Shown one piece after another: positions 1 to 40,865 of a stretch of DNA of 40,865 bases (position 1 is its first letter; the number at the start of each line of letters is the position of its first letter). The DNA is from an uncultured Methanomicrobiales archaeon (lineage in GTDB: Archaea; Halobacteriota; Methanomicrobia; Methanomicrobiales; Methanospirillaceae), in contig CAILCG010000021.1 of the NCBI GenBank assembly GCA_903832665.1, forward strand, positions 1 through 40,865. Reading direction: 5' to 3'. The notes under the pieces are model-generated. The model ran no database searches. It saw only the letters and a program-made list of their open reading frames with translations, and had not been told where the DNA came from. The position numbers were made by a program, and so were the translations under genes.

Positions 1-35
1 AACCTGATATTCCGGCTCGCTAATTTCTTTATTGT

Positions 36-109
36 CTCCTTCCTATTTGACGACACATCAAAGGAAGGAGATGCTGTACCTTAGATCTTTCGGTTGTCGG
101 TACATCTCT
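36..109. terminator. two adjacent hairpins downstream of the helicase gene
   Basis: Two inverted repeats lie back to back just past the minus-strand helicase stop. The first pairs CTCCTTCC (36-43) and TTTGA (46-50) with TCAAA (58-62) and GGAAGGAG (63-70), leaving a 7-base loop and a 2-base bulge. The second pairs GAGAT..GTACC (about 69-80) with GGTACATCTC (about 99-108). They could end helicase transcription, or mark the edge of the rearrangement that truncated the gene. Seen directly; the function is inferred. Confidence 0.4.
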
Positions 110-124
110 TTTGGATTAGGATTT

Positions 125-1789
125 CTACAGAGCAGATTTTTCAAAAACTTTAAAGCGGGAATGATAATCTTCGTTCAGCCATGTGACCGGAGAGAGGGTG
201 CCTAGATCAGTGAGGAACTTTTTGAACGTATCATTGTCCCGGTACTGCTTCTTGACATAGAGGATCCCGATGTCCTGGGGCTGCAGGGATATGTCGATCT
301 CATTGAAGGGCACACTCCCGTTGAGAAGAACATTAGTAATATTGAAGAGCCGGTTGCATTCATCGGCATGATCCTTGCATTTGAGCAGGATCGGTTTTGG
401 CCCGCTCCGGATTGCCTGGCTGGGATCGACCGGCACAATCGAGATGGAATCTCCGTTGTCTTTTACATTTTTCATGGTGAAATGTGCAGCAAGCCGTAGG
501 ATCTCTTTGGTATTACGGTAATTCCGGTCAAGGTCGAATACCTGATGGATGGTCCGGCCAATAGCCTTTATGCCCAGGGATTTCCAGCTCACCGAATCGA
601 TCATCTTTATTCCCTGATTGCCATCGCATACAACCAGCAGATCCCCGTCGAGCGGATCATTGAGCGCTTCTAAAATACAGGAGAACCAGACCGAAGGGAA
701 GTCCTGTGCCTCGTCTAGAAGGATTGCATCATATTTACGGGCATCTCCACCATGATTCCTGAGATGCTCCAGCAACCGGCTTCCCAGTGCAGGATCATCC
801 TCAAGCTTCCCAGTGGAGGGATCTTCCTTCCGGGGCTGAATGCTGTTATGTTTTACCCAGCCGTCGAAATGGAAGACATTGATCCGTGGATACTCCTTCA
901 ACACATGTTTCAGATACACACTTAGGACAACATTGTAACAGAGCAGCAGGATCCGGGCTCCCGGTTGCCGGTCATGCAGCCATTTGGCCCGCGATATGAG
1001 GAGAACGGTCTTTCCGGAGCCGGCTACCCCATAAATAATTCGATGGCCTTCACCAATCTTCCGGGCATTGTTTTCCTGCCGGCGGTCGAGCACAACCAGG
1101 TCAAAGCATTTCTCTGCTTCATCTTCAGTCAGAGACTTGGAGGGCAGGTAACTGAGAATAATTTCCGGGTGAAGAATAGACCGGATGACATCCACCTGTT
1201 GTGGAGTAAAAGGCTTGATCTCCCAGAATGGATTGAAAAATCTTCGAAGTGTTGTCCGTAGTTCTTCCGCAGATGCATTTTCAAAGGCTACGAATTCATC
1301 CCGGTAGAGGGTATTTTCCGGGCGGAACACTTCGTACAGGTTGTGTTCCTTCCTGCGTTCGATATTATCCCGCGAGATATTGGAAAGAACTACGAAGTGG
1401 CAGAACGGGAAGATGAACTTGTCTTTGTACTTGCCTTCAGGATTCAACAAAAAAGATCGGTTTGGGCTTTTCTCGCAGATTCTTGCAAGTCTCCATTGGT
1501 ATCCCTGTGCCTGTGTGAGCGGATGAAGTTCTTTTCTTTCCCGGTTGTCAAATCGTGTGACAACTTCCGTATCGCTAGCCCGGAGGATATCATCATAATA
1601 CCATCCCTTAACTTCAATTACAATGATACCCAGGTCGGGCGCAATCACAACAAAATCAGGATGACGATTGTCAATATTTGGTTCATAATACACGAGATAA
1701 TCGTCAGGAAGCTTCTTGAGAAGAGCAAATGTGCGTTCTTCGCCACGGCTGGCATTCGAAGGTAGACGATCAGGAATAAATTCAGCCAC
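125..1789 (-). CDS. NERD-domain superfamily 1 helicase, C-terminally truncated
   Basis: Residues about 15-130 form a NERD (nuclease-related) domain, with the core D45, E59 and K61 in the stretch PDFVVIAPDLGIIVIEVKG. A UvrD/Rep-like ATPase follows: Walker A GVAGSGKT at 254-261, Walker B DEAQD at 359-363 and an LDRNYRNT motif at 420-427. NERD-UvrD proteins are usually linked to DNA repair or to defence against foreign DNA. The protein stops at 554 residues, just where the second RecA domain would supply the S/T-hxx-KGLE and VALTRA motifs. None of the three frames of the next 120 bases on this strand restores them. The helicase is therefore probably incomplete and may be inactive, though the NERD and ATP-binding parts remain. 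The start is GTG at 1789, with GAGG eight bases upstream. Family call firm; cellular role inferred. Confidence 0.85.
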   Translation of the reverse strand: MAEFIPDRLPSNASRGEERTFALLKKLPDDYLVYYEPNIDNRHPDFVVIAPDLGIIVIEVKGWYYDDILRASDTEVVTRFDNRERKELHPLTQAQGYQWRLARICEKSPNRSFLLNPEGKYKDKFIFPFCHFVVLSNISRDNIERRKEHNLYEVFRPENTLYRDEFVAFENASAEELRTTLRRFFNPFWEIKPFTPQQVDVIRSILHPEIILSYLPSKSLTEDEAEKCFDLVVLDRRQENNARKIGEGHRIIYGVAGSGKTVLLISRAKWLHDRQPGARILLLCYNVVLSVYLKHVLKEYPRINVFHFDGWVKHNSIQPRKEDPSTGKLEDDPALGSRLLEHLRNHGGDARKYDAILLDEAQDFPSVWFSCILEALNDPLDGDLLVVCDGNQGIKMIDSVSWKSLGIKAIGRTIHQVFDLDRNYRNTKEILRLAAHFTMKNVKDNGDSISIVPVDPSQAIRSGPKPILLKCKDHADECNRLFNITNVLLNGSVPFNEIDISLQPQDIGILYVKKQYRDNDTFKKFLTDLGTLSPVTWLNEDYHSRFKVFEKSAL

Positions 1790-1956
1790 TGTTTGCGCCT
1801 CAAAATTAAATTGGGAATTGATTAATTGCTATTTTTTATTTTGAGACAGATTAATGTATCTAAATATTATTGCTGCTACGGGTTTTGTCCAAAGTTCGTG
1901 AGAGTTGATTTAAGTTATTTAGGTGGATTTAATTTTCGAGAACTGCATTTTATAAT

Positions 1957-2195
1957 ATGGAGTGGGAAATAAAATTTAAAAAGTGGGTTACGATTCTCAA
2001 AGATCATAAATCGTTCCTTCTCTTGATAAGTGCGATAATAGCTTGGCTAATAAGCAGTTTTTCAGGAATTTTTTTCCTAACGGGATTGGCTTTTTTTTAA
2101 TTTTCTGCGCGATTCTTCTAGACTACCAAAAGAAACCTGTGAGCACTGTTGTTTCGCTATGTTTTATCGTCCTATTAGTATTCATTACGTTATGA
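1957..2195 (+). pseudogene. N-terminal membrane part of a decayed gene
   Basis: An ATG at 1957 opens 47 codons ending in a hydrophobic run (FLLLISAIIAWLISSF...). It stops at TAA 2098-2100, immediately after eight T residues. If the T run had nine residues, reading would continue in the frame of the downstream gene through two more hydrophobic segments (LIFCAILLDYQ and SLCFIVLLVFITL) to a TGA at 2193-2195. Past that TGA the same frame runs straight into the ORF at 2244-3131. The simplest reading is one gene with several N-terminal membrane helices and a soluble C-terminal part, broken by a one-base deletion and one nonsense change. Polymerase slippage or sequencing error in the T run is an alternative, but would not explain the TGA. 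Confidence 0.6.
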
Positions 2196-2243
2196 CAGGC
2201 CGAAAATCAACCCATTTATCTATCTGTAGGAATAACGGCCGTA

Positions 2244-3131
2244 ATGGTAATAATATCAACATACTACTCATCGAACAATCTCCGTCAGCAAGTGAAAATA
2301 TCTGAAAATGCAGGAAGAAAACAATATATCGCGGAGATAGCCCGTTCAATTTTTTCGGCAATGCAAGTCGATCTGCTAAATGCTCGGAGAAATATTACGG
2401 GGGGTCCTTTTTTTTATGGATTATTTCCCTTAAAAACGCGAATTGATGAAATATCCCCAATTGCATATCTTCAGGGAGATGTGGAAATTCGCAGTATCCC
2501 ATCCGTTTTTGCGATGTCAACCTCTCGCTCAACAATAGCAAATGGAAGAGGTCCTTGCAGACCCGCACAAATTCTTCTCACTATACCTGATGAATGTCTT
2601 AAAAATGAATTTTTACCGAAGATTACTGAACTTTGCGAAAAGTATGAGTGTGAACATAAACTGTTAAATGGTTCCCTTAATTCTTTAATACAAAAATCGT
2701 CGTTTTTTTTCGAGGATTTCAAAAAATATTGTGACTTTCTCGATAAAGATGATTTGAAAGGAATATTCGAATTACAAAATAGTCAGTCTCCCTCAGAAAC
2801 TTTTTATCATTACTTATTACGATATGCGTTGGCTAGAGAAGCACCAAATATATCGTATTCATACAAGGGAATTGATTATGTAAAAAATATCGATAAACAG
2901 GACGAGTTCATATTATTCGTCGAATTAAATCGAGAATTATTATTCCTATGGCTTTTAGTCAGTAATGTTAGCTATGAAGCAAAAACAATTCAGATCAAAT
3001 TTGAAAAATTAGTGAAATTAATTGACCAAATTAATGATCAAATAAATGAATTATTTCTGGCATGGAAGATCCAATACGGATTGACTAAGGATGAGATGAA
3101 TCTCAAAGATTTGTATTTTAGTGGATGGTGA
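2244..3131 (+). CDS. hypothetical protein, probable C-terminal remnant of a membrane-anchored protein
   Basis: This is a 295-residue ORF with no family I recognise. Its first residues (VIISTYY) look like the end of a membrane helix. The rest is soluble, rich in Lys, Ile, Asn and Phe, with a helical C-terminus (LVKLIDQINDQINELFLAW) that could form a short coiled coil. No Cys clusters or catalytic motif are visible. The reading frame stays open upstream of ATG 2244 to a TGA at 2193 and continues beyond it into membrane segments, so the ORF is probably what remains of a longer gene. The ribosome site is weak (AGGA about 12 bases upstream). The gene is visibly more AT-rich than its neighbours, suggesting acquisition from elsewhere. 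It converges on the RHH gene at 3188. Function unknown. Confidence 0.55.
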   Translation: MVIISTYYSSNNLRQQVKISENAGRKQYIAEIARSIFSAMQVDLLNARRNITGGPFFYGLFPLKTRIDEISPIAYLQGDVEIRSIPSVFAMSTSRSTIANGRGPCRPAQILLTIPDECLKNEFLPKITELCEKYECEHKLLNGSLNSLIQKSSFFFEDFKKYCDFLDKDDLKGIFELQNSQSPSETFYHYLLRYALAREAPNISYSYKGIDYVKNIDKQDEFILFVELNRELLFLWLLVSNVSYEAKTIQIKFEKLVKLIDQINDQINELFLAWKIQYGLTKDEMNLKDLYFSGW

Positions 3132-3187
3132 GTTTTTGCATCTTTTGAACGGCAACCCCGCATTGCCAGTGGTGAGAGAATGAGAAA

Positions 3188-3322
3188 TCAATCTTTCTTT
3201 GGATGTGCCTGGTAAAAATCGATAAGACGGTTTATGATCGTATCATAGCTCTCTGATTTTTTCCCAAGATCCGCAAGTTTATCCCGTGTTTCCGTTTGGA
3301 TCTTGATCGTGGTCAGAGACAT
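3188..3322 (-). CDS. ribbon-helix-helix (VapB-like) antitoxin or repressor, 44 aa
   Basis: A short gene of 44 residues starts at ATG 3322 and ends at TGA 3188-3190. It begins MSLTTIKIQTETRDKLADLG, a typical ribbon-helix-helix start: a short beta strand with alternating polar residues (TTIKI) that contacts DNA, then helix 1 (TRDKLADLG). Helix 2 is SYDTIINRLIDFYQ. Proteins of this shape in methanogens are usually annotated as VapB-family antitoxins and are followed by a PIN-domain toxin. Here the downstream side has only 56 bases before the convergent ORF, and no toxin gene lies upstream, so it looks orphaned. A TATA-like GGTATAATC lies just upstream, and a perfect 14-bp palindrome is at 3370-3383. 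The fold is confident; the role as antitoxin rather than stand-alone repressor is open. Confidence 0.75.
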   Translation of the reverse strand: MSLTTIKIQTETRDKLADLGKKSESYDTIINRLIDFYQAHPKKD

Positions 3323-3369
3323 CTCATTATTTTATACCCGATTATACCAAGTATGTAACCATCATACCT

Positions 3370-3383
3370 TTGGATAAATTTAT
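3370..3383. promoter_or_regulatory. 14-bp perfect palindrome, candidate operator
   Basis: GGATAAATTTATCC is its own reverse complement. It lies 48 bases upstream of the RHH gene start, among several GTATG/CATAC and GTATACC repeats (3351-3405). RHH proteins bind short palindromes and often repress their own gene, so this is a reasonable target. Binding is inferred only. Confidence 0.4.
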
Positions 3384-4157
3384 CCTGTATGTATACCATA
3401 TACTTATTCCGGTGCACTGGTGAACCCTTTCGTCACCCAAGACCATACAATAAAACCGAGTTGCCGCCCCCGGCTATAAACCTATACCAATGACAAGGCA
3501 CTCGGTCTTTCCGGGGAAAAGTTCACCAGTCACCGAAATAATAACGAAATAAATATCGAAGAAGAAACCTGTTTTTCCCATCTAAAAGAGATTTTAAAAA
3601 ATTGTAGGACTTCAAGTGACCGGCTCGCCACCAATGAAAACAGCTCCAACCCCTGAATTTTTCCCGGGGATCTGCCTAAAAGATATTCGCCCTTGGCGGA
3701 CGAAGGGTATCCCGGAGCAGATTTCCTTAATCCGGCACGTAACATTTCTAGATCGCTCGTCTGCCATCCAGGGACCCGGTAGACGATTGCGTTAGAATCG
3801 TTATATATCGCGTTACAAAACCCTATTCGTGGACAGCCGGGGGTTGTCCCGTAATGAAATGGCGGGTCAAAGCGACGCGACGAACATCGCAAAAAGACCC
3901 GCTCAGCCCGGGAGGACCAAGATAATCATTGTATTTTTATGAAGATTATCCCGTCCCCGGGTTGACACCAAAAGGAAGTGATAGCATAGAATCCACAAAC
4001 AGAAGTAAAAACGCTCCTGCCGGTATCCGGCAGGATACCGTACTGGTCAGTAACGAAAAACGGCCATTTTCTCCGGTCCAGGAAGTATTCCGGAAGACGG
4101 AGATACTTGGCACCGGCTTCTAGTCACGTTCCCACCGGAAAACACAGAGGAATTCGG
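3384..4157. other. intergenic stretch, no gene supported
   Basis: ORFs here (3530-3892 minus and 3929-4123 plus) have no recognisable family, no ribosome site and odd composition, so I do not call them. A TATA-like GGCTATAAACC lies near 3474-3484. A short inverted repeat, GCCGGTATCCGGCAGGATACC, falls near 4019-4040. I see no RNA gene. Confidence 0.4.
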
Positions 4158-4250
4158 ATGGAGATGATGATGTTGATGATGATGGCAACGAGGAACACTG
4201 ATGATGAATCGCCCGGCAGGAGGAGGCGGGCAGGGGATATCAAAGAGTAG
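4158..4250 (+). CDS. possible 30-aa Met-rich leader ORF
   Basis: ATG 4158 follows AGAGG (4146-4150) at a normal spacing of seven bases. It opens a 30-codon frame starting MEMMMLMMMATRNTDDE and containing a GRRRRAG stretch, ending at TAG 4248-4250. It overlaps the start of the next gene out of frame. It may be a leader peptide that couples translation to the downstream pair, a chance ORF produced by the ATG-rich stretch, or the true N-terminus if a frameshift is present. No similarity is recognised. Confidence 0.25.
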   Translation: MEMMMLMMMATRNTDDESPGRRRRAGDIKE

Positions 4251-4515
4251 ATCCGTGACCGAGGGGGAAATCCCCCTCTACCTGCTGCCCCGGGCAATTT
4301 CCCGGCAGATCAACCGGATGGGCGATTCGGTCTACTGGGTCAGCGTGAAGCGGACGCACTGGCATTATTACAATATCTCCATACGGACAAAATCCCTCCC
4401 AAAGGAACTTGCCCCGCCACGGGTTACCAGAGGGGACGGTCCCCGGGATTCCATCGTGGAGCACCGGAATAATTCCGGTGAACCGGATCCGGTTAGTGAG
4501 GGATGTGAGAGATGA
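4201..4515 (+). CDS. hypothetical protein, first gene of a two-gene unit
   Basis: The frame encodes about 104 residues; the start is ATG 4201 or 4204, with GAGG about seven bases ahead. The middle segment (IPLYLLPRAISRQINRMGDS, then VYWVSVKRTHWHYYNISIRT) looks protein-like, with a patterned amphipathic helix and an aromatic strand pair. The two ends are Gly/Pro/Arg-rich and less convincing. It is joined to the next gene by an ATGA stop-start overlap (4512-4515), so the two are probably co-translated. No known family recognised; the function is unknown. Confidence 0.5.
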   Translation: MMNRPAGGGGQGISKSRSVTEGEIPLYLLPRAISRQINRMGDSVYWVSVKRTHWHYYNISIRTKSLPKELAPPRVTRGDGPRDSIVEHRNNSGEPDPVSEGCER

Positions 4516-4886
4516 GCCGGGGACCGCCGTCGCGCCGGGCCCTGGCGGATGCGATACCTGTTGCACGCCAGCGGGGCACCATCCAGATGGCCGGGCATGG
4601 TCCAGAAAAACTGTATGATTTCACGATCGTCTCAGTCCTGCCGGTAGTATTTGTACGTGTCTCGTATTGTGCACATATTCATGCGCCGGTAACTGAACTC
4701 GCAAAAGAATTCAAAGACTCCCTGGATCGGCTCTGCTTAATCACGAAGCATGAATCCATTTTGCGTGAACTCTGGCTCCACTCAAGGCATGGCACGTGGC
4801 GGTACTTCCGCCTTTTTGCGGAATGTCTTATCGAGCTGGGACGGGATGGTCAGCCGCTTGCAGGGAGAAACGCTGCAAGCGTGTAA
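4512..4886 (+). CDS. hypothetical protein, second gene of a two-gene unit
   Basis: This is a 124-residue protein whose start overlaps the preceding stop as ATGA. Residues 25-50 hold a GPEKLYDFTIVSVLPVVFVRV block that looks like consecutive beta strands. Residues 80-105 hold a dense aromatic/basic segment (LRELWLHSRHGTWRYFRLF). This strand-then-WRYF layout is reminiscent of small nuclease-like folds, but no PD-(D/E)xK catalytic triad is evident and I do not claim nuclease activity. It sits in an accessory stretch between the RHH gene and a tandem repeat. Reality as a gene is supported by the overlap and by the patterned sequence. Confidence 0.55.
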   Translation: MSRGPPSRRALADAIPVARQRGTIQMAGHGPEKLYDFTIVSVLPVVFVRVSYCAHIHAPVTELAKEFKDSLDRLCLITKHESILRELWLHSRHGTWRYFRLFAECLIELGRDGQPLAGRNAASV

Positions 4887-5012
4887 GCTGCTATGGTGTA
4901 GGAAAAGATCACTCTTTTTTCGTCGGGCAGGGACGGGATCTCCTTTTAGTCTAAATCCGAAGTTCCCCTGAAGGAAGGACAATCCCTCCAGGGAGTATGA
5001 TCCCTGTTTTTA

Positions 5013-5565
5013 GAGTACCTCCAAAATACGCCCGTAAAATGCCCCGATTTCCCCCTTTAACGCGGTTTTGAGGTAATAATTCGGGAAAATGCAGTAATAA
5101 TTCAGTCAAGTCTGGGCGCTTTTACGTCGGAGAATCAGAGGTAATAAGTAGCAGTATTTGGAAGGCGAAAAAAGTGGGGGATCATAGTTCAGGAGGGGGT
5201 CATCTTTTTACGACTAGGATCACGGGTAATAAAAGATTTTTTTAGAATAACTCACTTTTCAGCAGCCAGAGAGTTACCTCAAAAATAAGACCGATCCGGG
5301 CCCGGATTTCCCATTTTTCCCGTAACTTGAGGTAATAATTCGGGAAAATGAGGTAATAATTCAGTCATAAGGGTATGGTTTTACGGCGGAGAACTAGAGG
5401 CAATAAATAGCAGTATTTGGGTGGCGGAAACACCGGGGGATCATAGTTCAGGACGATGCATGCTCTAAACCGGAAATACGGACAATAAATGATCTTTTTC
5501 AAAAATGAGACCGCTGCCACGAGAGGGATTAAAACGGGTACGATATTCCCATTTTTGCGGGATCA
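5013..5565. repeat. tandem 259-bp direct repeat, two units plus a partial third
   Basis: The block AGGTAATAATTCGGGAAAAT occurs at 5071 and again at 5330. Each copy is followed by a second GTAATAATTCAGTCA, then TTTTACG.CGGAGAA, TAGCAGTATTTGG and GGGGGATCATAGTTCAGGA in the same order. The period is 259 bases. A third, partial start (CAAAAATGAGACCG ... ATTCCCATTTTTGCGGG, 5500-5562) matches the unit start at 5279. No coding potential is seen. It lies directly upstream of the small membrane protein gene and could carry its regulatory region. Confidence 0.75.
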
Positions 5566-5576
5566 TCCGGCAGGGA

Positions 5577-5744
5577 ATGCATGCGGACACGGGGGCAATC
5601 ATTGACACATTCGGAAAGAACGAGCAGGTAAGGAAGGTATTCTGGCCCGTGTTTGCAGCAATCGCCGGGCTGGTTTTGATGAGAGTCTTGGATCCCGGTA
5701 CCGCACAGCAGGTCGTGGGGATGATCGTGGGGCTTGGTGGGTGA
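5577..5744 (+). CDS. small single-helix membrane protein, hypothetical
   Basis: A 55-residue protein starts at ATG 5577, immediately after GGCAGGGA, a good ribosome site at short spacing. A longer reading from 5505 would run through the repeat and is less likely. Residues about 20-36 (VFWPVFAAIAGLVLMRVL) form one membrane helix, followed by a short Gly-rich tail (VVGMIVGLGG). The N-terminal part is polar (DTGAIIDTFGKNEQVRK). No known family; the location next to the repeats and ahead of tbp gives no clear function. Confidence 0.5.
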   Translation: MHADTGAIIDTFGKNEQVRKVFWPVFAAIAGLVLMRVLDPGTAQQVVGMIVGLGG

Positions 5745-5782
5745 TGAGCCTGCGCCCGACCTATTTTTCCCATCAGCACATC

Positions 5783-5796
5783 GCGATATATACTAC
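5783..5796 (+). promoter_or_regulatory. TATA box candidate upstream of first tbp gene
   Basis: GCGATATATACTAC matches the archaeal box A pattern but lies about 95 bases before the start codon. A second AT-rich element, CATAAAGATAT at 5836-5846, lies closer, at the expected distance for a short leader, and has a counterpart upstream of the second tbp gene. Which one is used is unknown. Confidence 0.35.
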
Positions 5797-5826
5797 AACT
5801 CATTGCCTTTACGGACCCCCGGTAAC

Positions 5827-5887
5827 TGTACCCCCCATAAAGATATCCCATTAGTATTATGCTCCGTGGAAAATCATAGAATAGAAG
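5827..5887 (+). promoter_or_regulatory. conserved tbp leader, copy 1
   Basis: The 61 bases before this start align without gaps to the 61 bases before the second tbp start (6755-6815), with 43 identical positions by my count. Best conserved are TGTACC, ATAAAG, TTAGTATTATG, AATCAT and AGAAG next to the ATG. Conservation of spacing suggests a shared promoter or leader rather than mere remnant similarity. Confidence 0.5.
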
Positions 5888-6442
5888 ATGGCTGATAAAA
5901 AGTACGAATCCTTAAAAATTGAGAACATCGTCGCATCCGGAGCCATTGCCGAGACCATTGATCTCGTTGAGCTCTCGGCCAAGGTTCCCAACTGCGAGCT
6001 TAACAAGAAACGGTTTCCCGGCGCAGTTTACCGCATCACCGATCCCAAGATTGCAGCCCTGATCTTTTCATCCGGAAAGGTCGTGCTCACGGGTATGCGA
6101 AACCGCGATGCCCTCACCAATGGCCTTGCCGTCATCACCAAATCGTTAAATGATGCAGGCATCGAGACGCTCAAAGAGCCCAAGGTCGGCATCACCAACA
6201 TGGTCTGCTCATACGATCTCGGCAAGTACATCAACCTCAACAAGATCGTAGTCACGCTTAATGTGGAGAATATCGAGTACGAACCCGAGCAGTTCCCCGG
6301 CCTCGTGTACCGGATCAAGGATCCCAAGATCGTGGTCCTCATCTTCTCATCAGGAAAGATCATCCTCACGGGCGGCAGGAATCTTGAAGATATCCGCAAG
6401 GGTCTTGGCGTGCTTGAACAGAAACTCGAAAGCATTATGTAG
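5888..6442 (+). CDS. tbp: TATA-box-binding protein, copy 1
   Basis: This 184-residue protein is the general transcription factor that bends promoter DNA and recruits TFB and RNA polymerase. The two TBP direct repeats are clear: residues about 10-95 (IENIVASG ... FPGAVYRI ... LIFSSGKVVLTG) and about 101-184 (ITNMVCSYDLG ... FPGLVYRI ... LIFSSGKIILTG). The FPG and F-SSGK-LTG phenylalanines that kink DNA are present in both halves. The length is standard for archaea. A nearly identical paralogue lies 373 bases downstream in the same direction; the C-terminal repeats differ at one residue while the N-terminal repeats differ at about 16. Start is ATG with GAAG just ahead. Confidence 0.97.
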   Translation: MADKKYESLKIENIVASGAIAETIDLVELSAKVPNCELNKKRFPGAVYRITDPKIAALIFSSGKVVLTGMRNRDALTNGLAVITKSLNDAGIETLKEPKVGITNMVCSYDLGKYINLNKIVVTLNVENIEYEPEQFPGLVYRIKDPKIVVLIFSSGKIILTGGRNLEDIRKGLGVLEQKLESIM

Positions 6443-6711
6443 AGAGTTTCGATTTATTCTCCTATTTTCAAAAAAAACAATTTTTTCTCACGGCTCTCTT
6501 TTCGGCTTTTGTTATAGAAGGAGCAACACCCATTTTGTGTTCCCTACCTGTACCGGAATATTCTGTTTATCAGGAATCTTTGCAACCACTCTGCTTCCCA
6601 CCCGGGCAATTTGCGCGGAAACACCGGTAAAAATCATATCATTTTGTTTAAATAACCCAAGACTCGTTATCCAGTTGCGAATCAGAACCCGCTGCTGCCT
6701 GTGAATCAGTT
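6443..6711 (+). terminator. intergenic between tbp copies, T-rich end signal
   Basis: Just after the tbp stop the sequence has short T runs (CGATTTATTCTCC, then CAATTTTTTCTC at about 6479-6490), consistent with archaeal U-run termination. The rest of the gap holds no gene I can support and leads to the TATA element of the second tbp copy. Confidence 0.35.
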
Positions 6712-6724
6712 TTGTATATATAAA
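6712..6724 (+). promoter_or_regulatory. TATA box upstream of second tbp gene
   Basis: TTGTATATATAAAG is a near-ideal archaeal TATA box, about 92 bases before the start codon. As in copy 1, a second AT-rich element (TATAATAAAG, 6761-6770) lies closer to the gene. A TBP gene with strong TATA elements is a natural candidate for autoregulation, but that is inference. Confidence 0.5.
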
Positions 6725-6754
6725 GAAAAACGGGGGTACCGGAAGGGGAAAAAA

Positions 6755-6815
6755 TGTACCTATAATAAAGCTTGTCCGTTAGTATTATGATCAAGGGAGA
6801 ATCATTCTAGAGAAG
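6755..6815 (+). promoter_or_regulatory. conserved tbp leader, copy 2
   Basis: Ungapped counterpart of 5827-5887. Shared blocks include TGTACC, ATAAAG, TTAGTATTATG and the AGAAG next to the ATG. The upstream sequences beyond this block differ between the two genes, so they may respond to different signals while keeping a common core. Confidence 0.5.
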
Positions 6816-7370
6816 ATGGCTGACAAAAAGTACGAATCATTGAAGATAGAGAATATCGTTGCATCCGGTGTCATCGCCGAATCCATCGATCTTGTGGAAC
6901 TCTCCAGCAAGGTCAAGAACTGCGAGCTCAATAAGAAGCGATTCCCCGGTGCAGTCTATCGGATCGAGGATCCTAAGATTGCCTCCCTGATCTTCTCTTC
7001 GGGCAAGATCGTGCTGACCGGCATCCGCAACAACAAGGCACTTGTAGACGGGCTTGCGATCATCATCAAATCCCTCAACGATGCCGGTATTGCCACGCTC
7101 AAGGAACCCAAGGTTGCGATCACCAACATGGTCTGCTCCTATGATCTCGGGAAGTACATCAACCTCAACAAGATCGTAGTCACGCTCAATGTGGAGAATA
7201 TCGAGTACGAACCCGAACAGTTCCCGGGTCTCGTGTACCGCATCAAGGACCCCAAGATCGTTGTCCTCATCTTCTCTTCAGGAAAGATCATCCTCACGGG
7301 CGGCAGGAACCTTGAAGATATCCGCAAGGGTCTTGGCGTGCTCGAGCAGAGACTCGAAAGCATTATGTAA
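6816..7370 (+). CDS. tbp: TATA-box-binding protein, copy 2
   Basis: A second 184-residue TBP has both repeats intact (10-95 and 101-184) and the same start sequence MADKKYESLKIENIVASG. Compared with copy 1, the differences cluster in the N-terminal repeat (for example T51E, R73N, D74K, T77V, N78D), with only K178R in the last 83 residues. Some haloarchaea and methanogens keep several TBPs, giving promoter-specific transcription; that role here is inferred. Tandem duplication followed by gene conversion of the 3' half explains the pattern. Both copies look functional. Confidence 0.97.
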   Translation: MADKKYESLKIENIVASGVIAESIDLVELSSKVKNCELNKKRFPGAVYRIEDPKIASLIFSSGKIVLTGIRNNKALVDGLAIIIKSLNDAGIATLKEPKVAITNMVCSYDLGKYINLNKIVVTLNVENIEYEPEQFPGLVYRIKDPKIVVLIFSSGKIILTGGRNLEDIRKGLGVLEQRLESIM

Positions 7371-7654
7371 AGACCAGAAACAAAAAATATTTTTTCAGGC
7401 TTTACCAAAAGCCCGTCAATCTCTTCTCTGTAACCCGGCTCCCCGGGCGCTCATTCAAATGCTTGTTTTCCTCATCTTTATTATCCAAGTTCGCATGCAT
7501 CCAGATGATGCTTTCCCGGGTTCGTGTCATGGTTGGCGGTGCAGAGGAAAAATGCAAAGATCTGATAAGTGCGGTTCTCCATTACCGGAGGATTTTTCCT
7601 AAATATCAAAGCACATAATTATCTAATTCTGGATTTTTTTCTCATTTTTCAATT
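7371..7654. other. intergenic downstream of tbp copy 2
   Basis: A T run (AAAATATTTTTTCAGG) soon after the stop may end tbp transcription. A 36-codon frame from about 7508 (MLSRVRVMVGGAEEKC...) has no ribosome site and no family, and I do not call it. Nothing else is supported. Confidence 0.3.
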
Positions 7655-7773
7655 ATGATGAACCCCGCCGCCCCCGACGGGGCGCCCCCGCGGCGGATCA
7701 ATGACCAAAAAAAAGAAAGGCGAAAAAACTTTGCCCCGTTATCGCTCGGAGAGGCCCTGATGCAGGAATCATC
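7655..7773 (-). repeat. family C MITE-like element, copy 1 (short form)
   Basis: This copy starts ATGATGAACCCCGCCGCCCC and ends CAGGAATCATC, so the ends are inverted (GATGA/TCATC). The GC-rich core CCGACGGGGCGCCCCCGCGG and the block GAGAGGCCCTGATGCAGG are the reverse complement of those in the copies at 33985 and 39321. The middle is shortened to about 119 bp. No ORF. Confidence 0.7.
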
Positions 7774-8167
7774 TTATTTGGTTTTCAGGCTTCCGGTTTG
7801 AGCCTTCGTTCATGTGCACGTCTCCAAGATATTTTTCTTATTTCCCGAGCGGGATCTTGCCAGTAATGATCCCCCGTATGGTTTCTGACCGTTGAACCGG
7901 TCGGCACCCCGGGAGAGGAGCAGGGGAATCTGTATTTCGAGCAGCTTGCGAGGGGAATGCAGATTTTTCCGTGATATTCGGATATTGGACCTGCTGTCTG
8001 ATTAAAAAAATGTAAATAAAACCGATTATTCCGGTTCGATGCAAAATTTGCAACATCCCGTCAGAGGGATATACTCCCCCACGCTATGAATATGCATCAG
8101 GAGTACATCCCGGATAGAACCGGGCGATCTCTCATAAAAAATCACCAGTATTATTGGAGTTTAAAAA
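7774..8167. other. intergenic ahead of zinc-ribbon gene
   Basis: A TATA-like GGATATACTCC is found near 8068-8078 and GGAG lies 7-10 bases ahead of the next start. A small inverted repeat, CCGATTATTCCGGTTCG, falls near 8023-8040. No gene is supported between 7774 and 8167. Confidence 0.35.
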
Positions 8168-8557
8168 ATGGATCCACAAAAAGTCAAGGACCGGATTGCA
8201 CGTGGTGACGGCAGGGTTGCACCCCATCATGTATCAACAGATTCGAAGGTGGGCAATCCCGCACCGGTCCCGGGAGAAGGAAAAATCGAACCCCCCGACC
8301 GGGAGAGTGTCGTTACCACCGCTATTACGCTGGAGAAACTTACCTGCCCCGATTGCGGGAAACCCACCGCCCGGGCAGAATTCCCGGATCATTATGAGGC
8401 CTGGATCAAATGCTCTTCCTGCGGTTTTTTCATGGGCATGAGCAATGAGGACTGGCACAAGATGGAGATCAGCCAGAACCTGAGTGAGAAGATCAAGAAG
8501 ATGGCGATCCAGAAGAAGATGGTGCATCCCCGGCCGCTTGCCTCGCAGATAGTCTGA
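8168..8557 (+). CDS. hypothetical zinc-ribbon protein, 129 aa
   Basis: Start is ATG 8168 with TTGGAG ahead. The first 50 residues are polar, Pro-rich and probably disordered. Residues about 58-80 contain CPDCGK and CSSCGF spaced as a treble-clef or rubredoxin-like zinc ribbon with four Cys ligands. A helical basic tail follows (SEKIKKMAIQKKM). The layout suits a small nucleic-acid-binding or protein-binding adaptor. It follows the tbp pair on the same strand but is nearly 800 bases away, so co-transcription is unlikely. Not a recognised named family. Confidence 0.75.
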   Translation: MDPQKVKDRIARGDGRVAPHHVSTDSKVGNPAPVPGEGKIEPPDRESVVTTAITLEKLTCPDCGKPTARAEFPDHYEAWIKCSSCGFFMGMSNEDWHKMEISQNLSEKIKKMAIQKKMVHPRPLASQIV

Positions 8558-8858
8558 AGTCCGTTTTAACGATCATGTTCGGCGCATCACAAACCCGGGT
8601 TAACGATCGAAAAGTGGGCGTCTTAACCGGGTTGCCAATCGGTTGGCGACATCTCAAACCCCGGTTAACAATCGCGGGAAACATCCCATCGTCCGGTATA
8701 ACAGAGCGGGAAATTGTCAGTGACCTGATCGTATCAGGTTAAACCTCGCATCGTCGGATATAACGAAGCGGGAAGTGTTATAGACCTGATCAATCTGGTT
8801 TAACATACGGTCTTCCAAGCGGAAAATCCCCGGTAACCAGAACGCTTAAAAAAAAGGA
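8558..8858. repeat. tandem 62-bp repeat in a convergent gap
   Basis: CATCGTCCGGTATAACAGAG (8687) and CATCGTCGGATATAACGAAG (8749) start two consecutive 62-base units, each continuing GCGGGAA.TGT ... GACCTGATC ... GGTTTAAC-like. Upstream are two GGGTTAAC/CGGTTAAC blocks (about 8598 and 8661). The gap separates the zinc-ribbon gene from the end of purQ, so the repeats sit where both transcripts end. No ORF or known RNA is recognised. Confidence 0.65.
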
Positions 8859-9722
8859 TCACCGGAAATACCCAACCGCATTCCGGAACAGGAGCATATT
8901 TACCGATTCGGTGGGCACCGGCACTCCCTTGCGCTGCATCTCCTCTTTTCTCAGCGGCCAGTCGTACTGGTTCACAAACTCCATTGCCCGTTCGGGGTGC
9001 GGCATCAGGCCCAGCACCTTACCATCCGCCGAAGTGATGCCGGCGATATCCTCTACTGAACCGTTCGGATTCCAGGGGTATTCCCCGTACGCGGGTGTGA
9101 GATCCTCACAGCAGTAGGTGAACGCGATCTGCTTCTGGCGCTTGATGCGCAGCAGGGTCTCGGGTGAGCACGAGAGATTGCCCTCCCCATGTGCAACCGG
9201 GCAGTAGATCCGCTCGATCCCTCTGGTCCAAAGATTGTCTGCAGCCGGCTTGAGCGAGACGAACCGGCACTCCAGCCGCCCGCCCCGGTTGGGCATCAGG
9301 GCAATATCACGGGTATAGTGGCGTTTGAATGCCGGCACCAGCCCGAGATTGGCCAAAATCTGGAAACCGTTGCAGATCCCCAGCACGAGATTATCCCCGT
9401 CCAGGAACTCCAGCAGGTCATCCCAGAGATTGTTCCGCACCCGGTTGGCATACGCGTTACCGGCACCGGTATCATCCCCATAGGAGAAACCGCCGGGGAA
9501 GACCAGCAGCCGGTACTCCGCGAGCCGCACCTTCCCGGCAATTACATCATTGATGTGGACAATGTCGGCATCCATGCCGGCCCGCGAGAGCACCTCCTTG
9601 GTTTCCATCTCAGAGTTGATCCCAAAACCGCTCATGATGAGGGCCTTCTCATCGATCCGGGCAGGGCCGGATGCATGGGCCGGACCCGTTGCCCGGCCGG
9701 CGAAACGTTCTGACGTTGTCAT
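8859..9722 (-). CDS. purQ: phosphoribosylformylglycinamidine synthase, glutaminase subunit
   Basis: PurQ is a class I glutamine amidotransferase that supplies ammonia to PurL for the fourth step of purine synthesis (FGAR to FGAM). The nucleophile elbow GICNGFQ puts the catalytic Cys at 117, and PHPERAME supplies His242 and Glu244. GGFSYGDD (77-84) is the usual oxyanion and substrate region. At 287 residues it matches the longer PurQ type, with an N-terminal extension of about 23 residues before the fold begins. ATG 9722 lies 3 bases after the purL stop, with GGGGG eight bases upstream inside purL, so the two are coupled. Call firm. Confidence 0.95.
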   Translation of the reverse strand: MTTSERFAGRATGPAHASGPARIDEKALIMSGFGINSEMETKEVLSRAGMDADIVHINDVIAGKVRLAEYRLLVFPGGFSYGDDTGAGNAYANRVRNNLWDDLLEFLDGDNLVLGICNGFQILANLGLVPAFKRHYTRDIALMPNRGGRLECRFVSLKPAADNLWTRGIERIYCPVAHGEGNLSCSPETLLRIKRQKQIAFTYCCEDLTPAYGEYPWNPNGSVEDIAGITSADGKVLGLMPHPERAMEFVNQYDWPLRKEEMQRKGVPVPTESVNMLLFRNAVGYFR

Positions 9723-9725
9723 GAT

Positions 9726-12668
9726 TCAGTACCCCCGGAACGGTGCCTTGTAGGCAGTCTCGAGTTCAGCAACGGGAATATCGAGCAGGAGTTTTCCTGC
9801 AGTGATGCGGAGATTCTTTCCTCCCACGCGGCCGAGCAGCAGAGCATCTGCCCCGCAGGTCCGCTCAAACTCCCGCTTGCGATCCGGGGCCACCGTGACC
9901 ACAAAACGGCCGAGCGACTCGGCAAAGAGATAATAGTCCGGGCGCATCGTGGTCGGGATCGTGATATCCATTCCCAGCTGACCGCCAATGGCCACCTTGG
10001 CCAGTGCAATCCCGAGACCCCCGTGACTGACCGGGAAGGCCGAGGCCACGAGTTCATGGGAGATCGCCTCAGTGAGACGCCCGTACCGGGCCTTGGCGGT
10101 CGCCACATCGAGCTTCGGCACCGAGTCGCCAACCCCGCCAAGCTGGGCGAAATACTCCGACCCGCCCAGTTCTTCCGCAGTCTCCCCGATCACGTACACC
10201 AGGTCGCCATCGATCTTCACATCCAGCGAGACGGATTTCATTACTTCCGGGTGGATCCCGATCGAGGAGATGAGGAGCGTGGGGGGAACCGAGACTTTCA
10301 CCTTGTTGTTCTCGGCATCAAAGCCCGAGAAGTCATTGTACATACTGTCCTTGCCCGAGATGAAGGGGGTGCCAAACGCGATCGCGAAATCATGGCAGCC
10401 CTTTGCTGCGAGCTTCAACTGGCCGAGCCGTTCAGGTTCATCCGATGAACACCAGCAGAAGTTGTCAAGAATTGCGATGGTATCGAGCGGTACGCCGATC
10501 GCAATGAGGCCCCGAATGGCGGTATCGATCGCGGCCCCGGCCATCAGGTAGGGGTCGATCTCGGAATACGTGGGAAAGAGGCCCTGCGAAAGCCCGACGC
10601 CTTTCTTCGAGCCGGGGACGACTTTCGTCAGCGAAGCATCGCTCTGCACGCGTCCTCGGCCCTGCACCGGGCCGAGCACATGACCTCCCTGGACCGTGTG
10701 GTCGTACTGGATCGTGATAAACTCTTTCGAGCAGAGATTTTTCCGGCCAAGCATCGAGCGCATGGTCGCGTCAAGCCGGTCCGGACAGGGGGTGACGGGC
10801 GCGGGATGGGTTGCTTGAGTGTAGGTGGTGGTGAGATGTTTTTTGGGCAGGCCGTCGTGGAGGAAGGCCAGGCCCACCTCCATCACGACCATCCCGTGCC
10901 ACTCGACCACGCACTTTCCGGTAGCGGTAAACTCGCCAATGACCGTTGCCTCTACTTCCCGGCTCTGCATCAGTGCCATCAGGGCATCGAGTTTCGCGGG
11001 CGGGACTGCCAGGGTCATGCGTTCCTGCGACTCCGAGATCCAGATCTCCCACGGGGCCATGCCGTGGTACTTCAGCGGTACCTTGTCGAGATGCACGTGA
11101 CAGCCATTGCACTCCTTTGCCATCTCGGCTACCGAGCACGAGATTCCCCCGGCGCCATTGTCCGTGATGCTACTGTAGAGTTCGAGATCCCGGGCCTCCT
11201 TGACGATCACATCAGAAAGCTTCTTCTGGGTGATGGGATCGCCAATCTGGACCGCGGTAACGGGACTGGCCGGGTCTAGGGCCTCTGAGGAGAAGGTGGC
11301 GCCATGAATACCATCTTTTCCCACGCGACCACCGACAACAACGATTAAGTCCCCGGGCTCTGCCTTCTTCTTCGCAAGCTGCCGTCCCGCTATCTCCCGG
11401 GGCAGGACCCCGACGGTTCCCGCAAAGACGAGCGGTTTTCCGCCATAGTGGTTGTCAAACCAGCACCAGCCCTGCGGGGTGGGAATCCCCGAGCAGTTCC
11501 CGCCCACGCCAACGCCCCGCACGACCCCGTCCAGGATCTGGCGGGGTGAGAGGATCGGCATCGAGGCATCCTTCCCGCGGAAGAGGGTCGGGTGGGTCTC
11601 GGGGTCACCGACACAGTAGCCGTACACATTGATGCAAGGCTTAGCCCCAAGGCCAAACCCTATGGTGTCGCGGTTGACCCCGACAATGCCGGTAAGTGCG
11701 CCGCCGAACGGGTCGAGTGCTGAGGGGGAGTTGTGGGTCTCGACCTTGTGCGTCACCAGGTACGTGTCATCGAAGATGATAGCCCCCGAGTTGTCGGTAA
11801 AGACCGAGACGCAGATGTCTTTGTCGCCTTTTGCCTTCCGGATCTTTTTTGTTGCATCCTGGATGAAGGTCTTGTACAGGCCGCGGGGCACATCATCATC
11901 CATGGCGGAGGCAAAGATCGTGTGCTTGCAGTGCTCGCTCCAGGTCTGAGCCAGCGACTCGAGCTCAATATCGGTCGGCATCCGGCCTTCTTCATCGAAA
12001 TAATCCCGTATGGCATGCAGCTGGGCGAGATCGAGCGCAAGCGGCCCTCGCCGTTCTCCGGTCCGGGAATCCACGATCCCTTCCTTGCCTATGCGGATCA
12101 GTTCCTCATCATCGAGATCCAGGTAGACCGGTTCAGCATTGGGCATCTCGTTGAGGTGCACCACCGGCACCACCGGTGCCATGCCTTTGTCGCCATACTC
12201 GGTCCGCGTCAGGATATGGACCCGGTTCACGAGCGGGTTTGCCAGGGTATCAGCAAGAGAGTGGAGTTGATCGGGGGACAATGTTCCCCGTACCAGGAAG
12301 AGTTGGGAGGTATAAACCGCCTCTCCTTCCTCGAATTTCATGGAGAAGAAGTCCTCAATGGTCTGGCGGGCGGTGGTGCCGACATTGTCGGTCACCCCCG
12401 GGAGGAACCCGACTTCAATGGCATAATCAAACGGGAGCAGGGTGGGAGTATCCATGAGAAACTTCTGGACAACGGGATTGATCAGCTGTGCCCCGATTTC
12501 GGAGAGATCCTGTACCGAAAAACCCCGGGTGCTGGTGGCGATGGTATAGACATCAATAAGATGCAGGTCATCGACCGGGAAACCCAGGGATCGAATCCTG
12601 CTGGTCCGGGTTTTTAACCGGGGATCTGCGGTATAGTGTACTTCTATCCGGTGGACACAACTCTCCAT
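9726..12668 (-). CDS. purL: phosphoribosylformylglycinamidine synthase, PurS-like/PurL fusion
   Basis: This is the ATP-dependent FGAM synthase subunit. At 980 residues it is far longer than the usual archaeal PurL (about 700-760). The extra N-terminus (1-160) looks like two PurS-type modules, HRIEVHYTADPRLK at 6-19 and YAIEVGFLPGVTDNVGTTAR at 82-101, each followed by strand-helix patterns. PurS normally is a separate subunit, so the fusion would replace it. The catalytic region begins at SEHCKH (244-249) and continues with KVETHNSPSALDPFGG, a variant of the HNHPSA.EP motif of short PurL. The start is ATG 12668, with a TATA-like CTATTTTG 26-34 bases upstream and no ribosome site, suggesting a leaderless transcript. 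Downstream purQ is 3 bases away. Confidence 0.93.
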   Translation of the reverse strand: MESCVHRIEVHYTADPRLKTRTSRIRSLGFPVDDLHLIDVYTIATSTRGFSVQDLSEIGAQLINPVVQKFLMDTPTLLPFDYAIEVGFLPGVTDNVGTTARQTIEDFFSMKFEEGEAVYTSQLFLVRGTLSPDQLHSLADTLANPLVNRVHILTRTEYGDKGMAPVVPVVHLNEMPNAEPVYLDLDDEELIRIGKEGIVDSRTGERRGPLALDLAQLHAIRDYFDEEGRMPTDIELESLAQTWSEHCKHTIFASAMDDDVPRGLYKTFIQDATKKIRKAKGDKDICVSVFTDNSGAIIFDDTYLVTHKVETHNSPSALDPFGGALTGIVGVNRDTIGFGLGAKPCINVYGYCVGDPETHPTLFRGKDASMPILSPRQILDGVVRGVGVGGNCSGIPTPQGWCWFDNHYGGKPLVFAGTVGVLPREIAGRQLAKKKAEPGDLIVVVGGRVGKDGIHGATFSSEALDPASPVTAVQIGDPITQKKLSDVIVKEARDLELYSSITDNGAGGISCSVAEMAKECNGCHVHLDKVPLKYHGMAPWEIWISESQERMTLAVPPAKLDALMALMQSREVEATVIGEFTATGKCVVEWHGMVVMEVGLAFLHDGLPKKHLTTTYTQATHPAPVTPCPDRLDATMRSMLGRKNLCSKEFITIQYDHTVQGGHVLGPVQGRGRVQSDASLTKVVPGSKKGVGLSQGLFPTYSEIDPYLMAGAAIDTAIRGLIAIGVPLDTIAILDNFCWCSSDEPERLGQLKLAAKGCHDFAIAFGTPFISGKDSMYNDFSGFDAENNKVKVSVPPTLLISSIGIHPEVMKSVSLDVKIDGDLVYVIGETAEELGGSEYFAQLGGVGDSVPKLDVATAKARYGRLTEAISHELVASAFPVSHGGLGIALAKVAIGGQLGMDITIPTTMRPDYYLFAESLGRFVVTVAPDRKREFERTCGADALLLGRVGGKNLRITAGKLLLDIPVAELETAYKAPFRGY

Positions 12669-12693
12669 GTGTATACTATTGCGTCTGCAATTA

Positions 12694-12702
12694 CAAAATA
12701 GG
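12694..12702 (-). promoter_or_regulatory. TATA box candidate for purLQ
   Basis: On the minus strand CCTATTTTG lies 26-34 bases before the purL ATG, the expected distance for a leaderless archaeal mRNA beginning at or near the start codon. Confidence 0.4.
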
Positions 12703-12843
12703 TGCCGTAGGGGTAACGGGGGATTGGGGTGCCGTGAGATGTCGCCGGGCGGGAAGAACAGGGACGGGAAAATGAGCGAGTGGGAATATAGGGCACTTCT
12801 GATTCTTGTGGGTATTTACGGTAAATCTGATACCGTGAGAAAT

Positions 12844-12921
12844 TCCGGGTCAACCAAAATCTTTTGAGAATATCCGGGTCATTCAAAGTCTTTGAGAATA
12901 TCCGGGCAATATCATTCACAA
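12844..12921. repeat. short direct repeats of about 28-29 bp
   Basis: Two copies of TCCGGGTCA..CAAA.TCTTTTGAGAATA (12844-12872 and 12873-12900) are followed by a third partial TCCGGGCAATATCATTCACA. They abut the left end of the family C element at 12925. The purpose is unknown. Confidence 0.6.
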
Positions 12922-12924
12922 GTT

Positions 12925-13134
12925 GCGATGTTCCCCACCCCCTGCGGGGGTTGCTCGGCCGCCTCGCTGGGGAATGAAGTTAAGCCGGGAAATTTTTCGA
13001 TAACCGGTATTATCGAAATAAAAGGATCCAGGGGATTTTGAAATAAAAAACCTGTCTGGACCGCCGCGGGGGCGCCCCTTCGGGGGCGGCGGTTTCATCG
13101 CAAAAGAGGGTATGGGGGCATCAGCCCCCATCAT
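12925..13134 (+). repeat. family C MITE-like element, copy 2
   Basis: Ends are GCGATG (12925-12930) and CATCGC (13096-13101). The left arm has CCCCACCCCCTGCGGGGG and GCTCGGCCGCCTCGCTGGGG. The right arm has CCGCCGCGGGGGCGCCCC then GGGGGCGGCGG. It is followed by the outer hairpin GGGTATGGGGGCATCAGCCC that also trails three other copies. No ORF. The gap 13135-13379 holds nothing else I can support. Confidence 0.75.
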
Positions 13135-13379
13135 TAAACATCAGAAACCCTTGATGACTTGCCATCTGAAATGGAAAAAAACCGTTTCCTGAAATGTCCA
13201 CCATTTCATAAATGAAAATAAAATTAGTCAGACAATCGTGGCCGAGTACCCAAGAAAAGAACGGATAAAGAAACGAGTGAAAATAAACGGTTACCGAAAA
13301 AACCCTCTCCCCCAAAGAATAATTCCAGAATATTTTTCCCTCATTCTGCCACAGGATATTTCAACAGGACCCGAAAAAT

Positions 13380-13967
13380 ATGGAAACTTCCCTTGAACAA
13401 ATCCGAACATACGCTAGGAGCCGGCTGGGTGAGGCAGGTTCCCATGGAATGGATCATACGGAACGTGTCACCCGCCTCTGCCGGATGATCGGCCAGCGGG
13501 AAGGTGTGGACATGGATATCCTTATTCCTGCAGCCCTGCTCCACGATATCGCCCGTCCTCTCGAAAAAGAACAGGGACTTCCTCATGAAGAAGAGGGGGC
13601 TCGCATGGCAGAAGATTTTCTGGCATCTATTCACTATAACCCTCATCTCATTCCTGAGATTTGTTCTGCGATACGCACCCACCGGTTCCGGTCCCATGAA
13701 CAACCCGTGAGCCTGGAGTCCAGGATCCTCTCTGATGCCGACAAGCTCGATGCTCTCGGAGCCGTAGGTATTGCACGAACATTCATGCGGGCGGCTGAAC
13801 ACAGCGGGAGCATGGATGATGCGGTCCTGCATTTTCATGACAAACTGCTGAAGTTAAAAGACCGGATGTACACGGATGCCGGGGGGAAGATTGCCAGCAA
13901 ACGGCATGCTGTTCTCGAGACATTTCTAAAAGAGCTGGCAGAGGAAACTGACACATCCCTCCCATAA
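13380..13967 (+). CDS. HD-domain phosphohydrolase family protein
   Basis: This 195-residue protein is an HD-superfamily metal-dependent phosphohydrolase. The metal-binding set is complete: H26 in GMDHTERV, the HD doublet H55-D56 in ALLHDIARP, H101 in RTHRF and D119/D121 in SDADKLDALGA. The DADKLDA motif is typical of the stand-alone YedJ-like group acting on nucleotides or other phosphate esters; the substrate is not known. AGGA lies about nine bases before ATG 13380. The gene stands alone between a MITE-like element and a convergent pair. Fold certain, substrate unknown. Confidence 0.88.
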   Translation: METSLEQIRTYARSRLGEAGSHGMDHTERVTRLCRMIGQREGVDMDILIPAALLHDIARPLEKEQGLPHEEEGARMAEDFLASIHYNPHLIPEICSAIRTHRFRSHEQPVSLESRILSDADKLDALGAVGIARTFMRAAEHSGSMDDAVLHFHDKLLKLKDRMYTDAGGKIASKRHAVLETFLKELAEETDTSLP

Positions 13968-14140
13968 TAGCGCTATTATGCCACGGGTCCTTCTGGTAAT
14001 TCGTAATAAACGGATCAAGGGAATTGAATTATCTTTACCCGTCGGTGCGAATTGTGGAACAGGTTTTTAGCCCGATGATTTACCCCAGATTTTTCCATGG
14101 GTACTAGTTTATGGGGAAATAGTCCACAATCTCCTTTTTT
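13968..14140 (+). other. short convergent gap
   Basis: An inverted repeat ATAATAGCGCTATTAT (13966-13981) is a perfect palindrome immediately after the HD gene stop and may mark transcript ends. Nothing else is seen. Confidence 0.35.
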
Positions 14141-14503
14141 TTAGAACGCGGTCCACATCATTCCGACCGCAAATGCCGTCCGGTACTCTTCGTCCGACAA
14201 CCCGGGGCACTTCTTCTTAAGCAGGTCAAGCGCTGTCTCCATCGCAGCATCCCCGCTGCCATATTCGCCCTCCCGGAACGCATTGCAGACATCATACACA
14301 TCATGCGAAAGGCGCTGGATGCGTATGAGGGCGTCGCGGCACATGGCCGGGGATTCGTTCTGGACCTTGTCCCGGATCCGGTTGAGCAGATCCACGTTAT
14401 CCAGGGAAGGGCAGGAAGGCGGGGAACGGCCCTTGCGGAAGACCAGGTCAAACGCGATACTCATCACGGCCGGGGTCGGGGGCTGGGGTTGTGCCGGGGG
14501 CAT
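14141..14503 (-). CDS. hypothetical cytosolic helical protein, 120 aa
   Basis: The protein is predicted to be mostly helical and ends with LLKKKCPGLSDEEYRTAFAVGMMWTAF. The N-terminal 13 residues are Pro-rich, and translation may instead begin at the internal Met14 (14464), giving MSIAFDLVF. No membrane segment, Cys cluster or catalytic pattern is evident. The start lies 3 bases after the stop of the membrane protein upstream (14507), so the two form an operon. Function unknown; I recognise no family. Confidence 0.65.
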   Translation of the reverse strand: MPPAQPQPPTPAVMSIAFDLVFRKGRSPPSCPSLDNVDLLNRIRDKVQNESPAMCRDALIRIQRLSHDVYDVCNAFREGEYGSGDAAMETALDLLKKKCPGLSDEEYRTAFAVGMMWTAF

Positions 14504-14506
14504 ACG

Positions 14507-15331
14507 TCAGGTACCTCGCTGGGATGTCAGGGAAGCGTTTGCAGTCCCGGTGAGCCAGTCACCGGGTTGTGTCCAGTCAGCATCGGGACTCTTTGCAAAA
14601 TAGACCTGCACATATCCTTTCTCTTCCAGGAGACGGAGCTGCGGCAGCTCGTACGTAAAGAAGATCCGGTTCGGTTTTGCGCCCTGGATAAAACACCATA
14701 CCTTGACCGGAGATCCTGTTGCCCGGGCTACCGGCTCAGCCATATAGGTGTAGCGGGAGGAATACTCCCCCCATATTTCGTCAGCCTGGGAAAATGAGAC
14801 CGGACGGGAATCGGGATATGCCCTGCCAAAGATCAGGGCCGACCCGTTCTGGGCCGACGCCCGCTCGTACCAGTGCTCATCCTGGAGTTGCGTATAGGAA
14901 GGATAGTGATAGTACGCGGAGGTGCCTTCATCCCAGATCGCCCGGTTGGGAGGCTGGGCGGCCGCAGTCGAACCATCATTGATCGCATCCAGGACCCGCA
15001 GCATGCTGCCATGGTTCCCCTTGCCGGACCAGAAGCCCATATGGACCCGGGTTCCAGTCGTGGCCAGCTGGAGTTCGAGCGTCAATGCCTCATAGTACAG
15101 TGTGCCGGTAAATGCAGGGTCTTTCAGGACCGCGATCTTCTCAAACGGGTCGGTAAAGACCGGGATATTTTGCAGGCTGGTGGGACAGGCCGTGTTGCAT
15201 GCAGGGGCCGGACCATCCGCCGGGGGGAGAATGCCGGTGACCGAGAGGAGAAGAATTATGGCAATGATTGCAAGCAGTGCAATACCGATGGTCCATGGGG
15301 CAGGATACTTCTCAAAAACCGGGTGCACCAT
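14507..15331 (-). CDS. membrane-anchored extracytoplasmic protein, hypothetical
   Basis: Residues 13-34 (TIGIALLAIIAIILLLSVTG) make one N-terminal membrane helix. The remaining 240 residues are hydrophilic, Tyr/Trp-rich and without lysine clusters, as expected for a domain outside the membrane. There is a CNTAC pair right after the helix (about 45-49) and no clear enzyme motif. GAGGGAG lies about ten bases ahead of ATG 15331. The gene leads a two-gene unit with the 120-residue protein at 14141. It is divergent from the six-zinc-ribbon gene at 15499. Function unknown. Confidence 0.7.
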   Translation of the reverse strand: MVHPVFEKYPAPWTIGIALLAIIAIILLLSVTGILPPADGPAPACNTACPTSLQNIPVFTDPFEKIAVLKDPAFTGTLYYEALTLELQLATTGTRVHMGFWSGKGNHGSMLRVLDAINDGSTAAAQPPNRAIWDEGTSAYYHYPSYTQLQDEHWYERASAQNGSALIFGRAYPDSRPVSFSQADEIWGEYSSRYTYMAEPVARATGSPVKVWCFIQGAKPNRIFFTYELPQLRLLEEKGYVQVYFAKSPDADWTQPGDWLTGTANASLTSQRGT

Positions 15332-15462
15332 AGAAAAAACTCCCTCACGGGTATGTTATCATTCTTTGGAAGCACCCCTATTTGGACTTTTTATCTGCAC
15401 CGGGCCCGGACCATGCGGGCAGCGGTACAGGTCCCGGCTCGCATGCTTAAAAAAACCGCAGA

Positions 15463-15471
15463 ATATATACA
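15463..15471 (+). promoter_or_regulatory. TATA box for the six-zinc-ribbon gene
   Basis: GAATATATACAT centres about 32 bases before ATG 15499. The expected transcription start is then within about ten bases of the ATG, so the mRNA is nearly leaderless. No ribosome site is visible, which agrees. Confidence 0.55.
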
Positions 15472-15498
15472 TAATCCGATGATACGCTAAGTAGTCGT

Positions 15499-16512
15499 AT
15501 GGCAAAAAAATGTGAACGGTGTGGTACTCCGGCGCTCAATGACCAGTCAGAGTTCTGCAACCGGTGCGGTTCTTCGGTAATTGAGGAGCCAAAGATGCAG
15601 TTGCCCGTCTGCGTTCAATGCGGTAACCAAGCCCCCAATGAAGACGTCCTCTTCTGCAACCGGTGTGGCACGCCATATCCTCCCCCCCTGCCGGAACTCA
15701 ACTGCCCGCACTGCGGACATTCCATAACAGATGATGAGTCGGAGTTCTGTAACCGCTGCGGTGCCCCGGTCCGGCCGGAACCAGAACCTGAGCCTGAAAC
15801 TATGGTCTGCAACCAGTGCGGCACTCCTGCCCCTGACGAGACTGCGCTTTTCTGTAACCGGTGCGGCGCGGGCTACCAGAAGGAGTCCGAAAACATGGCC
15901 CCCACCTGCCCGCGCTGCGGGCATGAGATCACCGACATGGAGTCGCAGTTCTGTAATCGCTGCGGTGCCTCCATCAGCGTGGTTCCGGTCATCAAAAAAC
16001 CCGTCTGCCTGAAATGCGGCGCAACGCCTCTCGATGACGAGACGCTCTTCTGCAACCGCTGCGGAACACCCTTTACTAATCCCCTTTCAGATGCAAGGCC
16101 GATCCAGCCCCCGCTCTATAAGCCGGTCCAGCAGCAAGCCTCGGTAAAAATTTCCAAGAAGAAACAGCTCCCGGTTGCCGAGCCCCCGGAAGATCTCTGG
16201 GATCCCGTACCGGAGGAAGTTATGGCCCCGGGCTATTTCTCCTATCCCCAGGGACAGCCGCCCGCAGCCCAGAAGAAGAAATATTCCCATCTCCCGCTCG
16301 TTGCCGATGAACTCGCCGGGGGAAAAGTGCGGGATGAGACGATTGTCATATCGGGTGGGAACTCGAAAAAATACTCCTACCTGCCTCTTGTTGCGGATGA
16401 ATTTAAGGAGAAGAAATCTCCCCGCCTTGAGATAGAGACCCCGTATTACCCAGAGCCTCCCAAGGAGAAGAAGGTAGGCAAGAAAGGGCTCTTTGACCTG
16501 ATGAAGAAGTAG
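15499..16512 (+). CDS. protein with six tandem zinc ribbons and an LPLVADE-repeat tail
   Basis: Residues 1-195 carry six successive four-Cys ribbons, each CxxCG then 13-14 residues then FCNRCG: CERCG, CVQCG, CPHCG, CNQCG, CPRCG and CLKCG begin them. They alternate between two types, a TP/QAP loop and a GH(S/E)IT loop, suggesting an ancestral pair was tripled. The linkers are Pro/Glu-rich. The tail (200-337) is low-complexity, with two copies of KKYS(H/Y)LPLVADE (about 255-267 and 288-300) and a Lys-rich end. No membrane helix is present, unlike many methanogen zinc-ribbon proteins, so it is probably cytosolic. Such double-zinc-ribbon strings usually act as protein or nucleic-acid binding scaffolds. 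The repeated tail motif could be a peptide ligand for a partner. Function unknown. Confidence 0.85.
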   Translation: MAKKCERCGTPALNDQSEFCNRCGSSVIEEPKMQLPVCVQCGNQAPNEDVLFCNRCGTPYPPPLPELNCPHCGHSITDDESEFCNRCGAPVRPEPEPEPETMVCNQCGTPAPDETALFCNRCGAGYQKESENMAPTCPRCGHEITDMESQFCNRCGASISVVPVIKKPVCLKCGATPLDDETLFCNRCGTPFTNPLSDARPIQPPLYKPVQQQASVKISKKKQLPVAEPPEDLWDPVPEEVMAPGYFSYPQGQPPAAQKKKYSHLPLVADELAGGKVRDETIVISGGNSKKYSYLPLVADEFKEKKSPRLEIETPYYPEPPKEKKVGKKGLFDLMKK

Positions 16513-16698
16513 GGCGGGTCGTTTTTTTTTAGTTTTTTAATTTCCTGCATTTACTCTTCATAATCGAATCCGTACGGAAACCCTGTTATAAATATGGGCA
16601 GACCTGGCAGGTCTCCCCATCTATCGTTCCTATCCTACTGGAGATTCCGGCCCGATGATAAAACAGATGTCGGGAGTAATCAGGAATCCCGCTGGCAT
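16513..16698 (+). terminator. T-run after the zinc-ribbon gene
   Basis: GTCGTTTTTTTTTAGTTTTTTAA begins at about 16519, seven bases after the stop, a strong U-run terminator signal. The rest of this stretch leads into the family B element and holds no gene. Confidence 0.5.
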
Positions 16699-16929
16699 TT
16701 TTTTGCTCATTAAAAATCATCATTTTTCGTTACTTCCTAGCGCCTTTCGGGAAATAGGATAGTGACCCCCTCTCTCCCCAAGAGGGGGAGGCATCCCAAG
16801 GGGGGCATCCCCTTGACCCCCTTTCGGAAGTTCTCGTCAACTATCAAATGTTATTGTTCTATGGGGGATTCCCGTACGGTTGGGGAGCATGAAATGCAAA
16901 TTTCCCGCAAAGATTTCCCCTGAAAATCA
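16699..16929 (+). repeat. family B MITE-like element, copy 1
   Basis: This copy shares its interior with the copies at 27969 and 34249: a CTAG near the left end, TAGTGACCCCCTCTC, AGAGGGGGAGGCATCCCAAGG, CATCCCCTTGACCCCC, TTCTCGTCAACT and TATTGTTCTATGGGGGA. The left end TTTTTTGCTCATTAAAAATC and the right end AGATTTCCCCTGAAAATC are degenerate inverted ends. There is no ORF of its own. Confidence 0.65.
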
Positions 16930-16946
16930 CACTTTTCATGTATGAT

Positions 16947-17101
16947 GATGGGGATTGAGACCCCCATGCCCCCAATAACGATGAACCCGCCGCCCCCGGA
17001 GGAGCACCCCCGCGGCGAATCAATGACTTAAAAGAAAAATACAGGAAACCGTCTTGCCCCACCGTGGCTTGAAGAGGTCCCGAGCCAGGGGGGAACATCA
17101 T
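16947..17101 (-). repeat. family C MITE-like element, copy 3
   Basis: This copy is in reverse orientation. The outer hairpin (GATGGGGATTGAGACCCCCA) comes first, then CGATGAACCCGCCGCCCCCG and GCACCCCCGCGGCG, then a short middle, then GAAGAGGTCCCGAGCC and the terminal GGGGGAACATCAT. It sits 17 bases from family B copy 1. Confidence 0.65.
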
Positions 17102-17250
17102 ACCGCCACATGATGTCACCGATTTTCACCAGAACTCAATTTTTTAACAGAATTTTCGCACAATTTCCTTGACCCCAATACCGGAAGAGACCTTTGGATG
17201 CTGGGAATGAATAAAAAAATATTTGTTGATATTTTTCGGGTTGAAAAAGA

Positions 17251-18737
17251 TTACGGGATTCCTGTCTGGATTTCATTATCTTTTCCCTGCTGGTAATCCG
17301 GGTAAATCTCCTGCCGGGCAAAGAGTGCCAGGATCAGGATGATGATGGCGATGATGAACGAGCAGAAGAAGGCGATATCAAAACCCGCAGTGATCAATTG
17401 CAGTTTGATATTGGCTGGTGAAATCTGCGTGACCTCGTGCGTTTTGGTAATCGCTTCAATGGCCTGGATAAATACCAGGTTTGCAAACGCGATCCCCAGT
17501 GTCAGGGGAGCGAACCGCTCCAGGCTGGTGAGACTCGAGACCATTCCCTGGTAGCCTTTTCCCACTGAGTTCATGATCATGTTCGAGGCCGTGGTGATCA
17601 TCAGGCCGAGACTGAACCCTATGACGAACAGGCAGAGAACCACAAATACTGTCGGTTGACCCGGAGCAACGTCATCATGTAGAACCCGGCAACCAGGAAG
17701 CAGCCCGTGGCAATGCAGAGCACCCTCCCGCCAACCCGGTTAAATAGTATGCCTGCCAGGATTCCCGAGACCATCATGGCCACTGACAGGGCCGTCAGGA
17801 TAAGCCCGGCATCGGATGCGCCATATCCCTTGACGTACTGGAGATAGAACGGGAGCAGGTAGCTGATCCCGGCAAAGCTGAAGAAGACCAGCGACATGAT
17901 GAGGTTGGTGAGCAAAAAGTTCCGGTTCTTAAAAAGGCGGAGCTCAAGCAGCGGGTCGGCAACCCGGAGTTCGTGCCAGACAAAGTACGAGAGCGTTAAA
18001 ATCGCCAGCGCGAGGGTCCCGAGTATTACCGGCGAAGTCCATCCCATGGACGTACCTTCGGATACGGCAAAGAGCAGCGAGGCAAGCCCGGTGAAGATCA
18101 ACAAGGCACCCGATTTGTCGAAGCTCGATGGGATCGCATGGGGAACAGAGGCCGGAATAACTTTCATGCCCAGCAGGAGTGCACAGATACCGACGGGTAC
18201 GTTGATCAGGAAGATCCAGTGCCATGACAGGTACTGGGTGAGCACACCGCCAATGGTGGGCCCGATGGCAGTTCCGAGCGCGGCAACGGTCATGATAATT
18301 CCCATGGCTTTTCCTTTCTGCTGCATGGGGATGTACGCGGTGACCATCGCTGGGGCAATCGCGGTAATCATCGCCCCGCCAATGGCCTGAAATGCCCGTG
18401 AGCCTACGAGGACGGGAAATGAGTTCATGAGATCCGGCAGGAGGCCGCAGGAGAACGAGCCCACAGTAAAGATGACAAAACCTGAGAGGAAGACTTTCTT
18501 AAATCCGATTCCATCGGACAATTTGCCGAAGATCAGTACGCAACCGGCCATCACCAGGAGATAGATGGTCGAAACCCAGCTCACGGTGCTTGACGAGAGG
18601 TGGAAATCCGAAGAGATTGTCGGCAGCGCAATATTGACGATCGTTCCGTCAAGCGCCGACATGAAGGCTGCAAGAGAGATGGAAAGGATCAGGAGATTGA
18701 ATCCCGTGGTATCCGTTCCCGTACGGTTATTTTCCAT
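17251..18737 (-). pseudogene. MFS multidrug exporter (EmrB/QacA type), frameshifted
   Basis: Together the two overlapping frames encode a complete drug:H+ antiporter of the 14-helix DHA2 group, about 495 residues in all. The first frame (18737 to 17619) has the motif LDGTIVNIALPTI in helix 1, GKLSDGIGFKKVFL (motif A) and AIGPTIGGVL (motif C), then runs off into a non-family end after MMTLLRVN. The second frame (readable from 17643 to 17251) continues with FVIGFSLGLMITTASNMI and further helices. The join lies around 17650-17665, where one base appears deleted, since the other frame reads QPTVFVVLCLF. A TATA-like GCTTTTTTATTTC 20-31 bases ahead of ATG suggests a leaderless mRNA. If the deletion is real, the product is truncated after about ten or eleven helices. 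Confidence 0.85.
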
Positions 18738-19067
18738 GCTACGATATAGGCTGGGGAAATAAAAAAGCAGGGGTGGTCGGGATAGGGTGACCGATAATCC
18801 TCTCCCGGCAGTATTTTGTTCATGAAAACCCGGAAAAATTCAACTGCCGGAGCGTGACAGAAAGTCCGGAGCATATCAGAGATGTGTGAGCGGGAAACGC
18901 CAACGATGATCTGTCGCTAAAACATCCAGCCCGTAAGATGGCGCAGAACGAAAATATGGCCTCCATAGGCGCTCCCGACCAGAAATTTTGTCCAGGCACC
19001 CGGGCGGACCGGAGTCTATCAGGGATTTAATCGTTTACGAAAGGATTGATCAGCGTGTACGAAAAGG
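18738..19067. other. intergenic, nothing certain
   Basis: This stretch contains the MFS promoter element at its left edge (18756-18768) and the 3' side of rnpB at its right. A TTTTCGTACACG run just past the rnpB end, on the minus strand, may help end that transcript. I see no gene. Confidence 0.3.
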
Positions 19068-19412
19068 GTGAGTGGGAGGAGTAAGCCTCCTTTTGTTCTA
19101 GCGGCATTCAGCTCTGCGCCATACCCGGGCGGATACCGGACAATCCATTGGCCCTGTTCTGGCTTGCACCCGCAGGGATTCGTCGTTCCAACGTATCCTG
19201 TTCCTCAGACGCTCAGCGAGTTACTCGCACGGTCGCCCGTGCTTCTTGCCGGTGACGGCTCGATCGCATCATTGCTAAAAACAGGCCGTGTCGTTTCTGT
19301 GCCATAGCCGTGACTCTCGCCACCCGTACTTGCGTACGGCTGCGTGACCGGTGGGTGGGGGGACTTTCCTCAGCAACACTTAAGTTACCGTCAGCCGCTC
19401 TCTCCCTCTCAC
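19068..19412 (-). ncRNA. rnpB: RNase P RNA, archaeal type A
   Basis: This is the catalytic RNA that removes tRNA 5' leaders. On the minus strand it contains the universal CR-I GAGGAAAGTCC (around 19364-19374), CACAGAAACGACACGG, GGGTGCAAGCC and near the end AGAACAAAAGGAGGCTTAC, in the correct order. The two ends pair as helix P1: GTGAG.GGGAG at 19402-19412 with CTCCC.CTCAC at 19068-19079, with 12 of 13 positions pairing by my count. The length of about 345 nt fits type A archaeal RNAs. The exact ends are set from P1 and may be off by several bases. ORFs on the plus strand across this interval are shadows. Confidence 0.92.
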
Positions 19413-19624
19413 TTCATTATATTTGCCGGCCGGGCTGATAAGCACAGCGCCAGTGACAGGTACTGGGAGAGGGGCCGGGATTGGGCAATTTTATTCAGGA
19501 TAGATTACGGGATTATCGGGGAGATAAGAAAAACGGCAAAAAAATTATTCGTTAGAAAATTATTGACTCTGCGATGGTCCGCACCCATCTTGTGAAAAAC
19601 GGTTTTTCCGAATATCTCGATTTT
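19413..19624. other. intergenic upstream of rnpB
   Basis: On the minus strand AAATATAATG lies very close to the rnpB 5' end and CTTATCAG about 25 bases out; either may serve as its box A. No gene is supported. Confidence 0.3.
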
Positions 19625-19831
19625 GCGATGGTTCCCACCCCCTTCGGGGTCGCTCGGCCGCCTCGGCGGGGCCTCGCTGGGCAAAGCGGTTAATTTTTTA
19701 ACGATTTTGCGGTTGGAAAAATAAATGAGATACTGTGACGATAAAAAATCATAATTCTCGGGACCATTTTGCCGCCGTCGGGGGCGGCGGGGTCATCGCA
19801 AATGGGGGTATGGGGGCATCAGCCCCCATCA
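19625..19831 (+). repeat. family C MITE-like element, copy 4
   Basis: Ends GCGATG (19625-19630) and CATCGC (19794-19799) are exact inverted repeats. The left arm is CCCACCCCCTTCGGGGTCGC with GGCCGCCTCGGCGGGG. The right arm is GCCGCCGTCGGGGGCGGCGG. It is followed by the outer hairpin ATGGGGGCATCAGCCCCCAT. Confidence 0.75.
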
Positions 19832-20025
19832 ATGATATGTATGAAAGTTCCTGATTGGAATTTGAGCAGGCGAATGGATGATCCGGATTGAAATTTAATT
19901 AGCGACTGGGTTATTCTTCAAGTAAAAACCGGCATCTGATCCAGCTTTCAAAATTTCTGCCCCATCCAATACATTGTTATCCAACCTGCACTAAGCAGAG
20001 TCTCAAACGAGGGAGTAAATACGGT
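19832..20025 (+). other. leader region of the AMMECR1 gene
   Basis: GAGGGAG (about 20009-20015) lies ten bases ahead of ATG 20026. No clear RNA or ORF is found in the remainder. Confidence 0.35.
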
Positions 20026-20592
20026 ATGCTGACAGCTGACGAAGGAAACCTTGCCATCCGGCTTGCACGCGGCGCACTTGAACATGCAGTGGGAAAGAGG
20101 CCCATGCCCGATCTCAAACTCACACCAGTCTTCTCCGGCAAACGCGGAGTCTTTGTCACGCTCACGCGGGACGGGGATCTACGGGGCTGCATCGGCCTGC
20201 CCTACCCGGTGATGCCGCTTGGCGAAGCCATCACGTGCGCAGCCCGGGCCGCGGCGCTCGAAGACCCGCGTTTTCCCCCGGTGGGCAAAGATGAACTCCC
20301 CCTCATTGCGCTTGAAGTCACGGTACTTACGGTACCTGTGCCATTGCTTGGTGAACCGGCTGAACGCCCGGCCAATGTCATCGTGGGAAAACACGGCCTT
20401 ATTGTCCGGGGTATGGGCACGAGCGGCCTTCTGCTTCCGCAGGTTGCGACCGAGTACGGCTGGGACAGCACCACCTTCCTGGACCATACCTGCGCCAAGG
20501 CAGGACTGCCGGGCCGGTGCTGGAAGAATGGAAATGTCGAGTTCCTGACCTTTGAGGGGCAGATCTTTTCCGAGAGGAGGGGAACCGTTTAA
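20026..20592 (+). CDS. AMMECR1-domain protein
   Basis: At 188 residues this has the full-length AMMECR1 fold. The invariant LRGCIG (52-57) is present, preceded by GVFVTLTRDG and followed by the AARAAALEDPRF helix that is highly conserved in the family. The conserved GLLLPQVATEYGWDSTTFLD segment sits at about 130-150. The family occurs in all archaea and eukaryotes. Its biochemical role is not settled, though an RNA-linked or radical-chemistry-linked role has been suggested. It stands 45 bases ahead of tgtA, in the same direction, so co-expression with tRNA modification genes is possible, although CACATATACC between them may be a separate promoter. Confidence 0.95.
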   Translation: MLTADEGNLAIRLARGALEHAVGKRPMPDLKLTPVFSGKRGVFVTLTRDGDLRGCIGLPYPVMPLGEAITCAARAAALEDPRFPPVGKDELPLIALEVTVLTVPVPLLGEPAERPANVIVGKHGLIVRGMGTSGLLLPQVATEYGWDSTTFLDHTCAKAGLPGRCWKNGNVEFLTFEGQIFSERRGTV

Positions 20593-20637
20593 CCTCTTTG
20601 AGCGCACATATACCGGCACTATTTATGGGTGTGGGTT

Positions 20638-22092
20638 ATGGGAATTTCTTTTGAGAGTTTGTACAGCGATATGGCCGGCCGCTGCGGAAAGCTGACCGTT
20701 GGCAAAAAGATAGTAAAGACTCCCGCGCTGCTCCCGGTCATCAACCCGCACCTCCAGCTCGTCACTCCCAAGGAACTCCGTACTATGGGTGTTGAGGCGA
20801 TCATCACCAATGCGTACATCTTCTCCCAGAGCAAGCAGTACCGGGAACGGGCCCTTGCCGAGGGCCTGCACAAAGTCCTGGACTTCGATGGCGTCATCAT
20901 GACGGACTCGGGTTCATTCCAGTTGTCCGTGTATGGCGAAGTTTCCATCACCAACACCGAGACCCTCTCCTTCCAGCGCGACATAAAGAGCGACATCTGG
21001 GTGCCGCTCGACATCCCCACGTCTCCTGCCGCTGACCGGCAGACCGCGGAAGGCGAACTGGCGATCACGATGCAGCGCCTTGCCGAGGCAAAGCAGGTCT
21101 TTGGTCCTGACGCCCCGATCGCCGGCCCGGTCCAGGGCGGCATCTTCGAGGACCTGCGGGAGCGGGCAGGAAAGGAAGTCACCGAGCTCGGATTTACCTT
21201 CTGCCCCATCGGGGCCGTGGTCCCCATCATGGAGCAGTACCGGTACCGGGATCTTGTCAGTGTCGTGATGGCGGCCAAGAGGACGATCTCCCCCTCGGCC
21301 TGTGTCCATCTCTTCGGTGCCGGTCACCCTGCCATGTTTGCCCTTGCGGCGGCGATGGGCTGCGATCTCTTTGACTCTGCGGCCTATGCCCTCTATGCCA
21401 AGGAGGGCCGCTACATGACCGTGCACGGCAGTTACAAGATCGATGAACTCACCGATCTTCCCTGCGCCTGCAATATCTGCCGGACCCACACGGTCGAGGA
21501 ACTGAAGAAATCGCCGCAGCGCGACCGCCTGCTGGCACTCCATAATCTGCATGTCACGCTCGCCGAGATCGCCCGCATCCGCCAGGCAATCACAGACGGC
21601 TCGCTCTGGGAGCTCGTGGACGAGCGCTGCCGGGGCCACCCGCAGCTGCTGGCAGGCTACCGGGCCCTTCTCCTGCACAATACAGAACTCGAAAAGACCG
21701 ACAGGACTTCCAAGCGCCGCTTCTTCTACCGGGGCGACGAGAGCTGTGCCCGCACTGAAGTGCTCCGCTACCAGCAGCAGCTCGGGCGCCTCCGGCTCGG
21801 GAACAACGTGCTCGTCGCGTTCGATGGCGGTGCCCGGGAGGAATATAATGATACGCTCCTCTTCAAGCCGCCCTTTGGCCCCTACCCCAAAGAACTCAAG
21901 GAGACCTTCCCGATAGGCCAGAGCGATATCCCCGAATGGGACGATGCAATGGTCCGGCAGGGATGCCGGGGTATCCGGGCGCTGGTGGAGAGTCACCCCG
22001 ATTCCCGGATTACCGTCTCGTGCAGTACGCGGTGGGAACCGATCGTGCGGCAGGAAGTTGCAGGGTGTGAGGTGTGCTGTGAGCCAGTTTAA
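20638..22092 (+). CDS. tgtA: tRNA-guanine(15) transglycosylase (archaeosine pathway)
   Basis: The enzyme exchanges guanine-15 in the tRNA D-loop for preQ0, the first tRNA-level step of archaeosine formation. The general-acid/base Asp90 is in TDSGSFQ, and a second Asp in CDLFDSAAY (about 246) is the nucleophile by family analogy. The zinc site CACNIC (276-281) with a downstream His is intact. At 484 residues it holds the catalytic barrel plus part of the C-terminal extension. I chose ATG 20638 because GGTG lies seven bases ahead; a GTG three codons earlier is possible. The 3' end overlaps arcS by 14 bases, linking the two steps. Confidence 0.93.
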
Positions 22093-23710
22093 TATTCGCA
22101 AACGCGACGGGCTCGGGCGGACCGGGCTCTTCCGGCACGAAGGAACCGAACTAAAACTTCCGGTTGCCACTGACACCCTCCGGCTCTTTCCCGCGCTTGC
22201 TGCGCAATATAATGCGAACATGCCGGTCTCTGCACCGGCCGCAGTGGCCCGACAGTTCCTCCCGGAAACGGGCGTAGCGCCCGTCACCATCCACCCCCAG
22301 CTGGACAATACAGCCGTGAGCGGTGACTGCGTGATGGTGGCAAACTGGCACACGGCCTTTGCCAATCCCCGGAATTACGTGGAATGGCTGGTCGGCCTCA
22401 AGGAAAAGACCCCGGCCGATACCGCATGGTACGCGCCGGCTGCCGCCATCCCCTCCACTGCAGCGATCCTCTGCTACTCGGGTTTTAACCTCTTCGATTT
22501 CATAGGGGTTGATCTCAAATCCGCGCAGGGGATCTTCTGCACCGCGGATGGCGAATTTGCTGCCGATGCAATGGCAACCGGCTGCTGCACCTGCGCCGGC
22601 TGTGCGGCCAAAGATCTCAAAGAGCACAACCGGAACGCACTCCGGCAGGAACTTGCCCTGATCGGGCGCTTCATCGAACTGGGCCAGCTGCGGGATCTCA
22701 TAGAATCCCGCTGCCGGATGAACGCAAACCAGGTGGCGATCATGCGCCATCTCGATAACCAGTACGCATTCCAGGACAAGGCCCAGCCCATTGCCCGGAG
22801 CGGCGTGATGCGGGCAAACTCCGGCGATTCCATGCAACGCGTGGAAGTGCGGCGTTTTGCCGAGCGCGTGCTCACGCGGTATATACCCCCCAAGATCGAT
22901 GTGGCAGTCCTCCTGCCGTGCTCGGCCCGGAAACCCTACTCACTCTCCCAGAGTCATAAGCGCTTCCAACTGGCAGTCGGGGGCAGGGCCCACGAACTGA
23001 TCGTCACCTCCCCACTCGGCCTCGTCCCCCGCGAACTTGAGACCATCTATCCCGCGGGACACTACGATGTGCCGGTCACCGGTTACTGGGATGCCGAGGA
23101 ATGCGCCTTCATCAGCAGCATCCTCACCCGGTACTTCAAGCGGCATCATTACCGCCGCATTATTGCGCATCTCGAAGGCGGGGCGCTCAAAGTGGCCCGG
23201 CAGGCAGCTGAAGCCGCGGGGATCACCCTTGAAGTTACCTGCGAGGAGCACCCGACCGGCGATAGTGCGCTCAATGCGCTCGACACTGCCCTTGCAGGAG
23301 AACGGCGGATCAAGGATGACCGGCTGCATGGCATGGCCTCGTACCAGTTCAATATCGATCTCGATACGAAGGGCTGCACCCTGCGGGGATACTTCCCCGA
23401 GGTCTTCTACAGCCGGAACAATCTCCAGCTCTTCTCGATCGACACCGGCACCGGCATGCTCCGCCCGACCATTGACGGGTGGAACCTGGTACCGGAGGGC
23501 TACCGGGTGCATATCGATGATTTCATACCAGAAGGCGATGTGCTGACACCGGGTGTCATGCGGGCCGACCCGGAGATCCGGGATGGCGATGAGGTGCTGG
23601 TCGTGGGTGCGCGTGCCCTTGCCACCGGGAGGGCAGCAATGCCGGCGGATGAGATGCTCCGATCGAAGCGCGGCGTGGCGGTCCGGGTGCGTAAGATTAA
23701 GCGATTGTAA
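22079..23710 (+). CDS. arcS: archaeosine synthase
   Basis: ArcS converts preQ0-15 in tRNA to archaeosine by adding ammonia from glutamine. The protein of 543 residues is a TGT paralogue. The diagnostic motif [17 protein letters not shown] is at 280-296, and a C-terminal PUA RNA-binding domain covers about 465-543 ([17 protein letters not shown]...). A CCTCAGC cluster (169-175) resembles the TGT zinc site. I place the start at GTG 22079, with GAGGTG four bases ahead; the frame is open further upstream inside tgtA, but that reading is a shadow. The 14-base overlap with tgtA implies translational coupling. The function is well supported by the motif and the neighbour. Confidence 0.93.
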
Positions 23711-23779
23711 GGAAAATTTATGATCACGTATCTGTCATTAACCCAGATTTTTCAACAGATTTTTCAGGAGTGACCAGGG

Positions 23780-24628
23780 TTGTATACCATTGAAACAGCC
23801 GGCCAGCTTGCCGATAAAGTGTACCATATGTGGGTCAAGGCCCCCCACGTAGCCCACCATGCACAGGCCGGGCAGTTTGTGATATTCCGGATCGATGATA
23901 AGGGCGAGCGCATCCCTCTCACCATCTCAGCGGTGAAAGGCGACTCCTTCCGGGTCATCTTCATGACGATCGGCAAGACCACGACTCATCTCGCGGCCCT
24001 CAAAGCCGGCGATCATATCCAGGATGTTGCCGGTCCTCTCGGCAAGCCCAGCGAGACGCACCGCTTCGGCACCTGCGTGCTGGTGGGGGGCGGTGTCGGG
24101 ACGGCAAACCTGCCGATCATCGCCCGCACCCTGAAGGCATCGGGCAACAAGGTGATAGGGATTGTCGGCGCACGCAATGCCGGGCTCCTCATCCTCGAAG
24201 ACGAGATGACCGAAGCTTGCGATGAACTGCTCATCTCGACCGATGACGGTTCGAAGGGCTTCCACGGGTTTGCTGCCGACCTGCTCAAGCAGGTGATGGC
24301 CCGCGAGCAGGTTGATGTGGTCTGGATCATCGGCCCTGCGATGATGATGAAGGTCACTTGCGAAGCAACCCGCCCGGCAGGGATCAAAACATTTGTCAGC
24401 CTCAACCCGGTGATGGTGGACGGGACCGGCATGTGCGGGTCGTGCCGGGTGATTGTCGGAGGCGAGACAAAATTTGCCTGCGTGGACGGCCCCGAGTTCG
24501 ATGCCCACCTGGTGGACTTCAACCTGCTGATGGGACGGCTCCGCACGTACCAGCCGGAAGAGAAAAAGTCGCTTGAGGGTTACCATGCGCATCTCTGCGC
24601 CTGCAAAGGGGGCGATTCCCATGCATGA
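23780..24628 (+). CDS. sudB: sulfide dehydrogenase/ferredoxin-NADP reductase, small subunit (SudB/NfnA-like)
   Basis: This 282-residue FAD/NAD-binding reductase belongs to the dihydroorotate dehydrogenase electron-transfer/SudB group. Residues 1-95 form the FAD barrel and 98-200 the nucleotide-binding domain (VLVGGGVGTANLP). The [2Fe-2S] ligands follow the Asp-Cys3 pattern known from SudB: D214, C219, C222 and C234 in VMVDGTGMCGSC and KFACVDG. With the next gene it probably forms the heterodimer that moves electrons between NADPH, ferredoxin and sulfur compounds. Which reaction applies here cannot be told from sequence. Start is TTG 23780, after AGGAG; eight bases overlap the next gene. Confidence 0.88.
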   Translation: MYTIETAGQLADKVYHMWVKAPHVAHHAQAGQFVIFRIDDKGERIPLTISAVKGDSFRVIFMTIGKTTTHLAALKAGDHIQDVAGPLGKPSETHRFGTCVLVGGGVGTANLPIIARTLKASGNKVIGIVGARNAGLLILEDEMTEACDELLISTDDGSKGFHGFAADLLKQVMAREQVDVVWIIGPAMMMKVTCEATRPAGIKTFVSLNPVMVDGTGMCGSCRVIVGGETKFACVDGPEFDAHLVDFNLLMGRLRTYQPEEKKSLEGYHAHLCACKGGDSHA

Positions 24629-25964
24629 CCGCCCGGTCGACCAGCGGGTCCATGATTTTTCCGAAGTGGACGGGGGGATGACTCCCGGAGAGGCAACGAT
24701 CGAGGCGGAACGCTGCCTCCAGTGTAAAAAGCCGCTCTGTGTCAAAGGCTGCCCTGTTACCATCGAGATCCCGGCCTTCCTCCGCGAGGTTGCGGCCGGG
24801 AACTTCCCGAAAGCCGCAGCGATTATCAAGGAGCAGAATATGCTGCCGGCGATCTGCGGCCGGGTCTGCCCGCAGGAAGTGCAGTGCGAAGAGCAGTGTA
24901 TTCTCGGCCTGAAGGAGCGACCAGTCGCGATCGGTGAACTCGAACGGTTCGTTGCGGATACGGAACGGGCACAGGGGATGGTTGCGCCGAAGAAGCAGGT
25001 TCATAACGGCCGGAGGGTCGCCGTAGTGGGAGCGGGACCGGCAGGGCTGACCGCATCTGCGGAACTTGCCCGGATGGGCTACCATGTCACTCTCTTTGAG
25101 TCGCTGCATGCAGCTGGCGGTGTACTCATGTACGGCATTCCCGCCTTCCGCCTGCCCAAGGAGATCGTCAAAGCCGAGATCGATGCGGTTCTTGCGCTGG
25201 GAGTCGACCTCAAACTCAATCATCTTGTCGGGCGCAGTGTCACGGTGGCAGAACTGCTCGACTTCGACGCCGTCTTTCTGGGTACCGGGGCCGGCCTCCC
25301 CTATTTCATGGGCCTGCCCGGGGAGAACTTACCCGGCGTGTACTCGGCCAACGAGTTCCTGACCCGGGTCAACCTGATGCATGCCGACCAGTTCCCGGTA
25401 TTTGATACCCCGGTCAAGCGGGGGAGCCGCGTGGTCGTGGTGGGCGGCGGAAATGTTGCGATGGATGCAGCCCGGGTTGCCCGGAGACTTGGGGGTAAGG
25501 TCACGCTCGTGTACCGGAGACGGGAAGAGGATCTCCCGGCCCGGCAGGCCGAGACCCTGCGGGCAAAGGAAGAGGGCGTTGATTTTGTCATGTGCGCCAA
25601 CCCGGTCAGGATCCTGGGCGATAGGGGCATTACGGGCGTCGAGTGCGTCCGCATGGAGATGTGTGCCCCGGACCAGTCGGGCCGGCCGGAACCTGCACCC
25701 ATTGAGGGCAGTCACTTTACCATCGATGCGGATGTCTTCATTGCAGCGATCGGGCAGGGCCCTAATCCGCTCCTCATCAGCGAGATTCCCCAGCTCAAAC
25801 GCGGCAAGCGCGGCAACGTGACTGTTGACAGCGAGTTCCGGACATCGATGCCCAAAGTCTTTGCCGGCGGCGATGTGGCAACGGGAGCCGCCACCGTCAT
25901 CCTTGCCATGGGAGCGGCCAAGAGTGCAGCAAAAGCCATGGACAGGATGATGCGGGAAGGATGA
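24621..25964 (+). CDS. sudA: sulfide dehydrogenase/glutamate synthase-like large subunit (SudA/NfnB-like)
   Basis: The 447-residue protein resembles the small subunit of bacterial glutamate synthase and NfnB/SudA. The N-terminal Cys-rich domain (CLQCKKPLCVKGCP and CGRVCPQEVQCEEQC) binds [4Fe-4S] clusters. VAVVGAGPAGL binds FAD, and VVVVGGGNVAMDAAR binds NADPH. No GltB-type glutaminase subunit is nearby and the partner is SudB-like, so glutamate synthase is the less likely reading. The start chosen is ATG 24621, with GGGGG ahead and an overlap with the previous stop (ATGCATGA). ATG 24573 and 24588 are open alternatives. A hairpin terminator begins at the stop codon. Confidence 0.9.
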   Translation: MHDRPVDQRVHDFSEVDGGMTPGEATIEAERCLQCKKPLCVKGCPVTIEIPAFLREVAAGNFPKAAAIIKEQNMLPAICGRVCPQEVQCEEQCILGLKERPVAIGELERFVADTERAQGMVAPKKQVHNGRRVAVVGAGPAGLTASAELARMGYHVTLFESLHAAGGVLMYGIPAFRLPKEIVKAEIDAVLALGVDLKLNHLVGRSVTVAELLDFDAVFLGTGAGLPYFMGLPGENLPGVYSANEFLTRVNLMHADQFPVFDTPVKRGSRVVVVGGGNVAMDAARVARRLGGKVTLVYRRREEDLPARQAETLRAKEEGVDFVMCANPVRILGDRGITGVECVRMEMCAPDQSGRPEPAPIEGSHFTIDADVFIAAIGQGPNPLLISEIPQLKRGKRGNVTVDSEFRTSMPKVFAGGDVATGAATVILAMGAAKSAAKAMDRMMREG

Positions 25965-26018
25965 GGGATTCCCCCTCATCCTCACATTCCCCTAATCTCG
26001 ATTGATACCTTTTTTTTA
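25959..26018 (+). terminator. hairpin and T-run after sudA
   Basis: GGATGAGGGATTCCCCCTCATCC forms a stem of about nine pairs around a short loop and overlaps the sudA stop codon. TTTTTTTT follows at about 26009. This is a clear transcript end. Confidence 0.6.
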
Positions 26019-26235
26019 ATCCGACTGAAAACAAATCCGTTGGTATGGCAGATGGGATTTTCCCGGACCTCCGCCTTTTTTTCACCAGTACTATCCTCAT
26101 GGCGCTGACCTGGGAATATAACGTGGCAATAGCTATGACAAACTCCCTCAAAAATTGGAATCAGGGCCAAACCTAATCAATCGGGGCAGAGATTAACCAG
26201 AGTAATACGATCTTCCCATGGAAGGAGAGATAATT
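26019..26235 (+). other. leader of mscL
   Basis: No gene is seen. GGAAGGAGAG (26219-26228) precedes the chosen mscL start at a suitable spacing. Confidence 0.3.
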
Positions 26236-26613
26236 ATGACGGAAAAACAGACTGACGATACCGGGAAATTCCTCCAGGATGGCGCAATGGCCATCGGCAG
26301 GCGGATTGTAGGATTTGATGAAGAGTTCATGGCGTTCCTCCTGAAGTACCAGGTGATCGGCCTGGCCGTTGCCGTGGTGATCGGAACCGCAGCAACAAAA
26401 CTGGTGAACTCGACCGTGGACGATCTCATCATGCCGGTGGTGGCAGTACTCACGCCTTCCGGCAGCTGGCAAACTGCGGTACTGCAGATTGGGCCGCTAA
26501 AGTTCCTTATCGGGGACTATATCAGCTCGATTATCGATTTCATGATCATTGCAATCCTGATCTTCCTGGCCGTCAAGTACCTCATGAAGGGAGATATGGG
26601 CCGGAAGGTATGA
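26236..26613 (+). CDS. mscL: large-conductance mechanosensitive channel
   Basis: MscL opens under extreme membrane tension and lets solutes out during osmotic downshock. The protein of 125 residues has the two helices of the family: TM1 at about 37-68 (YQVIGLAVAVVIGTAATKLV followed by NSTVDDLIMPV) and TM2 at about 94-117 (YISSIIDFMIIAILIF). The loop between them is short and the C-terminal bundle ends KGDMGRKV. The N-terminus is about 20 residues longer than usual. ATG 26236 is preferred because GGAGAG precedes it; ATG 26218 would add six residues. It stands alone. Confidence 0.92.
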   Translation: MTEKQTDDTGKFLQDGAMAIGRRIVGFDEEFMAFLLKYQVIGLAVAVVIGTAATKLVNSTVDDLIMPVVAVLTPSGSWQTAVLQIGPLKFLIGDYISSIIDFMIIAILIFLAVKYLMKGDMGRKV

Positions 26614-26764
26614 CCCTCCTCTTCATTGGCATGAGGGACAGTTCTGCACAAAGACTCCCGGAAATATACCGGTGATTCAACCCGGCATTTTTTTCAATAA
26701 TTTTCCCGGAATGATCCCGCAGGAAAGAAAAACTATCAAACCCTTGCAACCAATGATGATGTAC

Positions 26765-27571
26765 ATGCCGTTCTGTACATCCTGCGCAGCCGAAGTAACC
26801 GCGGACAAAAAATACTGTGACCAGTGCGGGTCTCCCATGGGGCCGGCTGCGGTACCTGCCGGTTCTCCCGATCACGAACCGTTAAAAATTACCGCAACCA
26901 TCCAGACCGAATACGAAATTCCCCGCCACCCGAAACCAAAACCGCCCAAGAAATCCCTGGTCCCGCTGATCATCGGGGGCATAGTGATTGTGCTCGTGAT
27001 CCTTGCGGCCATCTACTTTGTCGCCATCCCCTTCCTCAGTGCCAGCCGGAATGTTCCTGCCACGGTTGTACCTACTCTGACCCCTGTCGTCACCCCAACT
27101 CCCGCGATAACTGCCATCCCGACTCCTGAAAGTACACCCGTTGCTATCGTAACCACAATCCTGCCGGTAAATGTCCGGGACGACCGGCTGGAAGAGAATT
27201 ACCAACAGGTGTACACCCACAACCAGAACTTCTCCTTCGGTGAGAAGATCAGCGTTTCCCAGGTAGTCCCGTGTCCCCCGCTCTATATCAAATTCAACCT
27301 GACCCCGGTGATGATCTCTCGTCACCGGCTGGTTGCTGCCAATACCAATAACGAACACTATGAGAATACCACCGATATCAGCCCCTATGCCTGGTTTGAG
27401 GTAAAAGTATTCGATGCTGATGGGTACATCGTGAAGCAGGATGGATTTGGGAAAGATTATTCGGATCTCACCCGGCAGAAGCTGATGGTGCCAAAACAGG
27501 GAACCTACCGGATCGAGATGTCGGGTAATGATGCCAATGCCGATATCCAGATGCTGGTCGGCGCGGCATAA
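26765..27571 (+). CDS. zinc-ribbon membrane protein, hypothetical
   Basis: The 268-residue protein starts MPFCTSCAAEV, giving a four-Cys zinc ribbon with CDQCG (4-21). A charged linker leads to one membrane helix (about 66-89, LVPLIIGGIVIVLVILAAIY). Next comes a Thr/Pro-rich stalk (PTLTPVVTPTPAITAIPTP) and a C-terminal extracellular beta domain (about 130-268). The zinc ribbon faces the cytoplasm. This layout is common in methanogens, but its role is unknown. Several ATGs lie at 26753-26765; I chose the last because the family begins right at the ribbon. AAATATACC near 26662 may be its TATA box. Confidence 0.78.
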   Translation: MPFCTSCAAEVTADKKYCDQCGSPMGPAAVPAGSPDHEPLKITATIQTEYEIPRHPKPKPPKKSLVPLIIGGIVIVLVILAAIYFVAIPFLSASRNVPATVVPTLTPVVTPTPAITAIPTPESTPVAIVTTILPVNVRDDRLEENYQQVYTHNQNFSFGEKISVSQVVPCPPLYIKFNLTPVMISRHRLVAANTNNEHYENTTDISPYAWFEVKVFDADGYIVKQDGFGKDYSDLTRQKLMVPKQGTYRIEMSGNDANADIQMLVGAA

Positions 27572-27671
27572 TTTTTTACTGGTTTCCCGGCTCTTTTTTT
27601 CCCTCACCATTATCTTTAACTGGTGCCGGAAGTAACATGCCTGGGTCAATTGACAGGGAAGTGAAATCCAG

Positions 27672-27917
27672 ATGAACTTAGGAAGTCTCGGTTGTATGGG
27701 CGGGGCAGTTGGAAGTTACCTTTCAACCCCCGAAGGACAGGAAGCAGCAAAGAAATACCTCGCATCTCCCGAAGGAATTGCCATGCTCAAGGGATTTGTC
27801 GGAACCCCGGAAGGCAAGAAGACCCTTCTCAGTGTTCTCCCGATGGTCCTTGACGGGCTCAATCTTCCCCCGGCGATCAAGGATGCAGTTGTAAGCGCTC
27901 TGAGCTCTGCCCTGTAA
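27672..27917 (+). CDS. small TPEG-repeat protein, 81 aa
   Basis: The protein contains three spaced copies of an (S/T)PEG motif (STPEGQEAAKKYL, ASPEGIAMLKGFV, GTPEGKKTLLSVL), each starting a short helix of 15-16 residues. It ends with DAVVSALSSAL. No Cys, membrane helix or enzyme signature is present. The regular repeats suggest a small alpha-solenoid-like protein, perhaps an oligomerising or capping protein. GGGAAGTG lies about ten bases ahead of ATG 27672. I know no functional assignment. Confidence 0.7.
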   Translation: MNLGSLGCMGGAVGSYLSTPEGQEAAKKYLASPEGIAMLKGFVGTPEGKKTLLSVLPMVLDGLNLPPAIKDAVVSALSSAL

Positions 27918-27920
27918 GGC

Positions 27921-27963
27921 AGCCGGTACCCGGAAAAAATCCCGGGATATGGCCTTTTTTTAT
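27921..27963 (+). terminator. terminator after TPEG-repeat gene
   Basis: ACCCGGAAAAAATCCCGGG makes a short stem-loop. TTTTTTTAT follows at about 27954. It lies directly between the gene and the left end of the family B element. Confidence 0.5.
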
Positions 27964-27968
27964 AAAAA

Positions 27969-28220
27969 TTTTGCTCTGGAGAAATCATCGTTTTCTCGTG
28001 ACTCGCTAGTCCCCTTAAGATATAGGAGAGTGACCCCATCTCTCCCCCAGAGGGGGAGGCATTCCAAGGGGAGCACCCCTTGACCCCCAAGAAGTTTTCG
28101 TCAACCTTCTGATATTATCGCTATATGGGGCATGCCTGAGCGGCGGGGGCAGAAACACGAAGTGCGTGAGCCCCCAAGAGCGGCATCTTAATTCCCAGCA
28201 AGGATTTCTCCGGAGCAAAA
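27969..28220 (+). repeat. family B MITE-like element, copy 2 (best ends)
   Basis: The left end TTTTGCTCTGGAGAAATC (27969-27986) and the right end GATTTCTCCGGAGCAAAA (28203-28220) match as inverted repeats at 17 of 18 positions. The interior shares CTAGTCCCC, GTGACCCCATCTCTCC, AGAGGGGGAGGCATTCC, GAGCACCCCTTGACCCCC and CTATATGGGGCA with the other copies. The length is 252 bp and there is no ORF of its own. This is the clearest evidence that the family is transposon-like. Confidence 0.8.
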
Positions 28221-28356
28221 AATTAGCTCTGGAGAAATCCTTAAGAGAGACACCCGGACATCTTGGGGGTCTCCCCTTCTGGGGGTTGGGGGGGTCTTAC
28301 TCACAGGTGACGAAAAAGAACAAACAGATAAGAGATAAACAGGATTTCTCCTGAAA
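28201..28356. repeat. adjoining inverted repeat and nested element
   Basis: AGGATTTCTCCGGAGC (28201-28216) is repeated inverted as GCTCTGGAGAAATCCT (28226-28241), a 16-bp stem with a 9-base loop and one mismatch. A further AGGATTTCTCCTGA at 28341-28354 makes 28226-28356 a second, 130-bp unit with the same kind of ends. Its interior is CCC/GGG-rich and unrelated to the main element. The remaining 135 bases before the ppx remnant hold a T run (CATTTTTTTAA) and no gene. Confidence 0.65.
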
Positions 28357-28491
28357 AATTGCAGGAACTTTGAGACCTGGTACGGGAATTTTTTCCCCAC
28401 ATTTTTTTAATGGAGGTAAAGTCCATCGCCCCAAAGGGGATTCCGGGTGCGAGCACTTTATTCATGGATGTTTCAATAAAAACAAAAAATT

Positions 28492-30053
28492 TCAGAGAAT
28501 TTCAAACACGATCTTTTTGCCAAACACTTTCTCAAAGGCCTTCCTCTCACTCTCGATACCCCAGATCTCGAGCTGGCAGTCTCCCCGGGCAACGATCTCC
28601 AGGCGGACCTCATCGGCATCGGAGCCGGTGAACCGGACATGCTGGATCAGGGCCGCGTGGCTTCGGTCGAGACTTTCGCCAAGCCGTATGAAGGTGGCCA
28701 GCATCCTCAGGGCTTCGCGCTCGTGCGGATCGAACACAAGGATCTCGGGATCCTTCTTCCGGAGGCTCTTCTTGCGGTGGAAGCGGGCAAGGTTTGCCAT
28801 AAAGTTCACCTCTTTCTGGTCAAAGCCGAGCAGTTCGGAATTTTTTATGATATAGTAGGAATGGGCCTGGTGATTGTTGTAGGAGATGAACGAGCCGATA
28901 TCATGGAGGAAGGTCGCGTACTCCAGGAATTCGCGTTCCGCATCGCCAAAAGTGTGGAGGTTCTGCTCGCGGGCGCTGTCGAACATATCCAGCACCAGCG
29001 CTGTTACCGTCCGGGCATGGACCTCGTTGATGCCGCAGGACCGGCCCAGCTGGAGCACGCTGCGCTGGCGCGGGGAGAGTTCTCCTAACAGGGGAAACTC
29101 ATCCATGCGGGAGAGATAGTCTACGAGCAGGCCATCTTGCAGCCCCCGTCCGGTAACTGTGACTGAATCGAGCGAGAGTTCCTGCATGAAGGTGTCGAGG
29201 ATTGCTGCGCCCGGCACGATGATATCGGCCCGCTCGGGGTTGATACCGGGAATCTTCCGCCGCTGCTCGACCGAAAGGGCGCAGATGATGCCAATGGCTT
29301 TTTTGAGATCCCGGTGGGTGAGGACGGGATCGGCGCTGCCGTTCGGGTGCAGCTTGTGGGCAATCTCGGCAAGATTCATCGCTGTGCCGGAACTCGCAAT
29401 GGCACAGGCCGGCGAGAGCTTGTGGATCTTCTTCACCGACCGGATGATGCTGTTCTTTACGTGCTGCTGGATCTTTTTGTAGCGCTCGGGAGTGATGGAG
29501 CCTGTCTCGGTCTTTGGGGTATAGAGATTCGACAGGCGGATCGAGCCGAGCTTGAAACTTTCAAGAAACTGATACTCCCGCTCGTTTCCCACCGCGATCT
29601 CGGTGTTTCCACGCCAATGTCAATGAAAAATGCATCCTTTCCTTCCATGTGCATGCCGCTCGAGACCCCGAGATAGATGATGCGGGCTTCTTCCTGGCCC
29701 GAGATGACCCGGATATCGAGCTGGGCTTCCTAGCGCAGCCGGTGCAGACTCTCCTGCTGGTTTCCGGCTTCCCGCATCGCAGAGGTCGCGACGGCAACAA
29801 ACTCCTCGGTTTTGAACGTCCGGGCAAGTTCGGTGAAGGTTTTGCAGACAATGACCGCCCGTTCAACGGCTTCAGGCAGGATCACCTCCTCTTCAAATTC
29901 CCCCTCGCCAAGCCGGACCTGCTGCTTCTGCCGGGTCAGGATCGTGTAGGAATGATTGGGGTTGAGGCGGACGACCAGCAGGCGGATAGAGTTGGTACCG
30001 ATATCGATGAATCCCACCACGTGGCCATCCGGGCCCGGGCGTTTCATCTTCAC
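28492..30053 (-). pseudogene. ppx: exopolyphosphatase/GppA phosphatase, broken twice
   Basis: Read across both lesions the gene encodes about 520 residues of the Ppx/GppA family: the N-terminal ASKHA fold has VGFIDIGTNSIRLL, and a C-terminal HD-like domain has FLHDIGSFISYNNHQAHSYY. The first lesion is a TAG at 29730-29732 inside LHRLR|EAQLDIRVISG, where family members have a sense codon. The second is a one-base deletion near 29611-29615 that turns the expected IDIGGGNTE motif into IDIGVETP. The intact fragments are 30053-29730 and 29592-28492. The start is GTG 30053 or ATG 30047, overlapping the CHAD-HD stop. Ppx would hydrolyse polyphosphate or (p)ppGpp. If both changes are genuine, the operon lacks this activity. 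Confidence 0.85.
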
Positions 30054-31681
30054 CGGATCACCAGGTTCCTGCCAAATGCCCGGGCAAAGAGGGTGGATTT
30101 GGTCCGGGCATGCTCCTTTTCAACCGAGACGTCACCAGCTGCGGTCAGGTCGCAGGAGATCTCATCACCGATCACGCAGTGGACTTCCTGCACGGTACCG
30201 AGATGGAGGTAATCGAGCCCGTCGGCAATCCGGAGCAGGCTGGCAATGCGAAGAGTCTTTTCCTGGTACGCGGGAGAGAGAAGAGTGTAGAAAGCCTGGG
30301 ATTCCGGAGAGACGTTGCCCCGGTGGGCAAACGCGACCAGGGCAATGACTCCCCGCTCTTCGAGATCCAGCGGCAGGCGTTCGTCAGCAACTATCATGGC
30401 GGCACTGCGTAAGTTATGTGCCTTTCGTCCTCCCTTCCAGCCGATATCATGCAGCATGGCTGCACATTCGAGCAGGAACCGGTCCCACGGGTCCATCAGG
30501 TGGAATGGCTGGAGGCTGTCAAAGAGCATGAGAGAGAGCCGGGTCACCTGCCGGCTGTGCTGGAGACCCGCAGGATAGTCCCCGGCTATGAGATTTGCCG
30601 CAGCCAGGATCCCGGTCTCGTTCACCGGGACATGCGGGCGGAAGTTCATCTTCCGGCCGTCAGTGAGGGTCGTCCGGAGAGAATCCCAAAGCCCTGTCCG
30701 TTTGAGGGTGGCCCAGTATCGGACAAAATGCCGGTACAGCTGCTGGCGCTCCCGCTCCTTCTCGGCCAGGAAGATCTTCAGGCTCGAGAGGGTACGGGTA
30801 TCGGGACGTTTCTCTTCGTTATCGGACCGGAGGAGTGAGCGTTCGCGCAGGAGCAGCCGGATCACCGCATCGATCCAGACATCGCAGTCATGCAGGTCCC
30901 CCAGGATCTCCTGAACTTCCTTGACGCGTGCGATCGGTTTTCTCAGGTTCAGGCGGTACACGGGCGCATAGGTTTCGAGGGTATAGCGAAGCTTTTTTGC
31001 CGCAATACGGGTGGCGTGGTGCTCCGCAACCGCTTCGGGGTGGGAGACCCAGGGTTCGAACGCGAGGAGCGTCTCCAGCCGTTCTTCTATCCGCAGGGCT
31101 GCAACCGGGGCGATACCATAGGCAAACACCTGCCGCTGAATACCACGTAACGGGGGAAGCGGGCGGCTGAAGGCATCCCGCATAGAATCGATCGCGTGAC
31201 TCTTCTCCAGGCTGTCGAGCGCCGAGACCACGTCTTTCTGGAGGGCGCCCCGGCGTTTCTGGAGACTGGCGACAAGGTACCGCACCGCGGGAGTCGTGGG
31301 TGGGTCCCCCAGGGGGACCGGGTTCTTCGCCTTCCAGGTCTTCTCCGCACGTTTCTGGTATTTAGTAAGGTACGCGATCTGGACATCTGTATCCCGGGCC
31401 TCACCCAGTGCCCGGGTGATTGTCCGGAGTTCGTCTGACCACAGGTTATAATTTTTCTGCGGAAAGCAGGATGCAAAGAGAGGAAGGGCGGCCCGGAGTC
31501 GGCGGGAGGCGACCCTCATCCGGTGAATGTACTCGATATCTTCGGCCGCCCGGACCCCGTCAGTCTCTTTGGCAAAGGCTTCCAGCAGGGGGAGCAGGCG
31601 CCCGTGGGCAAAATAACAGGCCGCCCGTACAGGTTCCCGGGGTTTTTCTGTCCCGGGAGAAAGGGCTTTACGGAACGCCAT
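30050..31681 (-). CDS. CHAD-domain and HD-domain protein
   Basis: The protein is 543 residues. A CHAD domain occupies about 15-300, with the conserved His-rich helical repeats (YIHRMRVASRRLRAALPLF; HHATRIAAKKLRYTLETYAP; LGDLHDCDVWID). CHAD domains bind polyphosphate. The C-terminal 200 residues carry a Ppx/GppA-type HD domain (LLECAAMLHDIGWKGGRKAH; IADGLDYLHLG). I start at ATG 31681 because the longer reading upstream is a shadow of ppk1. It overlaps ppk1 by 14 bases, and its stop TGA at 30050 sits inside the ppx start, so all three genes are coupled. It is a likely polyphosphate-binding or hydrolytic partner of the kinase. Intact. Confidence 0.9.
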   Translation of the reverse strand: MAFRKALSPGTEKPREPVRAACYFAHGRLLPLLEAFAKETDGVRAAEDIEYIHRMRVASRRLRAALPLFASCFPQKNYNLWSDELRTITRALGEARDTDVQIAYLTKYQKRAEKTWKAKNPVPLGDPPTTPAVRYLVASLQKRRGALQKDVVSALDSLEKSHAIDSMRDAFSRPLPPLRGIQRQVFAYGIAPVAALRIEERLETLLAFEPWVSHPEAVAEHHATRIAAKKLRYTLETYAPVYRLNLRKPIARVKEVQEILGDLHDCDVWIDAVIRLLLRERSLLRSDNEEKRPDTRTLSSLKIFLAEKERERQQLYRHFVRYWATLKRTGLWDSLRTTLTDGRKMNFRPHVPVNETGILAAANLIAGDYPAGLQHSRQVTRLSLMLFDSLQPFHLMDPWDRFLLECAAMLHDIGWKGGRKAHNLRSAAMIVADERLPLDLEERGVIALVAFAHRGNVSPESQAFYTLLSPAYQEKTLRIASLLRIADGLDYLHLGTVQEVHCVIGDEISCDLTAAGDVSVEKEHARTKSTLFARAFGRNLVIR

Positions 31682-33770
31682 GATACCAGCAACCACTGTG
31701 TTCCAGGAACCATGCCTGCGCATTGAGGGGCGTTGTCCCTTCCGGCGGGTGCCTGCGGACATACGTACCGTCAGCCTGCAGCATCCGGAGCTTGCAGTTG
31801 TCCGAGAGCTGGACCGGAATAATTTTCTCCAGGATCGCCTGCCGCAATTCGGCATCCTGCACCGGGAAGAGCACTTCAACGCGCCGGTCAAGGTTACGGG
31901 GCATCATGTCGGCGCTTCCCAGGTACACCTCTTCATTGCCGCCATTGTGGAAATAGTAAATCCTAGCATGTTCCAGGAACCTGCCGACAATGGTGGTCAC
32001 TTCAATCGTATCGCTGATACCAGGGATTCCTGGACGCAGGCAGCAGATACCCCGCACCTGGAGATCGATCTTCACCCCGGCCTGCGATGCCCGGTAGATG
32101 GCGGCGATGCAGATCGGATCGACAAGGGCATTCATCTTGAAGATGAGGTGGCCTCCTCCCTTCTCCCGGTGCGTGGCGATCTCGCGCTCGATCATCGCGA
32201 GCATCCCCTTGCGCAGGGTGACCGGCGCAACAAGGAGTTTTAAGTAACTCTCAATCCGTGCGTAGCCGGTGAGGAAGTTGAAGAGGTTCGCCACGTCCTC
32301 ACCGATCTGCTTATCGCAGGTGAGGAACCCGAAGTCCGTGTAGATGCGGCTGGTGGTGGCATTGTAATTGCCGGTGCCGAGATGCATGTACCGGCGGATG
32401 CCGTCTTTCTCCCTCCGCACCACCATGCAGAGTTTTGCATGCACCTTGAGACCCACGACCCCGTAGACCACGTGCACGCCTTCGTGCTCAAGGGCCCGGG
32501 CCCAGCCGATATTGTTCTCTTCGTCAAACCGGGCCTTGAGTTCGATGAGGGCCGCAACCGCCTTGCCATTCTCCCGCGCCTCCATCAGCGCCTTGACGAT
32601 CGGTGAATTCGAGCCAACCCGGTAGAGGGTGATCTTAATTGCCAGGACATCCGGGTCCTTTGCTGCCTGCCGGATAAAATTGACCACGGGCGTGAAGCTG
32701 TCGTAGGGCTGGTAGAGGTGGATGTCATGCCGGCGGATGGCCGTGAAGATATCCCGGCCGTCGCCCAAATCCTCCGGGAGCGACTGGGTAAAGGGGGCAT
32801 CCTTGAGATCCGGGCGGTCCAGCGAGAGGAGCTGCATGAGATCGGCCATGCCCACGGGGTGGCCGATGCGGTGAATCATCGAGGAGGTGACAACCAGTTT
32901 CTTCTCGAGCATGTTGCAGATGCTGTCATGCATGGAGGACTCGACTTCGCTGCGGACGGGATTGCCGTGGGCCCGCTGTTCCATGATCTCTTCGACCGTA
33001 GTGAGCAGGTCCGATGCATCGTCCACTTCGATCTCGGGATCTGCGTCCCGGGTGATCCGGAAGGGATAGGACCCCACGACTTCGAGCCCGCAGAAGAGCA
33101 TGTCGAGATGGGCCGCGATAATATCCTCCAGGTACACGAAATGGACCAGTGCATCGTTTCGCCCGCTCGTCCCGGTGTCAGGAATGCGGATGAGGCGCGA
33201 GAAGAGGTTGATGGGGACCTTGACGCGGGCAAAGAACTCTTTCTTGTTCTGGTCGCGGACAATGATCGCCAGGTTGAGCGAGAGATTGGAGATGAAGGGG
33301 AACGGATGCGAGCTGTCGAAGGCAAGCGGTGTGAGCACCGGGTACACTTCGTCTACAAAGAAGCGGTGCATCGCCGCTTTCTGGCTCTCGTCCAGGTCAT
33401 TATACGTATGGATATGAATGCCCGCATCGGCAAGCTTCGGCAGGATATCATTGTGCCAGCAGTCATATTCCGTGGCCAGGTCCGGCAGGAGGGCCGACTG
33501 GATCCCGTCCAGCTGCTGGGCCGGCGTCATCCCATCAGCAGGAAATCTCCGGACACCCTTGGTGTACTGGCGCTGGAGCCCCGAGACCCGCACCATGAAA
33601 AATTCATCAAGATTGTTGGAGAAGATGGAGAGGAACTTGACTCGTTCCAAAAGCGGGTGGGCAGGATCGAGGGCTTCATCCAGAACGTGGCGGTTGAAAC
33701 GTATCCATGCCAGTTCACGATTGATGTACAGTGAGGGATCTTCGAGAGAAAGTGTCGGGGCGGTATCCAT
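31668..33770 (-). CDS. ppk1: polyphosphate kinase 1
   Basis: PPK1 builds polyphosphate from ATP through a phosphohistidine intermediate. This 700-residue protein has the N-terminal YINRELAWIRFNRHVLDEAL and FSNNLDEFFMVRVSGL motifs. The catalytic histidine of the first HxK/phospholipase-D-like half is in YMHLGTGNYNATT, and the second half carries LGSADMMPRNLDRRVEVLFP. Length and motifs are complete. TTGTATACAA about 27 bases before ATG 33770 is a likely TATA element and AGGTG gives a ribosome site. First gene of the ppk1-CHAD-ppx operon. Confidence 0.96.
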   Translation of the reverse strand: MDTAPTLSLEDPSLYINRELAWIRFNRHVLDEALDPAHPLLERVKFLSIFSNNLDEFFMVRVSGLQRQYTKGVRRFPADGMTPAQQLDGIQSALLPDLATEYDCWHNDILPKLADAGIHIHTYNDLDESQKAAMHRFFVDEVYPVLTPLAFDSSHPFPFISNLSLNLAIIVRDQNKKEFFARVKVPINLFSRLIRIPDTGTSGRNDALVHFVYLEDIIAAHLDMLFCGLEVVGSYPFRITRDADPEIEVDDASDLLTTVEEIMEQRAHGNPVRSEVESSMHDSICNMLEKKLVVTSSMIHRIGHPVGMADLMQLLSLDRPDLKDAPFTQSLPEDLGDGRDIFTAIRRHDIHLYQPYDSFTPVVNFIRQAAKDPDVLAIKITLYRVGSNSPIVKALMEARENGKAVAALIELKARFDEENNIGWARALEHEGVHVVYGVVGLKVHAKLCMVVRREKDGIRRYMHLGTGNYNATTSRIYTDFGFLTCDKQIGEDVANLFNFLTGYARIESYLKLLVAPVTLRKGMLAMIEREIATHREKGGGHLIFKMNALVDPICIAAIYRASQAGVKIDLQVRGICCLRPGIPGISDTIEVTTIVGRFLEHARIYYFHNGGNEEVYLGSADMMPRNLDRRVEVLFPVQDAELRQAILEKIIPVQLSDNCKLRMLQADGTYVRRHPPEGTTPLNAQAWFLEHSGCWYHGVP

Positions 33771-33792
33771 AAACCTGCACCTGGCAGATGTT

Positions 33793-33804
33793 TTTTGTAT
33801 ACAA
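33793..33804 (-). promoter_or_regulatory. TATA box candidate for the ppk1 operon
   Basis: TTGTATACAA is also a 10-bp palindrome. It lies about 25-34 bases from the ppk1 start codon. Both a promoter element and an operator half-site reading are possible. Confidence 0.4.
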
Positions 33805-33899
33805 TGTTAATGCTAGAATGGGTACCGGTGAGATATAACAGTATTTACCCGCCGGGCGGCGATCAGGTTGGCGAATAAAAAAACGGGTGATTTAAAAAA

Positions 33900-34052
33900 A
33901 TGGTCTCTAGATACGAGCATGAACAAAGTGTTCGCATCGATGTAAGAAAACTGTGCAAGAAAATCAGTACCCTGATCTGGTGTAATGATGATCCCCCGCC
34001 TCAGGACCTCTCCGAGGCACAGCGGGGCAAGGAATGTTCCCTTTTTTGGTGA
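33900..34052 (+). CDS. possible 50-aa protein running into a repeat element
   Basis: ATG 33900 follows GGTGA at nine bases, a canonical archaeal ribosome site. The first half reads MVSRYEHEQSVRIDVRKLCK, a plausible basic helix; the second half is encoded by family C copy 5 and ends TGA 34050-34052. It may be a real small gene whose 3' end was replaced when the element inserted. No family recognised; low confidence. Confidence 0.25.
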   Translation: MVSRYEHEQSVRIDVRKLCKKISTLIWCNDDPPPQDLSEAQRGKECSLFW

Positions 34053-34196
34053 GGACTTTCAGAGAGCATCCCTCATTGTTCCGTGAAAATTTCAAACCCG
34101 TAACATGCTGTTTAAAAACCGTCCTGTACTATTACAAACCTAACCAGCATTGATCCGCCGCGGGGGCGCCCCGTCGGGGGCGGCGGAGTTCATCAT
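33985..34196 (+). repeat. family C MITE-like element, copy 5 (long form)
   Basis: Left end ATGATGATCCCCCGCCTCAG, right end GGCGGCGGAGTTCATCAT. It aligns with copy 6 throughout: ACCTCTCCGAGGCAC, CTTTCAGAG, ACAAACC.GTAAC, CGTCCTGTA and CATTGATCCGCCGCGGGG occur in the same order. No ORF of its own. Confidence 0.75.
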
Positions 34197-34248
34197 AATC
34201 CAAAATGAGAGGCAAAACTCCTGTAACCTGTTTCCTTAGCAATTAACA

Positions 34249-34510
34249 ATTTTCAGTTGAAATCATCATTTTCCAATTACTTGCTTGCTAGTTTTCATAG
34301 CGAAATGAAGAGAGTGACCCTATCTCTTTCACCCAGATGGGGAGAGATCCCGAGAGGAGCACCCCTTGACCCTCATGCGGAAATTCTTGCCAATCTTCTG
34401 ACATTATCGCTATAGGGGAGGTGGCGGGCGGCGATGGGGGGGAAACACGAAGTGGATGAATTTCTGCGAGCACTCCTCAATTGCCCGCAAAAATTTCACC
34501 AGAGCGAAAA
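34249..34510 (+). repeat. family B MITE-like element, copy 3
   Basis: The interior matches copy 2 (GCTAG, GAGAGTGACCCTATCTCT, GAGGAGCACCCCTTGACC, TCTGACATTATCGCTATAGG, GAAACACGAAGTG). The ends TTTTCAGTTGAAATC and AAATTTCACCAGAGCGAAAA are partially degenerate inverted repeats. It lies 52 bases from family C copy 5. The gap to 34584 contains nothing else. Confidence 0.65.
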
Positions 34511-34583
34511 AACGACCCATTATCAATGGAGAAAATTACGCGACAGGAAAAAATGCGCAACGTAGAACGGACGGCCCTACCGT

Positions 34584-35252
34584 TCACCCGTTGAAATTAT
34601 GGAAATCATGGCAGTTACGGATGAACTCCTGTTTCCGGTGCGCGCTTCCGTTCACGGGCGGTTTCAGGTACCCGATGGCAGGGGTCTGGAGGGCCGGGCA
34701 GAACGGGCAGAGGGCAGCATCAACATCATTGGCCATATCCCGGACCGGGCAGTAATACACCCCGTCACGGTACTGGACCGTGTCTCCCCCGGGAAATGGT
34801 GTTCCGACCGCATGACCCGGCTCGTTCTGCACGAACATGCAGAAGGCAGCGAGCAGGTAGTTGAGGAAGCGGATGCGGGAACCGGCGTCTTCGGGTGGGC
34901 ACTGGCCGGTCACCATCTCCCAGTATGATTTCTGGAGGGGGGAGACCGGCTCTTGCATTGACCCGAATGCCCCCTGCTGGTTCTGGAGCCGGATAGCCTG
35001 GTAGGTGCCGAGCAGGTGTTCGTTGATCTTCCGGGCGAGGGAGTCCCGGTATTCCGGGGAGAGATCCAATACTTTCCTGCCGAAATTTCGTTTTATCTGC
35101 TGGATATCGGCAGGGGAGTGTCGGAGAACAAGGATGGCGATTTTTGCGCCAAGCTCCCCGCGGGTCGCTGCTGTTTGCAGGTCCCGGCATTCGTCCGCTA
35201 TCAGCCTGGCGGTGTCCGTGCTGTTTTTTGTCGTGAAACCAAAGTGGGGCAT
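34584..35252 (-). CDS. DUF2115/UPF0305 family protein
   Basis: This 222-residue protein fits the DUF2115 (UPF0305) family found in methanogens. A helical N-terminal part with RHSPADIQQIKRNFGRKVLD leads to a conserved C-terminal metal-binding-like segment, YYCPVRDMANDVDAALCPFC, ending PFCPALQTP. Four Cys (including the later one in IRNCHDFH) and several His could bind a metal. The biochemical function is unknown. It is transcribed away from cimA, with which it shares an intergenic region of about 130 bases. Confidence 0.75.
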   Translation of the reverse strand: MPHFGFTTKNSTDTARLIADECRDLQTAATRGELGAKIAILVLRHSPADIQQIKRNFGRKVLDLSPEYRDSLARKINEHLLGTYQAIRLQNQQGAFGSMQEPVSPLQKSYWEMVTGQCPPEDAGSRIRFLNYLLAAFCMFVQNEPGHAVGTPFPGGDTVQYRDGVYYCPVRDMANDVDAALCPFCPALQTPAIGYLKPPVNGSAHRKQEFIRNCHDFHNFNG

Positions 35253-35335
35253 GTACGGGATAAATTTCCTTGCATAGGATTTTTACCCGGGGGGCTAAAG
35301 GTTTTCCGGGCGAAGAGAGAATGTGGTGCAGCAAC

Positions 35336-35345
35336 AATTTTTATA
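35336..35345 (+). promoter_or_regulatory. TATA box for cimA-ilvBN
   Basis: AATTTTTATACG lies about 40-47 bases before the cimA GTG. The predicted transcription start would be near 35367-35370. GGTGA at about 35370-35374 then serves as the ribosome site nine bases ahead of GTG 35384. Confidence 0.5.
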
Positions 35346-35383
35346 CGCACCTTCCCAATGAGTACCTATGGTGAATGCCATGA

Positions 35384-36874
35384 GTGGTTGTTTTATTGGG
35401 CCAAAGGCTGCGTTTTTTTGATACTACGTTACGTGACGGGGAACAGACGCCCGGCGTTTCTTTAACCCCGCAACAGAAACTTGAGATTGCAACTGCGCTT
35501 TCCGATATTGGCGTGGACGTGATCGAGGTCGGCTCGGCTGCCGCATCTGTTGGCGAACGGGATGCAATGAAAATGATCTCGGAGGCCGGCCTCCGGGCCG
35601 AGATCTGCACCTTTGTGCGGGCTCTCCAGCTGGACATTGATGCTGCGGCCGATTTCGGAGCGGACTCGGTTCACCTGGTGATCCCGGTCAGCGACCTGCA
35701 CATCGAGAAGAAGATGCGCAAGACCCGGGAAGAGGTGGCCCGGATGGCCTGGGATGCGGTCGAGTACGCAAAAGGCCGGGGCCTGATCGTGGAGCTCTCG
35801 GGAGAGGATGCATCACGGGCCGATCAGCAGTTCCTGCACCATGTATTTTCCGAAGGCGTGAAGCGGGGCGCAGACCGGCTCTGCTTCTGCGATACGGTCG
35901 GGCTGCTGACTCCCGAGAAGATTGCCGCAATCATCCCGCCGCTCTCGACTATTGCCCCGCTGTCCATCCACTGCCATGACGATCTCGGCTTCGCGCTCGC
36001 CAACTCGGTTGCGGCCCTCCGGGCCGGTGCCGGGTGTGCCCACGTGACGGTGAATGGTCTGGGTGAGCGGGCGGGAAACACCCCGCTCGAAGAGCTCGTG
36101 ATGGCGCTCGAGGTGCTGTACGGGTATACCACCCGGATCAGGAAAGAAGAGATCTACCATCTTTCCACGCTGGTCTCGCGACTCTCGGGTGTACCGCTGC
36201 CGGTCAACAAGGCAATCGTGGGAGAGATGGCGTTTACCCACGAGAGCGGCATCCATGCCCATGGCGTGATGAAGGAGCCCTCGACCTATGAGTCGATCAA
36301 ACCCGAGACGATCGGGCGGAAGCGGCGGATCGTGCTCGGCAAGCATTCGGGCTCGGCATCCGTTGAGGCAGCCCTCAACGAGATGAAATATACGCCGGAT
36401 GAACCCCAGCTCAAGGAGATCTTAAAACGGATCAAGCAGATCGGCGACTCCGGCAAACGTTTATCGGATACCGATCTCATGGCCATTGCGGATGCCGTGC
36501 TCGCGATTGAGTGCAAACCGGTAATCAAGATGAAGCAGTTCACCGCCATCTCGGGGAGCAACATGATCCCGACTGCCTCGGTCACGCTGGTGGTCAATGG
36601 CATCGAGATGACCGGGGCTGCAACCGGCGACGGCCCGGTTGATGCCGCGATGTCGGTGCTCAGGAAATCAGTTGTCGAGTTGGCCGATATCCGGCTCGAA
36701 GAGTACCATGTCGATGCGATCAGCGGCGGCACGGATGCGCTGGTCGAAGTGACCGTAAGATTAAGTAAAGACGGGAAAATAATTACTTCACGCGGCGCAC
36801 GCACGGATATCATTATGGCGAGCGTTGAGGCGATGATCGCCGGCATGAACAGATTACTTGAGGGAAGAACATGA
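35384..36874 (+). CDS. cimA: (R)-citramalate synthase
   Basis: The enzyme condenses pyruvate and acetyl-CoA to citramalate, starting threonine-independent isoleucine synthesis. Its 496 residues comprise the HMGL-like barrel (RFFDTTLRDGEQTPGVSLTP; HCHDDLGFALAN; VNGLGERAGNTPLEE), a linker, and the C-terminal LeuA-type dimer/allosteric domain (about 375-496). Isopropylmalate and homocitrate synthases share this fold. I choose CimA because the sequence follows methanogen CimA closely (TPGVSLTP, VDVIEVGSA) and because ilvBN follows directly; LeuA remains possible. The start is GTG 35384, with GGTGA nine bases ahead. The stop overlaps ilvB as ATGA. Feedback by isoleucine through the C-terminal domain is likely. 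Confidence 0.83.
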   Translation: MVVLLGQRLRFFDTTLRDGEQTPGVSLTPQQKLEIATALSDIGVDVIEVGSAAASVGERDAMKMISEAGLRAEICTFVRALQLDIDAAADFGADSVHLVIPVSDLHIEKKMRKTREEVARMAWDAVEYAKGRGLIVELSGEDASRADQQFLHHVFSEGVKRGADRLCFCDTVGLLTPEKIAAIIPPLSTIAPLSIHCHDDLGFALANSVAALRAGAGCAHVTVNGLGERAGNTPLEELVMALEVLYGYTTRIRKEEIYHLSTLVSRLSGVPLPVNKAIVGEMAFTHESGIHAHGVMKEPSTYESIKPETIGRKRRIVLGKHSGSASVEAALNEMKYTPDEPQLKEILKRIKQIGDSGKRLSDTDLMAIADAVLAIECKPVIKMKQFTAISGSNMIPTASVTLVVNGIEMTGAATGDGPVDAAMSVLRKSVVELADIRLEEYHVDAISGGTDALVEVTVRLSKDGKIITSRGARTDIIMASVEAMIAGMNRLLEGRT

Positions 36875-38544
36875 AGACCGGGGCAAAAATACTCGTTGAA
36901 TCACTCCTGCGCGAAGGTACCGAAATCATCTTTGGATACCCCGGCGGGGTGGTATTGCCGATCTATGATGAACTCTATGATTCACCATTGCGGCACCTTC
37001 TCGTACGGCATGAGCAGGCAGCTGCGCATGCCGCTGACGGGTATGCACGGGCGAGCGGTCGTGTCGGGGTCTGCCTCGCCACCTCCGGCCCCGGGGCCTG
37101 CAACCTGGTCACGGGCATTGCCACGTCGTACATGGACTCGACGCCGGTCATTGCCATCACGGGACAGGTTCCCACAAACCTGCTCGGCAACGATGCCTTC
37201 CAGGAATCGGATATCACCGGCATCACGCTCCCCATCACCAAGCACAACTACCTGGTCAAGAGTGCCGGCGAGGTCAGCCGGGTAGTCCAGGAAGCGTTCT
37301 ATATTGCCGGCACCGGACGGCCGGGCCCGGTCCTGATCGACATCCCCAAGGATGTGAGCACCGGACTGGCCGCTGAAGTGAAGTTGCCGGAGAAAGTCGT
37401 GCTGAGGGGCTACAACCCGACCTACAAGGGCCACAAGCGCCAGATCGAAAAAGCCCTTGAACTGCTCGGGCACGCGGAGCGCCCGCTCATCTATGCCGGC
37501 GGCGGCATCATCTCATCGAATGCCTCACCGGAACTGATCGAGTTTGCCACGCTTGCCTCCATCCCCGTCACCACGACCCTGATGGGCATCGGCTGCATCC
37601 CCTGCCACCACCCGCTCAACCTGGGCATGCTCGGCATGCACGGCACCGAGTACGCAAATTTTGCGGTCACGGAATGTGACCTCATGATCGCGATTGGGGC
37701 CCGCTTCGATGACCGGGTCACGGGAAAGATCGACACCTTTGCTCCCCATGCAAAGATCATCCACATCGACATCGACCCGGCCGAGATCGGCAAGAACAAG
37801 CGGGTCGATGTCCCGATCGTCGGCGATGTCAAGGCCGTCCTCAAGGATCTCCTTGCCCTGATGAAGAAACAGGACGCCCACGAGATCTGGGTCAAGAAGA
37901 TCAAGCACTGGAAGCAGCATCACCCGCTCAAGTGCCCGTCCACGGACGGGCTGCACCCGCAGTTCGTCGTCCGGACATTGAGTGACCTGGTAAAGGACAA
38001 GGCCGTGATTGTATCCGAAGTCGGCCAGAACCAGATGTGGACCGCACAACACTTCTGCTTCCACAACCCCAGGACCTGGATCACCTCAGGCGGTCTCGGT
38101 ACCATGGGCTTTGGGTTCCCCGCAGCCATCGGGGCACACTTTGCCCGGCCGGATGTCCCGACATTCGTGGTTGCGGGTGATGGTAGCATCCAGATGAACA
38201 TCCAGGAGATGGGAACCGTTGCCGCAAATAATATCCCGGTCAAGATCGTGATCCTGAACAACATGTATCTCGGCATGGTCCGGCAGTGGCAGGAACTCTT
38301 CTTCGACCACCGGTACTCCTATACCGAGATGCCACCGGTCGACTTTGTGAAGATTGGGCAGGCGTACGGAATTGAAGGAATGCGGGTCGACTCTCCCGAA
38401 GATGTACTGCCGGCCTTCCAGGCTTCGCTTGACTGCGATGGCCCGTTTGTCATGGACTTCCGGATCGAGCGCGAAGAGAATGTCTTTCCCATGGTCCCGG
38501 CCGGTGCTGCGATCAACGAGATGATCGGGGGGCATCCGCGATGA
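36871..38544 (+). CDS. ilvB: acetolactate synthase, large catalytic subunit
   Basis: The ThDP-dependent enzyme makes acetolactate from two pyruvates and acetohydroxybutyrate from pyruvate and 2-ketobutyrate, for valine, leucine and isoleucine. The 557 residues include the ThDP-activating Glu48 in VRHEQAAAHAADGYARAS, the FAD-binding middle domain (GARFDDRVTGK) and the ThDP/Mg motif GDGSIQMNIQEMGTVAANNI. The length is standard. The start overlaps the cimA stop (ATGA) and its own stop overlaps the ilvN start (ATGA), so the three are translated in series. Confidence 0.97.
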   Translation: MKTGAKILVESLLREGTEIIFGYPGGVVLPIYDELYDSPLRHLLVRHEQAAAHAADGYARASGRVGVCLATSGPGACNLVTGIATSYMDSTPVIAITGQVPTNLLGNDAFQESDITGITLPITKHNYLVKSAGEVSRVVQEAFYIAGTGRPGPVLIDIPKDVSTGLAAEVKLPEKVVLRGYNPTYKGHKRQIEKALELLGHAERPLIYAGGGIISSNASPELIEFATLASIPVTTTLMGIGCIPCHHPLNLGMLGMHGTEYANFAVTECDLMIAIGARFDDRVTGKIDTFAPHAKIIHIDIDPAEIGKNKRVDVPIVGDVKAVLKDLLALMKKQDAHEIWVKKIKHWKQHHPLKCPSTDGLHPQFVVRTLSDLVKDKAVIVSEVGQNQMWTAQHFCFHNPRTWITSGGLGTMGFGFPAAIGAHFARPDVPTFVVAGDGSIQMNIQEMGTVAANNIPVKIVILNNMYLGMVRQWQELFFDHRYSYTEMPPVDFVKIGQAYGIEGMRVDSPEDVLPAFQASLDCDGPFVMDFRIEREENVFPMVPAGAAINEMIGGHPR

Positions 38545-39044
38545 AACCCCACACGCTCTCCATCCTGGTCGAGAACAAGGCCGGGGTCTTATCACGGGTC
38601 ACGGGCCTCTTCTCGCGCCGGGGATTCAATATCGAGAGTCTCGCGGTGGGGCCCTGCGAAGAGCCCGGCATGAGCCGCATCACCATCGTGGTGATTGGTG
38701 ACGATGCGAAGGTTGAGCAGGTGATGAAGCAGCTCAACAAGCTCATCGATGTCATCAAGGTCTCGGACCTGACCGAGAACGAGCGGGTTGAGAGGGAACT
38801 CGCGCTCATCAAGGTCACAGCTGAACAGGGCACATCCCGGGCCGAGATCATGCAGATCGCCACGATCTTCCGGGCATCGATTGTTGATGTCAGCCCCAAG
38901 TCCCTGGTGCTGCAGGTGATTGGCGAGACCGATAAGATCGATGCCCTGGAAAAACTTCTGCGCCAGTACGGGGTCAAGGAGTTTGTCCGGACGGGGACCA
39001 TCGGGATTCTCCGTGGGTCGAAGATCGTCTCGGCCCAGAAATAA
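38541..39044 (+). CDS. ilvN: acetolactate synthase, small regulatory subunit
   Basis: This 167-residue partner of IlvB mediates valine feedback and raises catalytic activity. The N-terminal ACT domain (about 3-78) starts HTLSILVENKAGVLSRVTGL and has the usual RRGFNIESLAVG. The C-terminal domain (80-165) has ELALIKVTAEQ and KLLRQYGVKEFVRTG. The length is typical. ilvC is not present downstream in this window; a T-rich stretch ends the operon. Confidence 0.96.
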   Translation: MKPHTLSILVENKAGVLSRVTGLFSRRGFNIESLAVGPCEEPGMSRITIVVIGDDAKVEQVMKQLNKLIDVIKVSDLTENERVERELALIKVTAEQGTSRAEIMQIATIFRASIVDVSPKSLVLQVIGETDKIDALEKLLRQYGVKEFVRTGTIGILRGSKIVSAQK

Positions 39045-39320
39045 TTTTTTTAGGATCTTTTTTTCGTATTTTTCGTTATTTTTTTGTTTTTTCATTAATG
39101 AAAGATCGAATTGCAATGATTCAATGAACGAATATTCCGGAAATTTCCGGGAAAAATTGGAAAATTATCTGAAAAAAATTGGACAAATTTTTGTAAAAAT
39201 TATTTAAAAATTCCGGAAAGATTGTCGGAAAAAATTCTATTATTTACCAAAAGCAATCTTGTTAAAAAAAGTCACGAGCCGTCGCGAATTCATATCGATT
39301 TATCAAACACCTTGGATATA
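39045..39320 (+). terminator. T-runs ending cimA-ilvBN, then AT-rich gap
   Basis: AATAATTTTTTTAGG, TCTTTTTTTCG and TTATTTTTTTG follow the ilvN stop within 45 bases, a strong multiple-T terminator. The AT-rich rest (39110-39320) contains short AAATTTTTG repeats and no gene I can support. Confidence 0.55.
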
Positions 39321-39556
39321 GCGATGATGCCCCGCCTCAGGGCCTCTCCGAGGCACGGCGGCTTTCGTTTTTTTTACTGTAGCCTTTCAAAGACCCTTCA
39401 TCGTAGTTCTGTTCAGGTTTTACAAACCCGTAACGTGTTGAGAAAAATCGTCCTGTAATATTTCAGACATTGTACCGCATTGATCCGCCGCGGGGCGCCC
39501 TTCGGGGCGGCGGAGTTCATCCTAAATGGGGGCATGGGGGTCTCAACCCCCATCAC
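39321..39556 (+). repeat. family C MITE-like element, copy 6 (long form)
   Basis: Left end GCGATGATGCCCCGCCTCAG, right end GGGGCGGCGGAGTTCATC near 39504-39521. The outer hairpin GGGGGCATGGGGGTCTCAAC continues to about 39556. It matches copy 5 along its whole length. The last 97 bases before the next gene hold nothing else. Confidence 0.75.
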
Positions 39557-39653
39557 AATTTCCAAATGGGTATGGTTCCAGGAAAATCTGAATTAAATTA
39601 CAGGAAATCCGGAATAAATTTGTGTAAGAGGAAACCTTCCAAAAATAAAAAAA

Positions 39654-40214
39654 TCATTCCGATCCCGACAAAAATTCGAAGATCTCCGCGGCCCCCATGC
39701 CCAGGAAAACCTGCACTATGAAGAGCACGACAATGAGATACCCGACAACACGATGGCTTGTGCGAATGGACGCCCGGTCCCGGACACCCAGGCTCATGAA
39801 AAACTGGACCGCACTGAGGATCGCAACGGCCAGGCCAACCCACCCGTGGAGGGACGTAAGGATTGGGCGGTTATGCAGGATCATCAGCAGGATCCCCAGG
39901 GAAAATGTACCGATTACGAGACCAGAAAACGTGACCGCAAGGCATTTGTGGAGAAGGAGAAGCTTGCGGACAGGGAAGAACTTGATCCGGCCGGCCATCT
40001 GGGCCCCTGTGAGCGCTATCAGGATCAGCAGAATGATCCCAATGACCGCCGGTATCGCGTGGCCGAGCCATCGTGAGGGTTTGCCAAATGCCAGCGTTGC
40101 TAACACGATCGTAAGAATGGTCAAGATAAAAATAAGCAGAAACGGTAGGGACGGATATTTTTTTGTCCAGGATACTTGGGGGGAGTCCGTCTCGACCGGT
40201 TGCGCGGTTCCCAT
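39654..40214 (-). CDS. five-helix membrane protein, cytochrome b561-like
   Basis: The 186-residue protein has membrane helices at about 24-44, 52-70, 88-112, 122-141 and 153-175. Histidines fall at helix starts in the pattern of b-type heme proteins: His89 (LLLLHKCLAV), His123 (LHGWVGLAV) and His154 (SHRVVGYLIV), with His52 and His114 also near the membrane face. The similar HGWVG and SHRVVGY boxes point to a b561 or ferric-reductase-like heme fold, but no CxxCH or flavin domain exists. Heme binding is inferred. TAAATACTTTTTAG upstream is a possible TATA element. It stands alone. Confidence 0.6.
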   Translation of the reverse strand: MGTAQPVETDSPQVSWTKKYPSLPFLLIFILTILTIVLATLAFGKPSRWLGHAIPAVIGIILLILIALTGAQMAGRIKFFPVRKLLLLHKCLAVTFSGLVIGTFSLGILLMILHNRPILTSLHGWVGLAVAILSAVQFFMSLGVRDRASIRTSHRVVGYLIVVLFIVQVFLGMGAAEIFEFLSGSE

Positions 40215-40539
40215 GACCCTGACTTCTCTCTAAAAAGTATTTAGCATAATTGATAGTACCAATAAAAAAAATATAAAAAATTGCTCAACCATCTACCGCT
40301 CATTCCCCCACCCATTAACCCCCTGATAATCATCAATTATCTCTGCGTATAACGCCCCAAATCGAAAAATAGCCAAAAATTGGGGTGCATATAATGCCCT
40401 CCGGAGCCTCGCATTGCTGTTTGGGGCCAGTTTATTTTTGATCTGCCCCGTTTCATCCTTCCCCGGATTTGACGGAAAAATTTACTCATATCCTATTTTG
40501 GCCGTAATGGGACCGGATTATGAAAATACGGCACCTACA
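40215..40539. other. intergenic, no gene
   Basis: This AT-rich then mixed stretch has CCCCAAAT/ATTGGGG and similar short inverted repeats near 40353-40395. No ORF or RNA gene is supported. Confidence 0.35.
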
Positions 40540-40623
40540 TGCCCCTTTTGAATCCGGGCGATTTACGGGGTTTTTCAGAAATGCCCCGTTTGGAAATCCG
40601 GGCATTTTGCGGGTTTTTCGTGA
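40540..40623 (+). repeat. tandem 42-bp repeat, two copies
   Basis: TGCCCC.TTTG..AATCCGGGC is followed by ATTT.CGGGGTTTTTC in unit 1 (40540-40581) and again, with small changes, in unit 2 (40582-40623). Each unit itself holds a GCCCC/GGGGC-type inverted arm pair. Confidence 0.6.
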
Positions 40624-40759
40624 GTAGTACTATCCACTGGATGAAGGTCATTCAATAGCATGATATCCGATTTTTTAGGTCGAAAATAGGGATCTGGATG
40701 ACCGTACGGTTAACCGTGCATTATACGAAATAGTTTTTATCCGGATTATTTTTAAGGAA

Positions 40760-40865
40760 TTCTGTAAAATTCTCCGGTAAAATTCTCCGGTAAAATTCTC
40801 CGGTAAAATTCTCCGGTAAAATTCTCCGGTAAAATTCTCCGGTAAAATTCTCCGGTAAAATTCTC
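40760..40865 (+). repeat. 13-bp tandem repeat array at window end
   Basis: The unit TTCTCCGGTAAAA is repeated exactly seven times from 40770 to 40860 and continues as TTCTC to the window edge. A shortened unit, TTCTGTAAAA (lacking CCG), precedes it at 40760-40769. There are no spacers, so it is not a CRISPR array. The true length is unknown because it leaves the window. Confidence 0.92.

Follow-up and report, generated by a model that had tools for sequence, protein, structure and literature searches.

A highly probable IS5-type MITE in a most likely Methanoregula-like archaeon, bounded by the ends of an IS5-family element

Archaeal MITEs with IS5-family partners have been described by Kamoun et al. 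(2013, PMC3852290, Table 4), who listed elements associated with ISMac15, ISMma12, ISMba19 and ISMbu10. These MITEs have sizes of 140-252 bp and inverted repeats of 15-17 bp, and it is usually the ends alone which match the partner IS (PMC3852290). A DR of 0 or 3 is listed for them (PMC3852290, Table 4). Among the papers covered by a literature search, none relevantly joins the genus Methanoregula with MITEs. The window analysed in this study, i.e. the whole stretch of 40,865 nucleotides, is the entire contig C21 of an uncultured Methanomicrobiales archaeon, whose genome (2.88 Mb, 28 contigs) was searched along with it. The window harbors an element which is with high probability a non-autonomous archaeal IS5-type MITE sharing its ends with an IS5-family IS. 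Every MITE feature open to a sequence test was found: the element is short, lacks a transposase, possesses IS-like terminal inverted repeats (TIRs), occurs in multiple copies and is flanked by a target duplication of the same length as that of its partner. The features of the window that belong to this element and to related repeats are compiled in Table 1.

Table 1. Coordinates of the element and of related features in the window
Feature	Position	Strand	Remarks
Short-form MITE copy, TIR to TIR, 246 bp	27972..28217	+	15-bp TIRs, 87% identical to family consensus
Left terminal inverted repeat TGCTCTGGAGAAATC	27972..27986	+	Agrees with TIR of IS5-family element
Right terminal inverted repeat GATTTCTCCGGAGCA	28203..28217	-	14/15 to TIR consensus
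Left target-site duplication AAAAATTT	27964..27971	.	7/8 compared with right flank
Right target-site duplication AAAAATTA	28218..28225	.	7/8 compared with left flank
Conserved ~60-bp GC-rich two-hairpin core (GTGACCCC...CTTGACCCCC)	28026..28089	+	40 copies in genome
Probable second, older element abutting the first copy	28225..28483	+	Left TIR AGCTCTGGAGAAATC at 28225-28239
Long-form copy	16704..17138 (end approximate)	+	B, A (16946-17027) and C modules between left TIR and decayed right TIR
Short-form copy with decayed ends	34250..34506	+	Sequence comparison
A-module fragment of long form	7650..7706	+	Followed by C-module palindrome near 7745
A-module fragment of long form	13061..13133	-	Module search
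A-module fragment of long form	19775..19831	-	Module search
A-module fragment	34148..34194	-	C-module palindrome at 33987-34025
A-module fragment	39478..39558	-	C-module palindrome at 39323-39361
Truncated end of autonomous IS5-family element	1..134	-	Matches terminal 134 bp of C7 IS; contig breaks inside

The first-pass annotation of the window had described the element as bounded by inverted arms of 18 bp, TTTTGCTCTGGAGAAATC (27969-27986) and GATTTCTCCGGAGCAAAA (28203-28220). The arms indeed match at 17 of 18 positions, and an inverted pair of this quality spanning 200-260 bp is unique in the window and did not appear in any of 20 mononucleotide shuffles. However, the outermost three bases of each arm belong to the target duplication, an imperfect, A/T-rich sequence of 8 bp (AAAAATTT/AAAAATTA). 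Since this duplication takes in the outer TTT and AAA, the element proper extends from 27972 to 28217 and its TIRs comprise 15 bp. With merely 246 bp and a single overlapping ORF of at least 100 amino acids among those listed (27716-28090, minus strand), for which a Pfam search gave no match, the element does not encode a transposase, as had been stated before. On its right side it borders on what is probably another, older element, in which a TIR-like inverse was found at 28343-28357 and which ends with long-form 3' end sequence reaching to approximately 28483. This right boundary was set by eye from its likeness to the 3' ends of long forms.

To date three copies had been claimed, while the genome-wide comparison revealed approximately 40 dispersed relatives with 70-84% identity to the window copy. 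The same ends are also present at other loci of the genome, where the 15-bp TIR pattern gave 101 matches as against three for the pattern read backwards, which served as control. Both further copies, at 16.7 kb and at 34.25 kb, have the ordered interior that had been attributed to them as well as weaker ends; for the latter, the extent of 34249-34510 has to be narrowed slightly to 34250-34506. Flanking duplications were looked for in 30 elements possessing good TIRs at either end, of which 19 came from the genome under study and 11 from relatives, with one element entering the count twice. The 8-bp flanks of these elements revealed an identity of 0.783 compared to 0.466 +/- 0.031 for shuffled pairs (z=10.3), while much lower z values were obtained for 7 bp (z=3.7), 9 bp (z=4.3) and all other lengths (z at most 3.1). 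The duplications are thus exactly 8 bp long. Several of them are perfect without being simple A/T runs, e.g. CTGATTGA and GAAAAGAG in a parallel element of the relative G018.

A transposase gene enclosed by the same ends, as the first-pass annotation had proposed to look for, does exist. It belongs to the IS5 family and lies in an IS of 994-1008 bp which has the 15-bp TIR of the MITE and the 8-bp duplication; it is frameshifted in the genome under study and intact in relatives. The contig C7 terminates in a 994-bp element with the ends TGCTCTGTAGAAAACC and GGATTTCTACAGAGCA, whose IS5-family transposase is split by a frameshift and which is the sole IS copy spanned in this assembly. Many other contig ends of the genome stop approximately 100-140 bp inside a copy of this IS, leaving truncated copies behind, which suggests that a high-copy IS broke the assembly. 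At the left end of the window, the TIR GATTTCTACAGAGCA was identified at 120-134 in a truncated IS end. At the right end of the contig (40738-40865), a 13-bp unit (GTAAAATTCTCCG) is repeated in an array, and the assembly may have stopped there on this side. In relatives, intact IS copies of approximately 1 kb are flanked by perfect 8-bp duplications, e.g. ATTTATTC, CCTATTTC, CAAAATTT, GAATAATC and AAAAGAAG. The proteins encoded by the intact copies have 309-359 amino acids and reached 191-196 bits with the NCBIfam IS5 model (NF033579, cut-off 140); they also scored above the cut-off of Pfam DDE_Tnp_1 (PF01609). In the transposase of one relative (L170), the residues Y-(2)-R-(3)-E-(6)-K can be recognised within YPRRQLVENKFSVLKR. 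A duplication of 8 bp is a mark of the ISH1-like group within IS5, in which the partner IS with its 8-bp duplications may have its place.

The consensus of the MITE family and the IS ends are identical over 15-17 bp, and blastn of the element against the IS did not reveal any likeness beyond the terminal 13-19 bp. The identical TIR and duplication length might also be explained by a decayed full IS, in which case the element would have arisen from the IS5-family element by internal deletion and would not be unrelated DNA between its ends. A simple derivative of this kind was rejected for lack of interior similarity, and we regard this explanation as scarcely credible. By contrast, the interpretation as a non-autonomous mobile element, already given by the first-pass annotation, is supported by approximately 40 copies, their common ends, the 8-bp duplications and a transposase partner with the same TIR. 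According to this interpretation, the MITE would have retained nothing of an IS5-family IS except the ends needed for binding and cleavage, and these would enclose filler DNA that is rich in hairpins and unrelated to the IS. An intact IS located elsewhere would provide the DDE transposase, which would recognise the common TGCTCTGTAGAAATC ends and would insert the element between genes at A/T-rich sites, leaving an 8-bp target duplication. Judged from the sequences, the IS5 transposase probably mobilises the MITE in trans, and the MITE may be active or may have been so recently. An intact IS5-family transposase was seen in relatives; the copies of this assembly are frameshifted or truncated.

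The repeat named family B by the first-pass annotation is genuine, but it turned out to represent a modular element in its short form; the longer form also includes the other GC-palindrome repeats of the window. Many copies in the genome run past the right end of the short form into two GC-rich palindromic modules, A (GGGGGTTGAGACCCCC plus CCGCCGCCCCCGACGGGGCGCCCCCGCGGCGG) and C (GCCGTGCCTCGGAGAGGCCCTGAGGC), beyond which the right TIR of the long forms follows as TTTCTCCAGAGCA or as a decayed version of it. The copy that had been reported for 16699-16929 is such a long form; it does not stop at 16929 but continues from 16704 to approximately 17138, with the decayed right TIR TTTTCACCAGAACTCA at 17123-17138. 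Upstream of the A module, the B core was found on the same strand in nine of the 34 matches checked, the remaining ones being fragments or other combinations. Non-autonomous elements linked to IS5 thus account, as complete forms or as fragments, for the approximately 40 B copies and for some of the A copies, which likewise number approximately 40. A parallel MITE in G018 (L149-L158) has the same TIRs and the same core but a different right module (ATGCTCCACGGGGCGAGGGTCGACAGACCCCGAGCGCCCGTGGCTCCAT); a transposase search of the G018 genome gave no match, even though this MITE is present. One copy of the genome under study (L205) contains the G018-type right module joined to A and C. These arrangements suggest that modules have been exchanged between elements. 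The short 246-bp form, in turn, probably arose by internal deletion of the modular form of approximately 450 bp. Elsewhere in the window, two 300-bp stretches (5824-6123 and 6752-7051), which are 74% alike and 928 bp apart, each overlap an ORF of 184 amino acids and likely represent a tandem gene duplication. Paired direct repeats at 5068-5194 and 5327-5453 are 259 bp apart (41 bp with 95% and 75 bp with 85% identity) and apparently intergenic.

GC-rich palindromic modules, each dispersed intergenically and occurring in varied combinations as do the B core, A and C, are reminiscent of REP/BIME-like repeats spread by a RAYT (Y1-type) transposase, and in this case the TIRs would be incidental. 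However, the 8-bp target duplications and the IS5 TIRs are rather in keeping with a transposase of the DDE type. Moreover, the Y1 transposase domain PF01797 is absent from the genome, while a control search detected it in five of 14 reference genomes. Spreading by a RAYT is therefore an extremely unlikely explanation for the element, for which the IS5-type MITE remains the best one.

The position of the copies in the genome was also considered. The neighbors of the window copy, a gene for an 81-aa protein and a gene for a Ppx/GppA-like protein, are 574 bp apart. The corresponding genes of two relatives are separated by only 55 bp (G007) and 53 bp (G014) and do not enclose the element, though these empty sites were resolved to the gene pair only, as divergence between the intergenic sequences is too high to define the joins at the level of single bases. 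The position of the element is thus not conserved, and the location beside the same genes in relatives which, according to the first-pass annotation, would have spoken for an RNA or regulatory function was not found. The Ppx/GppA phosphatase gene is part of a minus-strand polyphosphate gene cluster (28492-33770) that also comprises the genes for a CHAD/HD-domain protein and polyphosphate kinase. Downstream of the same ppx gene, the relative G021 (L212) possesses a different TIR-bounded element (CTGCCCTGGAGAAATC...TTTTCTACAGAGCA). Based on crude gene calls, the copies are intergenic and lie between ten convergent, 18 tandem and two divergent gene pairs, and in the tandem pairs their orientation is balanced (9 vs 9). 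Intergenic placement and balanced orientation fit insertion followed by the loss of harmful copies rather than a conserved regulatory part.

Intergenic copies with a well-folding core would also be compatible with a structured non-coding RNA or a cis-regulatory element, e.g. a 3'-end stabiliser or terminator, whose hairpins are kept by selection. On one strand, the core folds with -29.6 kcal/mol, which is a modest advantage (z=-2.0), and it is better conserved than the arms. On the other hand, Rfam gave nothing for the element at gathering scores in the window, where its scan detected an archaeal RNase P RNA, and a permissive search with three copies did not yield any hit above the gathering score. 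In an alignment of 30 copies, just one of 19 consensus pairs exhibited a kept two-sided change (covariation term +0.43). The Rfam searches at both thresholds, consensus folding and pair counts hence gave no support for a structured RNA. In addition, an RNA or regulatory element is at variance with the balanced orientation in tandem pairs and with the finding that two relatives lack the element in the corresponding intergenic region, and it would leave the TIRs together with the 8-bp duplications unexplained. We consider it very improbable.

Even for an IS5-type MITE, the core is the one feature left over by passive hitchhiking. Of 35 other genomes examined within the genus, 26 contain the ~60-bp core, as compared with none of 24 genomes outside the genus. 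In the collection searched, exact 30-bp matches to the core were confined to MAGs labelled Methanoregula sp. and Methanomicrobiales, which makes a Methanoregula-like methanogen the most likely host of the window. The identity of the core to the consensus is 90% compared to ~80% for the arms, and in some relatives it occurs without recognisable TIRs. Better conservation than that of the arms and an occasional lack of ends are not predicted for purely passive filler DNA. It is conceivable, although rather unlikely, that the core has a function or propagates on its own, as a module which is common to most of the genus and enters into changing combinations with further palindromic modules inside IS5-type ends. 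If this were true, the core would be either useful to the host, as a terminator or insulator making insertions tolerable, or a preferred capture substrate for the transposase.

The element is ordinary in kind and well supported, and it is apparently undescribed for the genus. Much of the repeat content of this genome can be explained by a single mechanism, and many contigs ending inside the partner IS suggest the same source for the breaks of the assembly. Annotators now have at hand the ends, the footprint and the partner of a MITE family which has apparently not been described before from Methanoregula-like archaea. Furthermore, the shuffling of modules is a small natural case for how MITEs acquire interiors that are unrelated to the parent IS. 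What the element has in common with the IS5-linked MITEs of PMC3852290 is the small size, the occurrence in multiple copies, the inverted repeats and a similarity to the partner which is restricted to the ends. What separates it from them, as far as can be compared by description, is another host genus, clear 8-bp duplications and an interior of GC-rich hairpin modules that also build up a long form of approximately 450 bp. With the intact IS5-family elements (NF033579) of approximately 1 kb in its genus, the MITE shares the TIR and the 8-bp duplication but neither a transposase nor any interior likeness. REP/BIME and other intergenic palindromic repeats are similarly dispersed, intergenic and composed of mosaics of GC-rich hairpins; the element of this study differs from them by its IS5-type TIRs, its 8-bp duplications and a host genome in which no Y1/RAYT transposase was found.
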